A stretch of DNA of 59,012 nt from a bacterium (GTDB taxonomy: Bacteria > Fibrobacterota > Fibrobacteria > UBA11236). The position numbers and the translations under genes were made by a program. The stretch is taken from assembly GCA_900299345.1 (NCBI GenBank), contig OMJM01000076.1:1-59012 (forward strand), in the 5' to 3' direction. Below, piece after piece: positions 1 through 59,012 of this stretch. Position 1 is the first letter of the stretch. Each line of letters opens with the position of its first letter. The notes beneath the pieces are model-generated. The model saw nothing but the letters and a program-made list of their open reading frames with translations, searched no databases and was not told where the DNA came from.

Positions 1-2
1 AT

Positions 3-263
3 ATCATTTACAAGATCGGCGATGGCAGCGCCGGTTGGGAAAGTTGGGCTCCGTATGATCGCATTATTGTGGCCGCCGGAGCGCCTGCCGTGTCCGATGT
101 CTTGAAGCGACAACTCGCAGATGGAGGACGCTTGGTGATTCCCATCGGCGGACGCGAAATGCAGCGACTAATGCGTATTGAACGCCATGGCGACGTGTTC
201 GAAGAGACTGATCTGGGTGAATGCCGGTTCGTGCCCTTGGTAGGCACTCAGGGATTCAAGTAG
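3..263 (+). CDS. pcm: Protein-L-isoaspartate O-methyltransferase, C-terminal part
   Basis: The open frame runs in from the left edge and ends at TAG 261-263, so only about 86 C-terminal residues are visible. It begins IIYKIGDGSAGW and continues through APYDRIIVAAGAP and LADGGRLVIPIGG, which is the typical second half of Pcm: a GDGS loop, the YDRI strand and the GGRLVIPVG strand of the Rossmann-like SAM fold. Pcm repairs isoaspartyl residues in damaged proteins using SAM. The start and SAM-binding motif I lie outside the window. The next gene starts 10 bp downstream on the same strand, so they may be cotranscribed. Confidence 0.9.
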   Translation: MIYKIGDGSAGWESWAPYDRIIVAAGAPAVSDVLKRQLADGGRLVIPIGGREMQRLMRIERHGDVFEETDLGECRFVPLVGTQGFK

Positions 264-273
264 CTTTCGCCCT

Positions 274-549
274 ATGAATGATGATTTAAATAATCCGATT
301 GAGGAACCAAAATCCAAACGCTGGCTCGATGAACTGAGTTGGTATCTGCTCGTCATGGGCTTTATTGCCATTCTGACGGCAGGGTTGTGCTTCTTCCTGT
401 ATCGAAACAAGCCCTTGACCTACGCCGATTTCAGCATCGACGCAAATACACTTGGCAAATACCTGTTGATCGCGGGTCTCTTGTCCTATGTCACTGGACG
501 GGTGATACATTACATTCGCCGGCACCAAAAACGCCGCGCGGAATTATGA
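274..549 (+). CDS. Small hypothetical membrane protein, two TM segments
   Basis: This is a 91-residue protein with an acidic and polar N-terminus. Two hydrophobic segments are visible, at about residues 22-43 (WYLLVMGFIAILTAGLCFFL) and 62-78 (GKYLLIAGLLSYVTGRV), followed by a strongly basic C-terminus (HYIRRHQKRRAEL). The topology suggests an inner-membrane protein with a cytoplasmic basic tail. It lies 10 bp after pcm. I do not recognise a family. It converges with thpR, which ends 7 bp away on the other strand. Confidence 0.65.
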   Translation: MNDDLNNPIEEPKSKRWLDELSWYLLVMGFIAILTAGLCFFLYRNKPLTYADFSIDANTLGKYLLIAGLLSYVTGRVIHYIRRHQKRRAEL

Positions 550-556
550 CGTGAAT

Positions 557-1129
557 CTAGTTGGGGAGACCTTCGTGTTCTCCCTGAAGAATTCCTTCCA
601 ACCGGTAGTCCGCCTCTACCGTGTGAATCGCGCCATCGGGAGTCAACCGGCTGGAATAAAGATTGAACGATTCAACCGGGATTTCTTCAATCTTGAACAG
701 TGCATGATGCACTTCGAAGTTTCCGACATAGCGCAAGGCATCGTTCTTGAGCCTCGCGAGGGTCACATGCGGATGAAATTTACGTCCATCAGGCTGCACA
801 CCCGCACGACCCAAAGCACTTTCGAGCTTTCGGCTCAACCGCAACAAAGCTTCATTGGCCGCAACGCCCACCCAGAGAACTTCCGGATCGCCGCGCAGGG
901 GAAAGTGTCCCACACCCTTGAGATCAATGTGAAAAGAATCGACGTGTACATCGTTGAGTGCATGACGCACATATTCAAGCGTTGACTCATTCTGCTCCCC
1001 GAGGAATCGCAAGGTGAGATGGTATTGGTGTGACGGAACCCACACCGCTCCTGGCATTCCATACGCGATGTCCTGCAATTTCGCAGAAACATATTCCGGA
1101 AAATCAATGGCGATGAACAATCTCGGCAT
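557..1129 (-). CDS. thpR: RNA 2',3'-cyclic phosphodiesterase (2H family)
   Basis: A 190-residue 2H-phosphodiesterase of the ThpR/LigT type, which hydrolyses 2',3'-cyclic phosphates on RNA ends. Both signature H-x-T-x motifs are present: HLTL at residues 37-40 and HVTL at 121-124, with the usual N-terminal RLFIAIDFP strand. I chose the ATG at 1129-1127 because the protein homology starts there and it follows the cutA stop by one base. An in-frame upstream start at 1243 would add 38 unrelated residues read inside cutA. cutA and thpR look translationally coupled. Confidence 0.88.
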   Translation of the reverse strand: MPRLFIAIDFPEYVSAKLQDIAYGMPGAVWVPSHQYHLTLRFLGEQNESTLEYVRHALNDVHVDSFHIDLKGVGHFPLRGDPEVLWVGVAANEALLRLSRKLESALGRAGVQPDGRKFHPHVTLARLKNDALRYVGNFEVHHALFKIEEIPVESFNLYSSRLTPDGAIHTVEADYRLEGILQGEHEGLPN

Positions 1130-1130
1130 A

Positions 1131-1454
1131 TCAACCCGGCTTTCTGGTTTCACGCGCGATCCACTCCAGATAATCCGGATTGCCTCCGGAGATTGGAAGG
1201 AACACCACGCAGGGACAGGAATAGGAATGCAACGACAACACACGACGTTGAAGAGCTTCCTTCAACGGGGACGTGGTTTTGGCGATAAGCACGACTTCGT
1301 GAGAGGTTTCCAGTTTTCCGTCCCACCAATAATGGGACTCCATTTGAGAGAGGATATTAACACAAGCAGCCAACCGCTCTTCAACCAAAACAGTGCCGAT
1401 CCGGCGGGCTTCCTCTTCACTGGAGAGGGTGATATAGGCGAACAAGAAGTCCAT
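1131..1454 (-). CDS. cutA: Divalent-cation tolerance protein CutA
   Basis: A 107-residue protein matching the CutA1 trimeric ferredoxin-like fold. Diagnostic pieces are FAYITLSSEEEARRIG near the start, LVEERLAACVNIL, YWWDGKLETSHEVVLIAKTT, and the C-terminal SGGNPDYLEWI. CutA is linked to copper tolerance in E. coli, but its biochemical role is unsettled. The ATG at 1454 is preceded by an AGG-type site, and family similarity begins there rather than at the in-frame start at 1487. thpR follows by one base. The AT-rich gap 1455-1567 separates it divergently from purE and presumably holds both promoters. Confidence 0.9.
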   Translation of the reverse strand: MDFLFAYITLSSEEEARRIGTVLVEERLAACVNILSQMESHYWWDGKLETSHEVVLIAKTTSPLKEALQRRVLSLHSYSCPCVVFLPISGGNPDYLEWIARETRKPG

Positions 1455-1567
1455 GAACCTGTTCTTTCTAACCCCTTTATAAACCATAAGTTAAAAAAAT
1501 GAAATTATGCGATGTGTGAAATTCTCTACGTAAGAAATATCTTTGAATTCCGAAAAGGACGGATCGA

Positions 1568-2083
1568 TTGCCCCAGAAAAAAGCAACCCATAAAAAAAAA
1601 CGGATAAAGCCCCTGGTCGGTGTCATCATGGGCAGCAAGTCGGACTGGGAAACCCTGAACGAAGCCGTCAAAATGCTCCGCGAACTCGGAATCCCTTATG
1701 AAGCCAAGGTGGTTTCGGCACACCGCACACCCAAACTCATGGTGGATTACGCACAGAAAGCGGAGAAGCGTGGCCTTGAAGTCTTGATTGCGGGAGCCGG
1801 AGGCGCCGCGCATCTCCCCGGTATGACAGCCTCACTGACACCATTACCTGTCATTGGTGTCCCGGTCGTCTCCAAGCAGTTGAAAGGCCTGGATTCGTTG
1901 CTCTCCATTGTGCAGATGCCCGCCGGTATCCCCGTAGCGACGGTCGCCATCGGCAATGCGCGCAATGCCGCCTTGCTTGCCGCGCGTATCCTCGGTGTGA
2001 AGCACCCCGTGTATCGCAAGGCCGTGGCCAATCACATGACACAGCAGGAGCGTGAAGTACGCTCTCATCGGTTGGAACATTGA
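1568..2083 (+). CDS. purE: N5-carboxyaminoimidazole ribonucleotide mutase
   Basis: A 171-residue class I PurE that converts N5-CAIR to CAIR in purine synthesis. The MGSKSDW loop (residues 21-27), the SAHR motif (50-53), [11 protein letters not shown] and the [19 protein letters not shown] segment are all present. The start is a TTG with an AAGGA ribosome binding site 8 bp upstream. It gives a basic tail (residues 2-14) before the first strand. Later ATG codons would cut into the substrate-binding loop. The stop overlaps the purK ATG (TGATG), so the pair is coupled and together replaces the single PurE II route. Confidence 0.95.
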
Positions 2084-3219
2084 TGGCCGTTCTTCCCGGC
2101 GCAACTTTGGGCATTCTCGGTGGCGGACAACTGGGGCGAATGTTCGCTCTGGATGCGAAACGCATGAGTTACCGCGTTGCTGTGTTGGAGCCGTCGAAGG
2201 ATTCCCCTTGCGGCCAAATCGCGGATCACGTCATCACAGCACCCTATACTGATGAAAAAGGCTTGCGAGAACTGGCTGACAAGAGCGATGTTCTGACCTA
2301 TGAATTTGAAAACGTGGATGCAAAGGCCGTTGAATTTCTGGAAGGTTTGGGAAAACCCGTGCACCCCTCCAGCAAGGTGTTGCGGATTACCCAGGATCGT
2401 ATCCTGGAAAAAACATTTGCACTTAATGCGAATATTCCTGTGACCGCCTTTGCCGCCATCCGTTCTGGCGAGGATCTCGAAAATGGCATGACCGCGGTTG
2501 GATTTCCGGCATTTCTCAAAACATCCCGCGGGGGATACGACGGCAAGGGACAGGTTCGGATTGAAAACGCGGACGAAGGGCGCAAGGCGTTCGCAAATTT
2601 TTCCGGTGTTGATCTAATTCTGGAAGGGCTCGTGCCTTTTGAAAAAGAAATCAGCATCGTGGCGGCGCGGAGACAAGATGGCTATTTCTCCGCATACCCG
2701 CCTTCGGAAAATGTTCATGTCCGAAACATTCTCGACCTCTCTCTTCATCCTGCCCGCATTTCCAATTCCACGGCCTCGGCAGCATACAACATCGCCTTCA
2801 AGGTGGGAGAAGGATTGGGTATTGTCGGAACCTTCTGCGTCGAAATCTTTGTTCTGTCGGACGGTTCCTTGATGATGAATGAAATCGCGCCGCGGCCGCA
2901 CAATTCCGGACACGCCACCATCGATGCCTGCCTGTGTTCGCAATTCGAACAACAGGTGCGGGCGATCTGCGGATTGCCCCTCGGCTCCACCGAGCTTCTG
3001 CGCTCTGCCGCCATGATCAACCTCATCGGAACCGGCGAAGGCAATCGGTTGGACGGGGTAGAGCAACTGCTTGCGGCACCTGACGCATCGCTTCATCTCT
3101 ACGGGAAATCCGAGGCTCCCAAGGGCCGAAAGATGGGACACTTTACCGTGCTGGCGAATAGCGCGGACATTGCTGAGAAGCGGGCAAGGGAACTTCAGAA
3201 GCAGTTGAAGTGGGTTTAA
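2083..3219 (+). CDS. purK: 5-(carboxyamino)imidazole ribonucleotide synthase
   Basis: A 378-residue ATP-grasp enzyme that makes N5-CAIR from AIR, ATP and bicarbonate, feeding PurE. It opens with the PurK signature LGILGGGQLGRM, then VLTYEFENVD, the ATP-grasp FLKTSRGGYDGKGQ loop (about residues 146-159) and the metal-binding NEIAPRPHNSGH segment. The ATG at 2083 shares one base with the purE stop. A TTG at 2080 is in frame but unnecessary. The 3' end overlaps the convergent acyP gene by 4 bp, so no dedicated terminator fits between them. Confidence 0.96.
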   Translation: MAVLPGATLGILGGGQLGRMFALDAKRMSYRVAVLEPSKDSPCGQIADHVITAPYTDEKGLRELADKSDVLTYEFENVDAKAVEFLEGLGKPVHPSSKVLRITQDRILEKTFALNANIPVTAFAAIRSGEDLENGMTAVGFPAFLKTSRGGYDGKGQVRIENADEGRKAFANFSGVDLILEGLVPFEKEISIVAARRQDGYFSAYPPSENVHVRNILDLSLHPARISNSTASAAYNIAFKVGEGLGIVGTFCVEIFVLSDGSLMMNEIAPRPHNSGHATIDACLCSQFEQQVRAICGLPLGSTELLRSAAMINLIGTGEGNRLDGVEQLLAAPDASLHLYGKSEAPKGRKMGHFTVLANSADIAEKRARELQKQLKWV

Positions 3220-3506
3220 TACCTCACGTCAAAATCCGTCTCTCCGCATAATACCTTATCTTCAACCTTCACACTCTCCACACGTGCATTGGGCGGTCCC
3301 CGTCGGCTCCAACGAATGAATTCCCCGACCTTTTCAGAAAATCCCTCCACTTCGGCGTAAACAGAACCGTCGGATTCATTGCGGACAAACCCCGCAAGCC
3401 CCAAGCGTTGAGCTTCACGCCTTGCATCGCGGCGGTAAAACACACCCTGAACTCTGCCTGAAATCTGGAGTGAAACGCGGCAGACACTCTGGCCCGAAGC
3501 ATTCAT
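3216..3506 (-). CDS. acyP: Acylphosphatase
   Basis: A 96-residue acylphosphatase, an enzyme that hydrolyses carboxyl-phosphate bonds. The signature GRVQGVFYR (residues 17-25) carries the phosphate-binding Arg25, and the GFVRNESDGSV block supplies the catalytic Asn43. The ATG at 3506 lies one base after the gpsA stop. A longer in-frame start at 3710 would read through gpsA and has no homology. Its position as third gene behind the PlsB-like acyltransferase and gpsA suggests a housekeeping role toward acyl phosphates, but that is inference. Confidence 0.93.
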   Translation of the reverse strand: MNASGQSVCRVSLQISGRVQGVFYRRDARREAQRLGLAGFVRNESDGSVYAEVEGFSEKVGEFIRWSRRGPPNARVESVKVEDKVLCGETDFDVRY

Positions 3507-3507
3507 A

Positions 3508-4536
3508 TCAATGGTTTTCGCCACCCGTGACCCGGTGCGCGAATTCCACATCTTCCATTTGCGGAACCGCCATGAGATCCTGTAACACTGTTGACAATGG
3601 CTTGTTTTCAAACAGAAGAGCATGCAGACCTTTAAGGATGTGCATGTTGATACCGAGTTCACGCGCCTTTTCAAACACCACGCCGACGGTGTGCCCTCCT
3701 TCTGCCACATCGCCGACTTCCTGCACCGCTTCCTGCAAGGTTTTTCCCTGACCGATCAGATAACCCACACGGAAATTGCGACTCAACGGAGAACCGGCTG
3801 TGGTGACTAAATCTCCCACACCAGCCAAACCCAGAAAAGTCATGGGATTAGCGCCGAATTTCTCCGCGAAACGGCTCATTTCCGCCAAGCCACGCGTCAG
3901 CAACATACCGCGAGTATTGTCACCAACCTTCATCGCAGCAGCCAAACCGGTGGCGATGGCGTAAATGTTTTTCAACACACCGCCCAATTCCACACCGCGT
4001 ACGTCCCGACTGCTGTACACACGGAAATAGGAACAGGACAAAAGGTTCTGCACTTCCTGTATGACTTCATCGTACCGGCTGGCAATCACGGTACCACTGG
4101 GCATTTTGGCCGCGATCTCTTTGGCGAGGTTGGGACCGCTCAAGGCGCCGATCTTGAGGCAGGGAGTTTCCTCGCGCAAAATTTCAGTCATCAACTGGAA
4201 GGTATGCGCTTCGATACCCTTGGTCGTACTCACAAGGATTTGGCTTCCGTCCAGCCATTCACCCAGACGATGAGCCACGGAACGAAAGTGAGTGCTCGGA
4301 ACGCACATTAAAAGCACCCTGCAGCCTTGCGACGCCTCCCGCAAATCAGAGGTGGCTGTGATATTGGAACTCAACGGAAAGCCGGGTAGGTATTTGCGGT
4401 TCTCGTGGGTGTCGTTGAACGCAGCGGCGGATTCCGGCGTCCGGAACCACAGGGAGACGGGCAGCCCCTTGTGACCGATGATATCCGCCAGCGCGCTGCC
4501 GAAACTTCCGCCGCCGATGATGCCGATGCGTTCCAT
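3508..4536 (-). CDS. gpsA: Glycerol-3-phosphate dehydrogenase [NAD(P)+]
   Basis: A 342-residue cytosolic GpsA that reduces dihydroxyacetone phosphate to sn-glycerol-3-phosphate. The N-terminus has the dinucleotide-binding GIIGGGSFGSALA, then VLLMCVPS, STTKGIE, LSGPNLAKEIA, the catalytic-lysine helix GGVLKNIYAIATGLAAAMKVGDNTRG, and LAGVGDLVTT. All match the family, and the length is standard (about 330-340). It sits 7 bp downstream of the PlsB-like gene, whose substrate it makes, and is followed by acyP after one base. Confidence 0.96.
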   Translation of the reverse strand: MERIGIIGGGSFGSALADIIGHKGLPVSLWFRTPESAAAFNDTHENRKYLPGFPLSSNITATSDLREASQGCRVLLMCVPSTHFRSVAHRLGEWLDGSQILVSTTKGIEAHTFQLMTEILREETPCLKIGALSGPNLAKEIAAKMPSGTVIASRYDEVIQEVQNLLSCSYFRVYSSRDVRGVELGGVLKNIYAIATGLAAAMKVGDNTRGMLLTRGLAEMSRFAEKFGANPMTFLGLAGVGDLVTTAGSPLSRNFRVGYLIGQGKTLQEAVQEVGDVAEGGHTVGVVFEKARELGINMHILKGLHALLFENKPLSTVLQDLMAVPQMEDVEFAHRVTGGENH

Positions 4537-4543
4537 GCGTCCC

Positions 4544-6070
4544 TCAGTCCGGAAGTGCGTATAAATCCAGACGGTTGCGATAATAGTAGAGCAATTTCAG
4601 GTTGTCCGACCAGATTTTTTCACCGTCGCCACAAAGCGTTTGGCCATCGTGATACCCCTTGAACTGAGCCAAGGCTGTATCGAGAACATGTTGCATATCC
4701 TGCTGACGCAAAGAATCTTCGAGGCGAAGCTGATTTTTCTCTTCCAACTCCCGCAGAGAGTGGAGCAACATTCCCAAACACTGCAAAATGTCCTTTTGGG
4801 AAACAGCGTTATCCGGACCCGTGAAATGACGAAGAAACTCGTAGAAGTCAGGTTGAGGATACGCCTTCCTCAGAGTCCGGAAAGCAGCGAATGCCACTGC
4901 ATGAGTGGGCAGGATGACATTATTCCGACGGTACGACTTAAGGATGGCGACCCCTAGCTCCCGCGTATATTCCTGATCCCGTTGTAAAACGGCGGTTGGC
5001 GTTCCTTGAACCTCCAGGTACTTGACGCGCTCGATCGCGCGACCGTGACCATCGCGTGAGTAACCTTCCGCGTCCACTGCATTTCCAAATAAATCCAACG
5101 GTTCACAAAAATGGAGGTGAATCTTGGAATGCACTGAACGGAGATGCTTCCAGAACCGGAGCATACGGCCCACTCCGGAAACATCGTCCCGACGCGCGAT
5201 ATACCGGCTTTTTCCTTCCTCACGCAAATGCTCGTCGATCAAGGATTGAGCCTCCAGCACCAAACCATAGGACAAGGTGATGGGAACCACAAACACATCT
5301 GGCTTGGATTTTCCATTGCACACGTTGGCTTCAAATGCGGACAGTCCGCAGCCTAATAGTCCCAATTTCAGGTAGTCGTCCATCCCGCCACGACGATTGC
5401 GAGTACCTCCGGGAAAAAAGAGATTGTGACATCCGTTTTCAATGGAGAATGTGGCGTATTGCTTCAGTGTGTCCTTGTAAATCGTGTTTTTCTTTTTCCG
5501 ATCCACCTTATACGCACCCAAATTGTTCAGCAAATAGGCCAACAGTGGATTTCGAAATAAATTCAAACCCGCGCCGTAGTAGAATGGGGGAAGGTTGGCA
5601 TGGTGAAGCCCCAGACCAATCACGATGGAATCAAAATTACTGACGTGGTTGGGAACCAGAATCAAGGTTCCGCGCTCTGCAAGACGGCGGACATGTTCCA
5701 CGGAACCTGTCAGGAGAATGTTTTGGTTCACATGAAGCCGTTTCTCGAGTGAAGCCAGGCCTCCCGAGGCAACGTGACGCAACCGGAGTTTCAAAAACCA
5801 GGGAAGAATCCATGCCGTCAATCTGTGCAGATGCGGATTGATTCCTCCGTGAATTTCCTCTGCGTAGGCCTTGGCCAAGTCCAGTAATGCTTTTTCATGC
5901 CCCGCATCGCCGTCTGAATTCAAAGTTTGAGCGGACTCGTTGAGCAATGTCTCCAATGTGACTTGGGAATCCCGGGCACATCGCTCCCTCGCTTCTTCCA
6001 AAACACGCCTGGCCACTTCGTCCACGACAAAGGCCTTGTTTTCCCACGAGTTAAACGCGCTTGTATTCAC
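4544..6070 (-). CDS. Glycerol-3-phosphate/1-acylglycerol-phosphate acyltransferase, PlsB/PlsC superfamily
   Basis: A 508-residue acyltransferase. The catalytic HX4D box is seen as NHVSNFD with His142 and Asp147, followed by a GLNLFRNPLLAYLLNNLGAYKVDR block and the FPGGTRNRRG box that binds glycerol phosphate. The C-terminal 200 residues are helical and lack motifs I can name. The length is between PlsC (about 250) and E. coli PlsB (about 800), as in the shorter PlsB-like proteins. Its product would be lysophosphatidate or phosphatidate for membrane lipids. Being first in a cluster with gpsA supports use of glycerol-3-phosphate. Whether it takes acyl-CoA or acyl-ACP cannot be told. Confidence 0.85.
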   Translation of the reverse strand: MNTSAFNSWENKAFVVDEVARRVLEEARERCARDSQVTLETLLNESAQTLNSDGDAGHEKALLDLAKAYAEEIHGGINPHLHRLTAWILPWFLKLRLRHVASGGLASLEKRLHVNQNILLTGSVEHVRRLAERGTLILVPNHVSNFDSIVIGLGLHHANLPPFYYGAGLNLFRNPLLAYLLNNLGAYKVDRKKKNTIYKDTLKQYATFSIENGCHNLFFPGGTRNRRGGMDDYLKLGLLGCGLSAFEANVCNGKSKPDVFVVPITLSYGLVLEAQSLIDEHLREEGKSRYIARRDDVSGVGRMLRFWKHLRSVHSKIHLHFCEPLDLFGNAVDAEGYSRDGHGRAIERVKYLEVQGTPTAVLQRDQEYTRELGVAILKSYRRNNVILPTHAVAFAAFRTLRKAYPQPDFYEFLRHFTGPDNAVSQKDILQCLGMLLHSLRELEEKNQLRLEDSLRQQDMQHVLDTALAQFKGYHDGQTLCGDGEKIWSDNLKLLYYYRNRLDLYALPD

Positions 6071-6139
6071 TTTGATTTTCCGAAGCAGAAAATGTTAAAA
6101 AAGCCCGATCCGCGGGAAAGGACACTAAATTTTGTCCGC

Positions 6140-8314
6140 ATGCCCGCGCCATTCCGTGTTCCGAAGTCGCTGATCACTTCTTCTTTTTTCCTTCTCGCAA
6201 TAGCTACCGCATTTGCTGGCGAGGGCGATTCCACAAGTGTGGATACGGAACAGGTCTCGACCAAGGGCCTTCCGTTTGAATTGAAAACCCCTTCCGCGGC
6301 GGACATCGAAACATTTCAAACGGCATGGTGCGGAGCTTTGCTTGCTTATCGCGACAATCGACCCGCTGAGGCAATGCGTCTCCTGCGCACCGTCAATGCC
6401 ACGGAACGGTTGGCACAAGTCTATCGCACGTTGTTCTTTGCTGAAGCAGCCATGGTCGCGAACCAACGCAAAGCTGCCGACAGCGCCCTCGAAGCCACCT
6501 TGCGCTGGACCAAAGGCTCCGTTTGGCAACAGCAGCTGTATTCTTTGCGTTTGCAAGCCTTCGATGTCAAGACGGCTTCCCCCGCAGCCATCAAACAATT
6601 CTGCCAACAGGGTCTCAAGGCTCCATTGGAACCGGCCATGAAGGCAAACTTCCTCTATCGGCTTCTTGCGTTGGATGATGCCTTCCTTTCTCCATCGGAA
6701 CGAATGGAGGCTATCCGGAAATTGATTGAAATCACAGGTTCGGACTCGCGGTTAGACGCGGTGTATCGCGATTTGGTAACCCGATTTTCTTCCAATCAGC
6801 CGACATGGGAACAGCGGAAAATGCTTCTCGATATCGAGGAGAAACTGGGAAAAACAGATGAAGCGATGGAACGGGCGAATTCCTTGCTTGATAAAAATCC
6901 GGCACAGCCTGAAAAACAAACGCTCGAATTAAAGCTGGCGAATCTGACCTATCGTAAGGGGGATTACGGCGCTGCAGCTCTGCGCTATCAGAAATATGAT
7001 CAGACCTATGGGGGAAGCCCTGAAGTTCTACTGCAATTGGCCCGTGTCGCTCGCAAAATGTCCAACGAGCCGCGCGCGCAAGTCTGGTATTCAAAGCTGG
7101 TGGAACAGTTTCCGAAAAACTCCAAGGCGGATGACGTTTACTGGATGCGCGCCTTCGATGCCGAAATGGCCGGGGACATGGAAGAGGCGGTGGAAAGCTA
7201 TTCTCGCCTCATCGCAGAATTCCCCTCGGATCTCCAGGCTGAAAAAGCCATGTTTCGGATCGGACTGGCTTATTACAAACGCGGAGACATGGAGGCTGCC
7301 GCAGAGGCATTTCAAGGCTTGCGACGCCTGACGCCGGTTTCACGCACGCTTCCCGCCGGAATCTATTGGGAAGCCAAGGTCGCGGAGCAGCAGAACGATT
7401 CCAACTCAGCAACACGGTTCCGCATTGAAGTCGCTTCGCGGTTCCCTTTCAGTTTCTACGGACATCTGGCACGTTTCACGTTGCGTTCACAAGGAACTTG
7501 GCCGGACAGTCTGGAATGGGATCGGCGCTTTCCCTCCTCACAAGCGGAGGATGTGAAATCATGGCTGGCAAGGCATGCTCCGGGTTTCCGGGAAACCATC
7601 GATCCCAGCGGTGAAAGCGAGTACCTGCCGTTGTCAAAGATGCTGGAGTGGAGAATGGATCGTTTGATCGGATGGACCTTGCGCAGTCAGCCCCCTACTT
7701 TTCTATCTAACCCGTGGGCACTTTACGTCACAGCCCGGCGCTGCCAGGAAGCAGGATTGTGGAACGAGGCCTACCGCTTCGGAGCCTTGCTCGGGAATCT
7801 GCTCCCCTTCGAGGAATGGGGCAAAGCCCCACGAACCGTACTTCGTCTATTATACCCTCCGGCTTATCGCACCGCCGTGTTGACGTGGGCCGCGCATTCC
7901 GGGATACCCGACGGACTGGTATTCGGATTGATGAAACAGGAAAGCGGATTCGACGCTCAAGCCATGTCCAAAGCCGGAGCCAGAGGTTTGATGCAGATGA
8001 TGCCCGCCACTGGAACCACACAAGCCAAACGCGAAGGCCTGCGGAACTTCAATGCAGATGCCCTGTTTGATCCCGAAACCAACGCTCGATTGGGAACCGC
8101 TTATTTGCGGGACGTTCAGCGCCGATACTCCGGAAACCTCTATCTGACGCTGGCGCATTACAATGCAGGCCCTGAAGCCTTGGCGGATTGGATCCCGCTA
8201 ATGGCAAACCGTCCGCAGGATGAAGCCGTGGAAGACATCGGATACTCCGAAACACGGGATTATGTGAAGCGGGTGCTGGCTAATTACTGGACCTATCAGG
8301 CGCTTTACGATTGA
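6140..8314 (+). CDS. slt: Soluble lytic murein transglycosylase with TPR-like repeats
   Basis: A 724-residue exported protein. Residues 1-26 form a signal peptide (basic start, then ITSSFFLLAIATAFAGEG). A long helical, TPR-like superhelix follows, with recurring patterns such as ALRYQKYDQTYGGSPEVLLQLARVARK and AMFRIGLAYYKRGDMEAAAEAF. The C-terminal SLT domain has VFGLMKQESGFDAQAMS with catalytic Glu601, then SKAGARGLMQMMPATG and LTLAHYNAGPEA. It cleaves peptidoglycan to 1,6-anhydromuropeptides. The ATG at 6140 gives a clean signal peptide, while starts at 6092 or 5927 would bury it. It heads a run of overlapping genes through glnD. Confidence 0.9.
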   Translation: MPAPFRVPKSLITSSFFLLAIATAFAGEGDSTSVDTEQVSTKGLPFELKTPSAADIETFQTAWCGALLAYRDNRPAEAMRLLRTVNATERLAQVYRTLFFAEAAMVANQRKAADSALEATLRWTKGSVWQQQLYSLRLQAFDVKTASPAAIKQFCQQGLKAPLEPAMKANFLYRLLALDDAFLSPSERMEAIRKLIEITGSDSRLDAVYRDLVTRFSSNQPTWEQRKMLLDIEEKLGKTDEAMERANSLLDKNPAQPEKQTLELKLANLTYRKGDYGAAALRYQKYDQTYGGSPEVLLQLARVARKMSNEPRAQVWYSKLVEQFPKNSKADDVYWMRAFDAEMAGDMEEAVESYSRLIAEFPSDLQAEKAMFRIGLAYYKRGDMEAAAEAFQGLRRLTPVSRTLPAGIYWEAKVAEQQNDSNSATRFRIEVASRFPFSFYGHLARFTLRSQGTWPDSLEWDRRFPSSQAEDVKSWLARHAPGFRETIDPSGESEYLPLSKMLEWRMDRLIGWTLRSQPPTFLSNPWALYVTARRCQEAGLWNEAYRFGALLGNLLPFEEWGKAPRTVLRLLYPPAYRTAVLTWAAHSGIPDGLVFGLMKQESGFDAQAMSKAGARGLMQMMPATGTTQAKREGLRNFNADALFDPETNARLGTAYLRDVQRRYSGNLYLTLAHYNAGPEALADWIPLMANRPQDEAVEDIGYSETRDYVKRVLANYWTYQALYD

Positions 8315-8337
8315 CCCGGCTTGTTAATTTCTCCTTG

Positions 8338-9003
8338 ATGAGATTCCTGACGCTTTTGCTGTTCTGTGCCTTGACTTCTGCTGAGGCCAAAACAGGGTGT
8401 TTTCAGTTGGCGCGCCTGAAATATGGAGGTGGGGGAGACTGGTACGCCGGTCCCACCATGTTACCCAATCTGGCCAAACGTCTGAACGCCGACTTGGGTT
8501 TGAACGCGTGCCCGGAAGAACGCGTGGTGGAACCTTTGTCTGGCAACCTTTACGAAACTCCCGTGCTCTTCATGACTGGCCATGGCCGTGTCGAATTTTC
8601 CCAAGAAGAGCGTCAGGCTTTGCGTGAATATCTGCGACGAGGAGGGCTGCTGTTCGCTGACGACAATTATGGTCTTGCGGAATCCTTCCGGGCGGAGATG
8701 CAAGCCTTGTTTCCCCAGCGGACTTTGAAAGTCATCACGACCAACCATCCGATGTTCCGAAGCCGCTACACATTTCCCAACGGGCTCCCCAAAATTCACC
8801 AGCACGACGGCAAAGCCGCCACCGCTTACGGAATTGAGATGGACGGCCGTATTGTGGTGCTGTTCACCTATGAATGCGATTTGGGAAACGGATGGGAGGA
8901 TGTGGGGACTTATCCGGACGATCCCGCCGAATTGCATGAACAGGCTTTGCGCATGGGTGTCAACGTCTTCGCGTGGTTTCTCCAGGGGGCGCGGGCAAAA
9001 TGA
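8338..9003 (+). CDS. DUF4159 domain protein, exported
   Basis: A 221-residue protein with a signal peptide (MRFLTLLLFCALTSAEA). DUF4159 features follow: FQLARLKYGGGGDWY, TPVLFMTGHGRVEFSQEER, LREYLRRGGLLFADDNYG, and a C-terminal GVNVFAWFLQG. The fold resembles a glutamine-amidotransferase-like Rossmann domain, and the family function is unknown. An in-frame TTG at 8311 would create a TTGA overlap with the slt stop and extend the signal sequence by nine residues, so the start is ambiguous. The next gene starts within its stop codon (ATGA). DUF4159 genes often neighbour envelope or BatA/MoxR-type clusters, but none of those is here. Confidence 0.78.
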   Translation: MRFLTLLLFCALTSAEAKTGCFQLARLKYGGGGDWYAGPTMLPNLAKRLNADLGLNACPEERVVEPLSGNLYETPVLFMTGHGRVEFSQEERQALREYLRRGGLLFADDNYGLAESFRAEMQALFPQRTLKVITTNHPMFRSRYTFPNGLPKIHQHDGKAATAYGIEMDGRIVVLFTYECDLGNGWEDVGTYPDDPAELHEQALRMGVNVFAWFLQGARAK

Positions 9004-12000
9004 TTCTGATGCCCTACGAAGCGCAAAACTCGGTGCTGCAGCGGTTGCACAGCCGGCTGTTGGGACACCGGAGACAGATTTTTACTGCGGTTCTTCTAAG
9101 GGGTTTCGCCGAGGCGCTGTGCATTCAAATCTTTCTGTTGCCTCTTCTAGCATGGGGTTCATCCAAGCACCCTTATCAAGTAGAATGGCTTTACGGCATT
9201 GAGGCTACCTTCATCCTTTATCTCTGGCCTTTGCTGAAAGGTTGGAAGGCGTTGCGTGAAGACGCCTTCCGATTGGAAAGAATCGCAGAAGCGTTGGATC
9301 GAAGTAATCCCTGCTCCCCGGATGTTTTCCGCACCTTGCTTTCCCTGGAAAATCATGGACCCGAAACCATCAGGGCACTGGATTCCTTTTATGGCCCCTG
9401 GGAAAACCGACTGCAAATCCATCCTCCCACAGTGCTCGGGAAAACACAGGCCCGCTTACTCATCGCAACCATGGCCTTCAGCTTGATCCTGCCAATTACG
9501 TCTGGAAATTACGGCGGCACGTTGCGTCGCATGCTTCTGCCAGTTTCCGTCTTGAGAAATATTCCTGTTCCGCGACTGGAACCCCATGTGCCGGAACGTG
9601 TGGCATTGGGGGACACCTTGCAGGTGCGCGTGGCATTGGAAAAACTTCCCGTTACAGAACCTGCTTATGCACATGTCAGGTTTCACGGGAACGAGGAGCG
9701 TTACAAACTCGAGCGGACAGGAGACACGGGCTGGTTCAAGTTCGGTCCCGTGCAAGGAGATATGTCGCTCCGTTTCTCGGCGCTGCGAACTCAGACCAAA
9801 GAATACACGGCCCACGCCGTGCCACCACCTTATCTGCGAAGTTTTTCCGCGCTCATCAAACCTCCGGCCTATACGCTGCTGCCTAATGAATCCTTGACCG
9901 AATTCCCTTCGGAGTTCACCGCATTGCCGGGAAGCCGGATAGAGTGGAAAACGCATTCCTCATTGCCGCTACGCAGACTGCTGGCGGTGTTCCGGGAAAC
10001 AAACGGCAAGATGGATACTTTGGATTTGAGGAGCGGCGATGATTTCACTTTTCAACGTACCTTGCATCGTTCCACGGAATTGCGTCTGCATCTTTTTTCC
10101 GAGGACGGTTTGACGGGACATGCCGGGCCTTATCGTATTGAACCCGGCGTGGATGCTCCTCCCGAAATCGCCTTGCTGGCCCCTGCCACGGACGGCGAGC
10201 TGCCACGTTCGTTCAAGATTCCGATTTTGTTTCGTGCTCATGATGATTATGGAATTTCCCGCGTTACACTCCATTACTCCGTAGCGGGCAAGGATGCAGT
10301 GGACAGCAAGATCAAGGATGTTTCAGCATGGCTGCAGCCCGTTTCCGGAAACGGGGGAGGAATCTGGCAGATCGATGATTTGCCTTTGAAGCCGGGTGAT
10401 GCGGTGGAAATGCACCTCGAAGCAACGGACAACGACGCCGTGTACGGAGCCAAAACTTCTCGTTCGCCAACCATCCGGCTGCGCATTCCCTCGCAGGAGG
10501 AAGTCGTTGCGGGAATGGATGCTTCGGAGCATAACGCCATCACCAACCTGAAAAGTGCGGTGGAGCGTGAAAAACAACTCCAGCACGAAGCGGCACAAGC
10601 TAACAGCCAGACTCCACAAGATGCGCCGCCTCCGCTGGATGCGTGGGAATTCCGGCGCATCCTGAACTCCGCGCCCCAGGATCATCTGCAACGGCTGGAT
10701 CGCCACCTGGAAGCCGAGTTGGCGCGCGCCAGCCGGGAATCACCCCTGGGGAAGCAACTGGAATCCCTCCGCAAGGAAGTCAAGGACATGCAGAAGAATC
10801 TGCCTCCTGCGAACACGTGGGAGAAACCCATTGCCCAGCAGAAAAAAATCCTCGACACCTTGATGGCGAATCAACGACAACTCGACAAACGCCTCTCTGA
10901 ATTGAAACCCCTGCCTTCTCCCACCGACACCCGCCAGCCCGATGCTTTGGCGCAGGAACGCAATACCTTGAAAGAGGAGTTGCAGCGCAATCTCAAGGAA
11001 CAGCAGGATTTGCACAACTGGATGCAGGATCAAGAAAAGGATCAGAACGCCCGCAGACAGGATATGAATCAAGCCTCGCAGGCGGAACAACGGGCACAGG
11101 AAGACATCAAGCAGGCCATTTCACAAATGCAGCAAAGCCTGCAAAAGGGAATGGAAAACGGAATCCTGACTCCGGAGCTGCTGAAGAAAATGGAGCGCAT
11201 CCAGGAATTGTTACGCGACGCCATTCCGGACAGCTCCTTGCAGCGCATGCAACGTGAAGCCGAGAATCAGCAGGTGGGCATGGAGGATGTTCAACGCAAT
11301 CTCAAGGATCTGCTGGACCGGAAAGACAATATTCAGCAGGGGCTGGATCGCGCCATCAAGATGCTGGAAATGTTGCGCGATATGCATGCGCTCGAGAATC
11401 TTTCCGGCGATGTGAAAAAGTTGCAGGATGCGCAGGAAAAACTGGCCGACAAAATGAACCTGGATGCCAAAAGCGCGGATGATGCCTCGTTGCAACAGGA
11501 ACAGTCTGCGCTCAGGCAGCGCATGGAAAACGTCAATCGCGAGATGGATCGCCTCGGATCCGAGCAAAAAGCCTTCCAGAAAATGAAGAATGACTCATAT
11601 GGAAAGCAAGCCGAACAAAACATGCGTAACGCGGAAAACTCCCTGTCAAAAGCTGGGAATGACAAACCGCAGGCCCAGAAGAACGCCAAGGCAGCCGCGC
11701 AACATCTCAAACAAATGTCGGACGCGATGGAAGGCCTGATCGGTCAAATGCAGGGAGGCCCGGATCCGTCGGAAATCTCGGAGGTGCTGGATGAAACCCT
11801 CGAGTTCGCTCGTTGGCTCGACTTGATCCGCGATCATGATCGCCGTACCCGCGAAGGGTGGACGGAGGAGGACAGGGCCTTGTACCAACGCGCCTCTCAG
11901 ATTGCGCGTTGGCTGCGGACACGCATGGAAAAACTGGCCGCGCGACAACCCTATGAAAGCGATGTCCTGCGTCGTGAAGCCGCCGCTCTCGGCTTTCAAG

Positions 12001-12908
12001 CCGACGCTTTGGTGACGGCAGGCTCTCAGCCGGTCGTTGCCGAAAGCCTGTTGTCCCATTCCCGCAAGGCGGCGCGCGAGTTGCTCAAATGGCTGCAACA
12101 AGCCAATGATGACGGCGATGGCTCTGCCGACGGTTCCGGATCCGGAAGCGGGAGCAGTTCGGGTGGCAACAGCGGCGGCAAAGGGAAAGGCAAGGGACAG
12201 GGCGACGGAGACGATGAAGGACTCGACGGTCTTGCGGGACGCCTGAAGGGGATGTCAGGAAAGCAGATGGCCGTGAATCAGGCCACTTATCAAATCCTGC
12301 AGTCCATGCTCAACGGACGAAGTCCGGGTCAAAATTCCCCGAACGGCTCTTTGCCTCTTCCCGGTGGTGGAAAACCCGGGAGCCAAGGCGGCCAGCCCAT
12401 GGGCGGAAAAGGACAGGGACAAAATTCCGCCAATGGTCCATCGGATGGCCAAGACAACGGTGGCCAGCCGCAAAACGGTGGAACGGAAAGGGGAGGGGCA
12501 AATTCCCAACAAGGCATTGCGGAGTCATTGGAAAAGATGGCGGAATCCGCCAGCGACGCGGGTGGTGGTTCTCGCAAGCTGAGGCAATTGGCTGAAGAAG
12601 CCCGTGCCTTGGAAAAGGAATTACGTCAGGATCACCCCGATCCGGAAGAGATCCGGAAGAAGCAGGAGCGTTTTCAAACCCGCCTTTTAGAAGCGGCCAA
12701 TGCCATGGAGGAACGCGGACAGGATCGTGAGCGGCAGGCGCAAGCCTATCGCGGAGAAGCCTTGAAACCGGAATCCGACGTCGCTCCACAGGGTGAAGAT
12801 GTCTTCCGTGAATTGCGAAAGCGGCGCGAACAAGTTCGGGGACTTCCCATCCCTGCGGATCAGAAACGTCAATTGGAATGGTACTATGAAAGCCTTCTCA
12901 CGCGCTGA
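9000..12908 (+). CDS. DUF4175-like giant membrane protein with coiled coil and Gly-rich region
   Basis: A 1302-residue protein. The N-terminal 160 residues hold about three membrane segments (RGFAEALCIQIFLLPLLAWG, IEATFILYLWPLLKGW, ARLLIATMAFSLILPIT). Beta-rich domains follow (about 200-500), one with DDYGISRVTLHYSV. A long Gln/Lys/Glu coiled coil spans about 530-1000, and a Gly/Ser/Gln/Asn-rich low-complexity stretch lies at about 1040-1180. It closes with a charged helix ending at WYYESLL. The overall plan matches DUF4175-type envelope proteins. It overlaps DUF4159 by 4 bp and mlaE by 23 bp. Probably a periplasm-facing structural protein, but its role is unknown. Confidence 0.75.
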   Translation: MILMPYEAQNSVLQRLHSRLLGHRRQIFTAVLLRGFAEALCIQIFLLPLLAWGSSKHPYQVEWLYGIEATFILYLWPLLKGWKALREDAFRLERIAEALDRSNPCSPDVFRTLLSLENHGPETIRALDSFYGPWENRLQIHPPTVLGKTQARLLIATMAFSLILPITSGNYGGTLRRMLLPVSVLRNIPVPRLEPHVPERVALGDTLQVRVALEKLPVTEPAYAHVRFHGNEERYKLERTGDTGWFKFGPVQGDMSLRFSALRTQTKEYTAHAVPPPYLRSFSALIKPPAYTLLPNESLTEFPSEFTALPGSRIEWKTHSSLPLRRLLAVFRETNGKMDTLDLRSGDDFTFQRTLHRSTELRLHLFSEDGLTGHAGPYRIEPGVDAPPEIALLAPATDGELPRSFKIPILFRAHDDYGISRVTLHYSVAGKDAVDSKIKDVSAWLQPVSGNGGGIWQIDDLPLKPGDAVEMHLEATDNDAVYGAKTSRSPTIRLRIPSQEEVVAGMDASEHNAITNLKSAVEREKQLQHEAAQANSQTPQDAPPPLDAWEFRRILNSAPQDHLQRLDRHLEAELARASRESPLGKQLESLRKEVKDMQKNLPPANTWEKPIAQQKKILDTLMANQRQLDKRLSELKPLPSPTDTRQPDALAQERNTLKEELQRNLKEQQDLHNWMQDQEKDQNARRQDMNQASQAEQRAQEDIKQAISQMQQSLQKGMENGILTPELLKKMERIQELLRDAIPDSSLQRMQREAENQQVGMEDVQRNLKDLLDRKDNIQQGLDRAIKMLEMLRDMHALENLSGDVKKLQDAQEKLADKMNLDAKSADDASLQQEQSALRQRMENVNREMDRLGSEQKAFQKMKNDSYGKQAEQNMRNAENSLSKAGNDKPQAQKNAKAAAQHLKQMSDAMEGLIGQMQGGPDPSEISEVLDETLEFARWLDLIRDHDRRTREGWTEEDRALYQRASQIARWLRTRMEKLAARQPYESDVLRREAAALGFQADALVTAGSQPVVAESLLSHSRKAARELLKWLQQANDDGDGSADGSGSGSGSSSGGNSGGKGKGKGQGDGDDEGLDGLAGRLKGMSGKQMAVNQATYQILQSMLNGRSPGQNSPNGSLPLPGGGKPGSQGGQPMGGKGQGQNSANGPSDGQDNGGQPQNGGTERGGANSQQGIAESLEKMAESASDAGGGSRKLRQLAEEARALEKELRQDHPDPEEIRKKQERFQTRLLEAANAMEERGQDRERQAQAYRGEALKPESDVAPQGEDVFRELRKRREQVRGLPIPADQKRQLEWYYESLLTR

Positions 12909-13677
12909 TCGCAGAATCACCGCACTGGGCAAAAGCGTCCTTGGCGTGCTGGATCAGTGCGTTCTTTTCATCCGTTTTTCCACGGAAATGTTTTTGAATC
13001 TGCGAACGGTCTTCCGGAATTTTCATCTCGCGCTCGAGCAGATGTATGTCATCGGCATCACCTCATTGCCATTGGTGGCCCTTACCTCCATTTTCACCGG
13101 TGCGGTCGCCGCCTGGCAGGCCGCCTACAGTTTCGCGGACTATGTCCCGCTGCGCTATGTCGGCACGGCGGTAGGGAAATCCGTCATGCTCGAACTGGGA
13201 CCCGTATTGACCGCCATGGTTGTCGCAGGGCGGGTAGGCGCAGCCATGGCAGCAGAGCTAGGTACCATGGCGGTGACTGAACAAATAGACGCCATGCGTT
13301 GTCTCAACCTGAACCCCCATCGTTTTCTTCTGGCCCCTCGCCTCTTCGCGGGTATGATCATGCTGCCCGTGCTTACCATCTTTTCGTCGTGTCTCGCCAT
13401 TCTCGGCGCACTGGCAGTAGTGACCTTCTTCAAGCATCTTTCCCCCGAAGCGTTTTTTTCGGGCGTGAGGCTGTTTTATACGGACTGGGATCTTTTCGTC
13501 GGCCTGCTCAAATCACTGGTGTTCGGGATATGGATTGCCCTATTCGGCTGTTTCTTTGGTTACCGAAGCACACAAGGCGCCGAGGGCGTGGGAAAAGCCA
13601 CCATGGCGTCGGTGGTCGCATCGAACGTGGCCATTCTAATCAGCGGGTTTCTGCTATCTAACTTTCTGCTACGATAA
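12886..13677 (+). CDS. mlaE: MlaE-family ABC transporter permease
   Basis: A 263-residue MlaE/YrbE permease of lipid-trafficking ABC systems. The hallmark segment ELGPVLTAMVVAGRVGAAMAAELGTMAVTEQIDAM is seen in pieces at about residues 103-140, preceded by the elbow helix FTGAVAAWQAAYSF and followed by LAPRLFAGMIMLPVLTI and GYRSTQGAEGVGKAT. About five membrane helices are expected. The ATG at 12886 lies inside the end of the DUF4175-like gene. An earlier in-frame start at 12793 would add 31 non-homologous residues. No MlaF ATPase or MlaD is encoded in the window, so partner subunits must lie elsewhere. Confidence 0.92.
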   Translation: MKAFSRADRRITALGKSVLGVLDQCVLFIRFSTEMFLNLRTVFRNFHLALEQMYVIGITSLPLVALTSIFTGAVAAWQAAYSFADYVPLRYVGTAVGKSVMLELGPVLTAMVVAGRVGAAMAAELGTMAVTEQIDAMRCLNLNPHRFLLAPRLFAGMIMLPVLTIFSSCLAILGALAVVTFFKHLSPEAFFSGVRLFYTDWDLFVGLLKSLVFGIWIALFGCFFGYRSTQGAEGVGKATMASVVASNVAILISGFLLSNFLLR

Positions 13678-16350
13678 ATGATTCAACGTTACCTTACACG
13701 GCTTGAAAAGCGCGGCGACTTCGTCGGCGCATTGCGCGAGAGTTTTGCGGTAACCGACCCGGCCCAGCGAAACCGCGAGGTCAAAGCCGTGCTCGAAGCA
13801 CAGCGGGAAAAAATCCGGCGTCTGAACCGGGAAGGGGCTTCCGGGGCCGATACTGTCCGTTTCATCAGCGAACTGGCCGACACCTTGCTGCGTGTCATGT
13901 GGGACAGCGTGGAAATGAGCATGCCCGACGATGCCAATCTCGTGGCTTTGGTGGCAGTGGGAGGCTACGGCCGCATGGAGCTTTGCCCCCAAAGCGATAT
14001 TGATCTTCTCATTCTAACGTCTCCCAAACCCGATGGTTATGAAAAGGAACAGGCGGAAATCGTGATCCGCAACCTGTGGGACTTCGGTTTCACAGTCGGC
14101 TCTTCAGTGCGCTCCCTCGATCAATGCAAGGAAGCCTCTTCCAAGGATCCGGAAACGTGGACATCGTTCCTCAACGAGCGCTTTGTGGCTGGAAACCACG
14201 AGCTCTACCGCGAATTCGCAAAGTTGATGACCAAGCGCCAATTGCCTTGGCGTATCAACGCCCTCGTGGCATCCAAGCTTCGGGAACGCGGCGCGCGCAT
14301 GGAAAAGATGGGCGCCCTCATTCAGATGCTGGAACCGGACATCAAGGAGGGGACAGGCTGCCTCCGCGACGTCCATTCCATGATGTGGATTGCCAAGGTC
14401 CGGCATCAGTGCGACACATTCGAAGATCTGGTGCGTGAAGGCCTCATCGATCCCCAGGAGCAGGAAGATCTCCGCGTCGCCTACGACTTCCTGCTGCAGG
14501 TACGCTGCTGCCTCCATTTCCGCACCCAGAAAAAAGACGACCGGCTGAGCTTCGATCATCAACCGGAGATCGCTGCAGAACTGGGTTTCAAGCCGGACGC
14601 TTCCTTCAAGGCCGTGGAAATCTTCCTCAAGGCTTTTTACCACCACACCAAGACCATCTTTCAGGTCGTGGAAGCCGTGATCTCGCGTTGGGAACCTCCT
14701 CCGTCCAGCCGCTGGAAAACAAACCCTCTGCGCCGACATCCCCATTTCACCGCCAAACATCAGGTGATGGACATTTCCACGCGCATTGGAAATCCCTTCC
14801 GGGGGAATCTCGAACTCATCCTCGATTTTTTTGAATTGGCCAACGAGCATCACCTGGGATTCTCCCATCACGCCATTCTCCGCCTGAAGCAGGCCGTCTC
14901 CCTCTTTGCCGGACAGGAAGGCGCCGATTTTTCCTCCGCCCTCCATCGCTTCCTCAAGCTTTGCCAGCGACCCGAACGCGTGGGCCGGATGCTACGCTGC
15001 ATGAACGATGTGGGTTTCATCGGGCTACTCATTCCGGACTTCAACTACATCTACTGCCACAGCCATTACGACAGCTACCACATCTACACCACTGACGAGC
15101 ACACAATTACGGTGGTGCGTCAGCTCGCCTATCTTGCCAAAAGCACGTCCAAGGAGCTGGAATCGTTGCGTCTCGCCCTGAATGAGGTCAAGGATCGCGA
15201 GGTTCTGATCCTATCCTGCTTCTACCACGACATCGGCAAGGGACTCGGCCCGGGACATTCCGTCAGCGGCGCAAAGCTGGTGTTTGCCTTTCTGGAACGC
15301 ATGGGGTTCTCTCCAGCGCGTTGCCTGATCGCCTCGAATCTCGTGTTGCATCACCTTCTGATGAACGATGTCACTCAACGCCGGGATATCGACGATCCGA
15401 AGACCATCCACGACTTCATCACCAAAATCGAGAGTCCTGCCTTCCTGCACAAGCTCTATGTGCTGACTTACTGCGATGTCTCCTCGGTGCACCCCTCCGC
15501 ATGGACTCCCTGGAAAGCCGCACAGCTTCGCCGGCTTTACGAGTTCGCCCTGGAAATGCTCCTGCGTCCCTACCAAAATGCGCAGGCCACGCGTCGTGGT
15601 CCGGAAGAAGAGGCCGTACTGCAAGCACTTTCGCGGGTCTTGCCATCTGAAGAGGCGAAGGCCCATCTCCAAGCCCTGACTGGGAACTACATGGAAGCGC
15701 ATTCCGCCGAGGAAATCGCCCTGCACGCCTCATTGTTTCAATCGCTGGGCGAGGGAAAGTTCGGCGTTTCCATCACTGTAAAGCCCACGCATTGGGAAAT
15801 CACCATTGCCGCTTGGGATGAAACGGCCTTATTGTCCCGTATAGCCGGCGTGCTGGCTCATCTCGGCCTGTCCATCCTCAGCGCCAAGATTTACACGCTG
15901 GGCGGGAACAAGGTTGTGGATCGTTTCTGGGTGTCACCCGTTGGCGAAACGGATATCTCACCAGAAAACTTGAAGATGGCCATTCCACGGGAACTGGAGA
16001 AGGGTTTCCGTCTTGGGCATGGGGAGCTGCGCGAGTTACGCCGCTCCCGCCGTGCCGCGGGCATGGAAGGAAGAGTCCCCGTCGAACCTAACGCCTTGGT
16101 CTCCAACGACATATCCGACACGTTCACCGTGGTGGATATCACCTGCGGCGATCAAATCGGCATCCTGTTCCAAGTCGCGCAGGTCTTCAGCGACATGAAT
16201 GTGAGCATTCACGGCGCGGTGTTGACCACCGAAGCGGACAAGGCGATGGATGCCTTCTACGTCACCGAACGCGACGGCGCAAAGATCCTCGATGCGAATC
16301 GTTGCGATGAGATCGCAAAGACGCTCGAGCGCGAACTCGCATCCGGTTGA
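13678..16350 (+). CDS. glnD: [Protein-PII] uridylyltransferase/uridylyl-removing enzyme
   Basis: An 890-residue bifunctional nitrogen sensor. The nucleotidyltransferase motif GGYGR (95-99) is followed by SDIDLL with Asp107 and Asp109. A GlnE-type helical region follows, then the HD domain CFYHDIGKG with His517 and Asp518. Two ACT domains start near residue 707 (WEITIAAWDETALLSRIAG) and 815 (FTVVDITCGDQIGILFQVA). All catalytic residues for both activities are visible, so it should uridylylate and de-uridylylate PII in response to glutamine. Its ATG immediately follows the mlaE TAA with no gap. No PII or ammonium transporter gene is nearby. Confidence 0.95.
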   Translation: MIQRYLTRLEKRGDFVGALRESFAVTDPAQRNREVKAVLEAQREKIRRLNREGASGADTVRFISELADTLLRVMWDSVEMSMPDDANLVALVAVGGYGRMELCPQSDIDLLILTSPKPDGYEKEQAEIVIRNLWDFGFTVGSSVRSLDQCKEASSKDPETWTSFLNERFVAGNHELYREFAKLMTKRQLPWRINALVASKLRERGARMEKMGALIQMLEPDIKEGTGCLRDVHSMMWIAKVRHQCDTFEDLVREGLIDPQEQEDLRVAYDFLLQVRCCLHFRTQKKDDRLSFDHQPEIAAELGFKPDASFKAVEIFLKAFYHHTKTIFQVVEAVISRWEPPPSSRWKTNPLRRHPHFTAKHQVMDISTRIGNPFRGNLELILDFFELANEHHLGFSHHAILRLKQAVSLFAGQEGADFSSALHRFLKLCQRPERVGRMLRCMNDVGFIGLLIPDFNYIYCHSHYDSYHIYTTDEHTITVVRQLAYLAKSTSKELESLRLALNEVKDREVLILSCFYHDIGKGLGPGHSVSGAKLVFAFLERMGFSPARCLIASNLVLHHLLMNDVTQRRDIDDPKTIHDFITKIESPAFLHKLYVLTYCDVSSVHPSAWTPWKAAQLRRLYEFALEMLLRPYQNAQATRRGPEEEAVLQALSRVLPSEEAKAHLQALTGNYMEAHSAEEIALHASLFQSLGEGKFGVSITVKPTHWEITIAAWDETALLSRIAGVLAHLGLSILSAKIYTLGGNKVVDRFWVSPVGETDISPENLKMAIPRELEKGFRLGHGELRELRRSRRAAGMEGRVPVEPNALVSNDISDTFTVVDITCGDQIGILFQVAQVFSDMNVSIHGAVLTTEADKAMDAFYVTERDGAKILDANRCDEIAKTLERELASG

Positions 16351-16381
16351 TCGCCCCCCGAAAAAAATTTCCGAAAATCAT

Positions 16382-16410
16382 TTGACTTATCCTGTCAACT
16401 GCTTTATCAT
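16382..16410 (+). promoter_or_regulatory. Sigma-70-type promoter for the 19-residue peptide unit
   Basis: TTGACT at 16382-16387 and TATCAT at 16405-16410 are separated by exactly 17 bp, in an AT-rich gap after glnD. The -35 box also starts a short inverted repeat (TTGAC, 7 bp, GTCAA) that could bind a regulator. Transcription would begin near 16417, leaving a leader of about 195 nt. Confidence 0.6.
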
Positions 16411-16613
16411 TTACTCATTGAATTTGTGTTCGAAGGAAAAGATTGTTGAAGACACACTCCAAATCACCGCGCTTCGTCGCTGCACTAAGCGGAAGCACGA
16501 TCGGTTTTCGCCCAATGAATACGGGCATAAAAACCATTTCATTCACCGTTCAAAACTTTTTTCAACCCACCATTCACTGATAAAAACAAATCCATCCGGA
16601 GGGAGGTGATCAC

Positions 16614-16673
16614 ATGGCCGCCAAGAAGAAAGCTGCAAAGAAGAAAGCTGCAAAGAAAGCTAAGAAGAAGTAA
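16614..16673 (+). CDS. 19-residue Lys/Ala-rich histone-H1-like micropeptide
   Basis: The peptide is almost only Lys and Ala, in repeats of the type KKKAA. It reads MAAKKKAAKKK, then AAKKAKKK, then TAA. Three things make it a convincing gene despite its size. A very strong Shine-Dalgarno (GGAGGGAGGTGAT) ends 3 bp before the ATG, a good promoter lies about 230 bp upstream, and a perfect intrinsic terminator follows the stop by 46 bp. The composition resembles the C-terminal tails of bacterial histone-H1-like proteins, so nucleic-acid binding is plausible but inferred. It could instead be a translated leader, but no gene follows in the same direction. Confidence 0.7.
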   Translation: MAAKKKAAKKKAAKKAKKK

Positions 16674-16719
16674 GCAGCTGCTGATTTGATTCCAATTCGT
16701 TTGGAGTCAATAGGTTAAG

Positions 16720-16749
16720 GGAAGCCCGGACGTCCGGGCTTCCTTTTTT
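16720..16749 (+). terminator. Intrinsic terminator of the micropeptide unit
   Basis: A perfect 24-bp palindrome (GGAAGCCCGGAC and its complement, 16720-16743) is followed directly by six T. It works only for plus-strand transcription, because no T run follows on the other strand. The converging argS gene ends 50 bp further on. Confidence 0.88.
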
Positions 16750-16798
16750 GTAGCCGGAATTTTCATCACAAGCAATTGATTTAAAAAGGATTACACCA

Positions 16799-18529
16799 TC
16801 ACATGGATTCGATGGCGGGAACTCCGATGAGATCCAGCGCCGAACCCAACACCGACCGGGCCGCGGCGACCAACAACAGCCGCTCCTTCTCCTTGGAAGA
16901 CCCAAGCACACGGCATTCATGGACGAAACGATGCACTCCGTCGGCAATGGACAAAGCGTACTGGGCTAGGGGACAAGGGTCCCGGCTTTCCATTGAAACA
17001 GCCACTTTGTCCGGAAACTGTGCCAAGGTGTCGATCAAATCCACAGCGGAGGCTTCCTTGAGCAACTCCCAACGAATACCCTCCAGCGTCATCGAGGCCA
17101 AAGATGCCGGGCTCAGCCCCGCTTTGCGCAGGATGCTGCACAAGCGGACATGGGCATTCTGGACATAAGGGCCGGAATCCCCCTCAAAGCTCAGGGCTTG
17201 ATCCCATTCAAAGCGAATGTCATTGAGACGACGATTCTTCAATTCGCTGAATACCAAAGCGCCCACAGCAATCTCCATGGCCAACTTTGAATTCCCAGCC
17301 ACTTCAGGATTCTTCTCCGCCATGATCCCGAGGATCTTTTCGCTGGCCGCCTCAAGCACGTCCTTGAGCAGGCTGGCCTGACCGGTGCGGGTTTTTCCCT
17401 TTTCCCAGTTGCCTTCCTCGCTTTTGTGCAGCACGAGTCCGAAAGGGATGTGCTCACATTGTCGGTGCCACTCATTGCCCATGAGTTCCAAGACCTTGAA
17501 CAGTTGCTGGAAATGGAGGCTTTGGCCGTTGTCCACGACGTAGAAGCAGCGGGCAAATCCATATTCAGTGTGGCGGTAAAGAGCGGCCGCGATGTCGCGT
17601 GTGATGTACAAGGTGGAGCCGTCGGATTTGCGGATCAGGGCAGGGGGCATGTCAAAGGCCGAAAGATCGACCACCACAGCTCCCTGACTTTCCTTGAGGA
17701 GGTTTCGCGCCTGCAAGAGCCCCACCACGTCGTCCACACGGTCCGCAAAGAACGCCTCACCCATATAGATATCGAAACCGACGCCCAGAATGGAATAGAG
17801 ACGCTTCAATTCATCCAACGTCACGTCACGGAACACGGACCACAATCGACGGAACCACCCATCACCGGATTCGAGCTGGGCAAATACTCTCCTTGCTTCG
17901 TCTTCAAGACCTGGGTCCTGCTTCGAAGCCGCGTCGAAGGAGCGGTACAGGGCGTTCAGTTTTTCCAGAGTCAGACCGGACAAGTCGGCCTCTCCGAGCC
18001 CTTCGCGGAGAAACATCACAATGAGCTTGCCGTAAGAGGTGCCCCAATCGCCCAGATGATTCACGCGGACAACTTCATAACCACACTTGCGGTAAACCTT
18101 GCTCAGGCTATTGCCGATCATGGTACCACGGAGATGATGAAAAGCGAGTTCCTTACCCATGTTCGGAGAGGAAAAGTCGATAACCGTCCGTTTTCCGGTA
18201 CCCAGGCCATTGTCGCCATAGGCTGCTTCGGAACGGGCGATTTCGGAAAGCACACGGCGTGCGAAATCAGGTTTGTCCACAAAGAAGTTGAGGTAACCGT
18301 TCAACGCTTCGATTTTGGTGAAACCGGGTGGAGGCTGAAGGGTTTTGGCCAACTCCGCTGCAATGGCCGCCGGAGCCTTGCGCAGTGATTTGGCAAGAGG
18401 AAAGCAGGGGAAGGAAAAATCTCCCTGTCCCTCGTGCTGGGGTAAGGTGATGGCGCTTTCCACCGCTTCTAAGGTCAATCCCGTGGCGGGAGCCACCACC
18501 GCAGCGATGTCGCGCTTAAAGGTCGTCAT
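16799..18529 (-). CDS. argS: Arginyl-tRNA synthetase
   Basis: A 576-residue class I synthetase that charges tRNA-Arg. The N-terminal additional domain is seen (GQGDFSFPCFPLAKSLRKAP), then the HIGH-region SSPNMGKELAFHHLRGTMIG, the NHLGDWGTSYGKL block, LYITRDIAAALYR, and the KMSK-region substitute GKTRTGQASLLKDVL. The C-terminal DALR anticodon-binding domain begins near YVQNAHVRLCSILRKAG. The ATG at 18529 overlaps rsfS by 14 bp. An in-frame start at 18700 would add 57 residues read inside rsfS. Many ArgRS lack a canonical KMSKS, so its absence is normal. Confidence 0.95.
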   Translation of the reverse strand: MTTFKRDIAAVVAPATGLTLEAVESAITLPQHEGQGDFSFPCFPLAKSLRKAPAAIAAELAKTLQPPPGFTKIEALNGYLNFFVDKPDFARRVLSEIARSEAAYGDNGLGTGKRTVIDFSSPNMGKELAFHHLRGTMIGNSLSKVYRKCGYEVVRVNHLGDWGTSYGKLIVMFLREGLGEADLSGLTLEKLNALYRSFDAASKQDPGLEDEARRVFAQLESGDGWFRRLWSVFRDVTLDELKRLYSILGVGFDIYMGEAFFADRVDDVVGLLQARNLLKESQGAVVVDLSAFDMPPALIRKSDGSTLYITRDIAAALYRHTEYGFARCFYVVDNGQSLHFQQLFKVLELMGNEWHRQCEHIPFGLVLHKSEEGNWEKGKTRTGQASLLKDVLEAASEKILGIMAEKNPEVAGNSKLAMEIAVGALVFSELKNRRLNDIRFEWDQALSFEGDSGPYVQNAHVRLCSILRKAGLSPASLASMTLEGIRWELLKEASAVDLIDTLAQFPDKVAVSMESRDPCPLAQYALSIADGVHRFVHECRVLGSSKEKERLLLVAAARSVLGSALDLIGVPAIESM

Positions 18530-18992
18530 CCGCGCTTCCGTCGGCCGCAGCGCCGGAATCGGGAAGCGCGTAATCCTCAGCCTTGAGATACATGGACTTG
18601 GCGTCGCCCCACAAGCGTTCCAGTGAGTAGTAATTGCGGGTCTGTTTTTCGAAGATGTGGATGATGAACTCTCCGTAGTCCAACACTGCCCAGCGCACAC
18701 CCGGCATATACTCGGAACGGAGGGCCTTGACCCCCTCGCGGCTCAAGGCGCGTTGAGCTGCGCCGAGGGCGGCGCGCATCTGCGCCTCGTTCTGGCATGT
18801 GCAGATTAGATAGTAGTCCGTCAGCGAACTAAGGCCGCGCAAATCCAGCAGCAGCATGTCCTCTGCCTTGCGGGAGAAAAGGATTCCTGCCGCACGATGC
18901 ACGATGTCCAGCGCCGTGGGTTCAGCCTTGGCTTTGCCGGCTTTGGGCTTGCGCCCGGTTTTCAGTTTGCTTTTTGCTTTTGCCGCGGCCAT
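18516..18992 (-). CDS. rsfS: Ribosomal silencing factor RsfS
   Basis: A 158-residue protein with the RsfS/Iojap core: AEDMLLLDLRGLSSLTDYYLICTC, ALSREGVKALRSEY, WAVLDYGEFIIHIFEKQTRNYYSLERLWGDA. RsfS binds L14 and blocks joining of the subunits under starvation. Residues 1-27 form an unusually basic extension (KAKSKLKTGRKPKAGKAK) not needed by the family, and the C-terminus is acidic. The start overlaps the preceding LytR_C gene by 31 bp, and the stop overlaps argS by 14 bp, so all three are probably cotranscribed. Confidence 0.92.
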   Translation of the reverse strand: MAAAKAKSKLKTGRKPKAGKAKAEPTALDIVHRAAGILFSRKAEDMLLLDLRGLSSLTDYYLICTCQNEAQMRAALGAAQRALSREGVKALRSEYMPGVRWAVLDYGEFIIHIFEKQTRNYYSLERLWGDAKSMYLKAEDYALPDSGAAADGSADDDL

Positions 18993-19369
18993 GTGCGCAT
19001 CAACTCCTCGTAATCCTTGCCGATGATGACGGTCGCCTCCACCAGCGATTCAGGATGCTGGAGGTGGAGAACCCGTCGTGTTCCCAAAACGCGGGCCATG
19101 TCGCTTGCGATGCGATCCGAAGACGCGCGCGCAATGACCATGGTGTGTTCATAATTCCAATCGCGGGCATTGCCGAACTCAATGACATCGAAACCATATC
19201 CCGTCAGAAAATCGCGGAACGCTTCGGCGGCTCCGGAACGACCGCAGCCGTTGAGAATCTGGATCTGCCCGGTGTTGGGAACAAAGGTCGGGGGAGGCGG
19301 CGCCTCCTGTTTGCGACAGGCAATGAACCCAAGAACGAGCGAAGCAATGAAAAGGCCGGATGCACGCAA
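18962..19369 (-). CDS. Lipoprotein with LytR C-terminal domain
   Basis: A 135-residue lipoprotein. Residues 1-18 are a lipobox signal (LVLGFIAC, Cys18), followed by a Pro-rich linker. A LytR_C-like domain then follows, with IQILNGCGRSGAAEAFRDFLTGYGFDV, DWNYEHTMVIAR and VIIGKDYEEL. In other bacteria this domain sits behind LytR-CpsA-Psr phosphotransferases. Here it stands alone. Placement directly before rsfS is common in several phyla. Role unknown, probably envelope-associated. Confidence 0.82.
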   Translation of the reverse strand: MRASGLFIASLVLGFIACRKQEAPPPPTFVPNTGQIQILNGCGRSGAAEAFRDFLTGYGFDVIEFGNARDWNYEHTMVIARASSDRIASDMARVLGTRRVLHLQHPESLVEATVIIGKDYEELMRTWPRQKQKAN

Positions 19370-19382
19370 TTACGGAAGCCTG

Positions 19383-19901
19383 TTACCAAAAGGAGGGGCC
19401 GAAGGGAGACCCATAGGCTTTCCACGCATCGGGTCCGTTGAACAGTTCGAGGTTCATGGAAAGGTTTTCAGTGGGACGATACTCAAGACCGAGACGTGGA
19501 AGAATCACGGAGGAACCCGTGCCCATCATGGAATTCTGCCGCATCCCCGGCACCGTGGAAGAAATGGGCGTATAGAGCCCGAGATCCGCGGAAAGCGTGA
19601 GCGGTTCGGAAAGACGGTAGCTTAACGTGTTGAGATAGAGGCCCGAAGACATCGATCCCGAACTTCCCGAAGCGTAGGAGAGGGAATAGCTCTGATGCAT
19701 CGAGAATCGATTGGGATTCAGAAACGAAAATCCCGCCGATGCCATTCTACTTCCGGAACCGAGGAGGCTGCGGGAATCGAAATCCTGCTTTTGCCACAAA
19801 ACGCTGGAGGGTTCACCATGCACAAGGGCTGCGGCAAACAACACTGCAAGACAACATCTTCCGAATTTTTTCAAGCGCGGAATCCCCGACATCACGCCCA
19901 T
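19383..19901 (-). CDS. Exported hypothetical protein, probable outer-membrane or surface protein
   Basis: A 172-residue protein with a signal peptide (CCLAVLFAAALVHG, about residues 15-29). It has a Ser/Gly-rich beta pattern with alternating aromatic residues: FSMHQSYSLSYASG, LYLNTLSYRLSEPLTLSADLGLYTP, LPRLGLEYRPTENLSMNLELF. It ends in Phe-Trp, compatible with an outer-membrane beta-barrel C-terminus, although only about six strands fit. No family recognised. The ATG may be at 19901 or four codons later. It lies 9 bp downstream of panD. Confidence 0.62.
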   Translation of the reverse strand: MGVMSGIPRLKKFGRCCLAVLFAAALVHGEPSSVLWQKQDFDSRSLLGSGSRMASAGFSFLNPNRFSMHQSYSLSYASGSSGSMSSGLYLNTLSYRLSEPLTLSADLGLYTPISSTVPGMRQNSMMGTGSSVILPRLGLEYRPTENLSMNLELFNGPDAWKAYGSPFGPSFW

Positions 19902-19910
19902 ATTATAGCA

Positions 19911-20282
19911 CTAGGCATTGCGGGAGGCCAGATCGAGAGGCCGGTTTTTGGCGTCCACCTTGACCACCTTGGGGGTGAAGCCTTCCATTTCGGATTCCGC
20001 GAGCCAGGCGAAGGACATGATGATGGCGGTATCGCCAATTTGGACCAATCGGGAGGCAGCCCCGTTGATGCACACTTCCCCGGATTCGGGTTTTTTGCCT
20101 CGTATACAATAGGTCTCGAAACGAGCGCCGTTATTGATGTTCACCACCTGGACCTTTTCATTCTCACGAATGTCCGCCAAAGCCATGAGCGCGGGATCCA
20201 AGGTGATGGACCCCTCGTAGTTCAGGTTGGCGTCCGTGATGGTCGCCCGATGAATTTTGGCTTTCAGCATTTCGCGGAGCAT
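19911..20282 (-). CDS. panD: Aspartate 1-decarboxylase
   Basis: A 123-residue PanD proenzyme that makes beta-alanine for pantothenate and CoA. The self-cleavage site Gly24-Ser25 in NYEGSITLD is intact and would generate the pyruvoyl group. The substrate loop NNGARFETYCIRG and C-terminal NGAASRLVQIGDTAIIMSFA match the family. Length is typical. No other pantothenate genes lie in the window. Confidence 0.96.
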   Translation of the reverse strand: MLREMLKAKIHRATITDANLNYEGSITLDPALMALADIRENEKVQVVNINNGARFETYCIRGKKPESGEVCINGAASRLVQIGDTAIIMSFAWLAESEMEGFTPKVVKVDAKNRPLDLASRNA

Positions 20283-20302
20283 GTCAGATCAACCTCTCTA
20301 AC

Positions 20303-20920
20303 TCAAAAACGCAAAGACAGTTGGGCGGTCGCACCATCGAGCAATGGCAGCACATTCATGGAAAACCGCTTCGCTTCCTGATTATCCGCGAAACGGGTAT
20401 GGACGAACGCATCCACTGCGCTCCAGATCATGGCGGCGCCCAAGGTGGCGGCGGGGATGACTGGAGTAACTTCCTTGTGCGCCAAAACGAGCGTGGCAAC
20501 ACTGGCCACCGCCGTCGCAGAAAGAGCAGCACCCAAAACGGGGCGGTGCGATTGGTACTGGTAAAATCCCGGCAGCACGAAGGATACGAAGGGAGCCAAT
20601 TCAGCGGACTGGCTGCGGTGATAGGTCTGATTCATATCATCGTCCGCAAAGCCGACTTTTTTCTGGCTCAACCAATAGGATTCGGTGACACCTAGTTTTT
20701 TCCACGGTTCGCTGAAATATTCGTTCGGAGTCACACCTATCTCGAGCAACTTCAGCAAACGGGACTTGGACATCCCGGACTCCTTGACTTTCTTGAATTC
20801 CGCCTGGGTGATGCCAAGCTCCTCGGCTGTGGTCGATCCCCAGTTTTCAGCGTGGACAATGCGTGGCGTAAGACAGGCAAGCGCCAACCCCAAAGCCAGA
20901 ATTCCGCTGATGCCCTTCAT
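20303..20920 (-). CDS. Exported DUF5683-like membrane protein with LG(I/V)T repeats
   Basis: A 205-residue protein with signal peptide (GILALGLALACLTPRIVHA). The region 30-90 carries three short repeats with LGIT, IGVT and LGVT cores, each followed by an aromatic or acidic stretch. The C-terminal half has FVSFVLPGFYQYQSHRPVLGA, a hydrophobic hairpin of the type seen in DUF5683 proteins, and another hydrophobic segment near 145-165. It is probably anchored in a membrane. Function unknown. It lies 20 bp downstream of tRNA-Leu. Confidence 0.65.
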   Translation of the reverse strand: MKGISGILALGLALACLTPRIVHAENWGSTTAEELGITQAEFKKVKESGMSKSRLLKLLEIGVTPNEYFSEPWKKLGVTESYWLSQKKVGFADDDMNQTYHRSQSAELAPFVSFVLPGFYQYQSHRPVLGAALSATAVASVATLVLAHKEVTPVIPAATLGAAMIWSAVDAFVHTRFADNQEAKRFSMNVLPLLDGATAQLSLRF

Positions 20921-20939
20921 CGAACGCCTCTCAAATGCG

Positions 20940-21026
20940 TGGTGCCGGGGGGGGGACTTGAACCCCCACAGAGTTGCCCCTACCGGATTTTGAGTCCGGC
21001 GCGTCTACCAGTTTCACCACCCCGGC
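20940..21026 (-). tRNA. tRNA-Leu (CAA)
   Basis: Read on the minus strand, the 87-nt gene has acceptor GCCGGGG paired with CCCCGGC, discriminator A and an encoded CCA. The anticodon stem CCGGA/TCCGG encloses the loop CTCAAAA with anticodon CAA. A class II variable arm (TAGGGGCAACTCTG region) and T-arm GGGGG-TTCAAGT-CCCCC complete it. It decodes UUG. Confidence 0.95.
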
Positions 21027-21067
21027 AAGGTGGAATTTCTTCCAATAAGGGGCGAAAATATAACCAA

Positions 21068-22189
21068 TTAGGGGCTTAACGGAACCACCCGAAATGGGTA
21101 AGACATGGGCTTGAACAGCCGCAATCCTTCCTTCCGGGCCGACAAACTATCCGCAAAGATTCCATGAAAAACCCTGTAAGCGCGAGAGGCTCCCTGTGCG
21201 TTCTGCTCAATCCACACCCGGATCTTCTTGGCCGCCAATTTCTTCCGCATTTCCTCGGCATTGCGTCCCAACGTGAAGCTCCCCAATTGCAAAGTGTACC
21301 TCGACGGAGCTTTTGTTTTGGAGACAGCAGATTTCGCGGAAGAAGTGGATGGAGAGGGGGCAGGTGTTGTGGAAGTCGTGGATGTAGTAGCTCCTTGCGT
21401 AGAAGCCACGGAAGACGCTGCAGGAGTGACCAGCAATGAAGCTTCCATGGACGTCGGATATTCCCACATCACCGAATCTTCCCAAAGCATCGCCGTGTCG
21501 GGATTGACCCGTTTGGCTGCTTGGGCTGACAGCAAGAGATTTGCAGGCACTTCTTCGTCCGGAGCGCGACGGCGGGCTTCGTCAAGAGCTTTCAGAGCTG
21601 CGGCGGTGTCGCCATTATTGCCACGGGCAATCATCAAACGCGCCTTGATGGCGAGCGCCAGCGGCAGGTAATAGCCCTTCGGACGACCGCGGGATTCCAA
21701 GCCTTCCACATAATGCAAGCCAGTATCCAAATACACCTTCTTCGCAGGGTATTGCCGGACCAGCTGCAAACACGAGTATCCCATCCAGTAGGCTGCAGGA
21801 TTGCGCCAAGGTCCCCTGGGATAATGAAGCAGATATTCGCGGAAGCGGGGGATGGCCAGACGGTATTCTCCCGCCGCATAATGCCACTGCCCCAGTCGGA
21901 ACACGGCTTCACCGCGCGATGCATCGCCATGCAACGAGTCGGCAATCGCGGAATCGAATGATTTGTGCGCGTCTGCACCGCGCAGCACGAGCTTGCCCCG
22001 GTACAAGCCGGCCCATGAGGCTGGAAGCGCGGGAGCCGCCTTTTCCACCAAAGCCAATGCACTGTCCAAATCGCCTTTGGCGGACAATGACGCCACCTGT
22101 TGCCGCAGAGTATCCGGCGCAACCTTGGGAGGAGTGGAAGAGGTTGGAGATGCGGTTAAAATTGCCGCGATGAGAAAAAAGCCTGTCAT
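21068..22189 (-). CDS. Exported TPR-like protein with C-terminal SPOR domain
   Basis: A 373-residue protein with a signal peptide at residues 1-20. Helical repeat segments follow (GEAVFRLGQWHYAAGEYRLAIPRFREYLLHYP). A Ser/Thr/Pro/Ala-rich linker lies at about 255-290, and a SPOR domain starts near 293 (YTLQLGSFTLGRNAEEMRKKLAAKKIRVW) and runs to the end. SPOR domains bind denuded septal peptidoglycan, so a role in division or wall remodelling is likely. It overlaps miaB by 4 bp (ATGA) and is therefore translationally coupled. Confidence 0.82.
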   Translation of the reverse strand: MTGFFLIAAILTASPTSSTPPKVAPDTLRQQVASLSAKGDLDSALALVEKAAPALPASWAGLYRGKLVLRGADAHKSFDSAIADSLHGDASRGEAVFRLGQWHYAAGEYRLAIPRFREYLLHYPRGPWRNPAAYWMGYSCLQLVRQYPAKKVYLDTGLHYVEGLESRGRPKGYYLPLALAIKARLMIARGNNGDTAAALKALDEARRRAPDEEVPANLLLSAQAAKRVNPDTAMLWEDSVMWEYPTSMEASLLVTPAASSVASTQGATTSTTSTTPAPSPSTSSAKSAVSKTKAPSRYTLQLGSFTLGRNAEEMRKKLAAKKIRVWIEQNAQGASRAYRVFHGIFADSLSARKEGLRLFKPMSYPFRVVPLSP

Positions 22190-23544
22190 TTTTCTGCGGG
22201 CACGGCTTGAGTAATGACTTCGCCACGCAACACAATACCCCGGCGTTCCGAAATCCGTGCGCGGACAAAAGCGCCCTTTTCAACTCCCGCCACTTCAGGC
22301 ACGATGACTTTCTTGAAACAGCGGGTTTTGCCCATCCATTCACGGGAATCACGGCTGGAGCGTTCTTCGATGAGAAGTTCCTCCTCACGGCCCAGCAGGG
22401 CGTCGAGCCGCTCCTCGGTGTGTTTCATCTGCGCTTCGATGACCCGTTCAAGGCGAGCCTGCTTTTCTTCGGCGGTCAAGGTTTCTGTTTCACCAAACGC
22501 CGGAGTACCTTCACGTGGGGAATAGGAAAACATGAAAGCGTGATCGAAGCGGACTTCATTCATCAAGGACAACGTGTCTTCGAAATCGCTTTCCGTCTCC
22601 CCGACGAATCCTGTGATGATGTCGGTGGTGATGGCCACATTGGGGATGGCGGCACGCAATTCAGCAACGATCTCGAGATAGCGCTCCCGGGTGTACTGAC
22701 GGCGCATTTTCTTCAGCATCGCATTGGAACCGGATTGCAGCGGAAGATGGACATGATTGCACACCTTGCCGCATTCCGCCATGGCGCGGATGGTTTCGGG
22801 ATCGAAATGCCGGGGATGTGGGGACATGAAACGAACGCGTTTCAACCCCTCGACCGCGTTGACCTTGCGAATCAGACCGGCGAAATTATCCGTGTCGGTG
22901 CGGTAGGAGTTCACCGTCTGCCCCAGTAAGCACACTTCGTGAATGCCTTCATTCACCGCATGCCTGACTTCGGCCAAGATACTCTCCACGTCCCGGCTGC
23001 GCTCCACGCCACGCACATTGGGAACGATGCAGTAGGCGCACTGCTTGTTGCAGCCACGCATGATGGTGATGTGGCTGGACACTGTTCCATCGAGACGGGC
23101 CATGAGGCCTTCGTAATTCTCGAAGTCATTCTGATCCGTCCAAACTTTGCGTTCTGATGGAGCAACCTCTGAGAAGATCAGTCCTTCCAACTCCTTATAA
23201 TTATCCGGACCCACGACGTAATCCACGTGTTCGAGGGAAGCAGGAATTTTGTCACCGTGATTCTGCGCCATGCAGCCGATGACCGCGATGCGAACTCCGG
23301 GGCGTTGACGCTTGTGGTACTTCATTGCGGCGATGCGGGCATAGGCCCGATCTTCGGCCCCGCCGCGGATGCTGCAGGTGTTCACGATGAGTACGTCGGC
23401 TTGCGCCGCATCTTCGGTGGCAGCCATGCCGCGATTTTCAAGCATGGCCCCGATCATGTTGGAGTCGTACTCGTTCATCTGGCAGCCGAAGGTCGCCAGG
23501 AAGTATTTCCCTTGTTGATTTTCAGTGGTTTTGGATGTTTTCAT
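22186..23544 (-). CDS. miaB: tRNA-2-methylthio-N6-dimethylallyladenosine synthase
   Basis: A 452-residue radical-SAM methylthiotransferase that converts i6A37 to ms2i6A37. Cys21, Cys57 and Cys91 of the UPF0004 domain bind the auxiliary cluster. The radical SAM motif C165-NKQ-C169-AY-C172 is present, and a TRAM domain ends the protein. The segment VNTCSIRGGAEDRAYARIA is MiaB-like rather than RimO or MtaB. The ATG at 23544 begins the family similarity, while an in-frame start at 23724 adds 60 unrelated residues. Its substrate is produced by MiaA, encoded at 51011-51937. Confidence 0.95.
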   Translation of the reverse strand: MKTSKTTENQQGKYFLATFGCQMNEYDSNMIGAMLENRGMAATEDAAQADVLIVNTCSIRGGAEDRAYARIAAMKYHKRQRPGVRIAVIGCMAQNHGDKIPASLEHVDYVVGPDNYKELEGLIFSEVAPSERKVWTDQNDFENYEGLMARLDGTVSSHITIMRGCNKQCAYCIVPNVRGVERSRDVESILAEVRHAVNEGIHEVCLLGQTVNSYRTDTDNFAGLIRKVNAVEGLKRVRFMSPHPRHFDPETIRAMAECGKVCNHVHLPLQSGSNAMLKKMRRQYTRERYLEIVAELRAAIPNVAITTDIITGFVGETESDFEDTLSLMNEVRFDHAFMFSYSPREGTPAFGETETLTAEEKQARLERVIEAQMKHTEERLDALLGREEELLIEERSSRDSREWMGKTRCFKKVIVPEVAGVEKGAFVRARISERRGIVLRGEVITQAVPAEK

Positions 23545-23569
23545 GCCGCACCGAGCGGGTGAAATATAC

Positions 23570-24235
23570 CTAGCCGATCCGCTGTGGAAATTCGGCCCAA
23601 TCGTTGAGGACAAAATCCGGATTAGTCTTTTCCAACGCGGCAATATCGCCGATTCCACGCGCATAGGCCATGAATCGGCAACCCGCCGCACGCGCGGTTT
23701 GCTGGTCCTGAATCGCGTCCCCAATCAGCAAGGTTTCGCCGGCCGGGACCTTCAACGCAGACATGATTTGAATCAAGCCCTCGGGATCGGGTTTCTTGGC
23801 GTGAGGGCCGTCGCCACCCAGCACTCGGACGAAATAGTCCTTCATGGCGAGCCCGTCCAGAATCTTCAGCGCATGTGGCAAGGGTTTATTGGTCAGGATC
23901 GCCTTGGGCAAATGGGAGAACTGTTCCAATACCGCAATGACTCCCGGGTAGGGCAGTGTGAAGTCGAGACAGTGAATCAGATAATGCTGGATGAAAAATT
24001 CGAAGGCGGATGAAAATGCCGCGTCCGCGTCCTCAACAGGCATCCCGGCGGCCCGCATGGAGCGTTTGAGTAAATCCTGCGCGCCATCGCCGACGAAAGT
24101 CAGCACAACTTCAACCGGAAGCTTTTCGCGACCCAGCGAGATAAGCACTGCATTGACGGAGTGGACGAGATCGAGACGGCTGTCGATCAAGGTGCCGTCG
24201 AGATCGAAAACCAGCAGCTTGAATCCGGAACTCAT
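23570..24235 (-). CDS. gph: HAD hydrolase, phosphoglycolate-phosphatase type
   Basis: A 221-residue HAD subfamily IA phosphatase. The nucleophile motif is VFDLDGTLIDS (Asp11, Asp13), motif II ILTNKP, motif III Lys in HAKKPDPEG and motif IV LIGDAIQDQQTARAAG. The cap region GDGAQDLLKRS resembles Gph, which removes phosphoglycolate made during DNA repair or oxygenase activity. The acid motif IV has GDAIQD, so the second acidic residue is Asp. Substrate assignment is by similarity only. The gene overlaps the preceding unknown gene by 4 bp. Confidence 0.85.
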   Translation of the reverse strand: MSSGFKLLVFDLDGTLIDSRLDLVHSVNAVLISLGREKLPVEVVLTFVGDGAQDLLKRSMRAAGMPVEDADAAFSSAFEFFIQHYLIHCLDFTLPYPGVIAVLEQFSHLPKAILTNKPLPHALKILDGLAMKDYFVRVLGGDGPHAKKPDPEGLIQIMSALKVPAGETLLIGDAIQDQQTARAAGCRFMAYARGIGDIAALEKTNPDFVLNDWAEFPQRIG

Positions 24236-24906
24236 CGGTTCCGAATCACCAGAATCCGACCCTGTGTAACTTCAACAGACGAGACTGCCTGCAGAAAGTC
24301 CGCATAAAACTCCCGGTTCGTCATGAAGTCCTCGGGCGACATGCCACCACGCTTCTGCAAGGCGATGGCGGGAACCTTTTGTCCGTTCAAGAAACCGCGA
24401 TCCGGCATGAACGTCAATTTTCCGTCTTTGAACTCCGGGCGTCCCTCGAGCCGCGCATTGAGGTATCCGGACTTGGCCATGAGCTTGAACATCCACGCAA
24501 ATTTTCCCTGCAGAGCCTGCACAGGTTGGGTGCTGCGCACCGTGACCACGCTGTCGATGGAAACGTGAAAGCGCATGCCTTGTGCAGAAGCCGTGGGACT
24601 GGCGGCCAGCAGCACGTTCAAGTCATCCGAGTTCAGCCAGAGTGAGTCCATTTTCCAGCCAGAAGAAGCGTTACCTTTCACGAAAAACAGGCAGCGACGC
24701 GCCACGTCTTCCAAAAGTTCGCACGCAGGGGTGTCGAACGAAACCACCTTGACGTCCGGGACAGGGGAGACCGACGCCTTGAACTGACGGAACTGCGCCA
24801 CCATAACGATGGCGAAGATGATCAGAAAGCCCGCCGGAGCGAGCATCAGGAAGAGAAAAAAAGAACGCCGGGAGGGTTCTCCCGGCGGTTTGGAAATAGC
24901 ATTCAC
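24232..24906 (-). CDS. Hypothetical single-pass membrane-anchored protein
   Basis: A 224-residue protein with one membrane segment at about 15-38 (FFLFLMLAPAGFLIIFAIVMVAQF) after a positively charged N-terminus. The rest, about 185 residues, should face the periplasm. It has mixed alpha/beta patterns (WLNSDDLNVLLAA, RFHVSIDSVVTVRS) but no motif I know. It sits 22 bp downstream of the last oxidase subunit gene and overlaps gph, so it may be the end of the respiratory transcript. A link to the oxidase is only positional. Confidence 0.7.
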   Translation of the reverse strand: MNAISKPPGEPSRRSFFLFLMLAPAGFLIIFAIVMVAQFRQFKASVSPVPDVKVVSFDTPACELLEDVARRCLFFVKGNASSGWKMDSLWLNSDDLNVLLAASPTASAQGMRFHVSIDSVVTVRSTQPVQALQGKFAWMFKLMAKSGYLNARLEGRPEFKDGKLTFMPDRGFLNGQKVPAIALQKRGGMSPEDFMTNREFYADFLQAVSSVEVTQGRILVIRNR

Positions 24907-24928
24907 GGTTGGTGAGCTTGCGAAAATA

Positions 24929-25336
24929 CTAGTGGCTGGCTTCGCCGGAGGAACCTTCCTCGGCGTTCACCGGGGACTTCCAGTTGAGTTGCTTGGTAAA
25001 GCTGGGATCCATGGCTCCACGGAAGGAAATGTCTGCCAGCACGAACAACAGGAAGATGAGCAGGAAGGCGAAGTTCGTGAGGAACACCACGGCGTTGAGC
25101 TTGCTCTTCTCGTACTTGAGTCCCATGAGGAAACCAGCCACGATTCCGGCCATGGCCACCGCCACACCGAGAATGAGCAGACGCTTGACGAGATGCAGAT
25201 CCAGCCAGTCGATGGGCAGTTTCTCCATCGGCAACATGGCGAATCCAACCATCAGGGCCGACAGCACGATCAGGCTGACGTAAACCTGTCCGAGAACCTT
25301 GAAGCTGTAAGTATGTCCGGGCAGTTCCATGTCCAT
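24929..25336 (-). CDS. ctaF: Cytochrome c oxidase subunit IV (CtaF/CoxD-like)
   Basis: A 135-residue protein with three membrane helices, at about 16-36, 48-72 and 83-103. This is the plan of bacterial prokaryotic-type subunit IV (COX4_pro). The MKLPIDWLDLHLVKRLLILG region and the early YSFKVLGQVYVSL match the family loosely. It follows ctaE by 3 bp, the normal order C-D-E-F. Small subunit IV proteins stabilise subunits I and III and have no cofactor. Confidence 0.8.
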   Translation of the reverse strand: MDMELPGHTYSFKVLGQVYVSLIVLSALMVGFAMLPMEKLPIDWLDLHLVKRLLILGVAVAMAGIVAGFLMGLKYEKSKLNAVVFLTNFAFLLIFLLFVLADISFRGAMDPSFTKQLNWKSPVNAEEGSSGEASH

Positions 25337-25339
25337 ATA

Positions 25340-25996
25340 TCACCCCACCAGATAAAGCAGCGGAAAGAGGAAAATCCACACAAGGTCCACAAGGGCCCAG
25401 TAAATCCCGGCCATTTCCACCGGCGTGTAATAAGCGCGGGTGAATCGGACGCGATTCGAAACCTTGAGACACCAGATCATCAGACCCATCCCCACGAGAA
25501 CGTGCAAGGCATGTAACCCTGTAGTCACGAAGTAGTAGCCGAAGAAAATATGGGCGTGAGGACTCGTGAAACCTGCACCGTGAAAGGCGTTCCCGGGCAG
25601 CAGGCCGTGGTGAAACTTCGCCTTGTACTCGATGCATTTGACAACCAAGAAGCCGGCAGCCAGCGCAAGACTCAGCAACAAATTGGTCCGTACCTTGCCT
25701 TGTTCCGCCTTCTGGGCGAAGGCAGCGGCACGCGCCATGGTGAATCCGCTGGTGAGCAGGAAGAAAGTGTTGAGAGCGCCCAATCTCCAGTCGAGATGGG
25801 CACGGCCCTGCGCGAACGCATCGGGGTGGAGATACAGGAGGAACAGGCCGCCCGTGAGCAGGGCGCCGAACATCATGATTTCCGAGGCCATGAACAGCCA
25901 CATTCCAAACCGGTGCGATTCGAACTCCTGTTCGAGATCTTCGAAATGGTGGGCGACTTCGTGTTCTTGCAAAGAGCCGGCAGTAGCTGTTGACAT
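25340..25996 (-). CDS. ctaE: Cytochrome c oxidase subunit III
   Basis: A 218-residue haem-copper oxidase subunit III with five predicted helices, lacking the first two helices of mitochondrial COX3, as usual for caa3 enzymes. Markers are RFGMWLFMASEIMMFGALL, FLLTSGFTMARA, FFGYYFVTTGLHALHVLVGM and the closing EMAGIYWALVDLVWIFLFPLLYL. The start shares a base with the ctaD stop (TGATG), giving tight coupling. Confidence 0.95.
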   Translation of the reverse strand: MSTATAGSLQEHEVAHHFEDLEQEFESHRFGMWLFMASEIMMFGALLTGGLFLLYLHPDAFAQGRAHLDWRLGALNTFFLLTSGFTMARAAAFAQKAEQGKVRTNLLLSLALAAGFLVVKCIEYKAKFHHGLLPGNAFHGAGFTSPHAHIFFGYYFVTTGLHALHVLVGMGLMIWCLKVSNRVRFTRAYYTPVEMAGIYWALVDLVWIFLFPLLYLVG

Positions 25997-27597
25997 CAGG
26001 ATTTCTCCGTCGCGAATTCGTAGGGACCGTGTGTGACCACGGGCGTTTCTTTAAAGTTGAAGAGAACCGGTGGTGTTTCCGCCACTTCCCATTCGAGCGT
26101 GCGAGCGCCCCAGGGATTCTGCGGGGCGTTGGAAGGACCGCGCAATGAAAGTAGGAGGTTAATCAGCGCCATGAAAAGACCTGTGGCCAGAATGAGGATG
26201 CCCGTGGTCGAGATCTGGTGGTAAATCTGGAACTCTTTCAGGTAGTGATAATAGCGGCGCGGACTTCCCTGTGAACCCATAATGAGCTGTACGAAGAAGG
26301 TGGTGTTGAATCCGATGAACACCAGAATACTGGCGAGTCTTCCCCAGAATTCGTTGAACATCTTACCGGTCATCTTGGGCCACCAATAGTGGACGCCGCC
26401 GATGAAAGCAATCATGGTCGTACCCATGGCCACATAGTGGAAGTGGGACACCACGAAGTAGGTGTCGTGCAAATGGATGTCCACGGAGAGAATTGCGAGG
26501 ATAATGCCCGTCAAACCGCCGATGGTGAAGTTGAACAGGATTTGCAAACCGTACAGCATCGGGGTTTGAAGGCTGATCGAACCCTTGTACAGAGTGGTTG
26601 TCCAGTTGAACACCTTGATGGCGGACGGAATGGCCGTAAAGAAGGTCAGGAAGGAGAAAATGGTGTCAGCCACTTCCGACTGACCGGCCACGAACATATG
26701 GTGACCCCAAACGAGGAATCCGATGATGGTAATGGCCACCGAGGAGTAGGCAATGAATTTATAGCCGAAAATCTCGCGCTTGGAAAATGCGGAGATCAGT
26801 TCGGACGCGATGCCGAAACCCGGAACCACGATGATATACACGGCGGGATGCGAATAGAACCAGAAGAAGTGTTGCATCAGGATGGGGTCGCCGCCCAAGG
26901 CGGGGTCGAAAATTCCGATGTGGAAGAAGTTTTCCACCAGCAGCAGGATCAGCGTGATGCCGAGCACCGGCGTGGCGAACACCTGCATGATGGCCGTGGC
27001 ATACAAGGCCCAGATGAACAACGGCATGCGGAACCACGTCATGCCCGGCGCACGCATCTTATGGATGGTTACAATAAAGTTCAGACCGGTGAGAATGGAG
27101 GAGAAACCCAGAATGAAAGCCGCAGTGAGCATCCACAACACCGCGGGATTCTTGGACAGGGAGTAGGGTGCGTAGAACGTCCATCCGGAATCTGCATGCC
27201 CCGCGAAAAGGGAGATGATGGCCAACGCCGCGCCGATCCAGTAGAGATAGAGGCTGGTGAGGTTCAGCTTCGGAAAGGCAAGGTCCTTTGCTCCGATTTG
27301 CAGGGGCAGAACGAAGTTCCCCAAGGCGCCCGGTATTCCCGGGACAACCACGAGAAACACCATGATGACGCCGTGCAGCGTGAAGAAGTTGTTGTACTGA
27401 TCCGGTGTGAGGAAATTCTTCTCCGGAGACCACAGTTCCAGACGGAACAGCATGGCATAGAGGCCGCCGGTGATGAAGAAGACGAGAATCGAGGCCAGAT
27501 ACATCAAGCCGATGCGCTTGTGATCCACGGTCGTGAGCCAGGACTTCAGTCCTCGAGTGGTCTTCAGGTAATTGATGTTTTCGGCATGGGCAGTCAT
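25996..27597 (-). CDS. ctaD: Cytochrome c oxidase subunit I, A2-type haem-copper oxidase
   Basis: A 533-residue catalytic subunit with twelve expected helices. It contains the haem a ligand segment [14 protein letters not shown], the CuB/active-site His helix [25 protein letters not shown] with the CuB His pair, and the haem ligand pair in [10 protein letters not shown]. At residues 248-251 the sequence is Tyr-Ser-His-Pro, where A1-type oxidases have Gly-His-Pro-Glu. The YS motif marks the A2 subtype, as in Rhodothermus and Thermus caa3, which pumps protons without the D-channel glutamate. It accepts electrons from subunit II encoded upstream. Confidence 0.97.
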
Positions 27598-27622
27598 GTG
27601 TTTCCCGTTTCCCTGGGCGTTA

Positions 27623-28567
27623 TTACTTCAAAGACCGGATATAGGCCGTGAGAGCGTCCACTTCCTTGTCGGAAAGGACTCCCTGGAACGGCGGCATGAT
27701 CGGTTGGAATCCCTTGACGACCTGCGATGCGGGTTCCATCATGGATTGTTTGGCATAAGCTTCATTCACTATGGCTTCACCGCCACCTTCAAGGGGGACT
27801 TCCGTACCCCAGATGCCTTTCCATGTGGGGCCGATGCCGACACTTCCATCCACGGAATGACATGCGACGCACCCTTTCTTGGAGTAGAGGATCTCGCCGA
27901 ATTCTTCCGGGGTTTTGCCCTTGGAAGGATCTGAAGCGGCTTCGAGCCATGCAGCATATTCTTCGGCGGTTACGACTTTGACAGCCGTCCACATATAGGA
28001 GTGGTTCGTGCCGCAATACTGGGTGCAGAACACCTGAAACACGCCGGTCTTGGTGGCTTCGAACCACAGGCTGTGATAACGACCGGGAATTACGTCGGCT
28101 TTGGTGCGGAAGGCCGGAATGAAAAAGGAGTGGATGACATCCACGCTGGTCATCCGCAGACGAATGGGCTGATGTACCGGGACAACCAATGTATCGTTGC
28201 TGATCCCTTCCTTGGGATAATCAAAACTCCACGCCCACTTGCGACCGGTGACATCGATTTGCATGGCATTGGAAGGCGCCACGCGCATGTTCCAGTAGCC
28301 TTTCATGCCGAGGACGAAGAGTCCCATCACTATCAGCAGGGGAATGGCCGTCCAGGTGGTTTCCAGCAAGGTGTTGTGGGTGATTTGTGCGGAAGCGAGC
28401 TGATCTGGGCGACGGCGGATGTAACGCACGACGAACCATGCCATCAGGAATACGATGAGGACAAAGAAGAACACCGAAATCCAGTAGTAGAGATTGAAGC
28501 CAAAATCCACCGCATCGGCGAAGGTGGAGGCTTTTTCAGGGAGCCAGAATGATTTCGTCGTGTCCAT
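27623..28567 (-). CDS. ctaC: Cytochrome c oxidase subunit II with fused cytochrome c (caa3 type)
   Basis: A 314-residue protein. Two helices near 27-48 and 70-92 anchor it. The cupredoxin domain has the CuA ligand cluster [13 protein letters not shown] (two Cys, His, Met). A C-terminal cytochrome c domain carries C233-VA-C236-His237 and a distal Met in IMPPF. The fusion defines a caa3 oxidase that does not need a soluble cytochrome c. There is no obvious cleavable signal peptide or lipobox. It lies 25 bp upstream of ctaD and 12 bp after the SCO gene. Confidence 0.96.
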
Positions 28568-28579
28568 AAATTCCCTTGG

Positions 28580-29383
28580 TTACGCCCAACGTTTCCGTTT
28601 CGATTCCTGACGCCACAAGACGATCAGGAGCGAGGCCAGCAGGACCGTCACTAGGACGCCGCCCGCCTTCATGAAGTTTCGCGCAAAAAGCACGTATCCC
28701 TTGGAGTTGGAATCGTACCGGTAGCAAAACATCGTGAGTTTATCACCCAGGGAAAGCGAACGGCCTTCCGACGCATCGAGAAGTGCCAGCCTCAAGTCAC
28801 GGGGTGAAAATTCGACGCCGTAAAGATAGCGAGAAACTGTCCCTTTCGGGCTTAAAAAAATCAAACCCGCACCATGCGCGAATTCATTTCTGTCCGGAAG
28901 GTAGTTGTATTTGAATCCCACCGTCCCGGCTAGCTCCTCGACGGCGCTGCGTTCGCCGGTCAAAACATGCCATCCGGATTCAGCCTCCGGCTTTCCAAGC
29001 GTTTCAAGCAAATGTTTCTTGACAGGCAACGCTTCGGCGGGCCCCTCTTTCCAGTCCATGCTGACGGTGAGAATCTGGTATTGACGGCCGGGAACCCAAT
29101 CCAGTTTCTTCAATCCTTTCACCATTCCGTCCTGTACCAAACCACACAGCATGGGGCAGTGGAAGTAGGCGAAATTCAGAAGGAGAGGCTTTCCCTGTGA
29201 CAGATAGTCGTTCAGTTTGACTTCATGTCCGCCTTCATCACGGAAGGAAAGGCCACCGTTGATGGATGCCCCGAGTCGCTCTTCGATTCCGGCGTCTGCA
29301 AGGGCAGGGGGGAGCGGTTCGGAAAATACTGCGCGCGTTAAAATCAACGCGGCAAGGAAAGAATAAACGGGGGCGAAACGCAT
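28580..29383 (-). CDS. sco: SCO1/SenC-type copper chaperone
   Basis: A 267-residue thioredoxin-fold protein with an N-terminal signal (YSFLAALILTRAVFS). The copper-binding CxxxC is HCPMLCG with Cys76 and Cys80, and the distal His is in FAHGAGLIFLS. A C-terminal membrane helix at about 237-257 followed by a basic tail anchors it, an arrangement seen in several SCO proteins of ACIII loci. It should deliver or reduce copper for the CuA site of CtaC, whose gene is next. Confidence 0.93.
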   Translation of the reverse strand: MRFAPVYSFLAALILTRAVFSEPLPPALADAGIEERLGASINGGLSFRDEGGHEVKLNDYLSQGKPLLLNFAYFHCPMLCGLVQDGMVKGLKKLDWVPGRQYQILTVSMDWKEGPAEALPVKKHLLETLGKPEAESGWHVLTGERSAVEELAGTVGFKYNYLPDRNEFAHGAGLIFLSPKGTVSRYLYGVEFSPRDLRLALLDASEGRSLSLGDKLTMFCYRYDSNSKGYVLFARNFMKAGGVLVTVLLASLLIVLWRQESKRKRWA

Positions 29384-29390
29384 CCCTGAA

Positions 29391-29720
29391 CTATTTGGAT
29401 TTGGCGGACGCGTCCTTGACCATCAATTCCATGGCGCGATCGATGGGAATCCGGACCATTCCTTTTTCAGAATCCTTCATGCCGTAGGCATGCATGGAAG
29501 AATCCTCCTGATCCCGGAATTGCTGTAGCGGTTGATGCAAGGCTTCCGCGCCCATGACCTGCTTGTGGGCCATTTCACGGCTCAGGGAAGTAGTGGCTCC
29601 AAACCAGCAAATCAATACATACACGAACAGAAGAAACATGCTGACGGGGATCATCAGCAGCACACCGCCGAAACCCTCATCCTTTTCGTATCCGCCGCCG
29701 TGCGAAGAATGTCCGCTCAT
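29391..29720 (-). CDS. Single-TM protein, second tandem copy with C-terminal extension
   Basis: A 109-residue protein. Residues 1-52 nearly repeat the preceding 63-residue protein: a His/Gly-rich start (SGHSSHGGGYEKDEGFGG), one helix (VLLMIPVSMFLLFVYVLICW), then GATTSLSREMAHKQVMG. The extra 57 residues end in GMVRIPIDRAMELMVKDA, a motif I associate with small proteins beside SCO/ACIII genes (memory, not checked). It overlaps the first copy by 4 bp (ATGA). Probably a small subunit or assembly partner of ACIII or the oxidase, comparable to ActG-like subunits. This is inferred from position. Confidence 0.72.
   Translation of the reverse strand: MSGHSSHGGGYEKDEGFGGVLLMIPVSMFLLFVYVLICWFGATTSLSREMAHKQVMGAEALHQPLQQFRDQEDSSMHAYGMKDSEKGMVRIPIDRAMELMVKDASAKSK
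29637..29720. repeat. 84-bp direct repeat, copy A
   Basis: This stretch matches 29825-29908 at 83 of 84 positions by direct reading, with one T/C difference at 29711/29899. It encodes the N-terminus of the second small membrane protein, including the ATGA junction. The offset of 188 bp equals one small gene minus the 4-bp overlap, as expected from tandem gene duplication. Confidence 0.95.
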
Positions 29721-29908
29721 TGTGAGTTTTCCTGTGAAGTTCCGACTTGTTTGCGGGCCATCTCATGCTTGAGGGAGGAGGTAGCACCAGACCAGCAGAT
29801 ATACACATACACTGCAAGCAGTACCATGCTGACGGGGATCATCAGCAGCACACCGCCGAAACCCTCATCCTTTTCGTATCCGCCGCCGTGCGAAGAATGC
29901 CCGCTCAT
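29717..29908 (-). CDS. Single-TM small protein, first tandem copy
   Basis: A 63-residue protein with a Gly/His-rich N-terminus, a single helix (about 20-39, VLLMIPVSMVLLAVYVYICW) and a short basic tail (LKHEMARKQV). It overlaps actF at its start (ATGA) and the extended copy at its end (ATGA), so both are coupled to the complex. The first 28 residues are identical with the neighbour. The likely role is a small membrane subunit of alternative complex III, perhaps equivalent to ActG. No catalytic residue is visible. Confidence 0.75.
   Translation of the reverse strand: MSGHSSHGGGYEKDEGFGGVLLMIPVSMVLLAVYVYICWSGATSSLKHEMARKQVGTSQENSQ
29825..29908. repeat. 84-bp direct repeat, copy B
   Basis: Near-identical partner of 29637-29720 (one mismatch). 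It encodes the start of the 63-residue protein. Because even third codon positions are preserved, the duplication is recent or kept uniform by gene conversion. Confidence 0.95.
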
Positions 29909-31107
29909 TTGGGAATCCCATTGTCGTAGGAAAGACAGAGTTCAAGGCGGGGATCGCCCTCTGGAATCAGGCTGGCCCGACCGAGATTGCGGAGGAAGAA
30001 CCAGCTGCAGAACCCACCGATTGCCAGCAGCGCGGCCACGTCGGTCAATCCGAAATGAGCACCGGCGGGATGGAAGTTCGGTTGAATCATCCAGTAGATG
30101 TCGATGAAGCACATAACGAGCAGCCACAGCGCTCCGAAACACAGCGCCGCAAGACGGCGTTTCACGTTGTGCGACATGAGGAACAGGAAAGGGATTGCGA
30201 AGTGGCACCACGGAAGCATCAGACTGATGGTCTTCCAAGAACCCACGGCGCGGTGATGGAAGAACGCGGTTTCCTCGGGAATGTTGGCGTACCAGATAAG
30301 CACGAACTGACCGAAAGCGATATAGGTCCAGAAGACGTTGTGACCGAACAACAATTTGCCTAGATCGTGATAGTGTTCGGTATTCACGGAAGTCTTGAGA
30401 TGGCCCGTCTTTTTGAGCCATGCGGAAATGAGGATCAACATGCAGTATTGGGCCACCACCGTGCCGGCGAAGAAGTAAACACCGAACATGGTGGAGAACC
30501 AGTGCGGGTCAAGAGACATGATCCAATCGAAGGCGAAGAAGGTCTGCGCCAGGGCATACAAAGCAAGACCACCCGCCGCGGTGCGACCCATCTTCTGAGT
30601 CAAAGAGGCGTCGCGATTTTGGTCCTGCCGACGGGACGTATTGAGGAAGTACCACGCCAGTCCGACCCACACGGCAAAATAAGCGATCAGGCGGATGTAC
30701 AGGAAGGGAAGATTAAGGTAGGCGGACTTGATGATCACGAGATGATCCGTGGCGCGCACATGCGCATCCGTCCACGTGAAAATATCGTGGACCGAAAGCG
30801 CCAACGGGATGAACAGCACGGCGAGAATGAGAACGTTGAAGGCGAGGGTTTCCGCAATGCGACGCACGCTCACGCTCCACGCGGAACGCGCCAACTGTTG
30901 CACCATGACGAAGAAAAGAGAGCCGAGACTCAGGGCCAGGAAAAAGCAGAACGCGGTGAGATAGGAGGCCAGAAAATCATGGCGATTTTGAAACGCCAGC
31001 ACGACGCACAGAATGGCGCCCACGATCCCCGCTCCGAGGAAATAGGTCCCGCTTTTCTGGAGCTTTGCGCTCAGGCGGAGTGTGTCCGATGCTTCGACCA
31101 TTTCCAT
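29905..31107 (-). CDS. actF: Alternative complex III subunit ActF
   Basis: A 400-residue membrane protein with about ten helices. Segments such as LGSLFFVMVQQLARSAWSVSVRRIAE, QTFFAFDWIMSLDPHWFSTMFGVYFFAG and WTYIAFGQFVLIWYANIPEET are characteristic of ActF, a shortened NrfD-like subunit that packs against ActC. It lies one base after actE and overlaps the first small gene. It completes the membrane part that houses the quinol site and proposed proton paths. Confidence 0.92.
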   Translation of the reverse strand: MEMVEASDTLRLSAKLQKSGTYFLGAGIVGAILCVVLAFQNRHDFLASYLTAFCFFLALSLGSLFFVMVQQLARSAWSVSVRRIAETLAFNVLILAVLFIPLALSVHDIFTWTDAHVRATDHLVIIKSAYLNLPFLYIRLIAYFAVWVGLAWYFLNTSRRQDQNRDASLTQKMGRTAAGGLALYALAQTFFAFDWIMSLDPHWFSTMFGVYFFAGTVVAQYCMLILISAWLKKTGHLKTSVNTEHYHDLGKLLFGHNVFWTYIAFGQFVLIWYANIPEETAFFHHRAVGSWKTISLMLPWCHFAIPFLFLMSHNVKRRLAALCFGALWLLVMCFIDIYWMIQPNFHPAGAHFGLTDVAALLAIGGFCSWFFLRNLGRASLIPEGDPRLELCLSYDNGIPK

Positions 31108-31108
31108 G

Positions 31109-31726
31109 CTACCTCAGGTTGGCTTTTTCGCTTTCGGGGACGTCGGCCATGGTGGCCCGCTGGCTGCGCTGCAGGGCCCGCAGATAGGCCACGATGGCCC
31201 ACCGATCGGACTCCGGAATCTGCTTGCCATAGGAAGGCATGTTGCGCACACCGTGGGAAATCGTCTGGAAAACCTGTCCGTCTGGCATGTTCACGATGCG
31301 ATCGTCGTGGAAGTTCGGCGGCTGCATGAATCCATGCTGCACGACCATGCCATTGCCCAGACCCGTTCGACCGTGGCAGGGGGAGCAGTAAATATTGAAG
31401 CGTTCCTGTCCGCGCTCCAGCAATGTCTCGGTCATGGGCAGGGGATTGGAAGTCACCGGGTGGGCAGAGTCACCACCGCGCCAGAAAGCATCGTCGTCTT
31501 TCAACATCCCCCGTGCCACAGTGCCAGCAGGCGGCATGCGCATATTGCGGCCATCGGAGAAATACGTGTTCTCTTCAAAGGCGTTGTAACGCGGCTGGAA
31601 TTCCATGCCATGTTTAATCCACATGGGCGGTTGATGCGAAACCTGACCGCGGCAACCCATCAACGCGGACGACGCCAGTAATGCGGCGGGAACGAGGAAC
31701 GTGATGACGGAACGCTTCACGATCAA
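31109..31726 (-). CDS. actE: Alternative complex III subunit ActE, monohaem cytochrome c lipoprotein
   Basis: A 205-residue protein with a lipobox signal ending LLASSALMGC (Cys25). The single haem motif is C114-SP-C117-His118, followed by GRTGLGNGMV and the distal region RNMPSYGKQIPESDRWAIVAYLRAL. ActE passes electrons from ActA toward the oxidase. It overlaps actD by 4 bp and precedes actF by one base. Confidence 0.94.
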   Translation of the reverse strand: MIVKRSVITFLVPAALLASSALMGCRGQVSHQPPMWIKHGMEFQPRYNAFEENTYFSDGRNMRMPPAGTVARGMLKDDDAFWRGGDSAHPVTSNPLPMTETLLERGQERFNIYCSPCHGRTGLGNGMVVQHGFMQPPNFHDDRIVNMPDGQVFQTISHGVRNMPSYGKQIPESDRWAIVAYLRALQRSQRATMADVPESEKANLR

Positions 31727-32280
31727 TCCTCCAGAACTTCGATGTTTCGTGCGCCAATGGATTGGAGGAAGGAGCGCGTCGACTCAACGTTGAAGCGCGG
31801 ATCCTTCGACTCGATGCTCACGAAAAAACCGTTGTCAGAAAACTTCTTGAAATTCGAGCTCTTGAATGTCGGATGATAGAGGCGCGGAAGCCCGTTCAAC
31901 ACGAGCATGCCCAGCAGACAGCCGAACGCGGTAAAAAGGATGCCTGGCTCAAATGTCACGGGAACATAAGCCGGGTAGGCCACCATGGGCTTGCCACCGA
32001 TGAGCAGGGGATACGCGTGCTTATGAATCCAATACTGGAGACTGAACCCGCCGAACGCTCCCGCACAGGCGCAGAAGAATGCGATCCATCCCAGCTTGGA
32101 ATCTCCGATTCCCATCGCGGTTTCAATCCCGTGAATGGGAAACGGCGAATGAACATCCCATTTCTTGTAGCCTGCATCGCGGATCTTTTCGGCCGCGTGG
32201 TACACATCTGCGGGACTTCCGAACTCGGCGAGCAGACCGAAGGTCTTGGGCGCTTTCATTGCGGGCGTTGCGTGCGACAT
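31723..32280 (-). CDS. actD: Alternative complex III subunit ActD (DUF3341)
   Basis: A 185-residue DUF3341 protein. It starts with a soluble segment (FGLLAEFGSPADVYHAAEKIRDAGYKKWDVHSPFPIHG), then two helices (WIAFFCACAGAFGGFSLQYWI; GILFTAFGCLLGMLVL) and a C-terminal segment DNGFFVSIESKDPRF. It bridges the cytoplasmic side of ActC and ActF. It is encoded 21 bp after actC and overlaps actE. Confidence 0.93.
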   Translation of the reverse strand: MSHATPAMKAPKTFGLLAEFGSPADVYHAAEKIRDAGYKKWDVHSPFPIHGIETAMGIGDSKLGWIAFFCACAGAFGGFSLQYWIHKHAYPLLIGGKPMVAYPAYVPVTFEPGILFTAFGCLLGMLVLNGLPRLYHPTFKSSNFKKFSDNGFFVSIESKDPRFNVESTRSFLQSIGARNIEVLED

Positions 32281-32301
32281 GATCTTGCGCTCCTTCGTCC
32301 G

Positions 32302-33681
32302 TTAGTGATGCGCCGTATGGGCATGGTGGGGGTTGGCTTCGGGCATGACGCCCTTGACTTCAGCAATGGCCAGTTGGGGCAGGAACTTCAGGAACAAAAG
32401 GAAGAAGGTTCCGAACAATCCAAAGGTGCCGACGTATGTCCAGATATCCACCCACGTCGGCTTGTAATAACCCCAGGAGGAGGGGAGGAAGTCGGCGTGC
32501 AAGGTGATGACGATGACAAACCGCTCGAACCACATGCCGATGTTGATGAAGATCGTGATGATGAAGGTGATGGGAATGCTGTGGCGGATTTTCTTGAACC
32601 AGAAGAGCTGGGGAATCACCACGTTGCAGGTGACCATCGACGCATATGCCCACCAGTAGTCGCCCAAAGCGCGGTGGTAGAACGCGAAGCGCTCGTAGAT
32701 GCTGCCGCTGTACCACGCGATGAACAACTCCATGGCATAGGCGTAACCGACCAGGCTTCCCGTCAACAGCATGAACTTGTTCATGTTGTCGAGGTGATGC
32801 AGACGCACGACCTGCTTTAATCCGAAAACTTCACGGGCGATAATGAGCAAGGTGGACACGAGTGCGAAACCCGAGAACACGGCGCCTGCGACGAAATAGG
32901 GAGGGAAGATGGTGGTGTGCCATCCCGGAACCTTGGACACGGCGAAGTCGAAGGACACGATGCTGTGCACGGAGAGCACCAGTGGCGTCGAAATGGCCGC
33001 AAGAATCAGGTACGCGCGTTCGTAATTCTGCCAGTGACGGGCGGATCCGCGCCAGCCGAGAGCGAAGATTCCGTAGGCCATCTGGCGAATCTTGCTGACG
33101 GAACGATCGCGCAATGTGGCAAGGTCAGGGATGAGTCCCATGTACCAGAACAACACGGACACGGTGAAATAGGTGCTGACGGCGAACACGTCCCAGAACA
33201 ACGGGCTACGCGTATTCGGCCATGCCGACATCTGGTTGGGAAGCGGGAAGATGTAATACACGACCCAGACACGGCCCACGTGAAAAGCAGGGAATACGCC
33301 CGCACACATCACCGCGAAAATGGTCATGGCTTCGGAAAAGCGGTTAATGGCCGTGCGCCAACGCTGGCGGAACAGGAACAGAATGGCGGAGATCAAGGTT
33401 CCGGCGTGGCCGATACCGATCCACCACACGAAATTCACGATGGCCCAACCCCATGCCACGGGAACGTTCACGCCCCAGACTCCCGTGCCTTCCCAGAACA
33501 GGTAGCCAAACAGACCGAGCATGAGGCAGAGCAACGAACCTGAGAGCAGGAGCAGAATGCCCCAGGTCAGGTTGAACTTGGTTTCCGTCGGAGCGGAAAT
33601 GATCTGGGTGACTTCATGGAAGTCCCCGGATTCCACCAGCACTGGCCGTTTGGTTGGATCGTCGTCGCGATGCAGAATCAT
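32302..33681 (-). CDS. actC: Alternative complex III subunit ActC (NrfD-like quinol-binding)
   Basis: A 459-residue protein of the NrfD/PsrC family with ten expected helices. It contains [64 protein letters not shown] and [30 protein letters not shown], all standard for ActC. The family's quinol site lies near the periplasmic interface with the ActB iron-sulfur clusters. The start ATG is at 33681, 18 bp after the actB stop. Confidence 0.95.
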
Positions 33682-33698
33682 TGCGTCTCTTCCTTGCC

Positions 33699-36600
33699 TC
33701 AGGCCCCGGCCTTTTCAAGCGCGGGGTTGGGATTGCGCACGCGGGCCAGATAGCTCGTGCGGGGCTTGGTGTTGATGTCGCGCAGCACTTCGTAGTTGCG
33801 CGGATGGCGCTTGAGCTGGGCGACGCGGCTCTTGGGATCATTGATGTCGCCGAACGTGATGGCCTGAGAAGGACAGGCCTGTCCGCACGCCGGGGTAATC
33901 GCGCCGTCGGGAATGACCTCACGGCCTTCGCGCTTGTTCTCGATGCGAGCCTTGTTGATGCGTTGCACGCAATAGGTGCACTTCTCCATCACACCGCGGA
34001 AGCGGATCGTGACGTCCGGGTTGAAGCGCATCTTCTCGGTCTCGGCGTGGTTGTTGTTGTAATTGAAGAAGTTGAAGCGGCGCACCTTGTAGGGACAGTT
34101 GTTGGAGCAGTAGCGCGTGCCCACACAACGGTTGTACACCATGTCATTGAGGCCTTCGTGCGTGTGCACGGTGGCGCCCACAGGGCAGACTTCTTCGCAG
34201 GGCGCATTCTGGCACTGCTGACAGGTCATGGGCTGGAATTCCAAAACCGGATCTTCAATGTCGCCCGCGAAATAGCGGTCAAGACGGATCCAGTGCATTT
34301 CACGGCCGCGGATGACCTGTTCCTTGCCGACCGTCGGAATGTTGTTCTCGGACTGGCAGGCGATCAAACAGGCATTGCAACCCGTGCAGCTGTTAAGATC
34401 GATGGCCATGCCCCATTGCATACCCTTGGAATAATCGTAGTCGCCGCGGACGTTTTCATCCCACAAGCTGAGTTCGGCGGGATGTTCGTTCCATTTTTCC
34501 TCGGAAGCGTACTCCTCGGGATTTTCCAAGTACTCGCCGAGTTCACCGTCGCGAACAAGAGGACGGTTTTCCATCGACCAGTGATCCTGGGTACAAGCCA
34601 GTGCGTATTCGCGATCGAGTTTTTCAATCGTCACCACGGAAGGTGCAAACGGCCCCGCAGAATTCATCAATGTGTAGGCATTGAATCCGGCGCCTTCGCC
34701 GACCTTACCGACATGCATGCGGCCAAAGCCGAGATGCAACAGAATGGTTTCATCAGCGATACCGGGTAGCACCCATGCGGCGGCTTCGAGTGAACGGCCA
34801 CCGACGCTGACGCGCACCATGGGACGATGGCGCGTTCCACCCATGGTGGTGCCACCATTCTTTTTCTCGAGAATCCCGTCGCGCACTCCGAGTTTTTCGG
34901 CCAGCTTGGGACCCATCAAGACCGCGTTGTCCCATGTCAGCTTGGTGATGGGATCCGGCAATTCCAGCAACCACGGATTGTTTCCAAAGCGGCCGTCGCC
35001 GAGACAGGAATGCTCGCGCAGTATGAGTTCGATGCCGGTCGAAGCTGTGGGCAGGGACTTCAACGATTCGGAAAGACCGGCCGCCGAAATGGAAACCCCC
35101 GCAGCAAAAGCACCTTCAGCGACAATTCCGTCGTGCAACCAGCGACGCCATTGCTTGTCGAAGCCGGGACCGCCGTGTGTCCTCATCCACGAGGCTTGCA
35201 CGATGTCGTGACTCTTCTCCTGCGCATAGCCGGAGATCTTCGCTAGCAATTCCGAGGCGTCGAGCGTGTCGTACAACGGTGAGATCAACGGCTGGACGAT
35301 GGACGTCGTACCGTCATAGGCCATCGCATCGCCCCACGTTTCCAGATAGTGGCTCATGGGAAGATGCCACGAGGAAAGCGAGGCCGTGTCGTCCGCTTCA
35401 AAACCAAGAGTGATGACATTCTTGGCGCGGGAAAGACGCGCTCCGAAATCGAGATCAGCGGGCGCGGTATAAACCGGGTTGGAGTCGAGCACCACCAATG
35501 CTTCGACCTTGTTGTCGTTAAGCTCGGTGGAGAGCGCCGACAAGGAACCCACGGAACTTTCCGGAGCGGCCTTCGGATCGGCCGCATTCAACGCATGAAC
35601 TGTCGAGGGACGCAGTTCCACAGTCTTGCCAAGATTTCCAAGGGCGGAGTTGATGGCATGCGCCAGAGCGTGAACCGCCGGAGGTTGATGCTTGCCCGCA
35701 GCGACGATGGAAGCGCCCTGATGTTGCGCAAGATCCGCGGCCAGAGACTTGATCCAGTTTTCGGAAACGCCCGGCACCGCGGATGCGGAACCGAAATCCA
35801 CTCCGGAAATCGCCACACCCTGCGTCTGAAGCTCTTTGGCCACGGCCACAAGGAACGAAGGAATCGCGCTCGGCTTGAGACGCAAACGATGATCCGCAGA
35901 ACCGCCTGTAAGACTGTACTGCGATTCGACAACGTACAGACGGCTCATGCCATCCTTGCCCAGATCCGGGCTGCGGCTCTTCGCAAAAGCTCGGGCATAC
36001 GCCACTTGGAACGGTTCGGCATCGATGAAATCACAATCGACGGACAAAACGCGCGTGGCACGATCGAAATGATAGAGCGGCTCCAGCGCCTGACCGGTCA
36101 GGGCATGCGTCCCTTGCAAAACGTTGTCGCGGCTGACTGGCTCATACACGAACCACTTGGCCTTGGGGAACACACTGGCAACATGGTCACGCACGGCGCG
36201 AAACGACGGCGAGGTGGTATAACCCGCGAGGAAGCACAAGCCCTCACCGCCCTTTTGTTTCAGCGATTCGAACAGAGGATTGGCTTCACTCCAGAACGCT
36301 TCCCATGTGGAAGCCTTGCCGTTCTTCAACGGAGTCTGACTGCGTTCGGGATTATAGAGATCAAGAATGGAAGCTTGATGTTGCCGCGATGTAGAACCCA
36401 GACTGGCCGGATGCGAAGGGTTGCCTTCGATCTTGGTGGGCCGACCTTCGTGCGCTTCGACCAGAAGTCCGATGGCGTCGCCACCAATCGACAACGTGGT
36501 CGCATAAAATTGCGGAACTCCCGGAACCAGACTTTCGGGCATCTTGGTATAGGGGAGGATGTGCATCTCAGGACGGCGAATGCCTTTGCAACCCGTGATG

Positions 36601-36791
36601 CCGGCGAAGGCCATGCCCGCGCCCATGACCTGAAGGAAACGGCGGCGGGAAACATCCGCGCCCATCGTGTCTGCGCCTTCGGGGAATTCGAAATCAACGA
36701 ACTCCTTCAATTCAGGAGCGCCTGCCAATTCTTCCAGGCTTTTCCATTGGGCCTTGCCCGACTTTTTCGGATCGAGGTTCAACGATGGCAT
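33699..36791 (-). CDS. actB: Alternative complex III subunit ActB, iron-sulfur/molybdopterin-like protein
   Basis: A 1030-residue fused protein. A twin-arginine motif [12 protein letters not shown] (residues 49-59) is followed by a lipobox-like GITGC. Residues about 70-770 are the molybdopterin-oxidoreductase-like part, which lacks cofactor in known ACIII. Residues 800-1000 hold the ferredoxin-like part with four Cys groups: C802[10 protein letters not shown], [26 protein letters not shown], and CTYC with CGQACP. It relays electrons from quinol to the haems of ActA. It overlaps actA by 13 bp. Confidence 0.96.
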
Positions 36792-37420
36792 GTGGAGCAG
36801 TCCGTCCTGGGATGAACGTTGTATTTATCCATGAATTGCTTGCCCAACTCCGCGGGGTCGCCTTCGGGCTTCCACGCAAGGTTGGTGATCAGCTTCTTGT
36901 CGCGAATATTCGGCGCAGGATTGCGATGGCACTCCAGACACCAGCCCATGCTGAGCGGAGCCACCACACGAACCTCATCCATCTGATCCACACGGCCGTG
37001 GCAAACCACGCAGCTCACACCCTTGTTCACGTGGGCGCTGTGATCGAAATAGGCGAAGTCGGGAAGCTTGTGAACACGAACCCATTTGATCGGCACACCC
37101 TGTTCATGTGCTTCACGGATTTTCTGAATCTCGGGGGAACTTGTTTTCACCAACGTGTGGCAATTCATGCAAACGTCCGTGGGTGGAACTCCAGCGTGGC
37201 GGCCGCGCTCGACGTTGAAATGGCAGTAGCGGCAGTCGAGTCCGAGTTGCCCTGCATGGAGTTTATGACTGTAGGCCACCGGCTGAACCGGCTGGTAGCC
37301 GACCACGTAATGTTTGGGGGAGCCCCAATACCAGAAGGCGAAGACCACGAAACAGGCGAGGACGCCCAAGGAAGCCACGAGAATCGCGGGTACCCTGTTG
37401 GTCCACTTGGGAAACACCAT
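36779..37420 (-). CDS. actA: Alternative complex III subunit ActA, pentahaem cytochrome c
   Basis: A 213-residue protein with one N-terminal helix (about 10-31) and five CxxCH motifs, starting at Cys63, Cys84, Cys137, Cys161 and Cys208. The last one is only two residues from the C-terminus (CHR). Five haems match the known ActA. It is the first gene of the minus-strand act-cta block, and a candidate promoter sits 75-103 bp upstream of the ATG. Confidence 0.95.
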   Translation of the reverse strand: MVFPKWTNRVPAILVASLGVLACFVVFAFWYWGSPKHYVVGYQPVQPVAYSHKLHAGQLGLDCRYCHFNVERGRHAGVPPTDVCMNCHTLVKTSSPEIQKIREAHEQGVPIKWVRVHKLPDFAYFDHSAHVNKGVSCVVCHGRVDQMDEVRVVAPLSMGWCLECHRNPAPNIRDKKLITNLAWKPEGDPAELGKQFMDKYNVHPRTDCSTCHR

Positions 37421-37494
37421 TCGGCTATTCTCCAGCGACGGGAAAAGTGGAGGATGTCGGACGCAAACAGTTTGTTTTCATTGAACGGGGGCAA

Positions 37495-37523
37495 AAGATA
37501 GATTCAGGAAAATCGCCGTTCAA
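37495..37523 (-). promoter_or_regulatory. Candidate promoter of the act-cta operon
   Basis: On the minus strand TTGAAC (37523-37518) and TATCTT (37500-37495) are spaced by 17 bp. This is the best sigma-70-like pair in the 134-bp gap before actA. It would start RNA near 37488, giving a leader of about 68 nt. Confidence 0.5.
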
Positions 37524-37532
37524 TCCACCTGC

Positions 37533-37556
37533 GAAATTTTTTTGTCAAAAAATTTC
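37533..37556. promoter_or_regulatory. AT-rich perfect inverted repeat upstream of actA
   Basis: GAAATTTTTT (37533-37542) and its exact complement AAAAAATTTC (37547-37556) flank a 4-bp centre. It overlaps the ctaB stop codon and lies just upstream of the candidate act promoter. It may be a regulator site or a weak hairpin at the end of ctaB. It lacks the GC stem of an intrinsic terminator. Confidence 0.4.
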
Positions 37557-38433
37557 AACCGATGAACAGGATGCGCTTGTCCAGCGCCATGGCGATCAAA
37601 ACCACCGGCAAATAGGCAAGAGTAAACAGGAAAAGGCGAACCGCATCCTTCCTCAAACCGCTTTTTTGCAATCGGCGCGCCAACCAGAGCATGGCCAGCC
37701 CAGACAGGACGGCTGTAATCAAATAAACTTCCCCGGCAAGTCCATACCAGTAAGGGAATAAAGACACCGCAAGTAACAAGACGGTTTGAACCATGATTTG
37801 ACGGAAACAGGTCGCCCCGGAGGCGTCCACGAGACTCAACATCTTGAATCCGCCCCGGTGGTAATCGTCACGGTACATCCACGCAAGCGCCAGAAAATGG
37901 GGAAGCTGCCAGAAGAATAGCACGGCGAAGAGCAGCAACCCGCCAAGTCCGATGTGATTTTGGGCAGCCGTCCAACCCATGAGCGGAGGAAGCGCTCCTG
38001 GAATTCCACCCACCAAGGTGTTCAAGGTGGTCAGACGTTTCATCGGCGTGTAAACCCCGGCATACAAGCCCACAGTCAGCACGCCAATGAAGGCCGTCAT
38101 AAAGTTGGCTTTTTGCCAGAGAAGAAGTTCTCCGAGTATGCACGTGAGCACACCGGCGACATAAGCGGTGACGAGATGAACACGCTCCGTGGGAACAGGA
38201 CGTCGTTGAGTCCGTTCCATTACGCTGTCCAAATCTTTTTCCATGGCCTGATTGAAACAGAAGGCGGAAGTCGCCAGCAAACCCGTTCCCAGCAAAGTCC
38301 ACAATAATCGCATCCAATCCAGATCCATGGGAGAGGCCAGATAAAATCCCGCCACAGTGGTAATCAGGATGTGCAAAGTCATCTTGAGCTTGAAGAGCTC
38401 CAGCAAGGCCATGATGCGTTCAGTGAATTTCAT
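37555..38433 (-). CDS. ctaB: Protoheme IX farnesyltransferase
   Basis: A 292-residue UbiA-family prenyltransferase that makes haem O from haem B. The first Asp-rich box is in NQAMEKDLDSVMERTQRRP, the second in MYRDDYHRGGFKML, and nine helices are expected. The ATG at 38433 overlaps the ctaA stop (ATGA), while an in-frame start at 38601 adds 56 residues read inside ctaA. The product is the substrate of CtaA for the haem A of the caa3 oxidase. Confidence 0.95.
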   Translation of the reverse strand: MKFTERIMALLELFKLKMTLHILITTVAGFYLASPMDLDWMRLLWTLLGTGLLATSAFCFNQAMEKDLDSVMERTQRRPVPTERVHLVTAYVAGVLTCILGELLLWQKANFMTAFIGVLTVGLYAGVYTPMKRLTTLNTLVGGIPGALPPLMGWTAAQNHIGLGGLLLFAVLFFWQLPHFLALAWMYRDDYHRGGFKMLSLVDASGATCFRQIMVQTVLLLAVSLFPYWYGLAGEVYLITAVLSGLAMLWLARRLQKSGLRKDAVRLFLFTLAYLPVVLIAMALDKRILFIG

Positions 38434-39338
38434 GCCGTCGCTCCGTCCTGCTTTCCGCTCCACAGCGCGATGGTGATCAACGTGCCGAACAACAATGCGC
38501 CACAGGCCAGGTGCAAACTCGCGATCCAGGGAACCTTCACCGTCCAGATCGTCAACACACCGAGCACCACCTGAACCGCCAACACCCCAAACAACATCCA
38601 CGCAAATTTATTCGCAATGGATTTGCGGAGCAGAGAAGAAATGAGGATCAAGCTTCCGATGCTGACCATTAAGGCTCCAATCCGCGTGTGGAGAAAGTTC
38701 AAGAAAATGCCTTGGCTCCAGAACGAGGGAATCCAACCGTCAAAGGCGCGAGGAAAAGTCGGAATGGCGAGACCAGCATAGCTGTGGCGCATCACAGCGC
38801 CGACGAGAATCTGAACATAGACCAATGTCGCAAGCGCAAAAGCACCGCGCGAATGAGCATTTGTTTTCCACGCATTCTTTTTCCACGAAGCGGTCATGGA
38901 CCACATCAGCCAAATCGATCCGCAGAAAAACAATTCCGCCACACCGGCATGCGCACTGGACACGGCCACGGGAAGTTTGAATTTCACCGTGAGCCCGCCG
39001 AGCAGCCCTTGCAGGCACACCAACAACAATTCCGTCAAAGCCAGATATTTGACCCAGCGGCGTGACTCCCACAACCAAACGGTCAAAGTGAGCACTATGG
39101 TCAGGAATCCGATGGCAGAGGCAAACAGGCGATGGCTGTGTTCATACACCACTCCGCCGCGCATTTCCGAAAGGGGATAGGCGTACATATTCTGCCCGAA
39201 CGTCGTGGGCCAATCCGGCACTGAGAGGCCGGAACCCGTGCTAGTGACCATTGCCCCGACGAAAAGCAGGCAAAGGGTCAAAAGACAAATAACGGTCGCC
39301 AAAACGGCGAGTGTTTTTTGTTGGACTGTGGAGGACAT
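38430..39338 (-). CDS. ctaA: Haem A synthase
   Basis: A 302-residue COX15/CtaA protein with eight expected helices. It has GAMVTSTGSGLSVPDWPTTFGQ near the start, EHSHRLFASAIGF (His pair), VSSAHAGVAELFFC, ILVGAVMRHSYAGLAIPTFPRA, FLHTRIGALM and SLHLACGALLFGT, so the four conserved haem-binding His are visible. It oxidises haem O to haem A. It overlaps ctaB by 4 bp and follows the DUF420 gene by 16 bp. Confidence 0.94.
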   Translation of the reverse strand: MSSTVQQKTLAVLATVICLLTLCLLFVGAMVTSTGSGLSVPDWPTTFGQNMYAYPLSEMRGGVVYEHSHRLFASAIGFLTIVLTLTVWLWESRRWVKYLALTELLLVCLQGLLGGLTVKFKLPVAVSSAHAGVAELFFCGSIWLMWSMTASWKKNAWKTNAHSRGAFALATLVYVQILVGAVMRHSYAGLAIPTFPRAFDGWIPSFWSQGIFLNFLHTRIGALMVSIGSLILISSLLRKSIANKFAWMLFGVLAVQVVLGVLTIWTVKVPWIASLHLACGALLFGTLITIALWSGKQDGATA

Positions 39339-39354
39339 GAAGGGTCAAATTTAG

Positions 39355-39900
39355 TCAGGCATAAGCCCGTAGAATGAAAAAGATGACAACCCCTGTCACC
39401 GAAACGTACAGCCAGATGGGATACGTAACACGAGCGAATTTCTTGTGGGTTTCATAGCGACCCGACAGCGCGAGGTAAAACGTGGCAAGCACCAACGGCA
39501 ACGCCACGGCCGACAGCACAATGTGTGAAATAAGGATGGAGAAATAAACCGGCCGCACCCAGCCTTGCCCCGGAAAATGTGTATCACCATGCACAAAGTG
39601 GTAGGTGATGTAACCGATCAAAAAAAGAGAAGACGAAGCAAAGGCGCTGAGCATGCTGCGCCGGTGTTCCCGTTCATAACCCCGGTGGATCTGGTACAGG
39701 CCGAGCAGGATGAAAAACGTGGTCACCGCATTGCAAGCCGCGTTCAAGGCAGGAAGAAACAGCAATCGCCCTGAGTCGCCAACGGGCGGCTTGTGTCCGT
39801 ACAGAATGTAAAGCAGGGCTCCCAATGCAAGTGCCGACACCAATCCGATGGCAATACCCTGCGATTCCCAAGACTTCTGTTCCACGTCCGTATCATTCAC
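39355..39900 (-). CDS. DUF420 membrane protein, cytochrome oxidase assembly (CtaM-like)
   Basis: A 181-residue protein with five helices. DUF420 markers are LPALNAACNAVTTFFILLGLYQIHRG, RRSMLSAFASSSLFLIGYITYH and YFSILISHIVLSAVALPLVLATFYLALSGRYETHKKFARVTYPIWLYVSVTGVVIF in outline. The family member CtaM is needed for oxidase maturation in Bacillus and Staphylococcus. I place the start at the GTG at 39900, which forms a GTGA overlap with the upstream gene. A longer start at 39942 would lie inside that gene. Confidence 0.85.
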   Translation of the reverse strand: MNDTDVEQKSWESQGIAIGLVSALALGALLYILYGHKPPVGDSGRLLFLPALNAACNAVTTFFILLGLYQIHRGYEREHRRSMLSAFASSSLFLIGYITYHFVHGDTHFPGQGWVRPVYFSILISHIVLSAVALPLVLATFYLALSGRYETHKKFARVTYPIWLYVSVTGVVIFFILRAYA

Positions 39901-40688
39901 CTTCCACGTCCTCCCCAGGATTGGGCCACGGGCCCGCGCCACAAACGCAAGCGATCCCGCAATAACCCCAACGCAGTCCCGCGCTTGTTCAAAATATTCT
40001 CGTCATCTCCGGTACATACAGCTGCAGCGGCCAGTCCGGTTTCGACGGCCCGACTCAAATGCAGCGGCCGCATTTCCAGACATTCGCGCTCAATCCGCAC
40101 AGAAGTTTTGTTGAAAAGGTTGTCGCTCATCAATTCTTCCAACAACGCATAAATAAGGCCGCCGGCAAAATTTCCGAACACTGCAACGGGATCGCCAGAG
40201 AATATATCACGTTGAGATGAACCCTGCGAATGACCAAATGCAGCATTACATGATTTCCACGCGCAAATTCCCGAAGGATGAAAGACCACCACAGCCCCAA
40301 CACCTTGCTCCATCCATGCCTCCGCCACCTCTTCGAGGGATTCTCGATTCTCCGCAGCGACGCACCAAATATCCGGCGTTTGCGTGCCCAAGGTTTTCAG
40401 GACTGGAGAAGACGAGGCAGCGAGACCCATCAACAACGGATCTCGATCCTCCAGATCCGGGACGACACGTTCAAGTTCTTCCGTACCCTCTGAGGAAACC
40501 AGCGCCAACGTGGCCTTCCAGAAATAGGGGGTAGGGGCTTCACGGCCCGAAGGCCCATGCACTGGAATACGCAACGATTCCAACAATGCGGAAGAGACCC
40601 GGACGGCATGACGCAGCGACTCTCCGCCGCCGAAACCGTGAACGCGAAAAGAACTGTAAGTCGGGATCTCCGAGGCGGGATAGGCCAT
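39897..40688 (-). CDS. Unknown protein, possibly a degenerate PfkB/ribokinase-like fold
   Basis: A 263-residue protein I do not firmly recognise. The middle resembles a ribokinase-like core. DIWCVAAENRESLEEVAEAWMEQGVGAVVVFHPSGICAW recalls the N-x-x-E strand and the VVVT-LG-G strand of PfkB proteins, and FGNFAGGLIYALLEEL recalls the helix after GAGD. The catalytic GAGD itself is replaced by sequence around SGDPVAVFG. If the resemblance is real, it is probably catalytically altered. It shares one base with the nadA stop (TAATG) and overlaps the DUF420 gene, so it is tightly coupled on both sides. Confidence 0.6.
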   Translation of the reverse strand: MAYPASEIPTYSSFRVHGFGGGESLRHAVRVSSALLESLRIPVHGPSGREAPTPYFWKATLALVSSEGTEELERVVPDLEDRDPLLMGLAASSSPVLKTLGTQTPDIWCVAAENRESLEEVAEAWMEQGVGAVVVFHPSGICAWKSCNAAFGHSQGSSQRDIFSGDPVAVFGNFAGGLIYALLEELMSDNLFNKTSVRIERECLEMRPLHLSRAVETGLAAAAVCTGDDENILNKRGTALGLLRDRLRLWRGPVAQSWGGRGR

Positions 40689-41743
40689 TACGACGGTTCA
40701 ACCAACTCTACGCCGCGCAATGCCGAAGCCTTGCCTTCGGTGTACTCGAACATGGCGTCGATGCAACGCTTGGCACGCAGTCGCACGTCCTCGGAAAGTT
40801 CGGCCACATCCTGGGGGCGAGCCTTGATCAACACCCGCAAAATCCCTTCCAGTGTGTTCGACTTCATGTATTTGCACATGGTGCAGGAACCGACGATTTG
40901 CTTTTCGGGAAACTCAACCATGAGCCGCGAGGAAAGGCCGCATTCGGTGAGCATGACGAAACGGTCATCTTTCGACTTGCGCACGTAATCCAGCATCTGA
41001 CTGGTACTACCCACATAGTCGGAGGCGTGCAGCACGCCGGGGCTGCACTCGGGGTGGCTCAACACCTTGACGCCCGGAAACTTCAACCGCATGAACTGTA
41101 CCATCTCCGGATCGTACTGTTCATGCACGTAGCACACGCCGTCGTAGATTTCGATCTCCTTGCGCACACCACGGCGGATCATCTCCTCCTGAAGATTTTT
41201 ACCCATCAACTTGTCGGGAAGGAAGAAAATCTTTTCGTTGGGAATGGCCTCCACGATGTCATACACGTTGGAGGAGGTCACGCACACGTCGCATTCTGCC
41301 TTCACGTCGGCGGTGGTATTGATGTAGCACACGAAGCTGTGATCCGGAAATTCCTTGCGCAGCCGACGCACATCCGCTCCGGTGACAGCATCGGCCAGGG
41401 TGCAACCCGTGTCGGTTCCGGGAATCAGCACCTGTTTTTCCGGATTCAAAATCTTCGCAGTCTCGGCCATGAAACGCACGGCGGCGAACACGATGATGTC
41501 GGCGCTTGTGCGCGTGGCATCCTTGGCCAACCCGTAGGAATCGCCGCTGTAATCCGCGACGCCGTACAGAATTTCAGGGGAGACGTAGGAGTGGGCGAGA
41601 ATGACGGCGTTTTTCTGCTTTTTCAGGGCATTGATGGCATTGATAAGCGGGACCATGGCTTCGCACTTTTCCAGCGTATAGGCACACGCCCCGCCGGAAA
41701 TGCGAACATCCTTGAGTTTTTCGAAAAGTTCTGCGCCGGTCAT
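40688..41743 (-). CDS. nadA: Quinolinate synthase
   Basis: A 351-residue NadA that condenses iminoaspartate with dihydroxyacetone phosphate to give quinolinate. The family core VILAHSYVSPEILYGVADYSGDSYGLAKDA is present, then IPGTDTGCTLADAVT, SHPECSPGVLHASDYVGSTSQM and the cluster-binding VGSCTMCKYMKSNTL. The three conserved Cys for the 4Fe-4S cluster are likely those in the TGCT, HPEC and MCKY regions. No nadB or nadC is nearby. Confidence 0.96.
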   Translation of the reverse strand: MTGAELFEKLKDVRISGGACAYTLEKCEAMVPLINAINALKKQKNAVILAHSYVSPEILYGVADYSGDSYGLAKDATRTSADIIVFAAVRFMAETAKILNPEKQVLIPGTDTGCTLADAVTGADVRRLRKEFPDHSFVCYINTTADVKAECDVCVTSSNVYDIVEAIPNEKIFFLPDKLMGKNLQEEMIRRGVRKEIEIYDGVCYVHEQYDPEMVQFMRLKFPGVKVLSHPECSPGVLHASDYVGSTSQMLDYVRKSKDDRFVMLTECGLSSRLMVEFPEKQIVGSCTMCKYMKSNTLEGILRVLIKARPQDVAELSEDVRLRAKRCIDAMFEYTEGKASALRGVELVEPS

Positions 41744-41863
41744 ATCCCAAATTTAGCTCGTTCGTCACAAACCCGGAACCATTGCGCTTTGTCCGGGGAT
41801 TTTTGCGGCATTTTCCAAAGCGTCGCGTTACTTTATGAAACAGTTAGCGATTGAGAAACGAAT

Positions 41864-44041
41864 ATGAAATATGAAGTGGCCAAATGTCCGTTTCTCTTCC
41901 CGGTCCTTCCAGGGATCGTGACAAGTTTGTTCTTCTCCTTGGCTGTAAGCCAGGAAAACTACGGACAATGGACCCGCTCCCGCGAGATTTCAGTAAACAC
42001 GAGCGCCAGCGGGGCGAACGTTTCCGCGACGCAGACAAATTATCCCTTGTTGGTGCGCCTGAATTTGTCGAATATTTCTTGTGGCAATACGACAACAGGC
42101 GGCGCCGACATCCGCTTCGCCAAACTCAACGGCACCCATCTTCCATACCAGATCGAACGGTGGGACACCGCCAATAAGGCGGCCGAAATTTGGGTGTTGA
42201 TGGATACGGTGTATGGAAACAACGATGGCTACGGCGCGACCAACAAGATCCGGATGTACTCCGGAAAATCCGGTGCCGTGGACAGCTCCGATGGCGGTGC
42301 TGTGTTCGATACATCACGAGGCTTTCAAGGAGTGTTTCATCTTGGGGAAGCCACGAACGATACAGCACGAGATGCAACGAAGAACAAGTTCAAAGGCATT
42401 CCGAGAAATCGTGGAGCAAGTGGGATTGGGACAGGAAGTAATCCTGCGGATACAATAGGATTAATTGGCAAAGCCAAAAAGTTTCTGGGGGATACGGGAA
42501 ATAATTACGGCGGAAGCTACCGCATCTTGACTTCGACAGGTGGAAACACCTTTGACAACAATCCGCTGAACTTTCAGAACGATTCGACAACAAAGAACGG
42601 GATTCCGCAATACACGCTGTCAGCATGGATAAATATCCGGCTGATTCCACCTACCACGACCAAACGCAAAGCCATCATTGCGAAATCGATGGGAGCCAAT
42701 AATGCGCAATACCACATGCGATTGCGCGATCCGGCCATTAGCAACATATATACTCCCCTAAAAGACACAATACTCCTCGATTTCGCTGATGGACCTTCGG
42801 CTGTTTATAAACGTAGCCCTCCAGGTTTTCAACAATTAGAACCATGGGCTTCAAGCAGATGGTTTTACATGGCAGGGATTCGCTCGAATACCCTTGGTGC
42901 TATTGGGAATTCCAGAATCTATGGCTTTGACAGCGGAGATGTGTTTGTTGGGTTAAGTACTGCCAGTACCACAACCACTACCATCCGCAGCGACTACAAC
43001 GCATACATCGGCAGCTTCTCCAACGACTCCGGATATTTCATGGGCAAACTAGATGAAGTTCGATTCGAGAATGTGGCGCGGGATTCGCAATGGATCAAGC
43101 TGAACTATGAAACCCAGAAACCGGGATCAACTGTGGTGAGTGTGGGAACTGATCTGGTCCTGTATCGCGATCTGGTTTACCGTACAACCACTCTTGTTTT
43201 GACCTCCGGCGCAGCAATGATACCCGATACATTAACTATAACGCAAACCTGTTCATCGGCTCCTTATGAACGTTTCACCATTTCTCCCGCGTTGCCCGCA
43301 GGCCTCAGACTTGACAGCAATACAGGGGTTCTCAGTGGAACTCCGACCACGACGACTGGACAGGTGGCCACCAGTTACACCATCACTGCGAGTGGCCCAT
43401 CGGGAAGCGCCACAACCATCCTCAGCATTGCCATCAATGTGGCGCCAGTGATTACCAGTCAGCCAGTCACAATCAGTTATATCTGTGGATCACCCATCCG
43501 ACTCGGTATCACGGCGTCGGGACTTCCGGCTCCAACCTACAAATGGATTCGACAGCGTGGAGCCACGATCGATACGCTTACTGCGGGAGGAATTTTTTCG
43601 TTCAATACAAGAGGAGACACCCTGATCATCACCAATGCAGCCCCCACGGATACGGGGACGTATCGATGTCGCGCGTTAAATGTGGCCGGATCGGCTGTCA
43701 GTAACAACGCAAGATTGATGCTTGCTCTAGCAACAGGCAATTGCACAGGGAGCATTCTGGATGGCCGTATTGTCCACAACCCCGGCTCCAATCCTTTTTC
43801 TTACCGCATCCCAAACGACGGATCGATTGCCCGTGTGCGCATGACCGTGGAAAACATGTCCAGACGGGAAACGTGGAGTGGAGAATTCGAGATGGGGAAG
43901 AGCCGCGTCGTCTCGTGGAACGGCACGGACCATAACGGAGGCAAAGCACCTTCCGGGATTTACGTCGTACGACTCAAACTCCTGTCCCGCGACGGCGGAT
44001 TGATCTCCGAAACCCGTGAGGCCGGAGCATTGGGACGATAA
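41864..44041 (+). CDS. Secreted DUF2341/LamG-like protein with Ig-like domains and FlgD-like tail
   Basis: A 725-residue surface protein. A hydrophobic signal region (LFPVLPGIVTSLFFSLAVS) is followed by a DUF2341 module at about 38-150 (NYPLLVRLNLSNI, LPYQIERWDTANKAAEIWVLMDT). A LamG/concanavalin-like module lies at about 150-420 (FQGVFHLGEATNDTARDATKN; DEVRFENVARDSQWIKLNY). A putative-Ig domain (PAGLRLDSNTGVLSGTPTTT) and an Ig-like domain (YKWIRQ, DTGTYRCRALN) come next. The final 90 residues resemble FlgD-type sorting tails (WNGTDHNGGKAPSGIYVVRL). Probably binds or processes carbohydrate at the surface. No catalytic domain is visible. Confidence 0.85.
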   Translation: MKYEVAKCPFLFPVLPGIVTSLFFSLAVSQENYGQWTRSREISVNTSASGANVSATQTNYPLLVRLNLSNISCGNTTTGGADIRFAKLNGTHLPYQIERWDTANKAAEIWVLMDTVYGNNDGYGATNKIRMYSGKSGAVDSSDGGAVFDTSRGFQGVFHLGEATNDTARDATKNKFKGIPRNRGASGIGTGSNPADTIGLIGKAKKFLGDTGNNYGGSYRILTSTGGNTFDNNPLNFQNDSTTKNGIPQYTLSAWINIRLIPPTTTKRKAIIAKSMGANNAQYHMRLRDPAISNIYTPLKDTILLDFADGPSAVYKRSPPGFQQLEPWASSRWFYMAGIRSNTLGAIGNSRIYGFDSGDVFVGLSTASTTTTTIRSDYNAYIGSFSNDSGYFMGKLDEVRFENVARDSQWIKLNYETQKPGSTVVSVGTDLVLYRDLVYRTTTLVLTSGAAMIPDTLTITQTCSSAPYERFTISPALPAGLRLDSNTGVLSGTPTTTTGQVATSYTITASGPSGSATTILSIAINVAPVITSQPVTISYICGSPIRLGITASGLPAPTYKWIRQRGATIDTLTAGGIFSFNTRGDTLIITNAAPTDTGTYRCRALNVAGSAVSNNARLMLALATGNCTGSILDGRIVHNPGSNPFSYRIPNDGSIARVRMTVENMSRRETWSGEFEMGKSRVVSWNGTDHNGGKAPSGIYVVRLKLLSRDGGLISETREAGALGR

Positions 44042-44047
44042 ATCGAT

Positions 44048-44077
44048 TTGACAAACCCTGCTTCCACATCGCATATT
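44048..44077 (+). promoter_or_regulatory. Candidate promoter upstream of leader and EamA gene
   Basis: A consensus TTGACA at 44048-44053 is followed after 18 bp by CATATT (44072-44077). A start near 44084 would make RNA entering the 31-codon frame at 44087 almost without leader and then the hairpins at 44170-44239. Confidence 0.5.
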
Positions 44078-44086
44078 GCATTCATC

Positions 44087-44182
44087 ATGTTTTTGGCCAA
44101 CGCCCTCATTCTTCGCAAACACGCCGTCCGCAAGGCCCAATGGGTCATTGTGCCGGGGATTGCATTGAAGGGAGCGGCGTAG
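44087..44182 (+). CDS. Possible 31-residue leader peptide
   Basis: ATG at 44087, TAG at 44180-44182. The peptide starts MFLANALILRKHAVRKAQ and continues WVIVPGIALKGAA. No clear ribosome binding site precedes it, and the start would lie only a few bases from the predicted 5' end, so translation would be leaderless. Its last codons overlap the first strand of the alternative hairpin described below, as in translation-coupled attenuators. It lacks a run of one amino acid. It may equally be a chance frame. Confidence 0.3.
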   Translation: MFLANALILRKHAVRKAQWVIVPGIALKGAA

Positions 44183-44219
44183 CTTAAAGCGCGTCACAAC
44201 GGCAAAAAGGCCCGCTCCC
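44170..44219 (+). promoter_or_regulatory. Candidate antiterminator pairing
   Basis: GGGAGCGG (44170-44177) is an exact complement of CCGCTCCC (44212-44219), which is also the 5' strand of the terminator stem. The two structures are mutually exclusive, the arrangement seen in attenuators and riboswitch expression platforms. Confidence 0.4.
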
Positions 44220-44239
44220 GAATGGGGGCGGGCCTTTTT
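44204..44239. terminator. Strong intrinsic terminator 20 bp before the EamA gene
   Basis: AAAAAGGCCCGCTCCC and GGGGGCGGGCCTTTTT flank a GAAT loop. The flanking A and T runs make it usable in both directions. It ends 20 bp before the EamA start, so it is either the terminator of the DUF2341 gene or a regulated terminator in the leader of EamA. Confidence 0.85.
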
Positions 44240-44259
44240 GTTTTGCATGGAGAAAAACG

Positions 44260-45159
44260 ATGTCTGAAAAAAGAAATGCTGCTATCGGGTATTCAGCCAC
44301 GGTGTTGTCCGCGGTGTTGTTCTCCATCAAGGGAATCATCGCCAAGAAAGCATATGCAGCTGGAGCCACACCGGAAACCTTGCTCGGACTCCGCTTCGGG
44401 TTCTGCCTGCCGGTGTTCGGCTGGATCGCGATGAAAAGTCCGGAGGCAGGTGGATTATCGTCGCTTAGCCGGGCCGACTGGATGCGCGCCGGTTTCGTCA
44501 CGGCGTTGGGATATGTGCTGGCCAGCCTGCTGGACTTTCACGGACTGCGCTACATCTCCGTGGGACTTGAGCGGGTCATCCTGTACATCCATCCAACGAT
44601 AGTGGTACTGTTGGCGGTATGGCTGAAAGGGCGACCCTTGCGCCATCGAACTGTGATCGCTTTGCTGGTGTCCTACGTCGGCCTGGCGTTCTGCTTTGCC
44701 GGAGAAATTCACTCTGGAAATCCAGAGGCCATGTTTCGTGGTGTCGCCTTCGTGTTCGGATCGGCATTGGCCTACGCCTTCTTCATGCTGGGCGCGGAAG
44801 ACCTCGTGCCACGTGTCGGCGTGCATCGGCTGACGGCAATCGGCATGCTCTTGGCCGGATTGATCTTCGGCGTACAGGCGGGGGTTGCTGCGGGAGGAAC
44901 AATGCTCCATCTCCCACACGAGGTTTATATGTGGAGCCTCGTCATGGCCGTGTTGAGCACAGTGCTGCCGGTTTACTTATTCGGCGTGGGATTCAAGATC
45001 ATGGGAGCTTCGCGGCTTTCCATCGCCAGCATGGCAGGACCGGTAGCTGTATTACCGCTGTCGGCAATGTTCCTCGGCGAACCGGCGGGTATCCTGCAAT
45101 GGACCGGATTCGCACTGACGCTGGGCGGGGGAATGCTATTGCTGCGGGGAAGGAAGTGA
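44260..45159 (+). CDS. EamA/DMT-family transporter
   Basis: A 299-residue protein with ten predicted helices in two EamA repeats. The first starts SATVLSAVLFSIKGIIAKKAY and the second FVFGSALAYAFFMLGAEDLV, with the helix-9 segment IASMAGPVAVLPLSAMFLGEP in the second repeat. Substrates of this family include amino acids, purines and sugars, so none can be assigned. A GGAG site lies 7 bp before the ATG, just after the strong terminator. The 3' end overlaps the convergent carboxypeptidase gene by 24 bp. Confidence 0.88.
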   Translation: MSEKRNAAIGYSATVLSAVLFSIKGIIAKKAYAAGATPETLLGLRFGFCLPVFGWIAMKSPEAGGLSSLSRADWMRAGFVTALGYVLASLLDFHGLRYISVGLERVILYIHPTIVVLLAVWLKGRPLRHRTVIALLVSYVGLAFCFAGEIHSGNPEAMFRGVAFVFGSALAYAFFMLGAEDLVPRVGVHRLTAIGMLLAGLIFGVQAGVAAGGTMLHLPHEVYMWSLVMAVLSTVLPVYLFGVGFKIMGASRLSIASMAGPVAVLPLSAMFLGEPAGILQWTGFALTLGGGMLLLRGRK

Positions 45160-46149
45160 TCGACGCACCCTTCCCGCCACATCGAAGTAGTTCACGTTGC
45201 CGTGTTGCGAGTAGATGAACACCGGTCCTGAGCGATCCGGAACGGATGAGTGCAGCATGGCATCGCGATCCAACCGGGCCAAGGCTGTCGGATGGCCGTT
45301 GACGTAATCCACTGTACCCAACACCAATGCCCGCCCCGTGCGATCGAATTGCCCGGCCGTGGGACAGTTGGTGTCCTCATACGTCAGAGCCATCACTGCC
45401 GCGCCGGAACGCTGCCACCAATAGCTTTCGGGATACTGCGTCTTGAAACCATCGCTCCAGGACACGAGGTAATTCCACGGTTGAATGCCTTCCGTGAAAT
45501 AGGAACGCACACCTGTGATGTAGTTCTGTTCCAACGTTCCGTAGGCTTGCGACGTCGCCGAGGGATCATGGTAAAAGAAAAACCGGGTGCAGTTGACCTG
45601 ATCGGCATGCATGTTCAATGCCACACGTGGCGGATTGGGCTTGGCCCGTAATTCATCAAACTTGGCGCGCAAGGCGATGACTTCCGGTTCCAACGTCGTC
45701 TTGTCCCAATTGCTCTCGATATCCACGCGATGAGCATTCAGCCGGCCGTACCCCAATTCCACACCGTCGGGATTGTACATCGGGATGATTTGAAAAATGA
45801 ACTGGTTGCGGATCTGGTTCGATGCCGCCGTGGTATCGAGCAGAAAGCGGATCATTTCACGGGTGACGTAAAACGCCTGAACTTCGGCAGGGTGCGTGCG
45901 GGCATGAATGAAGACGCGCTGCTTTCCTGTTTCGTCTCCATTGGTGATGGAGAGCATCCACAAGGCCCGGTTCTGGACCGAAGCTCCGATACTGTCCACA
46001 CGGACATAGGGGCTTTGCCTCCAGCGATTCAGGTCAATCTTGAGGGAATCATACTTGTACCGCCAGCCATTGGTGGAATCGGAGACTTGAGTCCATCCCG
46101 GGGAAACAGCCGAGCCTAGGAAGATGGCGTACAGGAAAAATCGAAGCAT
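45136..46149 (-). CDS. Exported M14-family zinc carboxypeptidase
   Basis: A 337-residue protein with a signal peptide (residues 1-20, LYAIFLGSAVSPGWT). Zinc ligands are His86 and Glu89 in THPAE and His181 in LNMHAD, and the catalytic Glu is 258 in TYEDTN. This matches M14 subfamily enzymes close to the M14-like deacylase/amidase group. NPDGVELGYGRLNAHRVDIESNWD supplies the substrate-binding Arg/Asn region. It probably trims peptides or peptidoglycan stems in the periplasm or outside. The 3' end overlaps the EamA gene. Confidence 0.87.
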   Translation of the reverse strand: MLRFFLYAIFLGSAVSPGWTQVSDSTNGWRYKYDSLKIDLNRWRQSPYVRVDSIGASVQNRALWMLSITNGDETGKQRVFIHARTHPAEVQAFYVTREMIRFLLDTTAASNQIRNQFIFQIIPMYNPDGVELGYGRLNAHRVDIESNWDKTTLEPEVIALRAKFDELRAKPNPPRVALNMHADQVNCTRFFFYHDPSATSQAYGTLEQNYITGVRSYFTEGIQPWNYLVSWSDGFKTQYPESYWWQRSGAAVMALTYEDTNCPTAGQFDRTGRALVLGTVDYVNGHPTALARLDRDAMLHSSVPDRSGPVFIYSQHGNVNYFDVAGRVRRSLPSPQQ

Positions 46150-46164
46150 TGCGCTCAGAATCCT

Positions 46165-46201
46165 AAAAAATCAAAAAGCCCCCCGTTTCCGAGAGGCTTT
46201 T
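46165..46201 (-). terminator. Intrinsic terminator of tRNA-Gly
   Basis: On the minus strand AAAAGCCTCTCG, loop GAAA, CGGGGGGCTTTTT forms a stem that begins immediately after the CCA end. It is followed by GA and a further six T. Confidence 0.8.
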
Positions 46202-46277
46202 TGGAGCGGGTTAAGAGACTCGAACCCTCGACCTTCTCCTTGGCAAGGAGATGCTCTACCAACTGAGCTAAACCCGC
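46202..46277 (-). tRNA. tRNA-Gly (GCC)
   Basis: A 76-nt gene on the minus strand. The acceptor GCGGGTT pairs with AACCCGC, followed by discriminator T and encoded CCA. The D-arm is AGCTCAGTTGGTAGAGC, the anticodon stem TCTCC/GGAGA with loop TTGCCAA (anticodon GCC), and the T-arm GAGGG-TTCGAGT-CTCTT with one wobble. It reads GGC and GGU codons. Confidence 0.96.
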
Positions 46278-46358
46278 ATGTTTCCGCTTATTAGGCGGGG
46301 ACAAAGGATAATAAGCCGGAGGGGGACAGTCAAGATTGAAAATGCCCTGTATTTCGAA

Positions 46359-48389
<2,031 letters not shown>

Positions 48390-48391
48390 TT

Positions 48392-49270
48392 ATGAACGTA
48401 CTCGACCTCGTCGGCAACACGCCGATGGTGGAGTTGCAACGGTTGAATCCGAACCCCAAGGTCCGGCTCTACGTCAAGCTGGAAGGCAACAATCCTGCCG
48501 GCTCGGTCAAGGATCGCCCTGCGAAGTACATGATTCTCAAAGCTGCGGAACGCGGTGTGCTGAGGCCGGGTATGAAACTGGTGGAGCCCACTTCGGGAAA
48601 TACTGGCATCGCACTGGCCATGATTGCGGCGATGGCGGGTTATGAAATGCATCTAGTCATGCCGGAAAGCGCCACGCCGGAACGCGTACTCACCATGCGA
48701 GCCTACGGCGCGGTGGTGCATCTGACTCCCGCCGATAAAAGCATGGAAGGAGCCATCGACTATGCGCGTGCGCTGGTGGCTTCCGGCGGTTATCACATGC
48801 TGGATCAATTTTCCAATCCGGACAATCCACTGGCGCATTACGAGACCACGGGACCGGAAATCTGGCGTGACACAGAAGGCAAGATCACCCATTTCGTATC
48901 AAGCATGGGAACCACGGGCACCATCATGGGTTGCTCACGATTCTTCAAGGAGAAAAATCCGGCCATTCAAATCGTGGGGGCGCAACCCGTCGAAGGTTCA
49001 TGCATTCCCGGCATCCGCAAGTGGCCGCAGGAATATCTGCCGAAGATTTACGATGCTCACCGCGTCGATCGCATTGTGGAAGTGAATCAGGCGGATGCGG
49101 AAAACGCCACTCGGGAACTTTGCCGCAAAGAAGGCGTCTTTTCCGGAACCTCTTCCGGCGGCGCTGTGCATTGTGCTTTGGAGCTTTGCAAGCAACTATC
49201 CGAAGGCGTGGTGGTGTGCATTCTTCCCGATCGCGGCGACCGCTACCTCAGCGGTTCCGTTTTCGGCTGA
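48392..49270 (+). CDS. cysM: Cysteine synthase B (O-acetylserine/O-phosphoserine sulfhydrylase)
   Basis: A 292-residue PLP enzyme. The PLP lysine is Lys40 in NPAGSVKDRPA, the phosphate loop is GTTGT in VSSMGTTGTIMG, and SGNTG binds the substrate carboxylate. The segment GIRKWPQEYLPKIYD is typical of CysM rather than CysK and lines the wider active site able to use thiosulfate. The ATG at 48392 has a GAGGAGA ribosome binding site 6 bp upstream. Confidence 0.93.
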   Translation: MNVLDLVGNTPMVELQRLNPNPKVRLYVKLEGNNPAGSVKDRPAKYMILKAAERGVLRPGMKLVEPTSGNTGIALAMIAAMAGYEMHLVMPESATPERVLTMRAYGAVVHLTPADKSMEGAIDYARALVASGGYHMLDQFSNPDNPLAHYETTGPEIWRDTEGKITHFVSSMGTTGTIMGCSRFFKEKNPAIQIVGAQPVEGSCIPGIRKWPQEYLPKIYDAHRVDRIVEVNQADAENATRELCRKEGVFSGTSSGGAVHCALELCKQLSEGVVVCILPDRGDRYLSGSVFG

Positions 49271-49280
49271 AGCGATCTCA

Positions 49281-49808
49281 TCAACGGAAAAAGGGAAGCC
49301 CCTGCAATCCTTGAAACAAGTTGCCGCCCATCATGTTCATCGCGGCAGCTAAATCGAGGTCATAGGTTTTGTGAAAGATTCCCGACAGTTTTTTCACCCC
49401 GAACCAGCCGTGGTAATAGGCGTCTCCATTGACCGTAAGCGAGCACTTGTTTCCCTGCCGCAATGTCCCCACCACCTTATCCCACGCCGCGGGCGGCAAG
49501 GAGATGTTCATGGCGACGCGGGTATTTTCATTCGGGGCCAAATCCAGCGGCTTCTGGTTTTTCAACGTCGCGAGCGTGTCCGCTTCCTGCAACGCGAAGA
49601 GCTGAATCCCTTCCATCTTTAGACGACTGGAATTCGGATTATGCACGTTGAGGGTGATCTCCCATTCGGATTGGTTTTCCCTGAAGCCGGCGAAACGCAC
49701 CGAAGCCACTTCGAAGCTGCACCGTTTCCAGTCCGAAGCCGTGGGGTAGAGGGAGCAGCCAACGAACAAGCTCAGCAACGGCAACCACATCCAACGCAAA
49801 ATTCTCAT
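49281..49808 (-). CDS. Lipoprotein with LEA-type (WHy-like) domain
   Basis: A 175-residue lipoprotein with signal LPLLSLFVGC near residue 18. The rest is a beta-sandwich pattern of LEA14/LEA_2 type: SVRFAGFRENQSEWEITLNVHNPNSSRLKMEGIQL, then LAPNENTRVAMNISLP and CSLTVNGDAYY in order. Such lipoproteins are common in FCB and related phyla, with unknown function. An alternative start three codons upstream (49817) is possible. It converges with cysM. Confidence 0.75.
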   Translation of the reverse strand: MRILRWMWLPLLSLFVGCSLYPTASDWKRCSFEVASVRFAGFRENQSEWEITLNVHNPNSSRLKMEGIQLFALQEADTLATLKNQKPLDLAPNENTRVAMNISLPPAAWDKVVGTLRQGNKCSLTVNGDAYYHGWFGVKKLSGIFHKTYDLDLAAAMNMMGGNLFQGLQGLPFFR

Positions 49809-49862
49809 GGAGGGCAAGCTACAAAATCAGGGCGGGAGTGGTTTTGCAACGCAGAGTTTAAT

Positions 49863-51011
49863 TTGACATTGAGTGGCCCGGTACGGGCTAATAACCGCTC
49901 ACCACTACCGGGTCGTCTGTTGAACGTGGCACGGGAGATGGCGTGGCAACTTTGGCCTGCACTATCACCAACGGACAGATTGTTGGTTCCAAATCCACCA
50001 CCAGCGGAATATCTTGACTACCTCACAAGTCTCGGGTTTGAACTACCCGACTTTGGAGTGAAACCCGATCTGAAGCGAACCTTCACAGCGTTCGGTTGGA
50101 ACCCCGAAGCAGCAGAACTCAATCAGAATTACTCGCATCCTTCACCACATCCAAAGCTCGAGATTGTGGCACGGGTCAATAGCCGTGAGTTCACCTTGCT
50201 GCTGGAACAGGAACTGTTCCCTGAAAATCGGGTCGAACCAGAATCTGTTTTTTGCCGAACAGTGGATGAACTTACACGATGGCTGGAGACCGCATCTGCA
50301 AAGCGATGGGTTGCAAAAGGAAATCACGGACACGCCGGCATCGGCCAACATCGTTTTTCGCTACCGGATGAAAAACAACTTGCGTCGCCTGTATTGACCC
50401 GAATTCTGGAAACGCAAGGCGGTTTGGTATTGGAACCAGAGCATCGGATAAACGTCGAGTTCGGCTGCTTGTTTTACCTCCAAGGCAATGGAACCCTATC
50501 CGGATTGAAAAGCCACCGACTGCTCAGCTATTCCGGAGGAGGATTCGCTGGCTCCTTGCTTACACCAAATGATGCTGAATTCTCCAAGTGGGAATCCAAG
50601 ATTGGAACCGCAGCAAGGCAGATTGGTTCCAAGCTACATCAAGAAGGATATTTCGGACCCGTAGGTATTGACATGTATGCGTGGCAGGATAGAGATGAAC
50701 TCCTCTTCCGATCTTTGGTGGATTTGAACGCACGGTGCTCAATGGCTTACCCGGTGCATGGACTGGCGCAAAGATTTCCTAATCGGTCGATTCTCGTCTC
50801 TCAAGTTCCCGCAACGATTGCCTTGCCACGTACACCCGCCGAGTTGAAAGAAAAATTGGGTGAACATCATTTCGATCCTCAAACCCGGACGGGCGCTTTT
50901 CTCACTACGCCACTCATGCCCGGATCGCGCCGTCATGCCTGGGCCTTCATCGGCAAAACTGAAACGGATTTGCAGATTATGCGGGACCACGTTTATCGGA
51001 TCTTCGCTTGA
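49863..51011 (+). CDS. ATP-grasp domain protein of unknown substrate
   Basis: About 382 residues. ATP-grasp features are KRWVAKGNHGHAGIGQHRF (ATP-binding lysine and Gly loop), GLVLEPEHRINVEFG, and the metal-binding end GYFGPVGIDMYAW...LVDLNARCSM, where Asp and Asn can hold Mg. The N-terminal part DRLLVPNPPPAEYLDYLTSLGFELP looks like a pre-ATP-grasp domain. The start is uncertain: TTG 49863 or 49869, GTG 49926 and ATG 49938 are in frame, and none has a strong ribosome site. It shares one base with miaA (TGATG). Codon choice looks less GC-biased than its neighbours, hinting at transfer. Confidence 0.78.
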   Translation: MTLSGPVRANNRSPLPGRLLNVAREMAWQLWPALSPTDRLLVPNPPPAEYLDYLTSLGFELPDFGVKPDLKRTFTAFGWNPEAAELNQNYSHPSPHPKLEIVARVNSREFTLLLEQELFPENRVEPESVFCRTVDELTRWLETASAKRWVAKGNHGHAGIGQHRFSLPDEKQLASPVLTRILETQGGLVLEPEHRINVEFGCLFYLQGNGTLSGLKSHRLLSYSGGGFAGSLLTPNDAEFSKWESKIGTAARQIGSKLHQEGYFGPVGIDMYAWQDRDELLFRSLVDLNARCSMAYPVHGLAQRFPNRSILVSQVPATIALPRTPAELKEKLGEHHFDPQTRTGAFLTTPLMPGSRRHAWAFIGKTETDLQIMRDHVYRIFA

Positions 51012-51937
51012 TGGAATGGCCCTGCATCGTCATCGCCGGCCCCACGGCCACGGGCAAAACCGCTCTGGCGGTGGACGTGGCGCACGCCCTCGGTTCGGAA
51101 ATCTTCTCCATGGATTCGCGTCAAGTCTATCGCGGCCTCGATCTGGGAACCGGGAAAGACCTCGAAGAATATCAGCGCGTCACCCCCGCAATACCGTATC
51201 ATCTCATCGACATCGTCGAACCTTCCGAGGTTTACAGCCTTTTCCGTTTTCAAGCCGATTGCTATGCCGCATTGGAGGAATTCCGGAAAAAGAAGGGAAA
51301 TAATACTCCTCCGATTCTTGTGGGAGGAACCGGTCTTTATCTCGAAGCCATTCTCAAGCGATACGACATTGCACAGGTTCCTGAAAATCCCGCCTTGCGT
51401 GCCGAATTATCGGAACGGAATCTGGAGGACCTGACGCTCGAATTGGGAGTGCGTTCTCCTGAACTTCGCGACCGCACGGATTTATCCAACAAGCGACGCG
51501 TGGTTCGGGCGTTGGAAATCGCCTTGAGCCAACCGACCGGAGAAATTCCCCGCAGTCGATTGCCCGAATGGACTCTGAAACCGGTTGTATTTGTCACCCA
51601 ATGGGATCGAGCGGCACTACACACACGCATCGCCGAACGTCTTCAAGCAAGATTGGCGGCAGGTATGGTGGAAGAAGTCCAGCACCTTCGTGACAAAGGA
51701 CTGTCTTGGGATCGCCTCAACGATCTCGGCATGGAGTACCGCCAAATCGCCGCGCTCCTTCGTGGAGAAAAGACCCGTGACGCCATGGAGACGGATCTCC
51801 TCCATGAAATCCGGCAGCTTGCGAAACGGCAGGAGACCTGGTTCCGGGGAATGGAACGGCGGGGAATTCAGGTCCATTTCATAAATCCACAGACCACCAC
51901 TGACGATATTCTGGCACAAGCCCGCGATTATCTTTAA
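51011..51937 (+). CDS. miaA: tRNA dimethylallyltransferase
   Basis: A 308-residue MiaA that adds the dimethylallyl group to A37 of tRNAs reading UNN codons. The P-loop GPTATGKT is at residues 10-17, then SMDSRQVYRGLDLGTGKD, PYHLIDIVEPSEVYS, GGTGLYLEA and DLSNKRRVVRALEI. A distinct C-terminal GLSWDRLNDLGMEYRQIAALL completes the match. The ATG overlaps the ATP-grasp stop. Its product is the substrate of MiaB (22186-23544). Confidence 0.95.
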   Translation: MEWPCIVIAGPTATGKTALAVDVAHALGSEIFSMDSRQVYRGLDLGTGKDLEEYQRVTPAIPYHLIDIVEPSEVYSLFRFQADCYAALEEFRKKKGNNTPPILVGGTGLYLEAILKRYDIAQVPENPALRAELSERNLEDLTLELGVRSPELRDRTDLSNKRRVVRALEIALSQPTGEIPRSRLPEWTLKPVVFVTQWDRAALHTRIAERLQARLAAGMVEEVQHLRDKGLSWDRLNDLGMEYRQIAALLRGEKTRDAMETDLLHEIRQLAKRQETWFRGMERRGIQVHFINPQTTTDDILAQARDYL

Positions 51938-51945
51938 GGACAGTC

Positions 51946-52821
51946 ATGCGCTCCCTTTTCTTCATTCCATCCCTTGCATTGCTGCTTTGCGCCTGCGACA
52001 AGGTGGACTATCAACCCGTCCCGCCGGGTTCCGTTGCACTGACCGTGCATCATCTGGGCGCATACTCCTCGCAAATCGACGATGAGGAAAAGGAAGTTCA
52101 GGGAACCGTTTTCCAAACCCGTTGGACGGTGCACTATGAGAAACGGGGAAACGGTTGGAGCATTCAACGTCGACTGGACAGTCTGGTGGGCAAGGGTTAC
52201 CACAAATTTTCCATGCCGAATGAGCTGGAGAAAAAGGTCAACCTCGATATCGAATTGGGTGACGATGGCGTGCCAGTCCGAGTCACAGGATATGATTCGC
52301 TGCACAGCATCTTGAAACGCATCGAACAACGGGAGAGTTACCGTGAACAGCTTCTCCGCATGAGCGATACGGTTCAATTTCAGGCTTTACAACGCGACGC
52401 TTTCCGTCTACGCAAGTTGTTGCAACCCGGAATCCATAAGAGGGGAGACCGACTCGACGTTGAAGCGATCAACAAACAACTGGAAACCATGAAGCTCGAT
52501 TCGGCGGTTTATCAGGGCGACAGGCCGCGTCTGGAACTTCGCTGTCTCGAATTTGAAACCTATTACCATCGTGAAGATTCATTACCGCTCTTGGTGGAGC
52601 AATTTTTTTACAGTGCGCCAGCCCACCGCAAATGGAAACATTCCGCCTGGCAGCAGGGAAAGGTGGATGGAATGTGGCATTTCTCGGTGGAGCGAAAAAC
52701 CGGATTGCCGTGTTTCGAGTCCATCACCGAATCCGGCCATGTGGTGTTGAAAGACACCACGGATAGGGACACATTGCCGATTTCCCTTTACCGCTATGAA
52801 GAAGATCTCTACACCCGTTAA
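51946..52821 (+). CDS. Hypothetical lipoprotein
   Basis: A 291-residue protein with lipobox LALLLCAC (Cys at about 16-17). The body alternates beta strands with charged helices: VALTVHHLGAYSS, QTRWTVHYEKRGNGWSIQRRLDSLVGKGYHKF, RLELRCLEFETYYHRED, WHFSVERKTGLPCFESITESGHVVL. It resembles the general layout of exported DUF-type proteins that sense or bind a ligand, but I know no family. It starts 8 bp after miaA and its end overlaps the next lipoprotein gene by 26 bp. Confidence 0.68.
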   Translation: MRSLFFIPSLALLLCACDKVDYQPVPPGSVALTVHHLGAYSSQIDDEEKEVQGTVFQTRWTVHYEKRGNGWSIQRRLDSLVGKGYHKFSMPNELEKKVNLDIELGDDGVPVRVTGYDSLHSILKRIEQRESYREQLLRMSDTVQFQALQRDAFRLRKLLQPGIHKRGDRLDVEAINKQLETMKLDSAVYQGDRPRLELRCLEFETYYHREDSLPLLVEQFFYSAPAHRKWKHSAWQQGKVDGMWHFSVERKTGLPCFESITESGHVVLKDTTDRDTLPISLYRYEEDLYTR

Positions 52822-53167
52822 AGCCGCTCTGGCCGCACTGTTGCTGTCCGGTTGCGCCTTCACCGATCAAGGGGAGATGGTCAATCGGGAACAGAACGAA
52901 CTGGAACGATTGGAGCGCAAGCGCGAGGACTACGAATCCCGCTATGTGATGGTGTTGAACAACCTGGAACGCAACACCGGCGACCCGAAGATGGAACGGG
53001 AACGCGACATGGTGCGGAAGAAAATCCTGGATTTGAACACACAGATTACCGCGCAACGGGAGATTTACGAGCGCAGCGTGCAGGACTGGGAGAAAAAACT
53101 GCTGGAAGAGAAATTACAGAAGGAAATCTTCGAACGGGAAGAACGCTCCCTGCCGCCTAATCCCTGA
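52796..53167 (+). CDS. Small coiled-coil lipoprotein
   Basis: A 123-residue lipoprotein with signal LAALLLSGC (Cys20). From about residue 28 to the end it is a continuous charged helix with heptad-like spacing (LERLERKREDYESRYVMVLNNLER; VRKKILDLNTQITAQREIYERSVQ), ending in a short Pro-containing tail. The start lies within the previous gene, so the two lipoproteins are coupled and may act together. The end overlaps tatD, which converges. Confidence 0.68.
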   Translation: MKKISTPVKAALAALLLSGCAFTDQGEMVNREQNELERLERKREDYESRYVMVLNNLERNTGDPKMERERDMVRKKILDLNTQITAQREIYERSVQDWEKKLLEEKLQKEIFEREERSLPPNP

Positions 53168-53951
53168 TGCCGTAGAAAGCACGGGCGTTCTTCAACAACG
53201 CCGCCGCCGTTTCTTCCACCGATTTCTGTTTAACCTCCGCAAGTCTTTCAATGATGCGGGGAATATGTCCGGGATGCGCCGCCTGACCGCGGAACGGCTC
53301 CGGCGCAAGATAAGGCGCATCGGTTTCCACCAGCATGCGTTCCAATGGAACTCGCGACGCCACGGCGCGCACATCATCCGAATTCTTGAACGTGACGATG
53401 CCTGTGAAGCCAATGTAGAGGTTGGAAAAGCCTTGCAGCAAGTTCTCAGCTAAATCCACCGACGACGTAAAGCAATGCACATGCATCGGCCAGTCGCGGG
53501 GAATAGTCTCCTGCATCACAGCCAAGGTATCCGCTTCGGCTTCGCGGGTATGGATCACCAATGGCTTTCCGGCTGCGATTCCAATCGCGATCTGATGCCG
53601 GAAGGATGCCATCTGAACGTCTCGCGGGGAGTAATCGTAGTGGTAATCCAAGCCGATTTCGCCATAGGCCACACACTTGGGATGACGGAGTGCCGCTGCA
53701 ATCCGTGCTTCAACATCGGGCGTATAATCCTTGGCATCGTGGGGATGAATACCGAAAGATCCGTAAACCCCGTCTTCGTTCATCAATTCCAGTACGGGTT
53801 CGATGGAATGCGGGTCGCAGGAAATGGTCACACAGGCGGCCAATTCGGGAGGGAAATACCTGCGTTTCAACTCAGCATAAGATTCCAGCTTGAGTCGCTT
53901 GAGAACGCCATCAAGGTGACAGTGAGTGTCAATGAAGGCTAGGGAAGACAT
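53157..53951 (-). CDS. tatD: TatD-family metal-dependent hydrolase/DNase
   Basis: A 264-residue TIM-barrel hydrolase. The first metal motif is IDTHCHLD (His10, His12), then GIHPHDA, YGEIGLDYHYDYSP (Glu), KPLVIHTREAE (His), VHCFTSS (His) and LVETDAPYLAPEPFRG (Asp). All metal ligands of TatD/YcfH proteins are present. These enzymes have 3'-5' exonuclease or DNase activity. The ATG at 53951 is supported by homology. A longer frame from 54011 would run through the tRNA-Ala gene. Confidence 0.92.
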   Translation of the reverse strand: MSSLAFIDTHCHLDGVLKRLKLESYAELKRRYFPPELAACVTISCDPHSIEPVLELMNEDGVYGSFGIHPHDAKDYTPDVEARIAAALRHPKCVAYGEIGLDYHYDYSPRDVQMASFRHQIAIGIAAGKPLVIHTREAEADTLAVMQETIPRDWPMHVHCFTSSVDLAENLLQGFSNLYIGFTGIVTFKNSDDVRAVASRVPLERMLVETDAPYLAPEPFRGQAAHPGHIPRIIERLAEVKQKSVEETAAALLKNARAFYGIRD

Positions 53952-53966
53952 AAGAAGAGGAAAAAG

Positions 53967-54042
53967 TGGTGGAGCCATGGAGAGTCGAACTCCAGACCCC
54001 TTGCATGCCATGCAAGTGCTCTACCAACTGAGCTATGACCCC
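53967..54042 (-). tRNA. tRNA-Ala (GGC)
   Basis: A 76-nt gene on the minus strand. The acceptor GGGGTCA pairs with TGGCTCC (two G-U type pairs), with discriminator A and encoded CCA. The anticodon stem CTTGC/GCAAG encloses ATGGCAT, giving anticodon GGC. The T-arm TGGAG-TTCGACT-CTCCA is perfect. A G-U pair at 3-70 is the classical identity element read by AlaRS (G3 opposite T). Confidence 0.95.
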
Positions 54043-54078
54043 ACGAGGGCGAGAAAGGTAATTCAACCTTCTCCGCGA

Positions 54079-56241
54079 TTAAAGACTATCCGGCCAAAGC
54101 CGGTTGTTTTCGATGACATGCAAGTGCAGACGGGCCAATTGACGTGCCAGTGGCTCCAACGAATCCCGCAAACTGCGATGTTCCGACAGGATATTGTGTC
54201 GCTCCATCCGGTCGGTTTCCACATCGAATAATTCCTCGCCCTGCTCCCTCTGCACATTTCCCCAAGCACCATGCCAGCGGTAAGGACCGCGCTCTATAAG
54301 TGCCTGCTCCGCACGGAACAGAAAACCGGTTTGATTCTCCCGTTTGGCGGGTAAAAGCAGGCTGTGACCCATGTAGGAATTCTCCTCGCGAATGCCCGCC
54401 AGATCCAGAATCGTGGGGCCCAGATCGAAATGCGCCGCGAGACCCTCATGAGGACCCGGTGACCCCAGCTTTGTATGGGCTCCCGCGACGACGAAGGGGA
54501 GCCATACGTTTTCATTGTACAATCCGCAGCCGATGTTGGAACAGCCGTGTTCGCCGAGGGGAAAACCGTGATCCGCCATCACGATAAACACGGTGTGATC
54601 AAACCACGGCTGATCGCGCAGCGAATTCACGAATACCCTGATGCACGAATCCGTATAGGCCATGGTGAAATGAATGCGCTGATTTATGGGCAACCCTCTC
54701 TGTTCCGCATTCATATCCGGTGCCGCATCGAATGGATAATGATTGGACTTGGTCATCCCCGTGACGAAGAATGGACGATCCATTGAGAGGCTGTCCCGCA
54801 TCCATGCACTCATGTTGCGCAACATATCCCCGTCATTCTCCTGATCGCGGTGGTAGGTTACGCCCTGATACCACTGGCGAAGCCACGGAGTCTGGTTGTC
54901 CCAGGCAGGATCGGGGGCGGAGAAGTAATGGGTACGATATCCGTAGCGTCCCAGCACGGCCGTGAAAGAACGGTGATTCAAGCCTGTGAATTCGCTGGAG
55001 ATATACCGCATTGGATGTTGAAGAATGGAAAGATGAACAGCGATCAACGCATGAATGGTCGGCAGTCCTGATGTGATCATGCGGGTCCAGTAATGACCGG
55101 CATGCGCCAGACTGTCGAGAAACGGAGTGGCCGAATCGAAAGCTCCATAGGGTTTCAAATGCCCCACATTCACACCGCGATGGGATTCCAAAAGCAGGAA
55201 CACAAAGTTCCATGGCTTGGCATCTATGCCGTCACAATCCTCGTCCACACCGTTTCCAGAGATGTCAATGGCGCCCGGATGCACGGTAGCGTCGGTATCA
55301 AGACAATCGTGCGATTTTGGATATCCATCGCCGTCTCTGTCGGCATCGCATAACATCGGCTTGACGACCTGCGCACAATAGGCTTCAAGTGGCACGCGAT
55401 AGTAGGGATAATCAGCTCTCGGAAAAATCCAGTTGCCATCACCACTCCCGATGCGCCAAAGCATCTGATATCTGTTTTCCAGTAATGTCAGGCTGTCCGC
55501 AGACAGGGATGGGACGTTCTTTCTTTCAAGGGACAGATACACGGATTGCACAAAGGGACGAAGACGCGCCATACGATGGTAGCCGGTCCAGATCTGATAG
55601 ACATACAGATACCCGACCAAGCTGCCGCCGAGGATCCACGCCACGGGTTTCAATCTCCATTCGGTTGCACGAACCCAAGCAGCTTGTGTCAGCTGACGGT
55701 ACAGCAGCAAAGACACAGGAATGCATCCGAAAAAAAGAACATAGGGGAGATAGCGGATGGATTTGTCGGCTTCCAAGAAATGAAAAACTTGTCGTACCGA
55801 GGCTGAATTGCCATAAACCCGCGCAAACCCCAAATCGAAATGCGCTCCCATGAACCGCAAAGTTTCATGATCGATCACCGTCAGCAGCAACAGTACCGAA
55901 TGAAAAACAATGAGAAGCTTGAAGAAAATGCCGGTCCATCGCGGCATGAATCGGGCAGTCACCACCATGAGAAACAACAATGGCAGAGACCAGAGGAATA
56001 TCCAGTGTAAATCGATGAACAACGCGTGAAAGATGTACCAGTCCGCCTTGCCCACGATGTCGAAACCGAAGGCATCCTTGCGGAAAAGAAGCGCGACACG
56101 AAGCAACGCATGCGTCATCCACACCGCAAGCAGAAATGCGGTGGCGCGATTAAGCCACTGGCCGGCGGGTCCTGCCAGTCTCTTGAAGGATTCGACAACC
56201 CGTTTCAGGCCGAATTGTCCGGGATATTGGCTGGAAGGCAC
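54079..56241 (-). CDS. LTA-synthase-like membrane sulfatase/phosphotransferase with MopE-type insert
   Basis: A 720-residue protein. The N-terminal part has about five to six helices (for example FLWSLPLLFLMVVTA, GIFFKLLIVFHSVLLLLTVI, YLPYVLFFGCIPVSLLLY). Residues 298-341 are a Cys- and Asp-rich MopE-type metal-binding motif, with DADRDGDGYP and GNGVDEDCDGID. The sulfatase/alkaline-phosphatase fold follows: metal-binding Glu in FVFLLLESHRG, the likely nucleophile Thr395 in SGLPTIHAL, and VIVMADHG-like IVMADHGFPLGEHG. Predicted to transfer or remove phospho- or sulfo-groups on envelope polymers. The substrate is unknown. Confidence 0.82.
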   Translation of the reverse strand: MPSSQYPGQFGLKRVVESFKRLAGPAGQWLNRATAFLLAVWMTHALLRVALLFRKDAFGFDIVGKADWYIFHALFIDLHWIFLWSLPLLFLMVVTARFMPRWTGIFFKLLIVFHSVLLLLTVIDHETLRFMGAHFDLGFARVYGNSASVRQVFHFLEADKSIRYLPYVLFFGCIPVSLLLYRQLTQAAWVRATEWRLKPVAWILGGSLVGYLYVYQIWTGYHRMARLRPFVQSVYLSLERKNVPSLSADSLTLLENRYQMLWRIGSGDGNWIFPRADYPYYRVPLEAYCAQVVKPMLCDADRDGDGYPKSHDCLDTDATVHPGAIDISGNGVDEDCDGIDAKPWNFVFLLLESHRGVNVGHLKPYGAFDSATPFLDSLAHAGHYWTRMITSGLPTIHALIAVHLSILQHPMRYISSEFTGLNHRSFTAVLGRYGYRTHYFSAPDPAWDNQTPWLRQWYQGVTYHRDQENDGDMLRNMSAWMRDSLSMDRPFFVTGMTKSNHYPFDAAPDMNAEQRGLPINQRIHFTMAYTDSCIRVFVNSLRDQPWFDHTVFIVMADHGFPLGEHGCSNIGCGLYNENVWLPFVVAGAHTKLGSPGPHEGLAAHFDLGPTILDLAGIREENSYMGHSLLLPAKRENQTGFLFRAEQALIERGPYRWHGAWGNVQREQGEELFDVETDRMERHNILSEHRSLRDSLEPLARQLARLHLHVIENNRLWPDSL

Positions 56242-56269
56242 GGATCAAAAATGGTAAACAGGGATGTCT

Positions 56270-57037
56270 TCACAAGGTTTCTGCGAAAAAATCCTTCATC
56301 AGGGCAAACGCCCGGCGGTCTGCTTTTTCGTCATACGCAACTCCCTGTTTGGGATCCGTGCCGGCTAGAGGATTGGTGAAGGCGTGCACGGCTCCACCGT
56401 AGAACATCACTTGCCAGTCGATTTCCGCCACGCGCGCCTCGTCCATGAAATTCAACGCCTCCGCCTGCGTGGCATAGGGATCTTCCGCTCCCTGCAGCAC
56501 TAACACCTTGCCATGTATGTTTTTCGCGTCCCGAGGGAATGGTGTGACCAAATTTCCATGGATGCTGACCGTTCCCTTGAGCCAGGCTCCGGAACGCGCC
56601 AGTTCCAGTGCCGCCAAACCCCCAAAGCAAAACCCCATGGACGCCTCCCGCGAAGTGTCCACACCTTTCTGCCTGTTCAGTGCCGCCAGTGCCGCAATAG
56701 CGCGTTGCCGCAAAAGAAGGACATCTTCCTTCAAATCTCCCGCCAATTTTCCAGCCTCCTTGGCTGACTTGGGCTGGGCACCCTTTCCGTAGAGGTCCAC
56801 GATAAAAACAGCATAACCCCACTTCGCGACGCGCAAGGCATAGGCATCGGCCTGAGATGTCATTCCCATCCAATCGGGCATCAAAGCGATGGCGGGGAGC
56901 AGATGCTTGGCATTCTTTGGAAGGACCAACCGGCCTTCGAATTGAATGCCTCCCTGCTCGTAAGACACGGGCTGAATTTGCACATCTTGAGCAGCGGCAA
57001 ATACGAGGGTCGTCAAAAGGATCAAAAGAGAGGGCAT
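56270..57037 (-). CDS. Exported dienelactone hydrolase family protein
   Basis: A 255-residue alpha/beta hydrolase with a signal peptide (residues 1-16). The triad is Cys137 in GFCFGG, Asp186 in GAEDPY and His218 in GAVHAF, the Cys-His-Asp set of dienelactone hydrolases. It opens with a beta strand EQGGIQFEGRLVLP typical of this group. Most family members with a signal peptide have unassigned esterase activity, so substrate is open. It is 28 bp upstream of the sulfatase gene on the same strand. Confidence 0.9.
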   Translation of the reverse strand: MPSLLILLTTLVFAAAQDVQIQPVSYEQGGIQFEGRLVLPKNAKHLLPAIALMPDWMGMTSQADAYALRVAKWGYAVFIVDLYGKGAQPKSAKEAGKLAGDLKEDVLLLRQRAIAALAALNRQKGVDTSREASMGFCFGGLAALELARSGAWLKGTVSIHGNLVTPFPRDAKNIHGKVLVLQGAEDPYATQAEALNFMDEARVAEIDWQVMFYGGAVHAFTNPLAGTDPKQGVAYDEKADRRAFALMKDFFAETL

Positions 57038-57129
57038 ACTATCCTCCTTGTCGAGATGGACACAAGATACGCGATTCGACCTTCCGCGCTGAAGAAGGGG
57101 TTCAAACGCCGGATTAAATAAGGTCTTTG

Positions 57130-57158
57130 TTGACCGACAGGACGAATGAAACTAAGAT
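57130..57158 (+). promoter_or_regulatory. Promoter of initiator tRNA
   Basis: TTGACC (57130-57135) and TAAGAT (57153-57158) are spaced 17 bp. Transcription would start near 57165, about five bases before the mature tRNA. Confidence 0.7.
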
Positions 57159-57169
57159 TGCCTTTCCGA

Positions 57170-57246
<77 letters not shown>

Positions 57247-57256
57247 AAACGTCAAA

Positions 57257-57282
57257 GGCGCCTGGAAACAGGCGCCTTTTTT
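57257..57282 (+). terminator. Intrinsic terminator after tRNA-fMet
   Basis: GGCGCCTG, loop GAAA, CAGGCGCC, then six T (57277-57282). It lies ten bases after the CCA end, so the initiator tRNA is a single-gene transcript. Confidence 0.92.
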
Positions 57283-57302
57283 ATTTGTGGAATGATGAAG
57301 GT

Positions 57303-57590
57303 TCAGCGCAATGCGACGTGCGGAGCGGACTTCGCAACACAGCCCTCATGGCTGTAATTCGCGCTGATCTTGGCGGCTGATGCCAGATAGAATCCGAAGA
57401 TGGTGTAGGACAATGCTGGAACTGGAAAAAACACCAAGGTGGAAACAAAGATCGGAACCCCGATGACAAGATGTCCCGTGGCGGTATGTTCGATTTCCCG
57501 GCACTTATCGACTGCGACATCCGTCGAATCCGTGGGACCGGAGATGGCAAAAGAAGCAAAGAGCAGAATTACGGCAAGAAAGCTTTTCAT
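57303..57590 (-). CDS. Small exported or membrane protein, unknown
   Basis: A 95-residue protein preceded by a GAGGAG ribosome binding site 7 bp before the ATG. It has a signal-like start (FLAVILLFASFAISG), a short polar part with one Cys (DKCREIEHTATG), a strongly hydrophobic segment at about 40-66 (HLVIGVPIFVSTLVFFPVPALSYTIF), and a second Cys near the end (HEGC). No family recognised. An overlapping frame (57281-57559) has no ribosome site or signal and is discounted. Confidence 0.6.
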   Translation of the reverse strand: MKSFLAVILLFASFAISGPTDSTDVAVDKCREIEHTATGHLVIGVPIFVSTLVFFPVPALSYTIFGFYLASAAKISANYSHEGCVAKSAPHVALR

Positions 57591-57630
57591 GGCCCACTCC
57601 TCTAGGATGCTTTAATAATAATCCAATCCG

Positions 57631-58215
57631 TTAAAGTTGGGGAAGGATTTGTGGCTTTGGCCTTTTTAAAAGAGACACTTCGTCAGCGGACAATTCCCGC
57701 CACGCACCTTCTGCCATCCCTTCCAGACGCAGTTTGCCTATCGCCGTTCGATGAAGCCGCTCCACGCGGTTTCCCACTGCCGCCAGCATGCGTTTCACCT
57801 GGTGATATCTGCCCTCGGTGATGGTGAGTTCCATCTCCCGTTCGGACAACATCAATACATGTGCAGGTGCGGTAGGCTCCGGATCATCTCGCAATACCAC
57901 ACCTTCACTCAATCGCTGAATCTGCTCTTCTGTCAGTGGGTGCTTAAGTTCGACGCGATAGGTCTTTGGGAGTTTGCGGCGAGGAGAGGTGAGGACGTGA
58001 TTCAACTCTCCGTCATTCGTCAAGATCAACAATCCTGTGGTATCTGCATCCAGACGTCCCACGGGTTGCACTCCGTTCTTGAGAAACTCCGGAGGAAGAA
58101 GATCGAATACAGAACGATGAGCGGACGGAGAACGACTGCATTCCACTCCGGAAGGTTTATGCAACATGATGTATATGAACGCCTCATCTTTACGCCGTTT
58201 GGATTTTCCAGCCAT
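57631..58215 (-). CDS. RsuA/RluE-family pseudouridine synthase without S4 domain
   Basis: A 194-residue pseudouridine synthase. Catalytic Asp56 is in VGRLDADTTGLLILTNDG, with FIYIMLHKPSGVECSR before and TSPRRKLPKTYRV, TITEGRYHQVKRMLAAVGNRVERLHR after. The sequence is close to RsuA (16S U516), but the usual N-terminal S4 RNA-binding domain is missing and only a ten-residue basic start remains. RluE is naturally S4-free, so this may be an RluE-type enzyme acting on 23S rRNA. Target unassigned. It follows rsmG by 14 bp. Confidence 0.88.
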   Translation of the reverse strand: MAGKSKRRKDEAFIYIMLHKPSGVECSRSPSAHRSVFDLLPPEFLKNGVQPVGRLDADTTGLLILTNDGELNHVLTSPRRKLPKTYRVELKHPLTEEQIQRLSEGVVLRDDPEPTAPAHVLMLSEREMELTITEGRYHQVKRMLAAVGNRVERLHRTAIGKLRLEGMAEGAWRELSADEVSLLKRPKPQILPQL

Positions 58216-58229
58216 TCGATTCTCAAATA

Positions 58230-58979
58230 TCAGGCTGTTCGTTCAAAAACAAGCAAGGCGCGATCCAGCGTTGTATTGGGAATACGATAGCGTTCATCCT
58301 TCACAAGCTTGTAGTTGGAAGGTACCGGTTCCTCCAACAATTCTTCATCCACACCGGGGCCCTTCATGAAAATCGCACGCCCCCCGACCGCCAGGGAATT
58401 TCCGAGACGGGGAAGAGTGATGGCGATGGATTCAAAGGCGCGTGTGATTGCCCCTTGCACAGGAACAGAAAACGATTTCGATGTGAATTTGTGTCCGAAT
58501 ACAGAAATCCCTTTGAGTCCGAGCTCCCGGATGACTGTTTCAAGAAATGCCACGCGACGAGGCCGGGGTTCAGCAAGAATGATTTCGGTTTCTGGAGAAA
58601 CAAGCTTGATCATCAACCCCGGAAATCCGGCCCCGCTTCCAATATCCACCAAGGGTGAAGGCCAGCGCCCTTTCATCATTCCATGCAGAATCAGGCAGTC
58701 GGCATAATGCCGTTGCGCAATGGTTTCAAACCCGATCAAACGCGTCAGATCGAGGTCTCCATTGTTTTTGCGCAACAACTGATGATATCTCCAGAGTTTG
58801 TCGAGCACTCCATCGGAGATCCGCACGCCATGCCGGACCAGCAGTTCGCCAAGGCGCTCCCGTGTCGGCGCTTCGGAATGCCCTCGATGCCTTTGAAATG
58901 GCGGGCGGCCTCCATGAGTCTTGGAAGGAGAACTCCAGCCCGGACTTGGCGGTGGTCCGCCCGAATCACGATGTCTCAT
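58230..58979 (-). CDS. rsmG: 16S rRNA (guanine-527-N7)-methyltransferase
   Basis: A 249-residue RsmG/GidB. The SAM motif is PLVDIGSGAGFPGLMIKLV, followed by ILAEPRPRRVAFLETVIRELGL and GAITRAFESI. NNGDLDLTRLIGFETIAQRHYADCLIL is the family's N-terminal block. The first 35-40 residues are Pro/Arg/Gly-rich and not conserved in the family, so the true start may be further downstream, for example near a codon around residue 40. Methylation of G527 affects streptomycin sensitivity. mnmG is often adjacent but would lie beyond the window. Confidence 0.93.
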   Translation of the reverse strand: MRHRDSGGPPPSPGWSSPSKTHGGRPPFQRHRGHSEAPTRERLGELLVRHGVRISDGVLDKLWRYHQLLRKNNGDLDLTRLIGFETIAQRHYADCLILHGMMKGRWPSPLVDIGSGAGFPGLMIKLVSPETEIILAEPRPRRVAFLETVIRELGLKGISVFGHKFTSKSFSVPVQGAITRAFESIAITLPRLGNSLAVGGRAIFMKGPGVDEELLEEPVPSNYKLVKDERYRIPNTTLDRALLVFERTA

Positions 58980-59012
58980 GGATAAACAGTAGTCAATGCG
59001 TGAAGATCAATG

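What the first reader, a model, noticed from the sequence alone, without database searches (positions are those of the whole stretch)
16382..16749. Stand-alone transcription unit for a 19-residue Lys/Ala peptide
A near-consensus promoter (TTGACT, 17 bp, TATCAT), a leader of about 195 nt, an extremely strong Shine-Dalgarno, a 19-codon frame of almost only Lys and Ala, and a perfect 24-bp terminator palindrome stand in order between glnD and argS. The peptide resembles the basic tail of H1-like histones reduced to its repeat. Gene callers would miss it because of its size. It could be a minimal nucleoid or RNA-binding peptide, or a highly expressed charge-neutralising factor. The long leader is unexplained and may be regulatory.
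Basis: partly seen in the sequence, partly recalled or inferred. Interest (0 to 1): 0.75.

Follow-up and report, generated by a model that had tools for sequence, protein, structure and literature searches.

The report
Tiny tail-only H1-like peptide gene
This is a real, conserved gene for a 19-residue lysine/alanine peptide, in effect a bacterial "histone H1 tail" with no body and an unusually strong ribosome-binding site; similar tiny peptides sit unannotated across several bacterial phyla and are probably abundant DNA- or polyanion-binding counter-ions.

Summary
The anatomy is: promoter 16382-16410, ~197-nt leader, a 10-nt Shine-Dalgarno match to the 16S rRNA tail (GGAGGTGATC), a 19-codon frame MAAKKKAAKKKAAKKAKKK (16614-16673), and a 24-bp palindromic terminator. 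All nine held family relatives (Fibrobacterota) carry it at the same place (glnD > gene > convergent argS in eight; in the ninth the contig ends before argS). Lengths are 19-42 aa; lysines are kept and changes are mostly synonymous or Ala/Val/Thr swaps. In a sister family the same locus holds an 89/95-aa Lys/Ala/Pro H1-like protein, so the 19-mer is its syntenic short form. The own genome has no HC2-type gene. The gene-specific promoter carries a conserved dyad (TTGAC-N7-GTCAA). The leader is a covarying structure in the sister genus; only one hairpin loop reaches the window's genus. Comparable stand-alone Lys/Ala peptides occur in Eisenbacteria, Patescibacteria, Verrucomicrobiota and others. 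In Eisenbacteria 14 of 16 have a 9-12-nt Shine-Dalgarno match (background mode 4); this is not universal. In two Fibrobacterota genomes the same stretch is the tail of a SWIB-domain protein. Best reading: an abundant minimal H1-like polycation binding DNA. Expression and binding are untested.

The parts
16382..16410 (+). promoter: TTGACT-17-TATCAT
   Evidence: same layout in all 9 relatives, one copy per genome
16382..16398 (.). conserved dyad TTGAC-N7-GTCAA overlapping -35 and spacer; candidate operator
   Evidence: present in 10/10 family genomes and only at this locus; absent from the sister-family promoters; function inferred
16417..16613 (+). leader, about 197 nt (transcription start inferred from the promoter)
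   Evidence: structured in the sister genus (z -6.6; 89% of cells paired); window leader itself z -1.6
16502..16535 (+). leader hairpin with conserved loop CCAATRAANACGG
   Evidence: loop conserved in all 10 genomes (alignment A2); unique in own genome
16598..16611 (+). extended Shine-Dalgarno; GGAGGTGATC (16602-16611) matches 10 nt of the 16S rRNA tail complement
   Evidence: background max 7 of 57 frames; conserved in all relatives
16614..16673 (+). 19-codon frame MAAKKKAAKKKAAKKAKKK, TAA
   Evidence: coding conservation
16686..16710 (+). hairpin between stop codon and terminator
   Evidence: fold; hairpin also present in relatives with different sequence
16717..16749 (+). intrinsic terminator, 24-bp palindrome 16720-16743 plus T6
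   Evidence: terminator hairpins at same place in relatives
13678..16350 (+). glnD (PII uridylyltransferase), upstream syntenic marker
   Evidence: Pfam GlnD_UR_UTase 5e-36; synteny
16799..18700 (-). argS, convergent downstream marker, so no gene follows the peptide in its direction
   Evidence: Pfam tRNA-synt_1d 1e-78; synteny

Best explanation
A complete monocistronic gene for a minimal H1-like polycation. Shown by sequence comparison: a conserved promoter, leader, extended Shine-Dalgarno, Lys/Ala frame and terminator form one unit that is kept at one locus; the product is a charge-patterned (KKAA)n peptide of +11 to +21; it is the syntenic short counterpart of an 89/95-aa H1-like protein. 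Inferred: the near-complete pairing with the 16S rRNA tail gives very frequent initiation, so the peptide accumulates to high copy; like the free C-terminal tail of H1/HC2/AlgP it binds DNA (and possibly RNA) by charge, neutralises backbone phosphates and helps compact the nucleoid. Inferred: synthesis is adjusted at two points, by a gene-specific factor on the TTGAC-N7-GTCAA dyad and by the leader.
For: Same unit in 10/10 family genomes, between glnD and argS. Coding-type change: 61 synonymous against 35 non-synonymous codon differences in the sister genus, where about 21-33% synonymous is expected, and every K kept. Length varies in whole codons 19/21/27/28/42. Sister family has an 89/95-aa K/A/P protein at the same locus, weakly HC2-like. 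No HC2-type gene elsewhere in the own genome. The same MAAKKK stretch is the N-terminal tail of SWIB-domain proteins in the same phylum (SWIB E 6e-30, 1e-26). Stand-alone K/A peptides recur in several phyla, with 9-12-nt SD matches in 14 of 16 Eisenbacteria cases found without any SD requirement. Literature: KPAA-repeat peptides and the AlgP tail bind DNA in vitro (PMC9239181); HC2 length varies by lysine-rich pentamers (PMC2848022).
Against: No expression, localisation or binding data. No family model recognises the short peptides. A low-complexity polycation would bind any polyanion, so DNA is not singled out by sequence. In Patescibacteria most comparable peptides have ordinary or no SD, so high expression is not a general rule. 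The direction of length change (long to short) is not established; sister family and window differ by a factor of five in length.
Confidence: 0.62

Rival explanations
1. The peptide is real and abundant but its partner is another polyanion: polyphosphate granules, ribosomal RNA or the ribosome, rather than DNA.
For: AlgP, an H1-like K/A/P-tailed protein, associates with polyphosphate granules and spaces them (PMC9239181). The extended Shine-Dalgarno implies very many ribosome encounters.
Against: SWIB-domain proteins in the same phylum carry the same tail, which points to chromatin. No polyphosphate or ribosomal-protein gene lies directly beside it in the Fibrobacterota locus.
Confidence: 0.22
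2. The functional product is the ~330-nt RNA (a small regulatory RNA or a cis element that titrates 16S rRNA tails); the frame is incidental.
For: Leader of the sister genus is strongly structured (z -6.6); 10-nt complementarity to the 16S tail.
Against: Frame shows coding-type change and whole-codon length changes. The leader differs between genera (model R1 does not reach the window's genus), while the peptide is kept. No known RNA family at its threshold.
Confidence: 0.06
3. Remnant: a decaying H1-like gene shortened by repeat loss, with no function left.
For: Long form in the sister family, no gene at all in the same-order genome G010; repeats shrink and grow easily.
Against: Kept in 10/10 family genomes with an SD stronger than that of the long form (GGAGGTGATC against GGAGGAG), conserved promoter dyad and purifying change.
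Confidence: 0.04
4. Leader or attenuator peptide whose translation controls a downstream gene by lysine or alanine supply.
For: Short Lys/Ala-rich frame followed by a terminator resembles attenuator layout.
Against: The next gene, argS, is convergent in the window and in every relative whose contig reaches it; nothing follows in the same direction.
Confidence: 0.02

Closest known systems
Chlamydial histone H1-like protein HC2 (Pfam PF07382)
   Same: Lys/Ala-rich repeats, length varies by whole repeats; long Fibrobacterota forms match the HC2 model weakly to above its cut-off.
   Different: 165-237 aa in Chlamydia trachomatis (PMC2848022) against 19 aa; short forms are not recognised by the model.
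AlgP / PhaF of Pseudomonas (KPAA-repeat tails)
   Same: Tail of K/A(/P) repeats; such peptides bind DNA in vitro (PMC9239181).
   Different: AlgP has a 124-aa N-terminal domain and a 195-aa tail; the peptide here has no other domain and no proline.
SWIB-domain proteins with a Lys/Ala N-terminal tail (Fibrobacterota, L200, L215)
   Same: Same MAAKKK.. beginning and Lys/Ala tail.
   Different: The tail is fused to a SWIB domain; in the window it stands alone.
Eisenbacteria, Verrucomicrobiota, Patescibacteria and Rokubacteria stand-alone Lys/Ala frames
   Same: Stand-alone MAAKKK.. peptides, many with a terminator hairpin behind them; many with 9-12-nt SD.
   Different: Different neighbours, different leaders and 3' elements; common ancestry not shown (convergence possible).

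Membership tests
HC2 histone H1-like nucleoprotein (PF07382) | profile match above the curated cut-off | tested here: not met
   no family for relatives of 21-42 aa (the 19-mer itself is too short to scan); syntenic 95-aa form 21 bits against cut-off 40; some f3 forms pass it
HC2 histone H1-like nucleoprotein (PF07382) | Lys/Ala-rich repeat composition without acidic residues | tested here: met
   11 K of 19, no D/E; all relatives alike
HC2 histone H1-like nucleoprotein (PF07382) | DNA binding and nucleoid condensation | not testable with these tools
   needs binding assay or microscopy
AlgP/PhaF type | N-terminal globular or helical domain before the repeat tail | tested here: not met
   frame is 19 codons from ATG to stop, with no other domain
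SWIB/MDM2 domain protein | SWIB domain (PF02201) | tested here: not met
   only the tail-bearing relatives L200, L215 have it
known structured RNA or riboswitch leader | Rfam match at gathering score | tested here: not met
   no match at gathering score at this locus; permissive searches of the locus and of eight relatives gave only sub-threshold matches
stand-alone small-protein gene | own promoter, SD, frame with coding-type conservation, terminator | tested here: met
stand-alone small-protein gene | detected transcript and peptide | not testable with these tools
   no expression data available

The most novel reading that the evidence does not exclude
A hidden, cross-phylum class of tail-only H1-like micropeptides (about 12-60 aa, MA[A/T]KKK.., often with near-complete pairing to the 16S rRNA tail) acts as genetically encoded, regulated polyamine-like counter-ions of the bacterial nucleoid, and has been missed because gene finders discard frames of this size.
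Probability: 0.35. Interest if true: 0.8.

Novelty: new variant of a known kind. Interest (0 to 1): 0.62.

Why it matters
H1-like tails in bacteria are known as parts of larger proteins. A conserved gene that makes only the tail, in as few as 12-19 residues and with exceptional ribosome-binding sites, would show that charge alone is enough for a selected chromatin (or polyanion) function and would give a very simple test object. It also shows that a recurrent class of genes lies below the size limit of routine annotation in poorly studied phyla.

Tried and rejected
Pfam and NCBIfam scans of the short peptides: nothing meaningful. Rfam at permissive threshold: only sub-threshold terminator-like or chance matches. 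A covariance model of the sister-genus leader does not hit the window's genus or the sister family, so a single shared leader RNA is not claimed. Idea of a regulon sharing the promoter dyad: rejected, the combination occurs only at this locus. Viral origin or carriage: no viral contig holds the pattern. Attenuator or leader peptide: rejected because argS is convergent. Universal extended SD: rejected, most Patescibacteria cases lack it. A small ATG frame inside the window's leader (starting in CCAATGAAT) is not general, since eight of ten genomes read CCAATAA there. Literature searches found no description of stand-alone Lys/Ala micropeptides of this kind in the held open-access library; subscription papers are not held.

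Full report
OBSERVATION. The rest is not: no Lys/Ala frame appeared in 30 Markov copies of the window, the ten-base Shine-Dalgarno match stands alone against 57 long frames of the window, the best of which reaches seven, and the 3' region folds with z -5.5.

CONSERVATION. A DNA search with the unit found it in all nine held family relatives. A pattern of GGAGGTGAT, a short gap and ATG-Ala-x-Lys-Lys-Lys occurs exactly once in each of the ten family genomes and in none of 116 other class genomes. Contigs of the same sizes in a named collection are titled Fibrobacteres or Fibrobacteria bacterium, so the host is an uncultured Fibrobacterota lineage. glnD lies upstream in all, and convergent argS downstream in all whose contig is long enough. 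Peptides are 19, 21, 28 and 42 aa in the window's genus and 27-28 aa in the sister genus. In the sister genus codon positions 1, 2 and 3 differ 0, 35 and 82 times in pairwise comparison, 61 codon differences are synonymous and 35 not, where random change would give about 21-33% synonymous; lysines never change there. This is purifying selection on a translated product.

RELATION TO LONGER PROTEINS. In two genomes of a sister family the gene between glnD and argS encodes an 89- or 95-aa Lys/Ala/Pro protein with a similar promoter but an ordinary GGAGGAG site; the 95-aa form matches HC2 weakly (21 bits, cut-off 40). The same-order genome G010 has nothing between glnD and argS. Fibrobacteraceae-like genomes, in which no glnD match was found, carry 88-108-aa (PAAKK)n proteins elsewhere, some above the HC2 cut-off. 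The own genome has no HC2-type match. In other classes of the phylum there are stand-alone frames of 19, 24, 40 and 56 aa, and two proteins in which the same MAAKKK stretch is the N-terminal tail of a SWIB domain (E 6e-30 and 1e-26). That the 19-mer is the short counterpart of the long protein at the same locus is supported by synteny; the direction of change is inference.

REGULATORY PARTS. The promoter holds a dyad TTGAC-N7-GTCAA over the -35 box and spacer in all ten family genomes, and the combination occurs nowhere else in them: a candidate operator specific to this gene. The sister-genus leader is a covarying three-helix structure (alignment energy z -6.6 with 0/300 column shuffles; 89% of cells paired against 44% or less when slid). 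In the window's genus only the third hairpin with its loop CCAATRAANACGG is shared; a model of the sister-genus leader does not match it, and the window leader alone folds no better than shuffles (z -1.6). No Rfam family fits.

BREADTH. In 84,980 species the SD-plus-frame pattern has 41 hits, 40 of them stand-alone Lys/Ala frames of 12-81 aa in Fibrobacterota, Eisenbacteria, Patescibacteria, Verrucomicrobiota, Rokubacteria and single members of other phyla. Because that pattern demands the SD, it was dropped for four phylum scans. Eisenbacteria: 16 of 47 genomes, 16 stand-alone frames of 17-22 aa, 14 of them with 9-12-nt SD matches against a background mode of 4 (one of the 16 is the genome used as the seed). 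Patescibacteria: 16 of 380 genomes, 14 stand-alone frames of 18-58 aa, but only three with 9 nt or more, one of them the seed. Verrucomicrobiota: 18 of 289 genomes, a continuum of 16-235 aa with mostly strong SD. Fibrobacterota: as above. Neighbours are conserved within some phyla and differ between phyla, so common descent across phyla is not shown.

MECHANISM. Shown: a conserved, complete small-protein gene whose product is a patterned polycation. Inferred from established knowledge of H1-like tails, whose KPAA-repeat peptides bind DNA in vitro (PMC9239181), and of HC2, whose length varies by lysine-rich pentamers (PMC2848022): it binds DNA by charge at high copy and helps compact the nucleoid. 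Extended SD pairing is a documented initiation mode in Staphylococcus aureus (PMC13009471), where it guides start-codon selection; that it means very high output here is inference. Polyphosphate or RNA as the partner is the main rival, since AlgP spaces polyphosphate granules (PMC9239181).

VERDICT. It is a tail-only variant of H1-like proteins, not a member of the HC2 or AlgP families as defined. Confidence that it is a real coding gene is about 0.95 (my estimate); that DNA is the main target about 0.6.

Noticed in passing
L135 / L142 (Rokubacteria): Two 13-aa MAAKKKAAKKKKK frames in tandem, each with its own strong Shine-Dalgarno.
   Followed up: no
L133, L146-L157 (Eisenbacteria): A conserved 3' element GGACCTGGCACGTCC (slightly varied) lies between the stop codon and the terminator of the Lys/Ala frames.
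   Followed up: no
L183, L184 (Verrucomicrobiota): Element AAATGGCAGTCGCCAC.., with an inverted copy GTGGCGACTGCCATTT in L184, downstream of the Lys/Ala genes; a similar AATGGCAGTCGCCACGG stretch follows the 81-aa frame of L138.
   Followed up: no
L158-L162 (Patescibacteria): Shared GGAGACTAG motif directly before Lys/Ala frames instead of an extended SD.
   Followed up: no
window 18516-18992 (-): RsfS homologue begins with a Lys/Ala-rich extension (MAAAKAKSKLKTGRKPKAGKAKAEP).
   Followed up: no
L095, L096 (sister family): The leader of the 89/95-aa form has its own hairpin with compensatory change (GATCCTG/CAGGATC against GATCCCG/CGGGATC).
   Followed up: partly
L200, L215 (other Fibrobacterota classes): SWIB-domain proteins with Lys/Ala N-terminal tails.
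   Followed up: partly
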